Shown one piece after another: positions 1-36,236 of a stretch of 36,236 nucleotides of DNA. This DNA comes from a virus. The notes beneath the pieces were generated by a model, which was not told the DNA's origin, made no database searches, and was given only the letters and a program-made list of their open reading frames with translations. Within the stretch, counting starts at the first letter, position 1. Each line of letters opens with the position of its first letter. Position numbers and translations under genes: made by a program. The stretch covers positions 1-36,236 of IMG/VR virus record IMGVR_UViG_3300027721_000003. The stretch is one strand, 5' to 3'.

Positions 1-127
1 ATCACGCAAAGGGTTGTGGCTATACCAAGTAATCGAGCCAAACATATGGGCTAGGCTTATATTGCGCGTAAATGGCGCTAATATGGGCAAAATGTACAGC
101 AACAAACGCGGCAATGTAATGGGCAAC
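1..127. repeat. 127-bp exact direct terminal repeat, copy 1 (assembly overlap)
   Basis: Bases 1-127 are identical to 36110-36236. The repeat lies inside a coding frame that reads through the join, and 127 is a common maximum k-mer in short-read assemblers, so this marks a circular contig rather than a biological terminal repeat. The unique genome length is 36,109 bp. Confidence 0.92.
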
Positions 128-487
128 CATACGATAACCCTACCGGATGGACACACTTGGGAGTCTTTCGCAAAAAACCTGCTTGAAAGTACGCCAACAA
201 AAACAGCAGAGCACTACAAAAACAAAATATCAGTTTACATAAAATGGTGGATGTCACGTGGCTACCCAGAAGGAATACCAGACGAGTCAGACTTAAAAAT
301 AGAGAATGCTGGGAAAGCACCAAGCTGGCGGCGTGTTTGTAAAACATTGCTCAGGAATGATTACTGGTGTAAATACTTAGGTTTTTCTCCGACCAAGACT
401 AGCGCCTATTCAAAATACACTGATCTTATGGCAAGGCGTAGAAAAGCATGGAATATTTTTAATGATCTGCCAGTAACGACCTTGTAA
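1..487 (+). CDS. ibrA: PAPS-reductase-like protein (IbrA type, DUF3440), C-terminal part; 5' end lies at 35367-36236
   Basis: This is the 3' portion of a gene cut by linearisation of a circular genome. Bases 1-127 equal 36110-36236, and joining the ends gives one uninterrupted 409-aa frame from the ATG at 35367 to the TAA at 485-487; codon 248 (GAA) spans the join. The segment holds the C-terminal region of DUF3440 proteins (WARLILRVNG, WESFAKNLL, YWCKYLGF). The fold is that of a PP-loop ATP pyrophosphatase related to PAPS reductase and DndC. The length is close to what I recall for E. coli IbrA. The function in phage is not established; a role in nucleic-acid or sulfur modification is inference. 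Confidence 0.88.
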   Translation, partial: SRKGLWLYQVIEPNIWARLILRVNGANMGKMYSNKRGNVMGNHTITLPDGHTWESFAKNLLESTPTKTAEHYKNKISVYIKWWMSRGYPEGIPDESDLKIENAGKAPSWRRVCKTLLRNDYWCKYLGFSPTKTSAYSKYTDLMARRRKAWNIFNDLPVTTL

Positions 488-514
488 TTTCATAAAGCAA
501 GGTCTATGATTACG

Positions 515-537
515 TGTCGGAGTTGATAGTTCCGACA
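515..537. repeat. 7-bp inverted repeat between ibrA and the replication gene
   Basis: TGTCGGA (515-521) and TCCGACA (531-537) are exact inverted repeats separated by 9 bases, 28 bp after the ibrA stop. No T-run follows, so it is not a standard terminator; it could be an operator or an RNA hairpin. Confidence 0.5.
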
Positions 538-575
538 TCCAATGAAAGGTATCAATTGAAAATATCAGTGTATTG

Positions 576-655
576 CAGGGTTGGCAGAGTACAGATCGCC
601 CGACGCCTTTCTACGGCTTTTGTATGCTGGAGTTTATCGCCCAGCGCCAACCCTG
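576..655. repeat. 10-bp inverted repeat upstream of the replication gene
   Basis: CAGGGTTGGC (576-585) and GCCAACCCTG (646-655) are exact complements 60 bp apart. The right arm touches the GGAG (655-658) that would serve the ATG at 669, so pairing in the mRNA could mask the ribosome site. The rest of the 488-668 gap shows no convincing ORF. Confidence 0.45.
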
Positions 656-668
656 GAGTGCATTGGTA

Positions 669-1394
669 ATGTCACGAATAAGAACAATAAAGCCTGACTT
701 TTGGTCAGACGAAAAGCTCACTGAGTGCTCACTGAGTGCTCGATTATTATTTATTGGAACATGGAATTTTGCCGATGATGCTGGAAATCTAGATCGCTCG
801 GCAAAACAGATAAAAGCGCGAGTTTTTCCAATAGATGACATTGATTGCGAACCGCTTTTGCGTGAGCTTATTACTCAAGGAGTGCTCAGTGAGTATTCAG
901 TGAATGATAAAACATACTTACATATCAAAGGCTTTTTAAAGCATCAATTAATAAATCGCCCTTCAAAACCTTCCTGCCCTGCATTTGATGAATCACTGAT
1001 AGTTCAAGGAGTACTCACTGAATACTCACTGAGTACTCATGACGGAAGGAAGGAAGGGAAGGAAGGTAATAGAATAGAGTTGGCAGAAACCCCTATTTCA
1101 AAACCCAAGTCTACAAAAGCAAAAAATACCCCTATACCTCCTGACTTTGGAATTTCAGAATCTGTGCATAAATGGGCCACCAAGGACGGACACACTCGCC
1201 TTGCTGAACGCCTTGCTCATTTTGTCGGTTACGCAAAATCCAGCGGCAAGACTTACGCCGATTGGGATCAGGCTTTCATGAACTCAATTCGTGACGATTG
1301 GGCGAAACTAGGAAAAATCATCGTAGCGCCTGAAATGACGCAAGCAGAACAAACCCGGGCCTTCATGATGAAAATGAGTGGGCTTACGACATGA
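669..1394 (+). CDS. Phage replication initiator / replisome organiser (O / DnaD-like)
   Basis: A 241-aa protein whose N-terminus (MSRIRTIKPDFWSDEKL... then LFIGTWNFADDAGN) is the typical winged-helix start of phage replication organisers. The C-terminal half (residues about 150-235, with WDQAFMNSIRDDW) resembles the DnaD/DnaT-like helicase-loading region. The start at 669 is preferred over an upstream in-frame start at 573 because this N-terminus matches the family. It sits directly before a DnaB-like helicase, as lambda O sits before P. The gene carries seven TCASTGA repeats (718-1036) and a purine tract, so it may contain the replication origin. The repeats encode LTECSLS, LSEYSVN and LTEYSLS. 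Confidence 0.82.
   Translation: MSRIRTIKPDFWSDEKLTECSLSARLLFIGTWNFADDAGNLDRSAKQIKARVFPIDDIDCEPLLRELITQGVLSEYSVNDKTYLHIKGFLKHQLINRPSKPSCPAFDESLIVQGVLTEYSLSTHDGRKEGKEGNRIELAETPISKPKSTKAKNTPIPPDFGISESVHKWATKDGHTRLAERLAHFVGYAKSSGKTYADWDQAFMNSIRDDWAKLGKIIVAPEMTQAEQTRAFMMKMSGLTT
718..1066. repeat. Iteron-like TCASTGA repeats with purine tract; candidate replication origin
   Basis: The heptamer TCA(C/G)TGA occurs at 718, 729, 886, 897, 993, 1015 and 1026. Six copies form three pairs spaced exactly 11 bp, one helical turn: TCACTGAGTGC twice at 718-739, TCAGTGA at 886 and 897, and TCACTGA at 1015 and 1026. A GGAA-rich purine tract follows at 1044-1066, and then A+T-rich DNA. Iterons inside the initiator gene, followed by an A+T-rich stretch, are how lambda ori is built inside O. 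Origin function is inferred. Confidence 0.6.
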
Positions 1395-1720
1395 AACTAC
1401 GCGGCTACGATCTTCTGCTAGACATTCGCCTTGCCGGTGCAAAGCCTACATTCATTTGCCTGTACCTGTACCCCGTGAAGCGCCTCCCATTAACCCATGA
1501 ATTCATCGACGTGGATTTTTCCACACTCAACGAAACATCTGAACTAACTGAATACGATTTAGACGCTATGCGCGGCCTCCGTGTGTGTTTGGTAGGGAAG
1601 CGTAAAGACGGGCGCTTACGGAACGCTTGCAAAGCACTTATGCCGCTTGTGGAAAGCCTGTTTGTAACCAGTGGTGACCATAACGGCGTGGATATTTGGC
1701 AAGGGGGGAAATGGGCATGA
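1391..1720 (+). CDS. Hypothetical 109-aa protein between initiator and helicase
   Basis: The ATG overlaps the initiator stop (ATGA) and its own TGA overlaps the helicase ATG, so it is translationally coupled on both sides. The protein has a hydrophobic stretch (FICLYLYPV, about residue 24) and a basic central part (VGKRKDGRLRNACKAL). I do not recognise the family. Its place suggests a replication accessory protein, but nothing in the sequence proves it. Confidence 0.7.
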   Translation: MKLRGYDLLLDIRLAGAKPTFICLYLYPVKRLPLTHEFIDVDFSTLNETSELTEYDLDAMRGLRVCLVGKRKDGRLRNACKALMPLVESLFVTSGDHNGVDIWQGGKWA

Positions 1721-2649
1721 GCAACCTGGCCAACTTCCCTAACTTAATCCCTGATTCTATCGACTTGTCAAAGTACATGGAGCCGAGCGCAAAGCACAAT
1801 ATCAGGACGGTGGATCATTACAAAAACGGGGTGATTGAACATTTCATTGGCGAAAATGTGAAGTATGGGCGTGACCTTCCTTTCAAGTCTTTACATGGAA
1901 AATTTCAGCTTCGTGAAAATGAGATGACGGTCTGGGTTGGCTACAAGGGCCACGGCAAGAGCGCGGTTATCAGCCAGGTGTTTGTGCATGTCATGGAATA
2001 CAACGAGCCATGCTTCGTGATCAGCCCAGAATTTACGCCAGTTCAATTACTTCTGAGGATGATATTTCAGCGCATAAAAAGACGCGACCCAATAGCACAG
2101 GAATTGCAGGATTGGTTCGATTGGGCTGTTAAACGTCTTTGGTTATACGACCAACAGGCCAGCATTAAACCGGATGATGTAGCGCCATTGTGCAGGTATG
2201 TGTGCGAAGAGTATGGCGTTAAACACATCCTGATTGATTCGCTGATGAAATGCGGAATTGCACCTGACGATTACTCTCGTCAAAAACTATTTGTCGATCA
2301 AGTGCAAAACGTAGCCCATAACTACCCTGTTCATATTCACCTTGTTGCTCATGCCAAGAAAGCAAAAGACGACAGCGCAATACCTGGAATACACGACATC
2401 AAGGGCGGATCAGAGATTGGTGATTTGGTTGAGAACGTGGTGGCAGTATGGCGAAACAAACCCAAGGAAATAGCCCAGAGCATGAACGACATGGCTAAAA
2501 TCGGAGAGCCTGATGCAATTATCAAGATTGAAGCACAGCGTAATGCGGATGGATGGATTGGTTCTTTGCCGCTTTTCTTCGATAAACGATCAATGCTTTT
2601 TTATGAGCAAGACGAGCAAAGGCCAGAAAGTGAATACGTTAAATTTTAA
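1717..2649 (+). CDS. DnaB-type replicative helicase (RecA-like domain only)
   Basis: A 310-aa ATPase with Walker A GYKGHGKS (residues 75-82), Walker B ILIDS (171-175), a sensor region HIHLVAHAKKAK (207-217) and IKGGSEIGDLVENVVAVWRN in the place of the DNA-binding and arginine-finger region of DnaB/T7 gp4 helicases. It lacks an N-terminal DnaB collar domain and a primase, as in small phage helicases. The start at 1717 overlaps the upstream stop (ATGA) with a G-rich ribosome site; an in-frame ATG at 1711 is possible. It would unwind the fork as a hexamer loaded by the upstream initiator. Confidence 0.88.
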   Translation: MSNLANFPNLIPDSIDLSKYMEPSAKHNIRTVDHYKNGVIEHFIGENVKYGRDLPFKSLHGKFQLRENEMTVWVGYKGHGKSAVISQVFVHVMEYNEPCFVISPEFTPVQLLLRMIFQRIKRRDPIAQELQDWFDWAVKRLWLYDQQASIKPDDVAPLCRYVCEEYGVKHILIDSLMKCGIAPDDYSRQKLFVDQVQNVAHNYPVHIHLVAHAKKAKDDSAIPGIHDIKGGSEIGDLVENVVAVWRNKPKEIAQSMNDMAKIGEPDAIIKIEAQRNADGWIGSLPLFFDKRSMLFYEQDEQRPESEYVKF

Positions 2650-2661
2650 TCATTAAAAGTG

Positions 2662-2691
2662 TTGACAAACTCCCACAATTAACCCCATACT
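2662..2691 (+). promoter_or_regulatory. Sigma70-type promoter for the ribbon-helix-helix gene, probably leaderless
   Basis: TTGACA (2662-2667), an 18-bp spacer and CATACT (2686-2691). The expected transcription start, 7 nt past the -10 box, is the A of the ATG at 2698, and there is no Shine-Dalgarno sequence. Confidence 0.65.
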
Positions 2692-2697
2692 CTAACC

Positions 2698-2844
2698 ATG
2701 AAAACACTAAACAAAAAAGTTCATCTTTTAATGCCGCCTGACATGGTTGACCGGCTCAAACTTGCCAAGCAAAAGACCGGCATACCTGTTGGCGAATTTG
2801 TCCGGCGCATTGTGGAATCCGCCCTCAAGGAGTTGAAGCTATGA
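2698..2844 (+). CDS. Ribbon-helix-helix (Arc/CopG-like) small regulator
   Basis: 48 aa: KKVHLLMPPDMVDRLKLA then TGIPVGEFVRRIVESAL, i.e. a short beta strand followed by two helices, the usual ribbon-helix-helix plan of a dimeric DNA-binding repressor. It has its own promoter with no leader, and its stop overlaps the next ATG. It probably regulates this internal operon. Confidence 0.72.
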   Translation: MKTLNKKVHLLMPPDMVDRLKLAKQKTGIPVGEFVRRIVESALKELKL

Positions 2845-3008
2845 GCGCGATAGACACAAGGCAATTCCGTGACGCATTCATGTCCGTGGCAGCTTATTAC
2901 AACCTGGCCGAACTAGGCGAACTCGAAGCCGCAAAGCGGGCCGTACGTGACGACCCAGAAGCCGCAGCCGAGAGCTACGCAATTATGGCGAAAGAGGCCG
3001 CAGCATGA
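2841..3008 (+). CDS. Small hypothetical protein (55 aa)
   Basis: Starts MSAIDTRQFRDAFMSVAAYYN; alanine-rich, predicted mostly helical and acidic. It overlaps both neighbours by 4 bases (ATGA), so it is a genuine member of the coupled operon. No family recognised. Confidence 0.65.
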   Translation: MSAIDTRQFRDAFMSVAAYYNLAELGELEAAKRAVRDDPEAAAESYAIMAKEAAA

Positions 3009-3193
3009 GCCAGCGCGTACGCCACGCCCTAATAGACGACTCCTGCTACGTAGCGCAACAGGAGATATCAATCCTAGCCAAGCTACTCACCGAGCGGTCA
3101 AACAGGGAGTTTGCGCAACGGGCAAGGAGAGTACGAGAGCGGATAGAAATGGTTGCGATGGAGTTTGAGGGTGATGGGATGGGGGTAGCATGA
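3005..3193 (+). CDS. Small hypothetical protein (62 aa)
   Basis: Starts MSQRVRHALIDDSCYVAQQE with an Arg/Glu-rich helical middle (RSNREFAQRARRVRERIE). It starts inside the previous stop and ends over the next ATG. No family recognised. Confidence 0.6.
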   Translation: MSQRVRHALIDDSCYVAQQEISILAKLLTERSNREFAQRARRVRERIEMVAMEFEGDGMGVA

Positions 3194-3261
3194 CCCCATA
3201 CCTAATCGCCTATTTTCTTCTAGTGGCTGCGTTGATCGTGTTTATGCGGGGGAGCAAGTGA
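3190..3261 (+). CDS. Very small membrane protein (23 aa)
   Basis: MTPYLIAYFLLVAALIVFMRGSK: one hydrophobic helix (residues 4-18) with a basic tail. The ATG overlaps the previous TGA, and its own TGA overlaps the GTG of ninB. The overlaps on both sides support expression; the function is unknown. Confidence 0.55.
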   Translation: MTPYLIAYFLLVAALIVFMRGSK

Positions 3262-3707
3262 GCAAATTCATCGAACGTAAATTCATCCTATGCAATTCGG
3301 ACGTACTGAATCTAGCGATAGCAGCGGCAACATGTGCGCCGTCAGGAATTGAAATGGTATTGCGCGAACCAGTGAAGGCCAGAAAGCTAGACCAAAACGC
3401 GCTGTACTGGGCTGGCCCGTTGAAGGATATTGCTGAGCAGGCTTGGCTGGACGGACACAAATACGCTGATATTGTTTGGCATGAACACTTCAAACGCGAG
3501 TTTTTGCCAGACGAAGATGAAATTAATATAGCCGAACTGGTGAAGAATCCAGAAAAATACAGCAAGTGGGGCGCAATGCCTAACGGTGTTGGCTTCTGCA
3601 TGGCGAGTACAACAGATTTAACGGTTAAGGGCTTTAGCCAATACCTCGAACAAGTCCACGCATTCGGGGCAAGTTTGGGTGTGTTGTTTCATGTTAGGGC
3701 GGCATGA
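3258..3707 (+). CDS. ninB: NinB (Orf) recombination mediator
   Basis: 149 aa with the NinB signature: LREPVKARKLDQNALYWAGPLKDIAEQAWLDG, then HEHFKREFLP and the C-terminal STTDLTVKGFSQYLEQVHAFGASLGV. Lambda NinB/Orf (146 aa) binds ssDNA and helps phage annealing proteins load. The start is GTG, overlapping the preceding TGA (GTGA). It is followed directly by ninG, as in lambdoid nin regions, and probably works with the ERF annealing protein at 31678-32256. Confidence 0.9.
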   Translation: MSKFIERKFILCNSDVLNLAIAAATCAPSGIEMVLREPVKARKLDQNALYWAGPLKDIAEQAWLDGHKYADIVWHEHFKREFLPDEDEINIAELVKNPEKYSKWGAMPNGVGFCMASTTDLTVKGFSQYLEQVHAFGASLGVLFHVRAA

Positions 3708-4231
3708 GGGCTAAAGCATGTAAAGGATGCGGCAACAAGTTCGTACCAGAGCGCCCATTGCAATCCGCCTGTGGTATCGAGTGTGCTTACAAAGTCGGGA
3801 AGGCGAACGGCACGAAAAAACGGGCGGCACAGTACCGGGCTGACAAGAAACGGATTAAAAGCCGTGCGGACTGGATGAAGGAAGCGCAACAGAGCTTCAA
3901 TAGGTGGGTAAGGCTGCGCGATGAAGGGCAGCCATGTATCAGTTGTGGCACACAGACCGGCAAGCGAAACGCGGGGCACTATCGCAGCGTGGGGGCATGT
4001 CCTGAACTGAGATTTGAGCCAAAAAATTGTCATGTTCAATGTGAACGCTGTAACTCATGGCTATCTGGTAATGCGATTGAGTACCGTATCAACCTGATAA
4101 AAAAGATCGGTCTGCCAATGGTGGAGTGGCTGGAATCAAGCCACGCAGCGAAGAAGTACACGATAGAGCAGCTTGAAAATATCAAGGCCGAATATGCCCG
4201 ACTAGCGAGGGAGATAGAACAAAAATGCTAA
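3704..4231 (+). CDS. ninG: NinG (Rap) recombination endonuclease
   Basis: 175 aa with an N-terminal zinc finger (CKGCGNKFVP... SACGIECAYK) and the NinG core CISCGTQTGKRNAGHYRSVG, then NCHVQCERCNSWLSGN, giving paired Cys ligands and the H-Y-R-S box. Lambda NinG/Rap cuts recombination intermediates such as D-loops and Holliday junctions. The ATG overlaps the ninB stop by 4 bases. The length is slightly below lambda NinG. Confidence 0.9.
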   Translation: MRAKACKGCGNKFVPERPLQSACGIECAYKVGKANGTKKRAAQYRADKKRIKSRADWMKEAQQSFNRWVRLRDEGQPCISCGTQTGKRNAGHYRSVGACPELRFEPKNCHVQCERCNSWLSGNAIEYRINLIKKIGLPMVEWLESSHAAKKYTIEQLENIKAEYARLAREIEQKC

Positions 4232-4371
4232 AACGCTTGCGTATCTGGTGGCTGAAATTCTGCTTATGGCTGAACGCCATAGAAATTGAGTCCGGACAAG
4301 ACCTACTTGCCTACGACAAGAAAAAGAAAGCGAAACTTGAGGCGCGGTTGAAAGCGGCACGGCATGGCTAA
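4225..4371 (+). CDS. Small basic protein (48 aa)
   Basis: MLKRLRIWWLKFCLWLNAIE followed by a Lys-rich helix (DKKKKAKLEARLKAARHG). It has an amphipathic/hydrophobic start and basic end, so it may associate with membrane or nucleic acid. It overlaps ninG by 7 bases and the next gene by 8. No family recognised. Confidence 0.6.
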   Translation: MLKRLRIWWLKFCLWLNAIEIESGQDLLAYDKKKKAKLEARLKAARHG

Positions 4372-4591
4372 ATTAATCAAAGCATGGATTGTTGGAGACA
4401 AGGTGGCGACTGTTTTTTCCGGCAATGAAACGCGTCACACAATTACCGCCACGATACGCGGGACAAGTGAGAGCGGTTTGCTTGTGCGGGTAGAGCCCCG
4501 CGTGCCTAAAACAAGCAATGGGAAATGGACGTGGCTAGAGGCTAATTGGTTTTATTCGCCTAGTCGTGAAAGTGACAAAAATCATGGCTAA
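4364..4591 (+). CDS. Hypothetical 75-aa protein
   Basis: A beta-rich protein (GDKVATVFSGNETRHTITATIRGT... LLVRVEP) resembling small beta-barrel folds, but no family can be named. It overlaps the genes on both sides. Confidence 0.6.
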   Translation: MAKLIKAWIVGDKVATVFSGNETRHTITATIRGTSESGLLVRVEPRVPKTSNGKWTWLEANWFYSPSRESDKNHG

Positions 4592-4805
4592 ACAAAACCT
4601 AAACGTGAACGGTGACACATTGCCAGATTTGGGATGCCATGAATGCGCCCATAGCCAAGCCGGATCAATGATCATAACAGGCGGATTTATCCTGGTGTGC
4701 TCGATTACTGAACGGCCAGCATTGGAGCGGTGCTATAAGTGGGAGTATGAGCAGATTAAGGCTAACGTAGAGTTAAGGGGCGACGCTTCGCGGCGTCCCT
4801 CTTGA
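4584..4805 (+). CDS. Small Cys-rich (probably Zn-binding) protein whose C-terminus is rewritten by a cassette insertion
   Basis: 73 aa with CHEC at residues 18-21 and two further Cys (LVCSITE, ERCYKWE), a pattern of small phage zinc proteins that usually end soon after the RCxxWE motif. The last residues, VELRGDASRRPS, are encoded by the attC-type site at 4760-4820. If cassette cluster 1 is removed the frame reads AAG GCT AAC GTG TAT TAG, ending ...IKANVY. So the insertion replaced the natural two-residue end with a 12-residue tail. Confidence 0.7.
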   Translation: MAKQNLNVNGDTLPDLGCHECAHSQAGSMIITGGFILVCSITERPALERCYKWEYEQIKANVELRGDASRRPS

Positions 4806-4820
4806 ACGGCGGGTTATGCC
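4760..4820 (-). repeat. attC-type recombination site A
   Basis: Read on the minus strand: R'' GCATAAC, L'' CGTTCAAG, a near-palindromic core with GACGCC / GCGTC arms, L' CTTAACTC, R' GTTAGCC. This is close to the aadA-class attC consensus. The unpaired C inside L'' (GTT-C-AAG against CTT-AAC) is the base that gives the extrahelical G on the recombinogenic bottom strand, and it fixes the orientation as minus. It overlaps the end of the gene at 4584-4805. Confidence 0.85.
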
Positions 4821-4846
4821 GGTTTTAATAACGAACGGAGATAAAA

Positions 4847-5116
4847 ATGGGAACATTGACGCACAAAGGTTATGGGCGCATCTATTGCGAAAATGCAGAT
4901 GACATTGAAAAGGTGGATGCCGTTATCAAAGAACTGGATGAGTTTGAGCATCGCTACCTGCCGGTGAAAATGATTACGACTTTCGATCAATACCCGGAGG
5001 TTGTCTACACAGGAAAATTCAGCGACATGGACATGAGCAAATTGACTGCCGAATGCTGGAAACGAGGAGTAAAAATTTGGGTGCATGACTCTGTCCATAA
5101 TGAATACGGGGCATAA
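4847..5116 (+). CDS. Cassette gene 1: hypothetical 89-aa protein
   Basis: Starts MGTLTHKGYGRIYCENADDIEK; acidic, alpha/beta, no recognised family. The ribosome site CGGAGAT lies 4-5 nt before the ATG, which is 34 bp from the GTT of the cassette end. Its TAA (5114-5116) is formed inside the GCATAAC core of the next site. The gene is on +, opposite to attC A and B. Confidence 0.72.
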   Translation: MGTLTHKGYGRIYCENADDIEKVDAVIKELDEFEHRYLPVKMITTFDQYPEVVYTGKFSDMDMSKLTAECWKRGVKIWVHDSVHNEYGA

Positions 5117-5170
5117 CGATTCAAATTAACCCGCGCCGAAGGCGTCGGCGTTGAATGCCGTGTTAGGCAC
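5110..5170 (-). repeat. attC-type recombination site B
   Basis: On the minus strand: R'' GCCTAAC (perfect RYYYAAC), L'' CATTCAACG, core arms CCGACGCC / GGCGCGGG around a short loop, L' GTTAAT, R' GTTATGC. The unpaired C in L'' (ATT-C-AAC) is again present. The R' bases match the far end of cassette 1, and the R'' bases match the start of cassette 2. Confidence 0.87.
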
Positions 5171-5192
5171 GGCGCAAACATAGGAACGAAAC

Positions 5193-5393
5193 ATGGCACT
5201 AGAAAAACACCACGCCGAAATGATGGCGTTGCTACTGGAAGAAGCTTCGCAGAACTTGGCTGCAATGATGTTCACGCCAGAGGCAGAAAAGCTACAAGTG
5301 CGCCACTTTTTGCCGGATGAGTTGGACGGCTGCGCGATCATGCTTAGAGAGGCATACGAAATTGATGTGCCTAACGATGGAGTTCAGGGGTGA
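5193..5393 (+). CDS. Cassette gene 2: hypothetical 66-aa protein
   Basis: Starts MALEKHHAEMMALLLEEASQ; helical and acidic, no family recognised. The ribosome site AGGAACG is at correct spacing, and the ATG lies 31 bp after GTTAGGC. The last residues (NDGVQG) and the TGA lie inside attC site C, so its C-terminus is partly encoded by the recombination site. Confidence 0.68.
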   Translation: MALEKHHAEMMALLLEEASQNLAAMMFTPEAEKLQVRHFLPDELDGCAIMLREAYEIDVPNDGVQG

Positions 5394-5426
5394 GCGAAGC
5401 GATCCCCTGCAATGAGGGGTTCGACC
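5367..5426 (-). repeat. attC-type recombination site C
   Basis: On the minus strand: R'' GTCGAAC, L'' CATTGCAGGGG, a core with a GAAGC/GCTTC-type turn, L' CCCCTGAAC, R' GTTAGGC (perfect). L'' has one extra base relative to L' (TT-G-CAGGGG against CCCCTG-AA), matching the canonical extrahelical position. R'' deviates from consensus, but its exact complement is at 5419-5426 / 5806-5813 as a cassette requires. Confidence 0.8.
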
Positions 5427-5444
5427 ACACAGGAGGCTACGAAG

Positions 5445-5822
5445 ATGAATGCAACGATAGTCGCGGCGACACTGGCAGGGCGCTGCGCAAATGGTTATGA
5501 GAGAGGCGCTGGGCGCGTGGTTCATGCGATTAAGTGCGATGAGAACGACCTCTGTTTCGGCGCTAGTGCATACCGTGCCATTTGCGGAAAGGCGCATGGC
5601 CCAAGAAGCGCCGGGTGGAGCGTTAGAACTGACCTCGAAATAACATGCCAAAAGTGCCTAAAGAAGATACCTACTCACTGGATGGATGACTCTGGCAATG
5701 TTGTAACCACTGAGTTTTTGAACGGGCCGAAGGGGTCAAGCGATTGGCGCACTGCTTACCACATACCTTGCCGCGAAGTGCGCGGGAAAATCACAATGCT
5801 TGTGGGGTCGAACGTGTATTAG
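5445..5822 (+). CDS. Cassette gene 3: small zinc-ribbon-like protein (125 aa)
   Basis: Starts MNATIVAATLAGRCANGYER; contains CDENDLC and AICGKAHG, then the common phage zinc-ribbon ending ITCQKCLKKI. It has the strong ribosome site AGGAGG, and the ATG lies 26 bp after the cassette end. The final codons AAC GTG TAT TAG straddle the right junction of the cluster, so the stop codon comes from the phage DNA outside the cassette. Function unknown; probable Zn-binding. Confidence 0.75.
   Translation: MNATIVAATLAGRCANGYERGAGRVVHAIKCDENDLCFGASAYRAICGKAHGPRSAGWSVRTDLEITCQKCLKKIPTHWMDDSGNVVTTEFLNGPKGSSDWRTAYHIPCREVRGKITMLVGSNVY
5806..5814 (-). other. Right junction of cassette cluster 1
   Basis: GGTCGAAC (5806-5813) is complementary to GTTCGACC at 5419-5426. 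No second hairpin half follows, so this is where the first cassette joined phage DNA. Confidence 0.72.
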
Positions 5823-5926
5823 GCGACCTATTGGACTTGAGTTTTACACCAAAATAACCCGCCAACCTTAATGAACATTAGTAACTTTTTTAACGCAGTC
5901 AAGTTTTACGACAAGGGGAAAATAAT

Positions 5927-6088
5927 ATGCTAAAACGCAATGGAGACAACAAGCCCTGCCCAGAGTGCAGAAAAGACTGCCGCCCGTGGGAGTTGGCAAA
6001 GGAAGAAAGCGGACACAGGCATATTTGCGACGAGTGCCGGGCGAAGGCGGGTGACGTGCCGGTGTTAGTGCAGAAGCAGGCTAGTTAA
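5927..6088 (+). CDS. Small double-CxxC protein (53 aa)
   Basis: MLKRNGDNKPCPECRKDC and later HICDECRAKAG: two CxxC knuckles that should bind one zinc. The ribosome site AAGGGG precedes the ATG. Between 5823 and 5926 I see only a loose direct repeat of a TTTTAC-containing segment and no promoter I would trust. Confidence 0.65.
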   Translation: MLKRNGDNKPCPECRKDCRPWELAKEESGHRHICDECRAKAGDVPVLVQKQAS

Positions 6089-6102
6089 GCAAGAGGTGGC
6101 AA

Positions 6103-6264
6103 ATGAAGCTCTGGATAATGCGGAAAATTTGGAAATTGAAAATGAAATACGCCTATCGCTGGATACATCAAATGGGGCTACAGGTTGTCCAAATTGAGCA
6201 TCTAGGCGGGACTAATTACATCGTTACCAAGAACGGCCAATACTTGAAAATCAGCAAGAAATGA
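6103..6264 (+). CDS. Small basic hypothetical protein (53 aa)
   Basis: MKLWIMRKIWKLKMKYAYRW at the start, very basic and aromatic, then a beta hairpin-like end (GGTNYIVTKNGQYLKISKK). The ribosome site is GAGGTGG. The stop overlaps the next ATG. No family recognised. Confidence 0.58.
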   Translation: MKLWIMRKIWKLKMKYAYRWIHQMGLQVVQIEHLGGTNYIVTKNGQYLKISKK

Positions 6265-6443
6265 CCTACAAATGCCCACTCGGAAAGCACCAGCAAACGC
6301 CGATGGACGTTGACGCTATCAAGGCAGAGGGGTGGCGCAACGATGGGATATTGGTGGTCAATGTGGATAGCCTGAAACTCAACTGGATTGAGCGTCAATT
6401 TATCCAGAATATTGGTGACAAGCTGTACGGGAAGCGGAAATGA
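6261..6443 (+). CDS. Small hypothetical protein (60 aa)
   Basis: Starts MTYKCPLGKHQQTPMDVDAI. It sits in a run of ATGA-coupled genes (overlaps of 4 bases on both sides). No family recognised. Confidence 0.6.
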   Translation: MTYKCPLGKHQQTPMDVDAIKAEGWRNDGILVVNVDSLKLNWIERQFIQNIGDKLYGKRK

Positions 6444-6661
6444 TAACCCAACAAGAATGTGCAGACGCATGGCGGCGGCGGTGGGCTGATCCGGTTATCG
6501 AGCGCCCGAGCTGTTACAACCGGCTGGAATTTGATTGGAGTGGGCGAAACGGGTGCTCTGCCTGGTTCCCTGGTGGAAACGCTCACGTAACCGCAAGGAT
6601 GATCGACAAGGGCGGCAAGGTGTTTGAGTGGTATCGGTGCAATGGGTGCGAAAGGCGATGA
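6440..6661 (+). CDS. Small hypothetical protein with C-terminal CxxC (73 aa)
   Basis: MITQQECADAWRRRWADPVI, a basic Trp-rich start, then ending VFEWYRCNGCERR. ATGA coupling on both sides. Possible zinc or nucleic-acid binding; no family named. Confidence 0.6.
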   Translation: MITQQECADAWRRRWADPVIERPSCYNRLEFDWSGRNGCSAWFPGGNAHVTARMIDKGGKVFEWYRCNGCERR

Positions 6662-6837
6662 TGAGCGAAGAAACATTTTACTGCTATTGCTGCAAACAGC
6701 GCAGGCCGTTGGTTACACGATTAAAAGTTTACAATAAACGCGGCGAGTTTGTGCGGTTCAGATGCTTGATTTGCAAACAACGATCAGACCAACAGGAAAA
6801 ACTCAATAAGGGGATAGTATGCCAGATCAACGGGTAG
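6658..6837 (+). CDS. Small zinc-binding-like protein (59 aa)
   Basis: FYCYCCKQRRPLV and FRCLICKQRS give two CxxC pairs, a one-zinc ribbon. The ATG at 6658 overlaps the previous stop; an ATG at 6661 is equally possible. The end overlaps the next gene by 19 bases. Confidence 0.62.
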   Translation: MMSEETFYCYCCKQRRPLVTRLKVYNKRGEFVRFRCLICKQRSDQQEKLNKGIVCQING

Positions 6838-7154
6838 TAAGCTTTTTACTTGATTGGGCTGAATGGATGGGTGGTTATAATCCGGCCATAGGATTTAACA
6901 AACGAGTTCCGTTGATAGCCACGGGCGGCGGCTCCCCGACATTTGAAGAGCTTTTAAGCCATGTAGACGGTCATATAATGAAAACCATAGATGCAAGTGT
7001 AAGCAGCCTAGAGCCGTTGCCAAGAGCGGCCATATATCGCCATTATGATGTATGTGCCGTTTGGCGTTTTCCACGGAACAATTTTCAGGAGGTGCTAGAG
7101 GATGCGCACCAACAGATTGAAATAATTCTTAGAAGAAAGTCGGTATTGACATAA
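6819..7154 (+). CDS. Q-like late antitermination protein (probable)
   Basis: 111 aa. Residues about 65-105 (LPRAAIYRHYDVCAVWRFPRNNFQEVLEDAHQQIEI) resemble the helical core of phage antitermination Q families, which typically have an IYxRY ... WRFPR pattern. It is the last gene of the early block, directly before a consensus promoter and strong terminators at 7146-7350, exactly where a Q protein would act. The promoter's -35 box lies over its last codons. The assignment rests mainly on motif and position. Confidence 0.6.
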   Translation: MPDQRVVSFLLDWAEWMGGYNPAIGFNKRVPLIATGGGSPTFEELLSHVDGHIMKTIDASVSSLEPLPRAAIYRHYDVCAVWRFPRNNFQEVLEDAHQQIEIILRRKSVLT

Positions 7155-7175
7155 TCATTCGGTTCGATCTATAAT
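7146..7175 (+). promoter_or_regulatory. Late promoter (PR'-like)
   Basis: TTGACA (7146-7151), an 18-bp spacer and TATAAT (7170-7175): both boxes match consensus. The start is expected near 7182, upstream of the terminators at 7210-7350 and the lysis gene, the arrangement of lambda pR'-tR'. Confidence 0.75.
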
Positions 7176-7209
7176 TCCCCTGACGCGGCTTTTTGCGCCC
7201 TAAAGAAAC

Positions 7210-7239
7210 GCCACACTGGAAACGGTAGTGGCTTTTTTT
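7210..7239 (+). terminator. Intrinsic terminator 1 after the late promoter
   Basis: GCCAC (7210-7214) pairs with GTGGC (7228-7232), followed by seven T. It would stop the late transcript about 55 nt after its start unless antiterminated. Confidence 0.6.
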
Positions 7240-7296
7240 ACGCCCATCAGCGCCGGTCTGCGCTTTAGCTGCCATTCAGCAAGACCACCAAACCCC

Positions 7297-7347
7297 GCAG
7301 GCGTATTTGGCACAACGCCTGCTTTCCCGTCCTAGTGGCGGTTTTTT
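7297..7347 (+). terminator. Second terminator-like hairpin and T-run
   Basis: GCAGGCGT (7297-7304) pairs perfectly with ACGCCTGC (7315-7322), followed by TTT; a further GTGGCGG plus seven T lies at 7336-7348. Nothing else is seen in the 7155-7407 gap. Confidence 0.5.
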
Positions 7348-7407
7348 TATGCCTACTGTGCGGTTTCCGGTGGGGTGATTAATTCCTGTCGAAAGGGGCG
7401 TTATCCG

Positions 7408-7860
7408 GTGCAATTGAGTGAACATTTTTCTCTTGCCGAGTTTACCGTGACCAACACAGGCAAGCCCAATCAACCGACTAACGACTACCTTCCCAACCTT
7501 TTAGCCATTGCCGAGACAATGGAAGAGGTACGGGAGGCGTTAGGCTACCCCATCAGGATCAGCAGCGGATACCGTAGCGAGTTGGTGAACAAGCTGGTTA
7601 AAGGGTCGCCAACATCAGCGCACCTCAAAGGTTTGGCGTGTGATTTCGTGTGCCCTGGATTCGGCACTCCAAAACAGGTGGCTTTAGCAATAATTGATGC
7701 GGGTATCGCTAAAGACGTGGATCAGTTGATACTCGAGTACAAAACAACCAAATCAAACGGCGGCGACTGGGTGCATATCGGACTGGCTGAAGTTAATCGC
7801 GGCCACGTGCTCACCAAGTCGCCAGGCAAAGGCTATCTACCAGGAATACTCAACCCATGA
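7408..7860 (+). CDS. M15-type D,D-peptidase endolysin
   Basis: 150 aa beginning MQLSEHFSLAEF, the usual start of phage M15_3 endolysins. Zn ligands are visible: H72 and D79 in SAHLKGLACDF and H123 in WVHIGL, with SSGYRS at 53-58. It cleaves peptide bonds in the peptidoglycan stem or cross-link. The GTG at 7408 is chosen because AAAGGGG lies 9 nt upstream and this N-terminus matches the family; an upstream GTG at 7375 has no ribosome site. First gene of the late operon; its end overlaps the holin gene. Confidence 0.9.
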   Translation: MQLSEHFSLAEFTVTNTGKPNQPTNDYLPNLLAIAETMEEVREALGYPIRISSGYRSELVNKLVKGSPTSAHLKGLACDFVCPGFGTPKQVALAIIDAGIAKDVDQLILEYKTTKSNGGDWVHIGLAEVNRGHVLTKSPGKGYLPGILNP

Positions 7861-8408
7861 ACTTCACCGACATCATAAAAACGGCATTACCGTGGATTGG
7901 AGCAGCCGCAACTGGCAATGTTGCAGGACTTGTAACACTAGCGGCAAACGCGGTATCAGGCGCACTCGGCCAAGAAGTAAAAGCTGACGCACAAAGCATA
8001 GCCGCAGCGGTATCCGGTGCGACACCAGAACAGATGATTGCATTGAAGCAAGCAGATAATGACTTTGCGATAAAGATGCGCCAGCTTGGGATACAAGAGG
8101 CGACCGACCTTGCCAAGATCGAGGTTGATAACGTAAACAGCGCTCGCAGCCGCGATGACGGTATAACTAAGGCCGGACGGCATAATTATCGCGCTGACTC
8201 AATGTACGTGCTGGCGATAGTGGTAATCTGCTGGCTGGTTTATATCGTATGGGTAGATGCGGACATCAGCGAGTATGTAAAAGGCATCTTTACGCTGGTT
8301 TTAGGGCGGTTCCTGGGCTACCTTGATAACATCTATAATTTTGAGTTTGGCACAACGAGATCCAGCCAAGCAAAAGACACAACAATCAATAACCTATCGA
8401 AGGCGTGA
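7857..8408 (+). CDS. Holin (GTA-type three-TM holin family)
   Basis: 183 aa: a weakly hydrophobic Ala/Gly-rich N-terminal segment (about 10-35), a helical middle, then two membrane segments (YVLAIVVICWLVYIVWV and IFTLVLGRFLGYLDNI) and a polar tail beginning NFEFGTTRSSQAKD, which is characteristic of GTA_holin_3TM proteins. It would permeabilise the inner membrane for the M15 endolysin. ATGA overlap with the endolysin. Confidence 0.75.
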   Translation: MNFTDIIKTALPWIGAAATGNVAGLVTLAANAVSGALGQEVKADAQSIAAAVSGATPEQMIALKQADNDFAIKMRQLGIQEATDLAKIEVDNVNSARSRDDGITKAGRHNYRADSMYVLAIVVICWLVYIVWVDADISEYVKGIFTLVLGRFLGYLDNIYNFEFGTTRSSQAKDTTINNLSKA

Positions 8409-8719
8409 CAACAATGGCCGAGAGTGACGTCATGGAATATAGACTTAGCGCGCTAGAATCAAGCGTTGGCGAGATTAGATCAGCGGTAAAATCAATTGAC
8501 GCTTCATTACAGATATTGTCGAGACTGGAACAACGCCACGCAGAGACACGGGACGGGCTAGAACGTGCGTTTAGCGAACTGGCAGACCATGAGACACGGG
8601 TTAGAGTAATCGAGGCAGAACAACCCACAACGAAGCTAATTAAGGGATGGGTAATCGGCGGAATAGTAGGCGGTTTATCCATGATGGGCATTGCGCTGGT
8701 TAAGCTGGTGGTGGGGTGA
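8405..8719 (+). CDS. Coiled-coil, C-terminally anchored membrane protein (XhlA-like lysis accessory)
   Basis: A GTG start overlaps the holin stop (GTGA); an ATG at 8414 is an alternative. The first 70 residues form a likely coiled coil (LSALESSVGEIRSAVKSIDA ...), and residues 81-103 a glycine-rich transmembrane helix (WVIGGIVGGLSMMGIALVKLVVG). This plan resembles XhlA-type haemolysin/holin partners. Position in the lysis cassette supports it. Confidence 0.6.
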   Translation: MTTMAESDVMEYRLSALESSVGEIRSAVKSIDASLQILSRLEQRHAETRDGLERAFSELADHETRVRVIEAEQPTTKLIKGWVIGGIVGGLSMMGIALVKLVVG

Positions 8720-8756
8720 TTTAACAGTTTACGCGAACACAAAACGCGGAGGTGAT

Positions 8757-8951
8757 ATGGTTATTAGCGATATAGATCGGGTTAGAGAAGAGCCATTTAT
8801 TATTAGAGCAACGTATCTACTTCGCCGCGAATATAGTCGCACTCATTCAGGAGAAGAAACGAAATTATTCGCAGATCATTTTGAGAATGACGATATATAC
8901 CTATTGTTGACTGATCTTGATGCGTTTTCAACCAAGCAAGGCTGGATGTAA
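8757..8951 (+). CDS. Hypothetical 64-aa protein before the small terminase
   Basis: MVISDIDRVREEPFIIRATY ... GWM, with a full GGAGGTGAT ribosome site. The stop overlaps the TerS start (TAATG). Acidic, no family recognised. Confidence 0.65.
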   Translation: MVISDIDRVREEPFIIRATYLLRREYSRTHSGEETKLFADHFENDDIYLLLTDLDAFSTKQGWM

Positions 8952-9352
8952 TGGGCAGACCGCTCACACAGAAACAAGAAAACTTCTGCTTGAGCTATGT
9001 AGCACAGGGCAATGCTAGCGAGGCTTACAGGCGGTCCTACAATGTAGGCAAAATGCCTGATGAAAGCATACGGGTAAAGGCGCACGAGGTTTTACATAAC
9101 GTTAATGTAGCGTTACGCATAGACAAACTCAAGGCCGCAGCAGTCAAACGCAATGCCATTACTGTAGACGATCTGATTGCAGAGCTTGAGGAAGCAAGGC
9201 AGGCCGCGTTACAGGCTGAGACTGTACAGGCCAGCGCAGCAACAGGGGCAACGATGGGTAAAGCCAAGCTACTAGGCATGGATAAGCAAGTGTTGGAACA
9301 TACCGGCAACGTAACAATACTCCAACTACTGCCAGCCGATGCCAAGCTGTGA
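8951..9352 (+). CDS. Terminase small subunit (Terminase_2 type)
   Basis: 133 aa beginning MGRPLTQKQENFCLSYVAQGNASEAYRRSY, the helix-turn-helix DNA-recognition start of Terminase_2 small subunits, followed by VNVALRIDKL and a C-terminal helix. It recognises the packaging start site and recruits TerL. The end overlaps TerL by 4 bases (GTGA). Confidence 0.88.
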   Translation: MGRPLTQKQENFCLSYVAQGNASEAYRRSYNVGKMPDESIRVKAHEVLHNVNVALRIDKLKAAAVKRNAITVDDLIAELEEARQAALQAETVQASAATGATMGKAKLLGMDKQVLEHTGNVTILQLLPADAKL

Positions 9353-10689
9353 AGCTCACCAGCAAGCAAGAGGAAGCCAATTTACTACTTGGCGGTGAAG
9401 CTACTCATGTCATGCTCTTCGGGGGCAGTCGTAGCGGTAAGACTTTCCTGCTAGTCCGTGCTGTATGCGTTAGAGCGTTGAAAGCGCCGAAGAGCCGCCA
9501 CGCAATAGTGCGGTTCAGGTTCAACGCGGTTAAAGCGTCTATCGTGATGGATACCTTCCCCAAGGTCATGTCGCTGTGCTTCCCTGGCGCTAAGTACGTG
9601 CTGAACAAGTCGGATTGGTACGTGACTTTTGATAATGGCTCAGAGATATTCTTCGCCGGCCTTGATGACAAAGAGCGCACAGAAAAGATTCTAGGCATGG
9701 AGTTCGCCACGATCTACGCGAACGAGTGCAGCCAAATTCCATACGGGTCAGTCGAAACGGCTATCACTCGACTGGCGCAGAAAGCCGAACAGCAAGCCAT
9801 TGGAACCATACCCGCGCAGCCATTGAAGCCGCGTGTTTATTACGACTGCAATCCACCGAGTAAGGCGCATTGGTCATACCGGATATTCAAGGAAAAGCGC
9901 AATCCTGACACCAAAGAGCCGTTAACGAACCGAGACAATTACGTCACCATGCAGATAAACCCTAAGGACAACACCGAAAACCTTGCGGACGGCTACATGG
10001 ATACGCTCAAGGCCATGAGCGCCAGAGCTAGAAAGCGGTTTCTTGATGGCGAGTTTGCAGACGCAACGCCTAACCAGCTATTTCCAGAAGAGAACATAGA
10101 CAGATGGCGCGTTACTGACGGCGTATTGCCGGACATGGTGCGCATCATCGTAGCCGTAGACCCTTCTGGCGCTGACGACGAGAACAACGCAGACAATGAC
10201 GCTATAGGCATTGTGGTGGCTGGATTGGGTACAGACGGCAACGCATATCTGATAGAAGACTTAACCGTTAAAGCTGGCCCTGCAACATGGGGCAAGGTAG
10301 CAACTGATGCCTATGACCGACATTCTGCCGATGCGATAGTGGGAGAGACGAACTACGGCGGGGCAATGGTTGGCTTTGTCATCAAAGCATCCAGGCCGCG
10401 CACCAATTACAAGACCGTCACAGCAAGCCGAGGCAAGGCAGTACGCGCAGAACCATTCTCAGCACTGTACGAGCAAGGCAAGGTTAGGCACGTTGGCTAT
10501 TTCAACGACTTGGAAGACGAGCTAACCGCGTTCTCCACATATGGCTACACAGGCGAGAACAGCCCAAACCGCGCAGACGCGGCGATATGGGCATTGGCTG
10601 AACTGTTCCCGGGCATTGTTAAAGACCAATCCAAACCAAAACCACAACCGCAGAAGAAAATCGGCGGCGGTGGTTCATGGATGCGATAA
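9349..10689 (+). CDS. Terminase large subunit
   Basis: 446 aa packaging motor. The ATPase domain has Walker A GGSRSGKT (25-32) and Walker B TIYANE (121-126) with the catalytic Glu. The nuclease (RNase H fold) domain has IIVAVDPSG with D271 and a later Asp in NRADAAIWALAELF. The GTG start overlaps TerS. The length and N-terminus (LTSKQEEANLLLGG) fit P22-like headful terminases. Confidence 0.92.
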   Translation: MKLTSKQEEANLLLGGEATHVMLFGGSRSGKTFLLVRAVCVRALKAPKSRHAIVRFRFNAVKASIVMDTFPKVMSLCFPGAKYVLNKSDWYVTFDNGSEIFFAGLDDKERTEKILGMEFATIYANECSQIPYGSVETAITRLAQKAEQQAIGTIPAQPLKPRVYYDCNPPSKAHWSYRIFKEKRNPDTKEPLTNRDNYVTMQINPKDNTENLADGYMDTLKAMSARARKRFLDGEFADATPNQLFPEENIDRWRVTDGVLPDMVRIIVAVDPSGADDENNADNDAIGIVVAGLGTDGNAYLIEDLTVKAGPATWGKVATDAYDRHSADAIVGETNYGGAMVGFVIKASRPRTNYKTVTASRGKAVRAEPFSALYEQGKVRHVGYFNDLEDELTAFSTYGYTGENSPNRADAAIWALAELFPGIVKDQSKPKPQPQKKIGGGGSWMR

Positions 10690-10728
10690 GTAAAATTTAT
10701 ATGTTTTACGGTTTAGTCACAAAATTAA

Positions 10729-10743
10729 CGGGCTTATAACCCG
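10729..10743 (+). other. Small hairpin between TerL and portal
   Basis: CGGG and CCCG arms around TTATAA-containing loop. It lies in the 83-bp A+T-rich gap before the portal gene; no T-run follows. Confidence 0.35.
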
Positions 10744-10772
10744 ATGATACGAATATTACATAAGGCGAATTT

Positions 10773-12923
10773 ATGACCAATGAAGCGAAAGAAGAAAAGG
10801 CCGAAGCAGAACTCGACCCGCTTCATGAGGCTCGAGAGCGTTACACCCGATGGAATGACGCATGGCGCGAAGACCGCAAGCGGTATATCGAGGATGTGAA
10901 GTTTGCCTCTGGCGACCATTGGCCGGAAACCATCAGAGACGAGCGCGAGGCAGACGGCAGACCGGTACTTGTATTCGACAAGCTCGGCCAGTATATCCGC
11001 CAGGTCGTAAACGATTCGCGTCAAGCTCGCCCGTCGATCAAGATTCGCCCTGTAGACTCTCAGGCTGATATCGAGACTGCCGACATATTGCAAGGACTGT
11101 GCCGCCACATTGAAGAACGCAGCAACGCCGACACAGCCTATGATACGGCGCTGGAATGTGCGGTAAAAGGTGGCTTCGGATTCTTTCGTGTGATGACCGA
11201 GTACGCGCATGACTCCACATTTGAGCAGGAACTGGCTATCAAGCGTATCCGTAACCCACTGACAGTCACATATGACCCTAGCTGTTTGGAACCGGATGGA
11301 GCAGATTCCCGTGGTGCATACATCGTTGAGGACATGGACAAGGAAGAGTATGAGTCCACCTACGGCGAAGAGTGCCCTATTCAATGGGATAGCGATAGCA
11401 CAGGAAAATATAGCGATTGGATCGGCGCTGAGAAAGTCCGTATTGCCGAGTATTACTACATCGAAACCACAGACCAGAATTTAACCCTGTTCGTTGACGG
11501 CACAACCGCAACCGACGAAGAAATCGCACAGGCCACGGAAGCCGGTATTGAGATTCCTGAGATTAAAGAGACGCGCAACATCCCGGTTAAAAAGGTGATG
11601 TGGTGCAAGATGAACGGCAAGGACTATGTTGAAAAGCCGCGTGAATGGGGCGGCAAATACATCCCTGTCATTCCAGTCTGGGGCAATGAAGAGGACATTG
11701 ACGGCGAAGTAATACACACGGGCATGGTTCATGCTGCTAAAGACCCGTCCAGGCTCTACGACTATTCACGTTCAGCCTTTGCCGAGCGTGTAGCCCTCAC
11801 CCCCAAAGCGCCGTATGTAGCCGCCTTTGGCGCTGTTGAGGACTTCCCAGAGTGGGAGGACGCGAACAACAAGAATTATTCAGTATTGCGCTACAACAAT
11901 GTAGATGATGCTGGTAATCAGATACCGGCTCCACAACGTCAACAGGCGTTCGACGTACCCGCGGGTTTTGCACAGGACATGCAAATCAGTGAGCACGACA
12001 TCCAATCGGCTCTCGGCATGTATGCGGCCAGTGTCGGCCAGCCAAGTAATGAAAAGTCTGGCAAAGCCATCATGGCGCGGGAACGCTCTGGCGACATGGC
12101 GACCTTCCACTATCACGACAATTTAGCAAGGGCTATTCGGCAATGTGGGCGGATTCTTGTAGGCAAAGCGCCGATGGTTTACGACACAGCAAGGACTGTG
12201 CGGATATTGGGATTGGATGGTACGGCTGACATGGTTCAGCTCAATCCAAACATTCAAAAAGCCTCGCTCAAGGTTGGCGGCAAGACAATCCACAATCTGA
12301 ACATCGGGAAATACGATGTCACCGTATCAACAGGGCCAAGCTACACGACCCGCAGACAGGAAGCCGCTGAATCCATGATGCAGATGGTACAAGGCAATCC
12401 AGCCATGATGCAGATTATGGGCGACTTGATGGTGAAGAACATGGACTGGCCGGGCGCTGATGAAATGGCGGCACGTCTCAAGCTGTTACTACCTCCACAA
12501 ATCCAGCAAGCCGAACAGAAAGACACCGAACAGTCACCCGAAGTCCAGCAAGTTATCGGACAGGCGCAGCAAGCTATTCAACAGCGTGACCAACAGTTGC
12601 AACAGGCACAACAGATGATGCAGCAGATGCAAGCCAAGTTGCAAGAGTTGATGCAAGGGCAGCAAGCGCAGGACGTTGAAAAGCAGATTATCAAAGCGTC
12701 TGATGAACTTGATACGGTACGTGCCGGCATTGAAAAAGCATCTATGCAGTTGGATTTCGACAAGAAGGCATTGGCCTATGAGAAGAAAATAGCCCTGCTC
12801 GAGCTTGGCAAAAAAGCGGATGAAATGAACTTGGCCGCTAATGATATGAACAATGCGGCATCTGAAATGATGGACGCAGCAGAAGGAATGGTCAACGGTG
12901 CGCCACAAGCGCCGGATATGTAA
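10773..12923 (+). CDS. P22-type portal protein
   Basis: 716 aa, close to P22 gp1 (725 aa). The N-terminus has the family pattern RYTRWNDAWREDRKRYIEDVKFASGDHWP, and the core has VLVFDKLGQYIRQVVNDSRQARPSIKIRPVD. The C-terminus (about 580-710) is a Gln-rich coiled coil like the P22 portal barrel. It forms the dodecameric DNA channel at the head vertex and docks TerL. Confidence 0.92.
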   Translation: MTNEAKEEKAEAELDPLHEARERYTRWNDAWREDRKRYIEDVKFASGDHWPETIRDEREADGRPVLVFDKLGQYIRQVVNDSRQARPSIKIRPVDSQADIETADILQGLCRHIEERSNADTAYDTALECAVKGGFGFFRVMTEYAHDSTFEQELAIKRIRNPLTVTYDPSCLEPDGADSRGAYIVEDMDKEEYESTYGEECPIQWDSDSTGKYSDWIGAEKVRIAEYYYIETTDQNLTLFVDGTTATDEEIAQATEAGIEIPEIKETRNIPVKKVMWCKMNGKDYVEKPREWGGKYIPVIPVWGNEEDIDGEVIHTGMVHAAKDPSRLYDYSRSAFAERVALTPKAPYVAAFGAVEDFPEWEDANNKNYSVLRYNNVDDAGNQIPAPQRQQAFDVPAGFAQDMQISEHDIQSALGMYAASVGQPSNEKSGKAIMARERSGDMATFHYHDNLARAIRQCGRILVGKAPMVYDTARTVRILGLDGTADMVQLNPNIQKASLKVGGKTIHNLNIGKYDVTVSTGPSYTTRRQEAAESMMQMVQGNPAMMQIMGDLMVKNMDWPGADEMAARLKLLLPPQIQQAEQKDTEQSPEVQQVIGQAQQAIQQRDQQLQQAQQMMQQMQAKLQELMQGQQAQDVEKQIIKASDELDTVRAGIEKASMQLDFDKKALAYEKKIALLELGKKADEMNLAANDMNNAASEMMDAAEGMVNGAPQAPDM

Positions 12924-12935
12924 GGAGTAGCAAAA

Positions 12936-13736
12936 ATGTCTGACAACACCGAAGCGGTGGACGTGGTTGAAGAAGTCGAAGAAGTTGTAGAAAAAACCCC
13001 AGAGGCAAAACCGGAAGTCGTTGAAGAAGTCGCCCAAGCACCAAAAGAAGAAGAGACAGAAGCGCAACGCAAGATTAACCGCGCTGTACGGCTCCAATTC
13101 AAAGCCGAGGCACAGGCTGAACAGTTGCGCGAGCGGCTTGAACGTATCGAACAGCGGCAACAGGAACAGGTCAGGACGGCAGTCGTTGAACAAACGGAAG
13201 CCGAACCAAAATTAGAGGACTTTCCGGACTACGAAAACTTCCTTAAAGCATCCGCAAAGTACGAAGCCAGGCAGGAATTCAGGCACGAACTAGCGCAACA
13301 CAGTCAACGCATTAATCAGCAACAAGCGCAGGCGGCGCAGCGTCAGACCGTCGAAAGTTGGAACCAGAAAGTAAGCAGTGTTACGGCTGAAATGCCGGAT
13401 TTCGATGAAGTGGTTGGTTCTTCTACTGTTCCCATGCCGGATCACGTTAAAGCCGTGGTTATGCAAAGCGAAGAAGGGCCGAAACTGGCCTATTACCTCG
13501 CCACTCATCCAGACGAAGCAGTCAAGATAGCCAGTCAGCATCCGCTGGCCGCTATCCGCTCACTCATGCGTATTGAGGACGAGATTACAGCCGCCCCGGT
13601 GGTGAAGAAAGCAACCGACGCAGCCGCACCGATTACACCGGTCGGCACAAAAGCGAAGTCTGAGAAAGCGCCAGAGGATATGACCTTCGACGAGTTCACC
13701 AGATACCGCAAAAAGATCATCTCTCAACGTAGATAA
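12936..13736 (+). CDS. Scaffolding protein
   Basis: 266 aa, highly charged: an acidic Val/Glu N-terminus, long helical middle (EAQAEQLRERLERIEQRQQE) and a basic C-terminal helix (DEFTRYRKKIISQRR) like the coat-binding end of P22 gp8. Located between portal and coat. Ribosome site AAGGAG. Confidence 0.87.
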   Translation: MSDNTEAVDVVEEVEEVVEKTPEAKPEVVEEVAQAPKEEETEAQRKINRAVRLQFKAEAQAEQLRERLERIEQRQQEQVRTAVVEQTEAEPKLEDFPDYENFLKASAKYEARQEFRHELAQHSQRINQQQAQAAQRQTVESWNQKVSSVTAEMPDFDEVVGSSTVPMPDHVKAVVMQSEEGPKLAYYLATHPDEAVKIASQHPLAAIRSLMRIEDEITAAPVVKKATDAAAPITPVGTKAKSEKAPEDMTFDEFTRYRKKIISQRR

Positions 13737-13746
13737 AGGATAAATC

Positions 13747-14991
13747 ATGAGTAATGTATTTAAGGTAGTAGACCGCGTGAAGAAGGAAGCTCTTCGGATC
13801 GCACACGAGAAGCTGTCGTTTATTGGCACGGTTGACCGCCAGTACGATGCTTCATTCAAATACGATGGCAACAAAGGGCCAAACGGTCAGACTCTGCGCA
13901 TTCGTGAACCTAACCAGTACACCCGCCGTCAAGGTTCCCGCGTCATGGACGTGCAAGATCAGAACGAGTCCAGCCAAACCATTACCGTTGCAACTCAGGA
14001 CGGTGTGGACATGCGCTTTAACTCTGCCGAACTGATCGCCTCCGTGAACAGTGACGCTGCTTTCGACAACCTAAGCAAGAACTACATTGAACCGGCTGTC
14101 GCTGTGATGTGTTCCGGCATCGAGGCTGACTTTCTGGCCTATTGCACCAAGCGCGTTTATAACGTGGCTGGTACGGCTGGCATTGGTATCACCACGCTGT
14201 CTGTTCCCGGTCTTGCTCGTGCCAAGTTGAATCAAGGTCTGGCTCCGAAGGATAACCGTAGCATCCAAATGGACTCTGTAACCATGTCCGGCATGGCGAC
14301 CGTACTGGCTACATACCAGAACCCGCAGGCTGACACCAGCAAGTTGTTCCGTGAAGGTCTGCTGGCACGTACCGCAATGGCTGACTACTACGAGAACGAG
14401 CGTATCTGGTCATTGACTAACGGCTCTGACGTGACCGGCACTCTGGCTGCTGCTGCTGCTGTGACCGATGGCGGCACTAATATCACTCTGGCTTCGATGG
14501 CCGCAGCGCCTGCAACTGGCTCTGTATTCACGATCCCCGGCGTGTATTCGTGCCATCCTGAAACTAAAGCGAGTCTGGGCGTGTTGCAGCAGTTTGTGGT
14601 TATCACGGGCAGCACTACGACAAACACCGTATCGCCTGCAACCATCCTGACCGGGCCAAAGCAGAATATCTGCTCGGCTGCGGGTGCGGCTCTGGCGGCC
14701 ACGTACTTTAACGACACGGGATTGGTTCCTGTGTTCGTGGGCGATGCTTCAACCACTTACGCACAATCGCTGATGTACCAGAAAGAAGCGTTCCAGTTCG
14801 TGACCGCTGAACTGCCGATTCTGGATGATGCTCACAAATGCCAGACCATCACCTCTGACGGCTTGAGCTTGCGTCTGTGGATGGGTAGCGACATTCGTAA
14901 CGATGAACTGCTCTTGCGTCTGGATATGCTCTACGGCATGGCTGCATTACGGCCAGCTTGGGCTTCCCGCATGATCGGTTCAGCAAGCTAA
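13747..14991 (+). CDS. Major coat protein (P22 gp5-like)
   Basis: 414 aa (P22 coat 430). The N-terminus DRVKKEALRIAHEKLSFIGTVDRQYDASF and GQTLRIREPNQYTRRQGSRV match P22-type coats, with an Ala/Gly/Thr-rich insertion-domain region (about 235-320). Codons are cleaner and more G+C-rich than in flanking genes, as expected for a highly expressed gene. A stable hairpin follows at 14997-15016. Confidence 0.9.
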   Translation: MSNVFKVVDRVKKEALRIAHEKLSFIGTVDRQYDASFKYDGNKGPNGQTLRIREPNQYTRRQGSRVMDVQDQNESSQTITVATQDGVDMRFNSAELIASVNSDAAFDNLSKNYIEPAVAVMCSGIEADFLAYCTKRVYNVAGTAGIGITTLSVPGLARAKLNQGLAPKDNRSIQMDSVTMSGMATVLATYQNPQADTSKLFREGLLARTAMADYYENERIWSLTNGSDVTGTLAAAAAVTDGGTNITLASMAAAPATGSVFTIPGVYSCHPETKASLGVLQQFVVITGSTTTNTVSPATILTGPKQNICSAAGAALAATYFNDTGLVPVFVGDASTTYAQSLMYQKEAFQFVTAELPILDDAHKCQTITSDGLSLRLWMGSDIRNDELLLRLDMLYGMAALRPAWASRMIGSAS

Positions 14992-14996
14992 TCAAC

Positions 14997-15016
14997 GGGG
15001 CGGGTAACACCGTCCC
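14997..15016 (+). terminator. Stem-loop after the coat gene
   Basis: GGGGCGG pairs with CCGTCCC (one G-U) across a 6-base loop, 6 nt after the coat stop. There is no T-run, so it is more likely an mRNA-stabilising or attenuating hairpin than a full terminator. Confidence 0.5.
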
Positions 15017-15041
15017 AAACTCACTTTAGAAAGGAAATAAC

Positions 15042-15278
15042 ATGGCTACATATGAACGCTTGGATTATGGCTCTGCTGATGGTTGTCAGATTGGTGGCGC
15101 TGCTGCCGACCTGATCGGCTTCTACGGCAAAGTGCCGGTTGTGCAACGTACCTTTGTTGCATCCCTGCATAACACCTCTGCAATTGCAACAAGCACAGAC
15201 TTTACCGCAGCGCATTTGGCTGTTGTGCAAGAAATCCAGAACACCCTGCGCGGTTTGGGTATCTGGGCAACTGCTTAA
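15042..15278 (+). CDS. Small virion (head-associated) protein, 78 aa
   Basis: Contains the recurring phage structural motif DLIGFYGKVPVVQRT followed by IQNTLRGLGIW. I recognise it from small proteins encoded next to coat genes and from fibre ends. It could be a decoration or head-fibre protein. Ribosome site AAAGGAA. Confidence 0.6.
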   Translation: MATYERLDYGSADGCQIGGAAADLIGFYGKVPVVQRTFVASLHNTSAIATSTDFTAAHLAVVQEIQNTLRGLGIWATA

Positions 15279-15285
15279 ACAAAGT

Positions 15286-15303
15286 CCTGGCCTTCGGGTC
15301 AGG
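15286..15303 (+). terminator. Stem-loop with UUCG tetraloop
   Basis: CCTGGCC-TTCG-GGTCAGG (one G-U pair) between the small virion gene and the glycosyltransferase gene. No T-run; a likely attenuator or RNA-processing block. Confidence 0.5.
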
Positions 15304-15320
15304 CGAATATTTGAGGGAAT

Positions 15321-16019
15321 ATGACTACTAAGAAAGTCGTGTTTTGTGTGCCGACAGTCACAAAGCCTTATCAGGTCACGCTGGATAGTATCGCGGCTTC
15401 TGTTCCGCTGATTAAGGCCGCTGGCTGGGATGATTACATCGTAAGTGAAGTTGGGTGCCCGTATATCAGTTGCGCCCGTTCAATCATGCTCAGAAAGGCG
15501 CTAGACGTTAAGGCTGATGTAATCGTCTTTATCGACCATGATCTGAGTTGGCAACCCGAAGCCATGTTGAAGCTGATTGAGACTGAGGGCGATGTGGTCG
15601 CAGGAACGTACCGATTCAAGAACGACTCCGGCGATTACATGGGAATGCCTCTCCCAGACTTGGAAGGTAATCCACGAGTCAGGGAAGATGGATGTGTGTT
15701 AATGCACAGCATACCGGCTGGATTCTTGAAGATCACCAAGAACGCGGTAAATCGTTTCATTAATGCGTACCCAGAATTGACTTATGGCGACAGGTTCGCG
15801 CCTCATGTCGATTTATTCAATCATGGCGCACACGAGAATGTTTGGTACGGCGAAGATTACGCATTCTCTCGACGCTGGATCGGTCTGGGTGGTGATATTT
15901 GGCTAATCCCGAATATTGATCTGAATCATCACACGAAAGAGAAAGAATACCCCGGCAACTATCATCAATGGCTAATGACGCAGCCAGGCGGAAGCAACGA
16001 TCCAGAAAGGAACAAATAA
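15321..16019 (+). CDS. Glycosyltransferase (GT-A fold) inside the virion module
   Basis: 232 aa. A beta-strand start KKVVFCVPTV, a DxD metal motif D72-H-D74 in VIVFIDHDLSW, the late acidic pair in YGEDYAFSRRW (178-179) and His203-His204 are typical of family-2-like GT-A enzymes that use nucleotide-sugars. It lacks a signal or membrane segment, so it is cytosolic. It lies between coat and gp4-like genes, so it may glycosylate a virion protein or a host target late in infection; the acceptor is unknown. Confidence 0.75.
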   Translation: MTTKKVVFCVPTVTKPYQVTLDSIAASVPLIKAAGWDDYIVSEVGCPYISCARSIMLRKALDVKADVIVFIDHDLSWQPEAMLKLIETEGDVVAGTYRFKNDSGDYMGMPLPDLEGNPRVREDGCVLMHSIPAGFLKITKNAVNRFINAYPELTYGDRFAPHVDLFNHGAHENVWYGEDYAFSRRWIGLGGDIWLIPNIDLNHHTKEKEYPGNYHQWLMTQPGGSNDPERNK

Positions 16020-16246
16020 TGCCAATCTTCATGACCAACAAGAACCACGGCGCAACGCACGTAAACTCATCCGAAGTTGCCGAACACGAAAAGAACGGAT
16101 GGAAGGTTGATACCTATGAGAACTGGATAGCACAGAAGAATGCGCCGGTTATTGAGGAAGCGCCAAAGGTTGAAAACTTGGAATATACCGAAGCCGTGCC
16201 TGATGTTGTCAAAGCCAAGCCAGGCCGCAAGCCAAAGGTTAAATAA
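16019..16246 (+). CDS. Small protein with basic AT-hook-like tail (75 aa)
   Basis: MPIFMTNKNHGATHVNSSEV at the start, an acidic middle and the tail KPGRKPKVK resembling an AT-hook. Overlaps both neighbours (TAATG). Function unknown. Confidence 0.62.
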   Translation: MPIFMTNKNHGATHVNSSEVAEHEKNGWKVDTYENWIAQKNAPVIEEAPKVENLEYTEAVPDVVKAKPGRKPKVK

Positions 16247-16956
16247 TGGCAACCGCCACAACGATCATCAATCGCGCAGGCAGGATGCTTGGATTAGGTG
16301 AGCCTAATGCCGCACTGAATACAGACGTTGCAGCCGACTTCCTTGTCGGGTTGAATGCCATGCTTGAAAGCTGGCAGAACGACAAGCTCCTATCCTACGA
16401 TGTGCGCGAAGATTCAGCCACGATGGTGGCCGCGCAGGAAGCTTATACCGTGGGCACTGGTGGCAGCTTCAATATTCCACGACCTACGATGATCGAAAGC
16501 CTGTTTTGTCGTGTATCTGGCATTGATTACCCGATGACTGAACTCACCCCTGAGAACTTCGCCAAAATCGCCACAAAAGAGGCAACCAGCGCAGAGATTC
16601 CAACCCATTACAAATACGATGGGGGCTACACACTGGCAACAATCACCGTATGGCCTTCACCAAGCGCGGCAAACACGATCAGGCTGCGCTCGTATCGTAT
16701 TATTGCGGCCTATGCTGCGGGAAGTGATGCAATCTCATTGCCGCCCGGTTATGAAGAGGCTATGGCCTTTAATCTGGCTGTTGCCATGCTGCCAGAATAT
16801 CCCCAAGTCGGGGCAGCTATTCAGCTCGTCATGAAACAAGCCGCAAGCTCCAAACGCCTGATAAAGCGCGTCAACTCAAAACCTATTATCGCCACTACGC
16901 CCACACTGAGCGCAATGGCTGTTGCAAGCAAATCTGACATTTACGCAGGAGATTGA
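16246..16956 (+). CDS. Head-completion / tail accessory factor (P22 gp4-like)
   Basis: 236 aa. The start ATTIINRAGRMLGL... DFLVGLNAMLESWQND and the later HYKYDGGYTLATITVWPSP and LPPGYEEAMAFNLAVAMLPE match the P22 gp4 family, which closes the portal after packaging. Longer than P22 gp4 (166 aa), as in many relatives. Confidence 0.85.
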   Translation: MATATTIINRAGRMLGLGEPNAALNTDVAADFLVGLNAMLESWQNDKLLSYDVREDSATMVAAQEAYTVGTGGSFNIPRPTMIESLFCRVSGIDYPMTELTPENFAKIATKEATSAEIPTHYKYDGGYTLATITVWPSPSAANTIRLRSYRIIAAYAAGSDAISLPPGYEEAMAFNLAVAMLPEYPQVGAAIQLVMKQAASSKRLIKRVNSKPIIATTPTLSAMAVASKSDIYAGD

Positions 16957-16957
16957 A

Positions 16958-17488
16958 ATGAAAACTATGGTCGATAGTCACAAGATGTCAGGCACAAACG
17001 CGCAACGGTTGACGATGTTGCCGGATACCGACTTTATTACCTTCTACGAAACCGACACCAACGCCGAATACCAGTGGAAGGGTAGCGAGTGGGTGTTGAC
17101 AAGCGTCGACGGCGCGGCGCGTGTCACCACTATGCCGGGTGGAGTAATTCATATCCGTGAACACATTGCACTTACCACTGGTGCCGTAACATTCGATTTT
17201 TCAGCTACACCAATAATTGCCGCAGTATTCTTTCTTGTGCCAATTGCTACCGTAACGGCTGAACATATTTCCGCCGCTATCTGTATCGACCCACCCAGCA
17301 ATGCGGTGCGGGATGCTTGGCTAACAGCAGCAACCGCGCTAACTACCGACACTCAACGCATACCGGTACTGATGACGGTGCCACCACTGGAGCTGATTTT
17401 TACAAGTGCCATTGATTACATCGGCGCGATGGTGGATGTCGGCACCACTGCCGAGTGCAAATTAATTATTGTCGGCGTGGAGGCTTAA
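16958..17488 (+). CDS. Hypothetical virion protein (176 aa)
   Basis: The start at 16958 follows AGGAGATT. The N-terminus (AQRLTMLPDTDFITFYETDT... EYQWKGSEWVLTS) is the short beta-hairpin module seen in many phage fibre and adaptor proteins. The rest is beta-rich and hydrophobic (ITLTTGAVTF-like strands). Located between gp4-like and gp10-like genes; probably tail-associated. Confidence 0.6.
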   Translation: MKTMVDSHKMSGTNAQRLTMLPDTDFITFYETDTNAEYQWKGSEWVLTSVDGAARVTTMPGGVIHIREHIALTTGAVTFDFSATPIIAAVFFLVPIATVTAEHISAAICIDPPSNAVRDAWLTAATALTTDTQRIPVLMTVPPLELIFTSAIDYIGAMVDVGTTAECKLIIVGVEA

Positions 17489-17490
17489 TC

Positions 17491-18252
17491 ATGATTATTA
17501 CACCTTATTCAGCGCAAGACGAACTTGCAAACACCGTTGCCAACTTCCCATTTCTGGCTAACTCCTATTACTGGGACGGCTCAGTAAACACTGGAATAAC
17601 CGCACTGACTGAGGTCACTGGTGGTTCAAGCTATGATCCTACTGGGACTTTAGCCACTACAACAAACGGCGTAAATATTCCAAATGCAAGCGGGGCATCA
17701 ACCACACTAGATTTGTCCAGACTGGCAAATAATGGAAACCTCCTATTATTTGTAGCGGGAAAACCGGATTTTCTGACTACTAACGCCGGGGTAGTTATTG
17801 GGGGAGCCATAGCGGCTGCGTCAGTAAACCTTTCGGTAGCGCAGAGTGATATAAACACACTGTTTACAGTGGGGGACGGTAGTGATGGAAATACGGCTAC
17901 TGTAGCCAACGAGGAATTACAAGATCAGATGTGCGCCATAATGGTATCGAATCCAACTGGCTCATCAATCTCCGCTGACTACTATCTCGTTGCGGAGGAC
18001 GGGTCAACTGTAACTACTGCGGCAATAACTCAGACCAACCCACTCGCTAATTTAGGGTTCACGAATACAGCGGCTCCTGTGACGGTATCAAAATATACAA
18101 GCGGTTCAGGGGTGCTTCGGGCATTTGGGTTGATCTCATTTGCAACCGCCCCAACTGCAACTGAGCTTAAAGGACTTCTCTCATGGATGCACTGGCAGAT
18201 CAAGACAAATGCGAAGCGTGGCCTCTATCCGGGATTCAAGGGTAAAGCCTGA
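17491..18252 (+). CDS. Hypothetical virion protein, lectin-like (253 aa)
   Basis: The ATG at 17491 has GGAGG upstream. Beta-rich, Thr/Ser/Ala-rich, with a possible concanavalin-A-like sandwich. It ends LKGLLSWMHWQIKTNAKRGLYPGFKG, which resembles the end of the next protein (ALLWTKENSLLGNKTPYPGW), so the two may be diverged duplicates. A role in surface binding is inference. Confidence 0.55.
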   Translation: MIITPYSAQDELANTVANFPFLANSYYWDGSVNTGITALTEVTGGSSYDPTGTLATTTNGVNIPNASGASTTLDLSRLANNGNLLLFVAGKPDFLTTNAGVVIGGAIAAASVNLSVAQSDINTLFTVGDGSDGNTATVANEELQDQMCAIMVSNPTGSSISADYYLVAEDGSTVTTAAITQTNPLANLGFTNTAAPVTVSKYTSGSGVLRAFGLISFATAPTATELKGLLSWMHWQIKTNAKRGLYPGFKGKA

Positions 18253-19067
18253 TGCTCAGAACAGGGGCTAGAACAATAACCCCGTATTCTGGGGTTGAAT
18301 ACGTGGCCGAAGACTACCCCGCGCTAAGGATGTTTTTTCCTTTAAGCGAGGGTAGTGGGCTATCGTTCTTAGACCATGCTGGCGGTAGAGTGTGGACACC
18401 ATCTTTGCTTTACGATGCCGATCCCACTGCCGTTCATTCAGTTGTAAATGCGGTTACATTAAAAGCCGCACGAGTTGCGGAATTCTCAGAAATTACTGGA
18501 CCTATCGTCGGAGATGCGATACCGGCACCGGGTGCCGATAAAGTAGCATTACTAATTAGCGTGTACGGGCCGAACCCAACAGCCGGAAGTTTAGATGATT
18601 ATTGGTATTTCAGATTGGGCGGCACCAATGGCGCTGATCCCGGAGATATGATATGGAATATCAACTCAAAAACTACGGGACCAGACAACGCATTTAAATC
18701 TGGCGGCGGGGCGGTTCCAGAAACAGCTCCATCCATTAACGCCATGACAAAACTAGCTACTGCTCACATTGCCTGTCAAACGGCTATATTTACAGCTCCA
18801 AGCACTATGGTAGGCAAGGTGCAGTATGACGATACTGCGTACACCGGCACGGATACTGACGCACAGGCAATGACAAATGTACAGTCTTCCATGCAAATGC
18901 AATACACAAATACAATTGATAACCAAGGCACAATGTCTCTATACGCGGTTCAGTACTGGTTGTTTGATGCGGTGCCCTCTGACCTAACTACGGCATTACT
19001 TTGGACAAAAGAAAACTCGTTGTTGGGGAATAAAACACCGTATCCCGGCTGGAGATATAAGACGTAG
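18252..19067 (+). CDS. Hypothetical virion protein with LamG/ConA-like start (271 aa)
   Basis: Residues 25-55 (YPALRMFFPLSEGSGLSFLD) look like the first strands of a LamG/concanavalin-A-like domain. One-base overlap with the preceding stop, and a shared YPG(W/F) ending with it. A strong terminator follows. Confidence 0.57.
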   Translation: MLRTGARTITPYSGVEYVAEDYPALRMFFPLSEGSGLSFLDHAGGRVWTPSLLYDADPTAVHSVVNAVTLKAARVAEFSEITGPIVGDAIPAPGADKVALLISVYGPNPTAGSLDDYWYFRLGGTNGADPGDMIWNINSKTTGPDNAFKSGGGAVPETAPSINAMTKLATAHIACQTAIFTAPSTMVGKVQYDDTAYTGTDTDAQAMTNVQSSMQMQYTNTIDNQGTMSLYAVQYWLFDAVPSDLTTALLWTKENSLLGNKTPYPGWRYKT

Positions 19068-19093
19068 TAGATAAAACACCAGACCGCCTACGA

Positions 19094-19116
19094 AGCTCAC
19101 GATGTGGGCTTTTTTT
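19094..19116 (+). terminator. Intrinsic terminator in the late operon
   Basis: AGCTCAC pairs with GTGGGCT (one G-U), loop GAT, followed by a run of T. The tail GGCTTTTTTTACGCC is also found at 7231-7244, so terminator sequences are shared. Confidence 0.7.
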
Positions 19117-19138
19117 ACGCCTATAGAAAGGTAATTGA

Positions 19139-20938
19139 GTGCCAAAAATTCGTTTACCATTCGCAGACAAGGCCAATAACCGCAGCTACCTCAACACGGC
19201 TGACTATCTGCTATTGAATGCGTATATTGAGCACAACTCAAAGGGCGCGGATATTATCAAGCGGCCTGGGTTCAAGTCTAAGCTCGCTACCTCTTCAATC
19301 GTCACTGACGGGCGCGGCTTCACTTATTCCAACAAGCACAGCCTGTACTATGCGCTGATTGGCGATGCGCTGTTCTCGATTGATTCATCCCTGGCAACGG
19401 TGACTGAAATAGCACGGAAAACACCCACGGCGGCTTCGTGGGGCGCGGGTGTGGCAACATACACCTTTGCGGCGGCGCATGGGTTTATTGCAGGCCAAAG
19501 CGTCAATGTAAGCGGTATCAGCCCGGCTGGTTATTCTGGCGTATTGACGATCCTTGCCGTAACAACTGTCACAGTACCGGATGATTCGTTCACGGTAACA
19601 ATGGCAACCCTGGGCGCTGCTACGCTGACCAATGCGCGGGTAAGCCCAATCCTGACGACAACCGGCAAAGCGTACTTTGAGCAAACCAAGAGTTCGACCA
19701 CAATCAACACCATGCTGTTGATACCAAAAACATCGACCACGGCCAGCCAGTTATTCATGATCGCGGCTTCGGGGGTGGTGACGCGGGTGACTGACGCCGA
19801 TCTGCCTGTAGACTTAATCGGCGCACCAGTCTCGATAGACGGCTATCTGTTCGTACTTAGTGCGGCAGAATCTGAGATTTACAACATGGATCTGGAAGCG
19901 CCGACTTCGATAAACTCGCTAGGCTTCGTCGCTGCGGATACTTACGCTGATACTGCCGTAACACTGGCAAAACATCACAATCAACTGGTATGTAAAAAAG
20001 AATACTCGACTGAGTTTTTCTACAACGCCAACATTGCCGCGCCTTATTCACCATTCGCAAAAATACCTCAACAAACACTGACGCTAGGGTGTGCTTCGGC
20101 GGCTTCGGTAGTCCAGACCGGGCAATCTATCATCTGGATGTCACGAAACCAGAATGGCGGCCTTGCGGTTCATATGATGACCGGCGGACAGGCTCAGAAA
20201 GTGTCTACCGTCTCGATAGACCGGATTCTGGCAAGCATGGAATCGTTTGTATTCTCGGACAAGGTGGAAAGCTGCTATTTGTCTGTTGATGGGCATGACT
20301 TCTACGTGTTGTCAGTCGACGGCGTTGTGTCTGGTACTGGTGCCGTGGTTGATTATGCTGTTGTTGACGTTGCGGTGGTAGACACCGCTGGCGCATTGAA
20401 CTCATTCAAGCGCACGATGGTTTACGACATTACTCAGAACGAGTGGTGCGAATGGTCAAGCCTGGATGAAACAACCTCGACGCAATCTTCATTCTTCGCT
20501 ACCTACTCAGTCTCAGGCCCGCATGTTACTAACGCACAGGATTTTAGTAACACGTTAGTAATGGAAAAAACCACGGGCAATATTTATGAAATGTCACCGG
20601 CTCCTCTCGGGGTGGCGTATCTGCCAACGTACAAAGACGGTTCACGAACAATCACGGTGGAATGTGTGTTTAATCCAGTAGACGGTGGAACGCGAAACCG
20701 GAAACGCTGCAATAGTCTGGAAATTCTCGGAGATACGGCCTCTTCTAGCGTTTCGGTGAGTTATTCCGATAATGACTATGCTACGTGGTCAACGGCACGA
20801 ACAATCAGCCTTGTAGACAGAGCGAGGATTCCTAATCTCGGCATGTTCCGGCGCAGGGCTTTCAAGCTCACCCATGCCGCTGATACGCCGTTGAGATTAG
20901 CTGGGATTGAACTCGATGTTGAGAGGATGGAAAGCTAA
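19139..20938 (+). CDS. Packaged-DNA stabilisation protein (P22 gp10-like)
   Basis: 599 aa. The N-terminus IRLPFADKANNRSYLNTADY and the closing FRRRAFKLTHAADTPLRLAGIELDVE match phage stabilisation proteins of the P22 gp10 family (gp10 472 aa; this one is longer, with an extra beta-rich segment around residues 110-180). It forms the lower tail tube below gp4. GTG start with GAAAGG upstream. Confidence 0.85.
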   Translation: MPKIRLPFADKANNRSYLNTADYLLLNAYIEHNSKGADIIKRPGFKSKLATSSIVTDGRGFTYSNKHSLYYALIGDALFSIDSSLATVTEIARKTPTAASWGAGVATYTFAAAHGFIAGQSVNVSGISPAGYSGVLTILAVTTVTVPDDSFTVTMATLGAATLTNARVSPILTTTGKAYFEQTKSSTTINTMLLIPKTSTTASQLFMIAASGVVTRVTDADLPVDLIGAPVSIDGYLFVLSAAESEIYNMDLEAPTSINSLGFVAADTYADTAVTLAKHHNQLVCKKEYSTEFFYNANIAAPYSPFAKIPQQTLTLGCASAASVVQTGQSIIWMSRNQNGGLAVHMMTGGQAQKVSTVSIDRILASMESFVFSDKVESCYLSVDGHDFYVLSVDGVVSGTGAVVDYAVVDVAVVDTAGALNSFKRTMVYDITQNEWCEWSSLDETTSTQSSFFATYSVSGPHVTNAQDFSNTLVMEKTTGNIYEMSPAPLGVAYLPTYKDGSRTITVECVFNPVDGGTRNRKRCNSLEILGDTASSSVSVSYSDNDYATWSTARTISLVDRARIPNLGMFRRRAFKLTHAADTPLRLAGIELDVERMES

Positions 20939-22059
20939 TGGCGCTATTCAATCTCACACCTCCACCACGGCAAGACAAAGAGCTAACTGGGTTCGTGTGG
21001 CAGGAATGGTTCAGGCAGCTTTATAGCGGCATTGCCGGAATTACCGGCACGGCGAACAAAGTACCCAAATTTTCGGCTACTAACTCACTGGTAGATTCTT
21101 CCCGTACTGATGATGGAACAACTGTAACCGATACGTTACCCGTTGTGTTCAGCGATAAAATAACCGTATCAGCATCGGTAAATAAGGCGTCAAAGTTTGG
21201 GGACACAGATTCAAGTTCGATAGCAGTAAGCGACAACGGGGATCGAGTAGCTATCCACAAGGCCACGGCTTCAAACCTGACAACTCGCGCATTGCTGGCA
21301 ATTAACGACTGGACAAGCACCACTAATAGCACACTTGGAGTCTCAGGGTTTAATAGTTTCTGCTATCACAAAGGATCTGGGAACCTGACTGCTATATCCA
21401 ATAGCGGCGGATTGTGTGGTGGTCGGATGGGGGTTCGTATCTCATCTACCGGATCAGGCACAGTCTCGTTAATGACTGGTCTGTCGATGGGTTGCGCTGC
21501 GCTTACATCAGCATCTTGTACCGTTACAGAGGTTAACCAGATACAGATTGAGGGGAGTGGTTTTGCCGGAATTACTTCAACATACTATCGTGGCATAAAT
21601 GTCAGAGCGCCTACAAGTTATGGCTCTTGTGGCGCTATGTTTGGCATTTATGTCGATTCTCATATACATGGAACAGCTAACTATGGAATATATGTAGAAC
21701 CTAACGAATTCGGAATACATGTAGTCGGCGGTGGAACGCATGGAATAACGGTAAAAGGTTATGCTGCTGGGGATGATGTGGCGTTTGGATCAGCCCATGA
21801 AGCGCATATTTATTATGATGCCACAGACTTAGTTATTAACCCCAAACTTGTTGGCGCTGGTGGGTTGAATGTAAAAGGAAGAGTCAGGACAGAGGGCTAC
21901 ACAGTGGCACAACTCGCCGCATTAACTCCCGTTATTGGTGATCGCGCCTATGTCACTAATTTGGCGGCGGCACCTGCATATTTGGCAGCAGTTGGGGCAG
22001 GCGGGGGTGCAATCGTCGCACCTGTTTTTTATAACGGTGCGGCTTGGGTTACGGGCTAA
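20938..22059 (+). CDS. Tail fibre / receptor-binding-type protein (373 aa)
   Basis: The N-terminus MALFNLTPPPRQDKELTGFV ... WQEWFRQLY is a common virion-attachment start. The Gly/Ser/Thr-rich middle has hydrophobic repeats (YRGINVRAP, GIYVDSHIHG, YGIYVEPNEF, GIHVVGGGTHG) suggestive of a beta-helix. The end YTVAQLAALTPVIGDRAYVT... APVFYNGAAWVTG is a standard phage fibre C-terminal module. TAATG overlap with gp10-like. Confidence 0.75.
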   Translation: MALFNLTPPPRQDKELTGFVWQEWFRQLYSGIAGITGTANKVPKFSATNSLVDSSRTDDGTTVTDTLPVVFSDKITVSASVNKASKFGDTDSSSIAVSDNGDRVAIHKATASNLTTRALLAINDWTSTTNSTLGVSGFNSFCYHKGSGNLTAISNSGGLCGGRMGVRISSTGSGTVSLMTGLSMGCAALTSASCTVTEVNQIQIEGSGFAGITSTYYRGINVRAPTSYGSCGAMFGIYVDSHIHGTANYGIYVEPNEFGIHVVGGGTHGITVKGYAAGDDVAFGSAHEAHIYYDATDLVINPKLVGAGGLNVKGRVRTEGYTVAQLAALTPVIGDRAYVTNLAAAPAYLAAVGAGGGAIVAPVFYNGAAWVTG

Positions 22060-22074
22060 AATCAAGGTGAAAAT

Positions 22075-23358
22075 ATGACAATACCAACAGACGTCGAACT
22101 GGTTGCATCAACTACGGTGATCAGTTCGGCATGGTGTAACGGGATTAACGACTGGGTATGGCCTGCTTACAATGCCGGAACGCTCATAACGGCTGCGGGT
22201 ACCGTAACGCTGCCTACTGGCACGGTGACACTGGCATCATTGACCGGCACAGAAACGCTGACGAACAAGACCCTGACAACGCCCGTTCTAGGCGTGGCCA
22301 CGGCAACCAGTATCAACAAAGTGGCTTTAACTGCTCCGGCAACCAGCGCAACGCTGACTATTGCAGACGGCAAGACACTGACCTCAAGCAACACCGTTAC
22401 ACTGACCGCAACGGACGGTTCTACGCTTGCCATTGGCACAGGTGGAACACTTGGAACGGCGGCATACACAGCGGCTACAGCCTACGCTCAGTTGGCAGGC
22501 GGCAATAGTTGGTCTGGTACGCAAACTGGATTGGCTGCGGCTACGTGTGTTGGTTTGGCTGGCTCTGCCACTGCTGCACTAGGCATCAAAACATCAACCA
22601 ATACAGTTTCAGTCTCGGCGGCTGCGGCTCCCACAACGGGGCAAATTCTCATTGCCACAGCCGCAGACACGGCGACATGGCAAACGCCAACCACTTATGG
22701 TGATGCGCTGGTTGCCAACCCTTTGAGTCAGTTTGCGGCAACCACATCGCTACAGCTAAAAAATACCATCTCCGATGAAACTGGCAGCGGTGCGCTGGTA
22801 TTCGCCACTAGTCCGACTCTGGTAACGCCAAACATAGGCGCGGCGACTGCTACAAGTATAACCGGCATGTCTACACCTCTAACCGTGGCACAGGGCGGCA
22901 CAGGTGCGGCAATCCATACGTCTGCCTCAGTGTTAATCGGTGCCGGTACTGGCGCTGTTACAAGCGTGGCACCTGGTACAAGCGGGAATGTTTTGACGAG
23001 TAACGGGAGTGCATGGACTAGTGCAGCGCCTTCTAGCGGGTCTCCATATGTTGTAGCCAAGGCAATTGTAGCCAATACCACGGTATCTAATGCTCACTCA
23101 CTTGGGGCTATTCCCTCAAGTTTTCAGGTAACACTACGATGTATTACTACAGAACATGGCTACGCCGCTGGGGATGAGGTTGGCGGGATTAACGACGACG
23201 GAACGCGCCGAGGTAGCTTGACCGGATTTGTGAACGCAACAACAATCGGAGCGAGTATTGCAGCCAATTTGTATATTCAAAACAGGGCCGTCACTATTGG
23301 TACATTGGTTAATATCACCCCTGCAAAATGGGAAGTTGTGCTAAGGGCGTGGCTGTAA
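22075..23358 (+). CDS. Repetitive tail fibre protein (427 aa)
   Basis: Thr/Ala/Ser-rich, with strand-turn repeats (TLTNKTLTTPVLG, ATATSINKVAL) and PGTSGNVLTSNGSAWTS, a motif shared by many phage fibres. The C-terminal 100 residues (IPSSFQVTLRCITTEHGYAA to VVLRAWL) form a compact tip. The N-terminus MTIPTDVELVASTTVISS probably docks to the tail. Confidence 0.75.
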   Translation: MTIPTDVELVASTTVISSAWCNGINDWVWPAYNAGTLITAAGTVTLPTGTVTLASLTGTETLTNKTLTTPVLGVATATSINKVALTAPATSATLTIADGKTLTSSNTVTLTATDGSTLAIGTGGTLGTAAYTAATAYAQLAGGNSWSGTQTGLAAATCVGLAGSATAALGIKTSTNTVSVSAAAAPTTGQILIATAADTATWQTPTTYGDALVANPLSQFAATTSLQLKNTISDETGSGALVFATSPTLVTPNIGAATATSITGMSTPLTVAQGGTGAAIHTSASVLIGAGTGAVTSVAPGTSGNVLTSNGSAWTSAAPSSGSPYVVAKAIVANTTVSNAHSLGAIPSSFQVTLRCITTEHGYAAGDEVGGINDDGTRRGSLTGFVNATTIGASIAANLYIQNRAVTIGTLVNITPAKWEVVLRAWL

Positions 23359-23418
23359 TGGCCTACTGGGATGGAATGAGCCGCAACCTGTGAAAACTTA
23401 TAACCAAGGGAATAAATA

Positions 23419-25113
23419 ATGGCAACCAACTACGACCCCTCCAAGTTTTACGGCTCGTTTGGTAAAGCTATCGGCTCTGACGGTGGTTCATTCGTTAATC
23501 TGGGCGGCGATTCTGGAAGCACATGGCAGGCTAACGCAGCGCCCACTTTTGGCACAGGTGGCAACCTCACGTCAACAGGTGGGGGCTACATTGTTCCTAA
23601 TACTACTGCTAGTTTGGGGCGTGGAAAAGTCGCTTTAAACAAATCAGTCATGGATCAATATGATTTCTTTGGCGACCAAAGCCAATCAATTATCCAGCTA
23701 TCCCCTGAGAACTTAAAATATGTCACTGACCAGAATCAGGTTAAATACGATCCACAGATAGGCTATTACGTACCCCAATCGGGCTACACCATGCCTACAT
23801 CAAGCCCTGATAACTTCTGGGGTGATGCTCTGAAAGGTGTGCTCACGGGCGTAGGTGCTGCAACCGGAATGTTTAGTGGTGTTGCGGGGCTAAGTGGGCT
23901 AATGGGTGGAGCTGCTGCAAGTGGCTTTAATCCCATCGGCGCTGATGCAATGTGGAGTTCAAATGCCGTGCCTGGACTTGGTGAAGCGGTACAAGGTCTT
24001 AGCTCATTGCCTAGCCCAATCACCGGCGCAATCAAGGGCGGCGTAAATAGCGCACTTACTGGCGGCGACCCGCTTAAAGGCGCAATTGCTGGCGGCGTAG
24101 GCAGCACAATCAACTCAGGTATAAACGCAGGCAGCAACGCGCTCGGCTTACCCTCTGGCGGTGTGTTTGATTGGGCTAAAGGCGCACTAGGTAATTACGC
24201 GACCGGCTCAGTATTGGGTGATTTATGGGGTAATAACTCATCAAAACAACCGACACAAAACAGCAATCAAACAGGCATGAATAGCGGCGATAACACTCAA
24301 TCCAACTTATGGGGTAGCACAGGGGGCAACATGGCAGATAATTCAGTTAGCGATTGGGCGAAATCACTCGCGCCTTTTCTTGGGGCATACACGGCCAATT
24401 CTCAGCGCAATGATACCGGCGACACGTTCAACAAAGCGTATGACCTGATCACTACGCCTAGCGCAGACCAAGCTAAATACCGTGGGCAACTCGCCACGCT
24501 GATGGATAACCCCGGTTCGATGGAGTCCAGCCCGGTGTATCAGGCCATGCTTGACCAAGGCACGAACGCGGTTAATCGCACGGCAGCGGCTAAAGGGATG
24601 TTGGGCAGCGGCAACAGATTGGGCGACCTGATGAAGATGGGGCAGAGCACGGCATCTCAATACTACTTCCCGCAACAGCAGGCGCTGGCTTCGTTATCTG
24701 GGGTTCAAGGTGATAGCGCACAACGCACACTAGGGGCGGGTTCGCTAATCCAAGGCCAGACCGCGCAGAATGAAATGCAGACGGGTATGCTAAAGGAACT
24801 GATGAAAGGCTTCGGAGTTCAGACCCCACAAGATCAATTGTTAGCAGCGATGACGGGCAGAAGCGGCGGCGATGCTACCGGCTCTAATCCCTTGTTGGCA
24901 GCGATTCAAAAGGCTTTTGGAGGCGGGTCAACAGGCGGCGACTGGAACTTTGATCCTAATGGCGCGAATACGGCCTATGATGGCACTTGGCAATCCGGCC
25001 TATTTGATACCAGTTCGCCGGATTACCAGACATGGGATGACTACGGCACGAACTGGACTCAACAGGATCAGCAATTACTCGATCAATGGAATCCTGACTG
25101 GTTCTCAAATTAA
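23419..25113 (+). CDS. Virion DNA-ejection protein (564 aa, Gly/Ala-rich)
   Basis: Located where P22 has gp14/gp7. Gly/Ala-rich amphipathic segments (residues 130-260, VLTGVGAATGMFSGVAGLSG and GAIKGGVNSALTGGDPLKGA) could span a membrane, as in ejection proteins. The segment RTAAAKGMLGSGNRLGDLMK ... SQYYFPQQQALASL is common in phage ejection and internal virion proteins. Confidence 0.65.
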   Translation: MATNYDPSKFYGSFGKAIGSDGGSFVNLGGDSGSTWQANAAPTFGTGGNLTSTGGGYIVPNTTASLGRGKVALNKSVMDQYDFFGDQSQSIIQLSPENLKYVTDQNQVKYDPQIGYYVPQSGYTMPTSSPDNFWGDALKGVLTGVGAATGMFSGVAGLSGLMGGAAASGFNPIGADAMWSSNAVPGLGEAVQGLSSLPSPITGAIKGGVNSALTGGDPLKGAIAGGVGSTINSGINAGSNALGLPSGGVFDWAKGALGNYATGSVLGDLWGNNSSKQPTQNSNQTGMNSGDNTQSNLWGSTGGNMADNSVSDWAKSLAPFLGAYTANSQRNDTGDTFNKAYDLITTPSADQAKYRGQLATLMDNPGSMESSPVYQAMLDQGTNAVNRTAAAKGMLGSGNRLGDLMKMGQSTASQYYFPQQQALASLSGVQGDSAQRTLGAGSLIQGQTAQNEMQTGMLKELMKGFGVQTPQDQLLAAMTGRSGGDATGSNPLLAAIQKAFGGGSTGGDWNFDPNGANTAYDGTWQSGLFDTSSPDYQTWDDYGTNWTQQDQQLLDQWNPDWFSN

Positions 25114-25122
25114 GGGGAAATC

Positions 25123-26202
25123 ATGCCATACCAAACACTAAGCGACCTGTTAAACGCAGACGCCATGCAGCAAGCCCAAATAGGTGCCATGGGCCAAGAG
25201 TCACAGCTTCGTCAATTGCAGATGCAGGGGGCTATGGATGATCGGGCGCAGAAACAGCAGTGGTATGCCGATGCCGGGCAGCTACGCAATCTAATTATGC
25301 AGGCTTCCAAATCTGGCGGCGGATTGCAGTCTCTCATGGGGCCTTTGCTAAGTGGCGCGGCTGGTATGCCGGGGATCGAATTCGGCATGAAGCTGCAAGA
25401 AGCAGGCCGGAAAGAAGCCTTCACACTAGGCGAGGGGCAGCAGCGGTTCGAGGGCGGCCAAATGGTTGCCAGTGTGCCGAAAGCGCCTAAAGAGTTTCAG
25501 CCGTCAGACCTTGCGAGACTAACTACAGAAATGAACAGTTTGCCGCCCGGTGATCCGCGTATCGGGTTGTATAAAAACGCTATAACCAAGATGACTACTC
25601 ATGCGCCGGGTACTAGCGTAAGTTATGGAGCGCCGGTCGCTGGTCAGGACGCGCAGGGCAATCCTATCTTCTTTCAGCCAGGGAAAACGGGCGGCGCTCC
25701 ATCCATCGTGCCAGGTGTTAGACCTCCACAAAAGGACGGGGCTGAGAAAGTACCCACAGAGGCAGAAGCGAAAGCTGGTTTTTACGCTGGAAATATGAGA
25801 GCGGCTAGTAAGACTTACGATGCGCTTACAAGTGGCGGTTTTGACCCAAGCACAGGACGCGCTCAGATTGACACGTCTTTAGCCGGTGGATGGACTAACG
25901 CGTTAGCCGGAAAAAATGCCAGACTTGCCAAGCAGTCGCAAAATCAATGGTCTGAGCAAATGCTTCGTATGCTAACCGGTGCGGCGGCAACAACAGACGA
26001 GATAAACCGCAATAATGCGACATATTTCCCGCAAATAGGCGATGGCCCCGCAGAAGTCGCGCAAAAGAAAGAAATGCGCAGGCAGGCAGAAAACGGCGTA
26101 TTTGAAGCGTCAGGAAGAGCAAAACAGCGTGTAGGAATTCAGAACGCGCCTGCAATGGATATTCACTCTCAAGCGGACGCAATCCTTAACGGGGGGAAAT
26201 AA
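25123..26202 (+). CDS. Virion ejection protein (359 aa)
   Basis: Gln-rich helical start (MQQAQIGAMGQESQLRQLQM) and a helical C-terminus with LRMLTGAAATTDEINRNNATYFPQIGD, a pattern seen in phage internal virion proteins. TAATG overlap with the next gene. Position suits a P22 gp7/gp20-type partner in DNA delivery. Confidence 0.62.
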   Translation: MPYQTLSDLLNADAMQQAQIGAMGQESQLRQLQMQGAMDDRAQKQQWYADAGQLRNLIMQASKSGGGLQSLMGPLLSGAAGMPGIEFGMKLQEAGRKEAFTLGEGQQRFEGGQMVASVPKAPKEFQPSDLARLTTEMNSLPPGDPRIGLYKNAITKMTTHAPGTSVSYGAPVAGQDAQGNPIFFQPGKTGGAPSIVPGVRPPQKDGAEKVPTEAEAKAGFYAGNMRAASKTYDALTSGGFDPSTGRAQIDTSLAGGWTNALAGKNARLAKQSQNQWSEQMLRMLTGAAATTDEINRNNATYFPQIGDGPAEVAQKKEMRRQAENGVFEASGRAKQRVGIQNAPAMDIHSQADAILNGGK

Positions 26203-28301
26203 TGGCAACTTCGGAAGAATACGCAACATGGATAGTCAACAATGCCGACAAGAAGGGTACGCCTGAATTTAACACTGTCTCAGCGGCTTATCAGGACTCA
26301 AAAACAAGTGGGGCAAAACAAGCCAGCCCATACAAAGCGCAAGCAGAAAGCCAGAGCAACGGCGGTAATTTCCTTGCCGGTATTGGTGGTTCCATGTACG
26401 GGAAATATCTAGCACTCAAGCAGATGACCGGACAAGCCACGCCTGATGAAGTCGCAGAATATAAACAAGCTATGGCCGGATTGAACAGCACTAAATCAGG
26501 CATGGCCGGAAATATTACAGGCGAAGTCGCAACAATGGCCCCGTTAGGTGTTGGTGCGTTTGGCGCTGGCGTTAAAGGTCTTTCTGCACTGAAACTGGCG
26601 AATGCGTCAAAATGGCTGGCAGGGCTTGAGACTACCGCAAAGGGTAGGGCAGCTCTAGCCGCAGTCGGTGGCGCTACGCAAGGCGCTATGCAGCCAGTTG
26701 GCGAGGGTGAAAGCCGTGGAACTAATGCGGCTATTGGCACGGCGCTTGGTGCAGGTGGTTCGGCTATTGGCGACAAGGTAATCAAGACCATTGCAGGCAG
26801 TCGAGGGGCGGCGGCGCAACAGGTTGACGTAATGCGCAAACTTGCTGACCCTGATTACCGTGCGAATATTGAGGCCAATATTACTGTGACATTGCAAAAC
26901 GCTGGTATGGATTTTAATGCAATGGGGCAGAAAGCCAAGGACATGCTTACCCAACAGGCGGCAAGAGCACTCGAAGCCGGTGCGCCTATGGACGCTAAAG
27001 CACTGGCACGGCAGGCCACGTTAGCAAGCCAGCCTATCCCTATGGTTGGCACTAAAGGCCAATTGAGCCAAAACTTCTACGATCAGCAGACTGAACGCAT
27101 GGTAGCCGATATTCCGGTTATTGGTTCAGGTGTGCGCAACCGGCTCGAAGATCAGCAAGGCCAGTTATTACAGAACATGGACATGCTGAAAACCGGCACA
27201 GGTGGCGCGGCAAAGACAGAAGCGGAATTTGGACGCACATTGCGCGGCAACATTGCAGACAAGTATGCAGCCACTAAAACAGGGGTGAGAGCCGCTTATA
27301 AGGAAGCTGAGGATGTATCAGGCGAGAACGTAACGCAAGTGGGCGATAACGTGCTTAAATGGCTTGAGAATAACAAAGGATTTGAAGGTGTGGGGGGCTT
27401 GCTGACGAAAGCAAAAGGACTTGGCATTATCTCTGTTGATGACGCTGGCGAACTGGTAGCCAATCCGACAACCATGCGCAAGCTGTACGAATTGCGCCGT
27501 GATGCTTCGGTGCTGGCAAAAGACCCAAGCACGAAAGGCCACTATGGGAGCGAATTCAAAAAGCAGATAGACGACATTTTTACCAATGACGGTGGGCAGC
27601 TTTACCGTGATGCGGCAAAACTCAGGGCGCAACAGGGCGCAAAGTTTGAATCTGGCCCGGCTGTAATCTCGCAAATACTCAAGAAACGGGCAGGGTCAAC
27701 CACTGACGACGCTATCAGGCCGGAGGCGTTATTCGATAGGCTGATTATCAACGGCAGCCAAGACGACTTGCTGAACTTGCGTAAATTCCTGCTAACTGGT
27801 GACAAGGTAGAACGCAAGGAAGGGTTACGGGTAATCCGTGATCTAAGGTCGCAAACGGTAAAATTCTTGCAAGACGCGGCAACAAGAGAGGGGCAATCGC
27901 CTACTGTGCTATTGGCTTCACTGGAAAACGCATACAGCAAAATCGGCCCCGAAAAGATGACGCAGATATTCGGCAAGGCTGGCGCGGATAAGATGAATTC
28001 GTTTTTAGAGTCTGCAAAGATTATCGGCAAGACGAAGAACTTTGCGTCACCTGGCAGCCCTACCGCGTCAAAGATCGCCATGATGATGACGAACCTTGCA
28101 AACAGCCTTGAGAAACTTCCAATGGTGGGCGGTATAGCTTCAAAAACTGCATCTATAGCAATTGCCGGATCGCAGGCTAAATCAGCCCTGAAACAACCGG
28201 CACAGGATATTTACAGCAAGGAAGTTGCAAACACGGTGCAAGGTTTATCGCCTTGGGTGCAGGGTGCGAAATATGGAGTTTTACCGCTGGCTAATCAGTG
28301 A
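26202..28301 (+). CDS. Large virion ejection / DNA-transfer protein (699 aa, gp16-like position)
   Basis: Helical throughout; hydrophobic Gly/Ala stretches at about 105-135 and 165-195 (AALAAVGGATQGAMQP, AIGTALGAGGSAIGDK) could insert in membrane. The last large gene of the ejection block, as with P22 gp16. No enzyme motif is visible. The end overlaps by 7 bp a small opposite-strand membrane ORF. Confidence 0.65.
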   Translation: MATSEEYATWIVNNADKKGTPEFNTVSAAYQDSKTSGAKQASPYKAQAESQSNGGNFLAGIGGSMYGKYLALKQMTGQATPDEVAEYKQAMAGLNSTKSGMAGNITGEVATMAPLGVGAFGAGVKGLSALKLANASKWLAGLETTAKGRAALAAVGGATQGAMQPVGEGESRGTNAAIGTALGAGGSAIGDKVIKTIAGSRGAAAQQVDVMRKLADPDYRANIEANITVTLQNAGMDFNAMGQKAKDMLTQQAARALEAGAPMDAKALARQATLASQPIPMVGTKGQLSQNFYDQQTERMVADIPVIGSGVRNRLEDQQGQLLQNMDMLKTGTGGAAKTEAEFGRTLRGNIADKYAATKTGVRAAYKEAEDVSGENVTQVGDNVLKWLENNKGFEGVGGLLTKAKGLGIISVDDAGELVANPTTMRKLYELRRDASVLAKDPSTKGHYGSEFKKQIDDIFTNDGGQLYRDAAKLRAQQGAKFESGPAVISQILKKRAGSTTDDAIRPEALFDRLIINGSQDDLLNLRKFLLTGDKVERKEGLRVIRDLRSQTVKFLQDAATREGQSPTVLLASLENAYSKIGPEKMTQIFGKAGADKMNSFLESAKIIGKTKNFASPGSPTASKIAMMMTNLANSLEKLPMVGGIASKTASIAIAGSQAKSALKQPAQDIYSKEVANTVQGLSPWVQGAKYGVLPLANQ

Positions 28302-28441
28302 GTTTTCCAGAACAGGATGCGCTTTAGCTTGCAGTCTGGCATTCGCTTTGCCCACTGAACCAAAGGCCAGACGAATACAAAGTACATAGCCGCCGCAAGA
28401 AGCGGTTTAACGACAATAGCTATCATTACTGGCATATCCAT
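28295..28441 (-). CDS. Small antisense membrane protein (48 aa)
   Basis: On the minus strand inside the rightward late block. One transmembrane helix (VMIAIVVKPLLAAAMYFVFV) followed by a basic tail with MPDCKLKRILFW, a pattern I associate with small phage and proteobacterial inner-membrane proteins. It fills the 28302-28467 gap. A weak GGGG ribosome site; no promoter recognised. Confidence 0.5.
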   Translation of the reverse strand: MDMPVMIAIVVKPLLAAAMYFVFVWPLVQWAKRMPDCKLKRILFWKTH

Positions 28442-28467
28442 ACCCCAATTCTATCAGGAATCCCCCC

Positions 28468-29472
28468 ATGCCCCAACTCTCCCAACTGATGCAGCTATTC
28501 CGCAACGAGAAAGCCAAGTGGGGGAACTCGCCTAAATTGGCTGATTTGCTGATGCGTGATAGCTCCACGAAGGGTATTCGTGACTATGCAGGCAACGTGC
28601 AACAGCGTGGAGCTACGTTGGCGGGGTTACTCCAAGGCCGGGAGCCTACGGACGCACAGAAGGCGCTGTTTAACATTGCTAATCCGGGTACGACTGAGGG
28701 AGCAATGGAGCTTGCTACCGGATTTATGCCGATGGGCGTAGCCGCTACCGCATGGCACGGATCGCCTCACCTGTTCGACAAGTTCGACCTAGCCAAGATT
28801 GGAACGGGCGAAGGGGCGCAGGCTTATGGGCATGGGGCTTATTTGGCCGAATCTCCAACTGTTGCTCAAAATTATAGAACTAATATTTCTGATGCTAAAG
28901 GATTAAGAAATGGAGAAACATTGATTGATGGGGTTAAGCCGAGGAATAGTTTTGAAAATACTATAGCCACAATGTTAGTTAGCCATAATAACGATACTGG
29001 TAGAGTAAAAAAACTAATTTCAGGAATGGAAGATAAAGACTATGCAAATAAACTTCTTTCTTCATTAGACGAATATTCGAGTAAAAATATCACTTATCAG
29101 CCGCCAGGGTTTACCTACAAAACCGACATCCCCGACACTCACATAGCCAAGATGCTGGATTGGGATAAGCCGCTGAGTGAGCAGAGCCAGCATGTGCAAG
29201 GCGCACTGCAAACATGGGAACAGGCCAACAACGGTGGTAAACAGCTACGCCAATCAATGAGCGGTGATGAGCTGTTGAGGTATTTGGGCAAGAATGGTCA
29301 AGGCGAACAAGCACTAAATCAACTCGGCATACCCGGCATAAAATACCTGGATGGCAGCTCACGCGCTGGCGGTGAAGGAACCCGTAATTTTGTCATGTTC
29401 AACCCTGACGATATTCGGATACTTGAGCGCAACGGGCAGCCTACCGGGCAAGTGCCGTGGAACAGCAGGTAG
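28468..29472 (+). CDS. ADP-ribosyltransferase-like virion protein (334 aa)
   Basis: Residues 96-128 (WHGSPHLFDKFDLAKIG ... AYGHGAYLAE) form the first half of an ART fold as found in phage polyvalent proteins. The second half is at about 285-325 (IPGIKYLDGSSR ... NFVMFNPDDIRIL). The first 90 residues resemble the start of ejection proteins, suggesting delivery with the DNA. Between the halves, residues 131-211 (28858-29100) are markedly A+T-rich compared with the flanks, as if inserted. The target of ADP-ribosylation is unknown; catalytic activity is not proven. Confidence 0.72.
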   Translation: MPQLSQLMQLFRNEKAKWGNSPKLADLLMRDSSTKGIRDYAGNVQQRGATLAGLLQGREPTDAQKALFNIANPGTTEGAMELATGFMPMGVAATAWHGSPHLFDKFDLAKIGTGEGAQAYGHGAYLAESPTVAQNYRTNISDAKGLRNGETLIDGVKPRNSFENTIATMLVSHNNDTGRVKKLISGMEDKDYANKLLSSLDEYSSKNITYQPPGFTYKTDIPDTHIAKMLDWDKPLSEQSQHVQGALQTWEQANNGGKQLRQSMSGDELLRYLGKNGQGEQALNQLGIPGIKYLDGSSRAGGEGTRNFVMFNPDDIRILERNGQPTGQVPWNSR

Positions 29473-29517
29473 TTCGTGGCGGTATGTCTGGCAAATTAGG
29501 GTGTATTTGGCGGTTCA

Positions 29518-29730
29518 TTATGGCTTAGATCGCATCCGTATGGCATCAGCCCCGCCCGGCCCTTCCTCGTGTTGTTCTGCAATCTTTGCGCACGCCTCGC
29601 GCTCAATATCTGCCGCATCATCTGCACGTTTTCGCCAGTAACAAACATCGCACAAATCAGGGTCACTCCCATCGCGGCCATGTCGGTGATGGTTTATCGC
29701 ATGGCTCCTGCACCTAATACATATACTCAT
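29518..29730 (-). CDS. Small CxxC protein at the end of the leftward operon (70 aa)
   Basis: MSICIRCRSHAINHHRHGRD, LCDVCYWRK, then REACAKIAEQHEEG, a frequent end of small phage proteins. Two CxxC pairs suggest zinc. GGAGG ribosome site. Only about 45 bp separate it from the convergent ART gene, with no clear terminator. Confidence 0.65.
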   Translation of the reverse strand: MSICIRCRSHAINHHRHGRDGSDPDLCDVCYWRKRADDAADIEREACAKIAEQHEEGPGGADAIRMRSKP

Positions 29731-29811
29731 TTCTTTGCCTCCATGTTCGTCCTAACAATAAATTCCAGCGCGGAATCAAAGGTAGATCAGCAGATAGTCA
29801 GATACAAGTAA

Positions 29812-30276
29812 TCACTTCCCCTCCAATATCTCAGCGGCCATGCGTTTTAAATGGCGACTAGCAAAATTATCTTCCCCGATGCAGATAATCGCATCCCATA
29901 GCAACTTCGCCCCGTACTCTCGCTCGTGCTGGCGTAGTGCGGTGAGGTCACAAGTGGCATACAATACAGATTCCAGTATTTTCCTTACTGCGTCAGGTAT
30001 AGTCCAGCCTTCGCAAACCGTTTCGACACTGCACTTTATATTCTTAATGTGCGCCTGTGCCGCTACCAGTGCTTCGTTACTCTCGCGGAGTTTATCCCGC
30101 TGTCGTGTTACCTCGGCTAGTTGCTCGGCTGAGTAAACGTCACCTTCTGGCGTGTGATCGACAGACCAATAAATTTGACCGTGTACTACTCGACCAACAG
30201 GCGCCATGCTCACCTCTGGCTTATCCCCACGCTGGATAGCCAATCGTTTTAACTGTGACTTGCAGGTTACTTCCAT
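29812..30276 (-). CDS. Hypothetical coiled-coil protein (154 aa)
   Basis: The start at 30276 has GGAG upstream. A beta N-terminus (VHGQIYWSVDH), then the common phage pattern VYSAEQLAEVTRQRDKLRESNEALVAAQ, then a helical end. The family seems widespread in phages but has no known function. Gap 29731-29811 holds only its downstream flank and a weak half-attC-like sequence. Confidence 0.65.
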   Translation of the reverse strand: MEVTCKSQLKRLAIQRGDKPEVSMAPVGRVVHGQIYWSVDHTPEGDVYSAEQLAEVTRQRDKLRESNEALVAAQAHIKNIKCSVETVCEGWTIPDAVRKILESVLYATCDLTALRQHEREYGAKLLWDAIICIGEDNFASRHLKRMAAEILEGK

Positions 30277-30380
30277 GATTACTCCGAGGTGTATTTGTCG
30301 ATCCAGTTTCAAAAGTACCCAGCATCCATTAAGGTTAGCGGGTTATTTAGGTGTAATTGCCGGTATTTTTAGGGTGTCCA

Positions 30381-30563
30381 TTACTCGTTGTGCGTCAGGT
30401 ATTCATCAATTGCATCACGCAGCATTTCAAGCAACTCTTTATCGGCTTCGAACCCCGTCCACTGAAACCCGTTGCGCATTACAGAGACTTCAACGCAATC
30501 AACGCCGTATCGACCATCCGTAATTCTCACGCCTTTATCACCATTTTTTCTGCCTATTTTCAT
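30381..30563 (-). CDS. Cassette gene 4: hypothetical 60-aa protein
   Basis: Starts MKIGRKNGDKGVRITDGRYG; alpha/beta. Ribosome site ACGGAGATAAAC before the ATG, nearly identical to that of cassette gene 1 at 4847. The GAG TAA end lies just outside the cassette junction at 30387, so the stop comes from phage DNA. Transcribed opposite to its attC (site E, + orientation). Confidence 0.7.
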   Translation of the reverse strand: MKIGRKNGDKGVRITDGRYGVDCVEVSVMRNGFQWTGFEADKELLEMLRDAIDEYLTHNE

Positions 30564-30878
30564 GTTTATCTCCGTAGTTAAAATGCCGCACAACCCTACG
30601 CTCAAGCGGGACTGCGCAAAAGCGCGCAGCCCCTTAGCTACACGTTAGGGGCTTCTTTCGCCGCAACCACATACGCCCGAATAATTGCGTCAAGCTCGTC
30701 ACGCTGCGTTCTCGTCAGTCCTCCGACGTAGGAAAGTCCGCCCGCCTGCACAAAGACGGTTTTGCCATCACGGTCGCGGTAATACTCTCCGCGCTTGATG
30801 CCGAAATAATGCCCACGGACAGCCCCCAACCCGGCACTCAACGCGGACGCTGCGCTTTCAGGCTTCGTTTTGCATTCG
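30387..30878 (+). mobile_element. Cassette cluster 2: two integron-type gene cassettes in the leftward operon
   Basis: Left junction GTTGTGCG (30387-30394) complements CGCACAAC (30587-30594); GTTAGGGGC (30644-30652) complements GCCCCCAAC (30822-30830) with one mismatch. The left end is a simple junction and the right end is site F. The attC sites read +, genes read -. Same design as cluster 1, mirrored with the operon. Confidence 0.7.
30588..30652 (+). repeat. attC-type recombination site E
   Basis: R'' GCACAAC, L'' CGCTCAAGC, core arms CTGCGC / GCGCGCAG around AAAA, then CCCCTTAGC as L', R' GTTAGGG. L''/L' pairing leaves one unpaired C (GCT-C-AAG against CTT-AGC), the canonical position, fixing a + orientation. 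Confidence 0.82.
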
Positions 30879-30898
30879 TTCTCAACATCTGGTCCCAT
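30638..30898 (-). CDS. Cassette gene 5: hypothetical protein with attC-encoded N-terminus (86 aa)
   Basis: The ATG at 30898 has GGAG upstream and lies outside the cassette in phage DNA. The first 30 residues (MGPDVENECKTKPESAASAL...) are encoded by phage DNA and site F. The cassette's own part is GHYFGIKRGEYYRDRDGKTV ... LDAIIRAYVVAAKE, a beta hairpin plus helix. It ends AAC GTG TAG within site E. No family recognised. Confidence 0.6.
   Translation of the reverse strand: MGPDVENECKTKPESAASALSAGLGAVRGHYFGIKRGEYYRDRDGKTVFVQAGGLSYVGGLTRTQRDELDAIIRAYVVAAKEAPNV
30822..30885 (+). repeat. attC-like site F (degenerate)
   Basis: R'' CCCCAAC and L'' CACTCAACG fit the consensus, but the right half pairs poorly and R' would be GTTCTCA (30878-30884). 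It is translated as the N-terminus of cassette gene 5, which may explain the drift. Confidence 0.45.
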
Positions 30899-30983
30899 CT
30901 TCGTCACTCCATGTGGTTATCGCGTCAATTACCAACGTGGAAAGCGCGGCAGCTTTGGCGCGGGATTCTTTGAGCGTTGACAT
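30882..30983 (-). CDS. Small hypothetical protein (33 aa)
   Basis: MSTLKESRAKAAALSTLVID then AITTWSDEDGTRC. GGGGATG ribosome site. Its end overlaps the start of cassette gene 5 in another frame. Possibly truncated by the insertion at 30878. Confidence 0.5.
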   Translation of the reverse strand: MSTLKESRAKAAALSTLVIDAITTWSDEDGTRC

Positions 30984-30986
30984 CTA

Positions 30987-31184
30987 TCATCCCCATTTCA
31001 TGTTTAAAATTGAGTTTAGTCTAGCCACGTCAGGCCCACGCTCTCGGCTTCGGCGTAACAACGCACCACACGACCTTGAGCATGTCCTGCCGTGGTATGC
31101 AGGCCATGACTCTGTACGCTGTTTTTGCTTCACCCCGCCACAATGCTGGCAGGGTGTTTGCTCGTAGCGTTTCACGTTTGGCAT
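30987..31184 (-). CDS. Small zinc-finger-like protein (65 aa)
   Basis: MPNVKRYEQTPCQHCGGVKQ and CSRSCGALLRR: a CxxC...CxxxC finger with basic flanks. The start overlaps the Gp157 stop (TAATG). Confidence 0.66.
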   Translation of the reverse strand: MPNVKRYEQTPCQHCGGVKQKQRTESWPAYHGRTCSRSCGALLRRSRERGPDVARLNSILNMKWG

Positions 31185-31681
31185 TACTTCACCTCAAGCC
31201 GGTTGCGCTTTTCGATCACGGCACCAGGTACTTCAATGCCGGCCTTCAACGCCTTTTTAATGGCGGCCTTATCGGGCGCGGTTGTCGTCACCACATTGAT
31301 AAATTCAGGCGGCAACAATAAATCATCGTTGATAACTACGACCTCATCCCGATCAATCAGCAGCTTGGCGCAAAATGATCCGTCATTGGCTTTGATCTCT
31401 GTAATCCCCGTCATTTCCATAGAGGATTTAAGATACTCTCTGAATTTCTCTGCGCGGTTTTCAATCGCCTTTCGACGCTCTGCCATTTTCTTCTCAGCGG
31501 CCTTTATCATTTCCGCCTCAGCGGATAGGTTCAGCATGTAAGCAGTGACATTCTGGGCTTTAGTAACAACTTCCATGCTCATGCCTTCTATTGTGTCGGC
31601 TATGCAGTCCTCTGGTAGATCAGAGTCCATGATCTTATCGAGTGCCGTGGCGAACTCAAGGGATAGGGTGTACAGGCTCAT
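31184..31681 (-). CDS. Gp157 family protein
   Basis: 165 aa matching the siphovirus Gp157 family: an acidic start (LSLEFATALDKIMDSDLPED), coiled coil (EAEMIKAAEKKMAERRKAIENRAEKFREYL) and C-terminal domain ending INVVTTTAPDKAAIKKALKAG. Common beside ERF/RecT genes; reported to be linked to phage resistance in Streptococcus, but the molecular role is unclear. ATGA overlap with the ERF gene. Confidence 0.88.
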   Translation of the reverse strand: MSLYTLSLEFATALDKIMDSDLPEDCIADTIEGMSMEVVTKAQNVTAYMLNLSAEAEMIKAAEKKMAERRKAIENRAEKFREYLKSSMEMTGITEIKANDGSFCAKLLIDRDEVVVINDDLLLPPEFINVVTTTAPDKAAIKKALKAGIEVPGAVIEKRNRLEVK

Positions 31682-32256
31682 AGCGCACCTTCAATCTTCT
31701 GGTGTTGGCTCATCATCACTTTCTTGAGTCGTTCAGCGGATGACCTGTCCCCAAGTTCCTTACACTGCGAAAGGCATTTATCCCACTCTGTTTTCAGCGT
31801 GTCAACGTCAGTACATTCCATGAATTTCAATTGCCAGTCAGCGTATTCTGACTCGTCAAGGGTTTGCTTTTTTGGCTCATCTTTGACTGTGCCGGCGTCT
31901 AATGCGTCATGCTCTACAATTTCCATTGCCGTAACCCAAAGATAACGGCGCTGGTAAGTCTCTACGGCTCCAACATTTTGCACCTCATGGCATCCCTTGA
32001 GGTTTGCGCTACCCATTGGGCTTGTGAAGGCAATAGAACCGTCTCCGTCAGTCTCGTATATCGTCAGCGTGGCAATATCAGCACTAAACGACACAACGCC
32101 ACACAAGCCGATTTCTGCGAAGATTGTCTGTACAGTCGGCAAAAAGTCGCCAAGCTCAAAATACAGATACCCCGCGAATTTGTTGTGACCTGACTTCGAC
32201 AACCTAGTGCTTTGAAGTTTCAGTCTGGCATCCATTAGTTTTTTGTAGATGTTCAT
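31678..32256 (-). CDS. erf: ERF-family single-strand annealing protein
   Basis: 192 aa with the ERF core: KFAGYLYFELGDFLPTVQTI, FTSPMGSANLKGCHEVQNVG, AVETYQRRYLWVTAMEIVEHD. Its C-terminal 60 residues are helical. P22 Erf forms rings and anneals ssDNA for genome circularisation and recombination; here it likely partners with NinB and NinG. Confidence 0.9.
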   Translation of the reverse strand: MNIYKKLMDARLKLQSTRLSKSGHNKFAGYLYFELGDFLPTVQTIFAEIGLCGVVSFSADIATLTIYETDGDGSIAFTSPMGSANLKGCHEVQNVGAVETYQRRYLWVTAMEIVEHDALDAGTVKDEPKKQTLDESEYADWQLKFMECTDVDTLKTEWDKCLSQCKELGDRSSAERLKKVMMSQHQKIEGAL

Positions 32257-32271
32257 TTTTATTCCCCTTCG

Positions 32272-32676
32272 TTATATTTCTTTGTCCGACACTTCCCCAT
32301 GAGAGATAGTAACTCTATCTACTCGACCCATGCTTTCGCACCAGTCCTGCCTGAGCAATCCATTCTGTTCCATCCGGCCATGTCTAGTGTCTCTAACCGG
32401 TATGTATGCAGTCGCTGGAAAACGCTGCAAACGATTTGGGTTATGAAGCCAATCGTGTGTATTCGGTGCATCAAGCCCAGTCAGGCCAATCTGTAGCGGC
32501 ACTTGCTGTGCGCAAATAGAAAAAGCCAAGTTGGTTTTCGGCTGTCTCTGTGTGGGGCCAGATTGGGTTTTTAACCCTGACAACCGATAACCAGCTTGGC
32601 TCTCGGTGAATTTCGCCCCACGCGAACAGTTCATATTCTGAATACAAGTTTTCATCTTGTCAACACCTGATTTCAT
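32272..32676 (-). CDS. Hypothetical 134-aa protein (uncertain)
   Basis: The ATG overlaps the upstream stop (ATGA); an internal ATG at 32655 is possible. Composition is polar and Gln/Arg-rich (LKTQSGPTQRQPKTNL), with a less convincing codon pattern than neighbours. It is kept because it fills the operon gap with correct coupling. Confidence 0.5.
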   Translation of the reverse strand: MKSGVDKMKTCIQNMNCSRGAKFTESQAGYRLSGLKTQSGPTQRQPKTNLAFSICAQQVPLQIGLTGLDAPNTHDWLHNPNRLQRFPATAYIPVRDTRHGRMEQNGLLRQDWCESMGRVDRVTISHGEVSDKEI

Positions 32677-32894
32677 ATCCGCCCCGCAGCCCTAGCCGCA
32701 TCAGCCACGCCACGCAATACGCTGTGATTCACCCACCCGTCACGGTTGCTATGCCGTGGCGTTTGCTGGTACTCGGGGTGAAGAATGTGGTTATTGCCCA
32801 ATACCCGCAGCGCCAGGATGCGCTTTGCGTTGTTGCTCATTGCGACCGTCTGCCCGTCGATCAATGCCTTGCGGCTTTCGTTTCCTAGATCCAT
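32673..32894 (-). CDS. Hypothetical 73-aa protein
   Basis: MDLGNESRKALIDGQTVAMS ... GWVNHSVLRGVADAARAAGRI; basic, helical end. AAAGGA ribosome site, coupled to the next gene. No family recognised. Confidence 0.6.
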   Translation of the reverse strand: MDLGNESRKALIDGQTVAMSNNAKRILALRVLGNNHILHPEYQQTPRHSNRDGWVNHSVLRGVADAARAAGRI

Positions 32895-32897
32895 GAT

Positions 32898-33017
32898 TTA
32901 TCCTTTGTAGAAAAAATAAAGCGCGATTAATACAGCTAGAGTGAAGCTGGCGACTGTTGCAATTACCAGATCGACTAGAAATACGGGTATCGGGTGGTCT
33001 GTGTGGCGGCGTTTCAT
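32898..33017 (-). CDS. Small membrane protein (39 aa)
   Basis: MKRRHTDHPIPVFLVDLVIA then TVASFTLAVLIALYFFYKG: positive-inside start and one transmembrane helix. ATGA overlap with the upstream gene. Function unknown. Confidence 0.6.
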   Translation of the reverse strand: MKRRHTDHPIPVFLVDLVIATVASFTLAVLIALYFFYKG

Positions 33018-33220
33018 AGTGATTGTTCCATGTCGGCAATTGTTTGCTTGGCTAAACTTTGCAAAATACCTAAGTTCATTGCCGTTGGTGGCGCATTAAT
33101 GACGTGCCTCAATATCGTCAACAGATCATCCCGCTGCGCCTTGTACTTATCCGCAAGCTGCGCGGTGGTCTGGTAAATGGCTGTTTCTGCGATTGGCGTT
33201 ATTACGGCTGGGCGGCTCAT
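33014..33220 (-). CDS. Hypothetical helical protein (68 aa)
   Basis: MSRPAVITPIAETAIYQTTA then a helix rich in Lys/Gln/Leu (ADKYKAQRDDLLTILRHVIN). The ATG at 33220 is chosen because it overlaps the stop of the 23-aa membrane ORF upstream. Confidence 0.6.
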   Translation of the reverse strand: MSRPAVITPIAETAIYQTTAQLADKYKAQRDDLLTILRHVINAPPTAMNLGILQSLAKQTIADMEQSL

Positions 33221-33288
33221 AGCATTACCGCCAGTATCAAAAGTCCGGTAGCCATGCCGGTCAGCCATGCTTGGGTGTTGGCGCTCAT
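33217..33288 (-). CDS. Very small membrane protein (23 aa)
   Basis: MSANTQAWLTGMATGLLILA plus VML: one hydrophobic helix. GAGGTGG ribosome site, and 4-base overlaps with both neighbours, make expression likely. Confidence 0.5.
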   Translation of the reverse strand: MSANTQAWLTGMATGLLILAVML

Positions 33289-33581
33289 GCTTCCACCTCT
33301 GGCGTGTACTCAAGGCATAGCAAAGAGTCGATCTTGTCTTGAATGGCTTTAGCTTCTATGTATGCTTTCGCTTCAATCTGGGCCTTGGCTGCTTTTAGTC
33401 CAGCTACGACCTTTTCAAGTATTTCGCGATCAGACGGCATGGTGTACTCAACCTCTACATCTACCGTGTCTAGCAAAATTTCATCTCTGCCGTGATCCCA
33501 TTTGGTGCTGTCAAAGGATTTAACCTCAACACCTTCGGCATACTTAGCCTTGTAAACGTATAAAGTCGCTGTAGTTTTCAT
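33285..33581 (-). CDS. Hypothetical 98-aa protein
   Basis: A beta-rich first half (TATLYVYKAKYAEGVEVKSF) and coiled-coil second half (EKVVAGLKAAKAQIEAKAYI). 4-base overlaps on both sides. No family recognised. Confidence 0.65.
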   Translation of the reverse strand: MKTTATLYVYKAKYAEGVEVKSFDSTKWDHGRDEILLDTVDVEVEYTMPSDREILEKVVAGLKAAKAQIEAKAYIEAKAIQDKIDSLLCLEYTPEVEA

Positions 33582-33868
33582 GCTGCCCCCCCATATTTAC
33601 GGTTTTCTGCAATTGCCTCGGCGTGATCCTGCTCGGCATCCTCTTTGGCCTTGGCTTCAAGTTCGATTGCCAAGTCTTGCGCCTCTTCATCCAGGTAATC
33701 ATTGATCATGGTAAACACCCAGTAACCCGCCTTGGCTTCGTCGTCGGTCTTGTAAGCGGACAGCAATGCTTCCCACTTCGGCAGGCTTGAATTATCCATT
33801 GCGTCGCTGATCGTGGTGATCGTCATGCGCTCTTTTAACTGTGCGGCGGCTTGCTCTAGGTATGTCAT
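33578..33868 (-). CDS. First gene of the leftward early operon (96 aa)
   Basis: MTYLEQAAAQLKERMTITTI then an acidic helical protein (DLAIELEAKAKEDAEQDHAE). Ribosome site GGAAAGGG. First gene after the leftward promoter, so likely abundant early; its small acidic character would suit a host-takeover or anti-defence protein, but that is only inference. Confidence 0.66.
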   Translation of the reverse strand: MTYLEQAAAQLKERMTITTISDAMDNSSLPKWEALLSAYKTDDEAKAGYWVFTMINDYLDEEAQDLAIELEAKAKEDAEQDHAEAIAENRKYGGAA

Positions 33869-33901
33869 GATTTCCCTTTCCGTTCGTTACTGCATGACTG
33901 A

Positions 33902-33930
33902 ACATTAAACTAATTAAACTCGCATTGCAA
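33902..33930 (-). promoter_or_regulatory. Candidate leftward early promoter
   Basis: On the minus strand TTGCAA (33925-33930), a 17-bp spacer and TAATGT (33902-33907). The predicted start is near 33895, giving a leader of about 25 nt with GGAAAGGG. Confidence 0.45.
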
Positions 33931-33964
33931 GCGTTTTGATAAAAATAAATTAATATTGTTTAAT
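33904..33964. promoter_or_regulatory. Candidate operators: three ATTAAAC / GTTTAAT copies
   Basis: ATTAAACT at 33904-33911 and 33913-33920 (9-bp spacing, over the leftward -10 region) and the inverse GTTTAAT at 33958-33964 (over the rightward -35). They are well placed for binding by the Cro-like protein encoded next door. Confidence 0.45.
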
Positions 33965-33985
33965 TCTGTAATCTCATGCTATAGT
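33956..33985 (+). promoter_or_regulatory. Candidate promoter of the Cro-like gene, probably leaderless
   Basis: TTGTTT (33956-33961), 18-bp spacer, TATAGT (33980-33985). The start is expected at about 33991-33992, at the ATG itself; no Shine-Dalgarno sequence exists. Confidence 0.55.
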
Positions 33986-33990
33986 GACTC

Positions 33991-34170
33991 ATGGAAAACA
34001 TAAACAGCAAAATAATTGACGCGCTAGGTGGCACTAAGAAAGTATCAGAGCTAATCGGGGTAACGCCTTCAGCCGTTTCGATCTGGCGGAAAAAAGGTAT
34101 TCCACGCGATACGCTGCGATACTTAAAATTAAAGAAGCCAAAAGTGTTCAAAGATTTGATCTCGGTGTAG
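33991..34170 (+). CDS. Cro-like helix-turn-helix regulator (59 aa)
   Basis: IIDALGGTKKVSELIGVTPS then AVSIWRKKGIPRDTLRYLKL: a five-helix Cro/YdaS-type fold with the recognition helix around TPSAVSIWRKKG. It sits at the divergent control region, so it likely represses the early promoters. No CI-type partner was found on either strand. Confidence 0.78.
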   Translation: MENINSKIIDALGGTKKVSELIGVTPSAVSIWRKKGIPRDTLRYLKLKKPKVFKDLISV

Positions 34171-34220
34171 CCACTCAAGCGCCAATCGTTTTAAGCGTCG
34201 ATTGGTGGCTGTGTGGTTTT

Positions 34221-34240
34221 CCCGCAGACGCGGGGTTTTT
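34221..34240 (+). terminator. Intrinsic terminator after the Cro-like gene
   Basis: CCCGC-AGAC-GCGGG followed by GTTTTT. It separates the regulator from the ParB-like operon; read-through or a downstream start would be needed. Confidence 0.7.
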
Positions 34241-34251
34241 ATTCGGTTTAA

Positions 34252-34305
34252 CGCTGGCACTGAGGCATCAGGATTGTGTATTTCCGCCACACAATCGCGC
34301 CAGCG
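34252..34305 (+). promoter_or_regulatory. Two-tier hairpin in the leader of the ParB-like gene
   Basis: Outer arms CGCTGGC (34252) / GCCAGCG (34299) and inner arms ATTGTGT (34273) / ACACAAT (34289) nest perfectly. It ends 30 nt before the ATG at 34336. A further GCCAATCG/CGATTGG pair lies at 34181-34205. Possible attenuator or protein-binding leader. Confidence 0.45.
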
Positions 34306-34335
34306 TCCTATTCTTGGCGGAATGAAAGGCGCGAA

Positions 34336-35013
34336 ATGGACTTGCTTGGAAGTAATCTTTCCGGTGAATTTGACGTTATTCTGAGTCAAATTAATTCAAT
34401 GGAATTAGACGAAAAAGTATCTGCAATAAATGAACTTCGTCGCCAGTTGCATGAAATATCCCCATTCAAAAACGAACCTGTTGATCTTGTTCAGTGGATA
34501 AAATCATCTGTTGTTACGGCTAACGATTACAACCCTAACAGCGTTGCGCCTCCTGAGATGAAACTGCTAGAGCATTCAATTGAAGCCGATGGATACACTC
34601 AACCAATCGTGTCATGGTTACGGGATAGCGCATTTGAAGTTATTGATGGATTTCACCGACATCGGGTAGGCAAAGAATCTGAGAGCATTAAAGCGCGTGT
34701 ACATGGCTATTTGCCTGTTGTATCTATCAACGCATCCAGGGATGACAAAAGCGACCGCATGGCCTCTACAATTCGGCACAATAGGGCGCGTGGTGAGCAC
34801 AGAGTAGATTCTATGGCGGATATAGTCGTTGATCTAAAGCGCCGGTTTTGGTCTGATGAAAAGATCGCCAAAGAACTTGGCATGGATTCTGACGAGGTAT
34901 TGCGACTACAGCAAGTTACAGGGCTTGCCGGGTTATTTGTAGATCATGAATTTTCTGAGGCATGGGAGGCAACAACAATTGCTGAAATTGAGGGAGAGAA
35001 TATCCTCGAATGA
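34336..35013 (+). CDS. ibrB: ParB/Srx-like protein of the IbrB type
   Basis: 225 aa. The ParB-like core has DGYTQPIV (85-92) and EVIDGFHRHRVG (101-112); then IRHNRARGEHRVDSM and a helix-turn-helix segment (162-198, IAKELGMDSDEVLRLQQVTG). This order matches IbrB, encoded beside IbrA in E. coli, where the pair affects Ig-binding gene expression. ParB/sulfiredoxin-fold proteins are often found next to PAPS-reductase-like enzymes in phages. The ATG at 34336 with GAAAGG is chosen over an upstream GTG at 34276. Confidence 0.85.
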   Translation: MDLLGSNLSGEFDVILSQINSMELDEKVSAINELRRQLHEISPFKNEPVDLVQWIKSSVVTANDYNPNSVAPPEMKLLEHSIEADGYTQPIVSWLRDSAFEVIDGFHRHRVGKESESIKARVHGYLPVVSINASRDDKSDRMASTIRHNRARGEHRVDSMADIVVDLKRRFWSDEKIAKELGMDSDEVLRLQQVTGLAGLFVDHEFSEAWEATTIAEIEGENILE

Positions 35014-35089
35014 TCTATTCGAGTGCTGGTTTCCATACTGGAAATGGGAGTGTTTCATAAATGGCATGTGGAAGAAAAGGAAAAATGAA

Positions 35090-35374
35090 ATGAGCAAAGT
35101 TCAAGCGTCTGCAAGACTTTTGTCTGATCCAATCAATTGCCGTGATGCGATGGTAAGAGCTGTAAATGAATATCCAATCAGCGCCAGACAACATCTTACA
35201 AAACATACAGGTCGCCAGCCTTGGATTGGTCAGGCCGCATGTAACGTTGAATTAGGTGCAACAGAAGAAGAAACTCGCATTGCATGGAATTTCTACATGT
35301 CTCAAGAGGCGCAAGATTCAGCTAATAATATTGCCGATTCAGTCATCGCAGACTGGGAGATAAACAATGCCTAA
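35090..35374 (+). CDS. Small protein between ibrB and ibrA (94 aa)
   Basis: MSKVQASARLLSDPINCRDA then RAVNEYPISARQHLTKHTG and LGATEEETRIAWNFYMSQEA: all-helical, acidic. It overlaps ibrA by 8 bases, so the three are co-translated. Similar small ORFs seem to accompany phage ibrBA pairs; function unknown. Confidence 0.72.
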   Translation: MSKVQASARLLSDPINCRDAMVRAVNEYPISARQHLTKHTGRQPWIGQAACNVELGATEEETRIAWNFYMSQEAQDSANNIADSVIADWEINNA

Positions 35375-36236
35375 ATATCCATTGGGTATAGATGTTCTTG
35401 CCGCTGCGAAAGAACGGATCGAGTGGACGTTCGATAACTTTGAGAAAATCTACTGCTCATTTTCTGCCGGCAAAGACTCCGGCGTTATGACTCACCTTGT
35501 ACTGGCAGAAGCTGTTAAACGCGGGAGAAAGGTGGGATTATTCTTGCTGGATTGGGAGGCGCAATTTACTCATACAATAAATTTTGCCCGTGAAATTTAT
35601 ACAGAATACAAAGACAACATTGATCCATATTGGGTATCTGTTCCAATCAAAACATGGAATGCCTGTTCTTCACATGAACCAGAGTGGACAGCATGGGATG
35701 AATCAAAGCGCAATTTGTGGGTAAGAGAAAAGGAAGATATTAGCATCAAAGATGGTTCGCATTTCCCATTCTGGTACGATGGAATAATGTTTGAAGAGTT
35801 CGTGCCAACCTTCGGACAGTGGTACGCACAAGGCGAAAAGTGCGCCTGCTTCGTTGGTATTAGAGCGCAAGAAAGTTTGAACAGGTTTCGGTCTATTGCG
35901 AAAGATAAGCCCACTTATGACGGCAAAATGTATACCACGAATGTGGTAGAAAACGTCTGGAATGTATATCCAATTTATGATTGGAGAACAGAGGATATTT
36001 GGACATTCCACAGCAAGACTGGAAAATCGTACAACAAACTTTATGATCGTATGCACCAGGCAGGAATGACGCTTCACCAGATGCGGATATGTGAGCCATT
36101 TGGCGACGAATCACGCAAAGGGTTGTGGCTATACCAAGTAATCGAGCCAAACATATGGGCTAGGCTTATATTGCGCGTAAATGGCGCTAATATGGGCAAA
36201 ATGTACAGCAACAAACGCGGCAATGTAATGGGCAAC
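35367..36236 (+). CDS. ibrA: PAPS-reductase-like protein (IbrA type), N-terminal part; continues at 1-487
   Basis: Residues 1-290 of the 409-aa protein. PP-loop SFSAGKDS at 31-38 binds the ATP pyrophosphate; GIRAQES at 164-170 and IYDWRTEDIWTFHSKTGKSY further on are typical of the PAPS reductase/DndC group. No CxxC-type Fe-S pair is evident. It runs off the window end because the circle was cut here. A role in sulfur or nucleotide modification of phage DNA or RNA, with the ParB-like partner, is inference. Confidence 0.88.
   Translation, partial: MPKYPLGIDVLAAAKERIEWTFDNFEKIYCSFSAGKDSGVMTHLVLAEAVKRGRKVGLFLLDWEAQFTHTINFAREIYTEYKDNIDPYWVSVPIKTWNACSSHEPEWTAWDESKRNLWVREKEDISIKDGSHFPFWYDGIMFEEFVPTFGQWYAQGEKCACFVGIRAQESLNRFRSIAKDKPTYDGKMYTTNVVENVWNVYPIYDWRTEDIWTFHSKTGKSYNKLYDRMHQAGMTLHQMRICEPFGDESRKGLWLYQVIEPNIWARLILRVNGANMGKMYSNKRGNVMGN
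36110..36236. repeat. 127-bp exact direct terminal repeat, copy 2
   Basis: Identical to 1-127; marks closure of the circular contig. Confidence 0.92.

Follow-up and report, generated by a model that had tools for sequence, protein, structure and literature searches.

The window analysed here is a 36,236-nucleotide phage contig (IMG/VR record IMGVR_UViG_3300027721_000003; linear, possibly a fragment), and it carries integron-type gene cassettes at two places. Array 1 (4760-5813) comprises three cassettes whose ends match, together with their three attC sites. Array 2 (30388-30650), on the other arm, has one attC and one cassette; the initial annotation missed it, and it was exposed by a self-comparison of the array 1 region as a 74% copy of site A (Table 1). 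For array 1, that annotation had claimed three attC-type sites at 4760-5813, complementary cassette ends of 8, 9 and 8 bp that are unique to each cassette, and an extra base in every L''. All of this stands. The three sites are seen in the sequence, by our scanner and by a covariance model, and re-reading the boundaries returned the same lengths (GTTATGCC/GGCATAAC, GTTAGGCAC/GTGCCTAAC and GTTCGACC/GGTCGAAC), the TTRRRY at each cassette start pairing with its own R'' (over 8 bp in cassette 4 as well). The extra base is a bulge at L'' position 4 in all four sites.

Table 1. Features of the two cassette arrays and their flanks. Scanner values are for the called strand and then the other strand; CM, covariance model.
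Feature	Position	Strand	Sequence or length	Scores and remarks
Gene o4587	4587..4805	+		3' end is the array 1 insertion point; crossover between 4765 and 4766
attC A	4760..4819	-	GCATAAC-CCGCC-GTTCAAG...CTTAAC-TCTAC-GTTAGCC	scanner 17.0 (minus), 13.4 (plus); CM 44.8 bits, E 1.9e-7
Cassette 1	4766..5116	canonical strand -	351 bp; TTATGCCCCG...attC A...G	
ORF C1	4847..5116	+	89 aa	RBS GGAG; stop TAA within crossover box GCATAAC
attC B	5111..5168	-	GCCTAAC-ACGGC-ATTCAAC...GTTAAT-TTGAATC-GTTATGC	scanner 15.75, 13.35; CM 39.1 bits
Cassette 2	5117..5374	canonical strand -	258 bp	attC B and ORF 5193-5393 (+)
ORF C2	5193..5393	+	66 aa	final codons inside attC C of the next cassette
attC C	5369..5425	-	GTCGAAC-CCCTC-ATTGCAG...CTGAAC-TCCATC-GTTAGGC	scanner 15.45, 12.25; CM 25.2 bits, E 0.0026
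Cassette 3	5375..5812	canonical strand -	438 bp	attC C and ORF 5445-5822 (+)
ORF C3	5445..5822	+	125 aa	last codons (..NVY*) supplied by the platform
attI-like platform 1	5813..5882	-	reverse complement: CATTAAGGTTGGCGGGTTATTTTGGTGTAAAACTCAAGTCCAATAGGTCGCCTAATACAC^GTT	conserved core about 5854-5873
attI-like platform 2	30317..30387	+	CATTAAGGTTAGCGGGTTATTTAGGTGTAATTGCCGGTATTTTTAGGGTGTCCATTACTC^GTT	
ORF D1	30381..30563	-	60 aa	
Cassette 4	30388..30644	canonical strand +, gene on -	257 bp; ends GTTGTGCG/CGCACAAC, 8 bp	
attC D	30588..30650	+	GCACAAC-CCTAC-GCTCAAG...CTTAGC-TACAC-GTTAGGG	scanner 16.5, 12.7; CM 38.3 bits
Phage gene	30638..30898	-		3' end is the array 2 insertion point; crossover 30644/30645

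The scanner describes an attC as R''-L''-loop-L'-R' with a single bulge fixed at L'' position 4; a cruder scan without the fixed bulge gave chance matches in coding DNA and was replaced. It recovered the expected attC in R751, R388 and R46 and in phages TJE1 and Va p16. The four best matches in the window are A, D, B and C (17.0, 16.5, about 15.8 and about 15.4), where order-2 Markov copies of the window yield 0.27 matches per 36 kb at 15.4 and 0.05 at 16.5. We also trained a covariance model on 23 bacterial attC. All four sites score high with it, from 25.2 to 44.8 bits, against 11.9 for the next match in the window; as these training sites were chosen by the scanner, the model is independent of the window and not of the scanner's concept of an attC. 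Qi et al. 2023 (PMC9892861) apply a cut-off of 20 bits with their own model. Two attC outside the training set are nearly identical to site D: a chromosomal one from the integron of a Gallionellaceae MAG (L169; 98.3% identity, 59 nt) and one from a phage array (L340; 98.3%, 58 nt). On the scanner counts against Markov copies, the covariance scores and the likeness of D to bacterial attC, the sites exceed chance.

Folding, a check proposed with the initial annotation, divided the sites. As single-stranded DNA, A and D favour the bottom strand (-15.3 vs -9.5 and -16.1 vs -14.0 kcal/mol), but the two strands of B are about equal, and C, whose covariance score is also low (25.2 bits), folds no better than shuffles on either strand. 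Since an ORF follows directly after each hairpin, one might take the hairpins for 5' UTR structures, regulators or terminators that resemble attC by chance, and Rfam returned no match to them, so that nothing known is excluded. That reading is nevertheless largely refuted, and we give it hardly any weight, in view of cassette-specific complementary ends four times over, the covariance scores, the near identity to bacterial attC and the cassette-exact polymorphism in related phages described below.

On the top strand of a canonical attC, it is the 5' arm that carries the extra base. By this mark all four attC of the window point against their ORFs, with scanner margins of 2.4-3.8 units and the covariance model on the same strand; the usual direction, with the ORF along the attC, which is a strong bacterial tendency and not a strict definition, is found in none of the four cassettes. 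Because the attC are opposite to the ORFs, three sites fit exactly three cassettes, and array 1 closes at the platform at 5813 and not at a fourth attC. A fourth, long attC after cassette 3 was considered and ruled out, as the inverted reading needs no such site to close and the platform occupies that stretch. When the flanks of array 1 are fused without the cassettes, the o4587 ORF, which at present runs into attC A and stops at 4805, ends in ..YEQIKANVY*; the same operation on array 2 gives an ORF ending in ..KEAPNE*, and both of these are plausible gene ends. Displaced from the flanking genes, they at present terminate the ORFs in cassettes 3 and 4.

The cassette ORFs are small and mostly lack recognisable relatives. 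C1 has no Pfam match, a PHROG match at 0.061 only and no match in phage records, C2 has no family match in Pfam or PHROG, and D1 has no Pfam match; the direction of these three ORFs is based on RBS and frame only. The N-terminal half of C3 resembles proteins of Stenotrophomonas phage S1 and of a Xanthomonas IncP plasmid, annotated as CDS on the matching strand, and its C-terminal residues 76-119 resemble cassette-borne sequences that adjoin attC in two phage arrays (L323 and L357). A search of genome contigs gave no match to C3.

At the 3' end of the cassette genes, the two arrays border on similar sequences. Aligned in crossover register, platforms 1 and 2 are identical at 43 of 70 positions, where the next best GTT in the window reaches 30 of 70, and at 19 of 20 positions in the core from -60 to -41. 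In a comparison with Gallionellaceae attI, platform 1 ranks first among 1261 GTT positions for L169 (CAAATAGGATGCCTACTTCAC, 16/21) and for L159 (14/21), and platform 2 first among 1262 for the Gallionella attI of L167 (TTAGGGTGTCTACTTTAC, 13/18). As the platforms are the best matches in the window to Gallionellaceae attI, we call them attI-like; each array abuts such a platform, the likeness being moderate (13/18 to 16/21). An exact 22-mer of the platform core had no match in IMG/VR.

If a host IntI had inserted the cassettes at secondary, attG-like phage sites, no dedicated platform would be needed. IntI can use non-classical attG sites (Loot et al. 2024, as cited in PMC12901181), and both insertion points lie a few codons ahead of a stop codon. 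Yet the insertion points have the 70-nt region in common, in crossover register and with its 19/20 core, the platforms beat every other GTT of the window in their match to bacterial attI, and in a group of related phages (the L080 group) the filled alleles share extra platform sequence that is missing from the empty ones. We therefore consider attG-like insertion quite improbable.

The initial annotation had described a CALIN-like cluster, without integron integrase, in a lytic-looking phage. The integrase is indeed missing from the contig: in these 36 kb, possibly a fragment, there is no match to the integron integrase profile TIGR02249, to Phage_integrase (PF00589) or to any other tyrosine recombinase domain. 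A CALIN comprises at least two neighbouring attC without intI; array 1 has three attC and array 2 has one. The description as CALIN-like is apt in so far as there is an attC array with no integrase in the contig, but each array abuts an attI-like platform, and because of that adjoining platform the set is more than a CALIN. We do not retain "lytic-looking", as 33991-35013 encodes a ParB-like protein and a P22-Cro-like/YdaS-like regulator (the latter below Pfam's cut-off) and the record is linear and possibly a fragment.

Recombination genes precede both arrays. NinB/NinG-like genes lie directly upstream of array 1, and Sipho_Gp157/Mu Gam-like end-protection and Erf-like annealing genes (31184-32256, minus strand) directly upstream of array 2. 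Elsewhere, 28468-29472 encodes a product with a weak match, short of Pfam's cut-off (E 1e-4), to ART-PolyVal, an ADP-ribosyltransferase domain of polyvalent phage proteins; a C-terminal stretch of the product matches a PHROG named endolysin.

To set the inverted cassettes in context, we called ORF direction relative to attC automatically, array by array, in bacterial, published phage and IMG/VR loci. Bacterial arrays ran in the same direction in 19 cases, in the opposite one in 2 and were mixed in 1 (38 cassettes vs 6), and published phage arrays were 4 to 0. Among the IMG/VR loci, where about 27% of cassettes are ambiguous in direction and host DNA may be present among the contigs (L174 had that appearance), 48 of 59 arrays were opposite and 11 the same. 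Split by search, same and opposite numbered 6 and 15 for integrase-bearing contigs, 5 and 27 for the attC-pattern search, which is blind to ORF direction and favours one L-box type, and 0 and 6 for the terminase family. The excess over bacteria is marked (Fisher p = 7e-9 for arrays, 1.4e-13 for cassettes), and RBS-bearing ORFs were opposite in 78 cases and the same in 9. Of 77 inverted ORFs, 34 have their stop codon within the YTAAC box. We do not use this count as evidence, because frame alone would place it there in about a third of cases and the feature can also occur in bacterial cassettes. Inversion of the ORFs relative to attC recurs as a class among the IMG/VR contigs and is not a single case.

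Could the inversion be an artefact, the attC strand having been misassigned or the true ORFs being antisense? Cassettes 1 and 2 do contain antisense ORFs, of 94 and 71 aa, and the orientation margins in the window amount to merely 2.4-3.8 units. However, the identical procedure gives the expected direction in bacteria (19 vs 2) and in published phage (4 vs 0), the covariance model selects the same strand, C3 has annotated homologues on the + strand, and the ORFs with methylase, Mom and Dam domains in phage cassettes are real genes that lie in the inverted direction. Moreover, the inverted reading is the only one under which the platform forms the exact end of sites and cassettes. An artefact is, in our judgement, very improbable.

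Some phages with inverted arrays encode an integrase of their own. In IMGVR_UViG_3300045918_000492 (L242), the cassettes, IntI, terminase and portal are all on one strand and the array's attC all on the other. Its IntI scores 407 bits against TIGR02249, whose cut-off is 265; the terminase and portal match PHROGs with E 1e-136 and 9e-114, and an anti-repressor-type early gene lies on the same strand. From 3710 to 6927 this contig has a tandem pair of related cassettes for DNA methylases (53% identity), then IntI, terminase and portal. Three further contigs, L233, L237 and L238, combine TIGR02249 integrases above cut-off with inverted arrays, and together with L242 these are the phage-encoded members of what we propose as a phage-type unidirectional integron. 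Upstream of intI, L233 and L237 have an attI core in common, TCGTTGAATTNAA^GTT, which is a candidate phage attI consensus. In Virus Rctr41k (KX853513; L092), the gene at 4680-5678, annotated as 'integrase-like protein', is an IntI homologue with 45% identity to IntI1, followed by attC-like sites that are weak by the scanner and absent by the covariance model. The window has the features of the proposed type, namely attC opposite the ORFs, ORFs along the phage genes and a platform at the 3' end.

We assigned Pfam families to the proteins of inverted cassettes (n = 78, four of them from the window). The set holds 6 N6_N4 methylases, 3 Dam, 1 C5 methylase, 1 Mom, 3 PAPS reductases, 1 QueC and 1 dGTP diphosphohydrolase domain, counted by family, so that families may overlap. 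As DNA methyltransferases and further genes for DNA modification abound in this pool, the benefit of the cassettes is likely the rapid exchange of counter-restriction and accessory genes. A counter-restriction role for methylases in phage cassettes is also proposed by Qi et al. 2023 (PMC9892861).

In a terminase search, several relatives carried attC arrays upstream of the terminase, and a second such search gave relatives with 0 to 3 cassettes at one locus. Empty alleles are those of L075, L259, L263, L266 and L303 (..CAACTGAGGCGC.C ATGGC.TACG, with small differences). The filled ones have one cassette each in L264 and L073, different from each other, two in L081 and three in L080. Filled alleles have extra flanks in common, ..CAACTGAGGTT on the left and GTGAAATAGGCCGCAC..CCAACAACCACAC on the right; the platform sequence of this group is present in every filled allele and missing from the empty ones, and a 16-mer of it matched 16 contigs. 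The covariance model had no match on four of the empty alleles (L075, L259, L266 and L303). At a second array site of the same group, L260 (7091) and L273 (9916) were considered as empty alleles and rejected, as they have an internal deletion, which removes most of a 240-aa cassette gene, and not a clean excision.

L080 and L081, a near-identical pair, differ by a single cassette. Their flanks agree at 100% over 812 bp to one side of it and at 99.6% over 6186 bp to the other; L080 (3439-3965) has, relative to L081 (3319-3327), one extra inverted cassette of 534 bp with an HNH-like gene, inserted at GCCTAA^C. Judged by its sequence, this difference is the product expected of integrase-mediated cassette gain or loss, and it is natural evidence for cassette movement within phage lineages. 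The comparison with empty sites called for in the initial annotation thus succeeded in a related phage group but not at the window's own locus. IMG/VR holds no relatives of o4587 or of the gene at 30638-30898 that flanks array 2, so empty alleles of the window's own loci are not demonstrable; close relatives of its early region were not found either, and no cassette movement was seen in the window phage, close relatives of its loci being absent from our searches.

Integrons are bacterial gene-capture devices with one usual polarity. Class 1 integrons (R751, R388 and R46) share with the window the attC architecture, the G^TT crossover and the cassette ends, but they have intI1, a Pc promoter, ORFs in attC orientation and resistance cargo. 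The sedentary chromosomal integrons of Gallionellaceae (L158, L159, L167 and L169) resemble it in attC D (98% over 59 nt) and in attI sequences similar to the platform cores, but their intI lies beside attI and their cassettes are mostly along attC. In the 'reverse' integrons of Spirochaetes, attC and ORF are co-oriented. It is intI that is reversed there (PMC9668308), and phage arrays likewise have intI and cassette ORFs in one direction; in phages, however, the cassette ORF is the inverted part.

That phages carry attC arrays is already known. Qi et al. 2023 (PMC9892861) report attC arrays and complete integrons in phages TJE1, PH101 and P12002L, Shewanella phage M16-3 and Vibrio phage p16, with 5 of 6 tested phage attC active with IntI1. 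Like the window, these have attC arrays with small ORFs in phage genomes, theirs also with DNA methyltransferases; unlike the inverted window, the scorable ones (TJE1, M16-3 and Va p16) have ORFs along attC, in 14 cassettes vs 1. The material of that study was NCBI complete phage genomes, and the sections of it consulted describe no inverted class and report neither an integrase-less attI-like platform nor cassette-level alleles in natural phages. Our search of the PMC literature (no preprints, few subscription journals) likewise found no inverted phage cassette class, no integrase-less phage platforms and no cassette-exact alleles in phage populations. Within that literature, the inverted class is apparently unpublished.

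As the source of phage CALINs, Qi et al. 2023 (PMC9892861) suggest illegitimate uptake. Applied to the window, this would make the arrays an ordinary CALIN, a piece of a host's chromosomal cassettes taken up by illegitimate recombination and inert in the phage. The contig has no integrase, attC D is almost identical to a bacterial chromosomal attC, and CALINs in virulent phages are published (same study). Such uptake does not readily explain arrays whose two ends coincide exactly with crossovers, in two different places of the genome and with a matching platform at the same distance in both, nor ORFs inverted unlike those of host arrays, nor single cassettes precisely gained or lost in related phages. 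A captured CALIN is thus, we think, unlikely.

Collectively, we think it probable that the window phage carries two integrase-less, unidirectional phage-type integron arrays that are filled in trans. The model builds on the sites, the cassettes, their inversion, the similarity of the platforms, cassette gain and loss in relatives and IntI in other members, all of which are read from the sequences.

The array of a normal integron extends outward from intI, and Pc reads its genes in that outward direction. In the phage-type integron, the geometry of integrase, attI and attC would be normal and transcription would run one way, toward intI, which would leave the cassette genes inverted relative to attC. 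With phage genes and intI transcribed in one direction, upstream phage promoters would express the array only if its cassettes are inverted. Along the coding strand, the predicted order is a phage gene, the oldest to the newest cassette, the attI-like platform, intI if present, and further phage genes, each cassette reading attC, RBS, ORF and crossover box. IntI would act on the folded bottom strand of attC (the coding strand of the phage) and recombine it with the platform, so that circular cassettes are inserted at G^TT and excised at pairs of attC. The window would retain this inverted geometry without an integrase. We infer that the reaction proceeds in trans, with integrase from the chromosomal integron of a Gallionellaceae-like host or from a co-resident phage, that the cassettes are expressed from the phage operon promoter and not from Pc, and that their benefit is the gene exchange proposed above.

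Beyond this phage, and with somewhat less assurance, we favour a model in which phages own an integron class: a one-way operon of inverted cassettes that ends in attI, sometimes with intI, its intI-less platforms being filled in trans from a shared, largely phage-specific pool, rich in DNA modification, that is exchanged among phages with hosts such as Gallionellaceae. If this is true, a widespread inverted, unidirectional phage integron would show how phages have fitted the system to their own transcription, and it would provide a natural route for the rapid exchange of counter-defence genes among phages.
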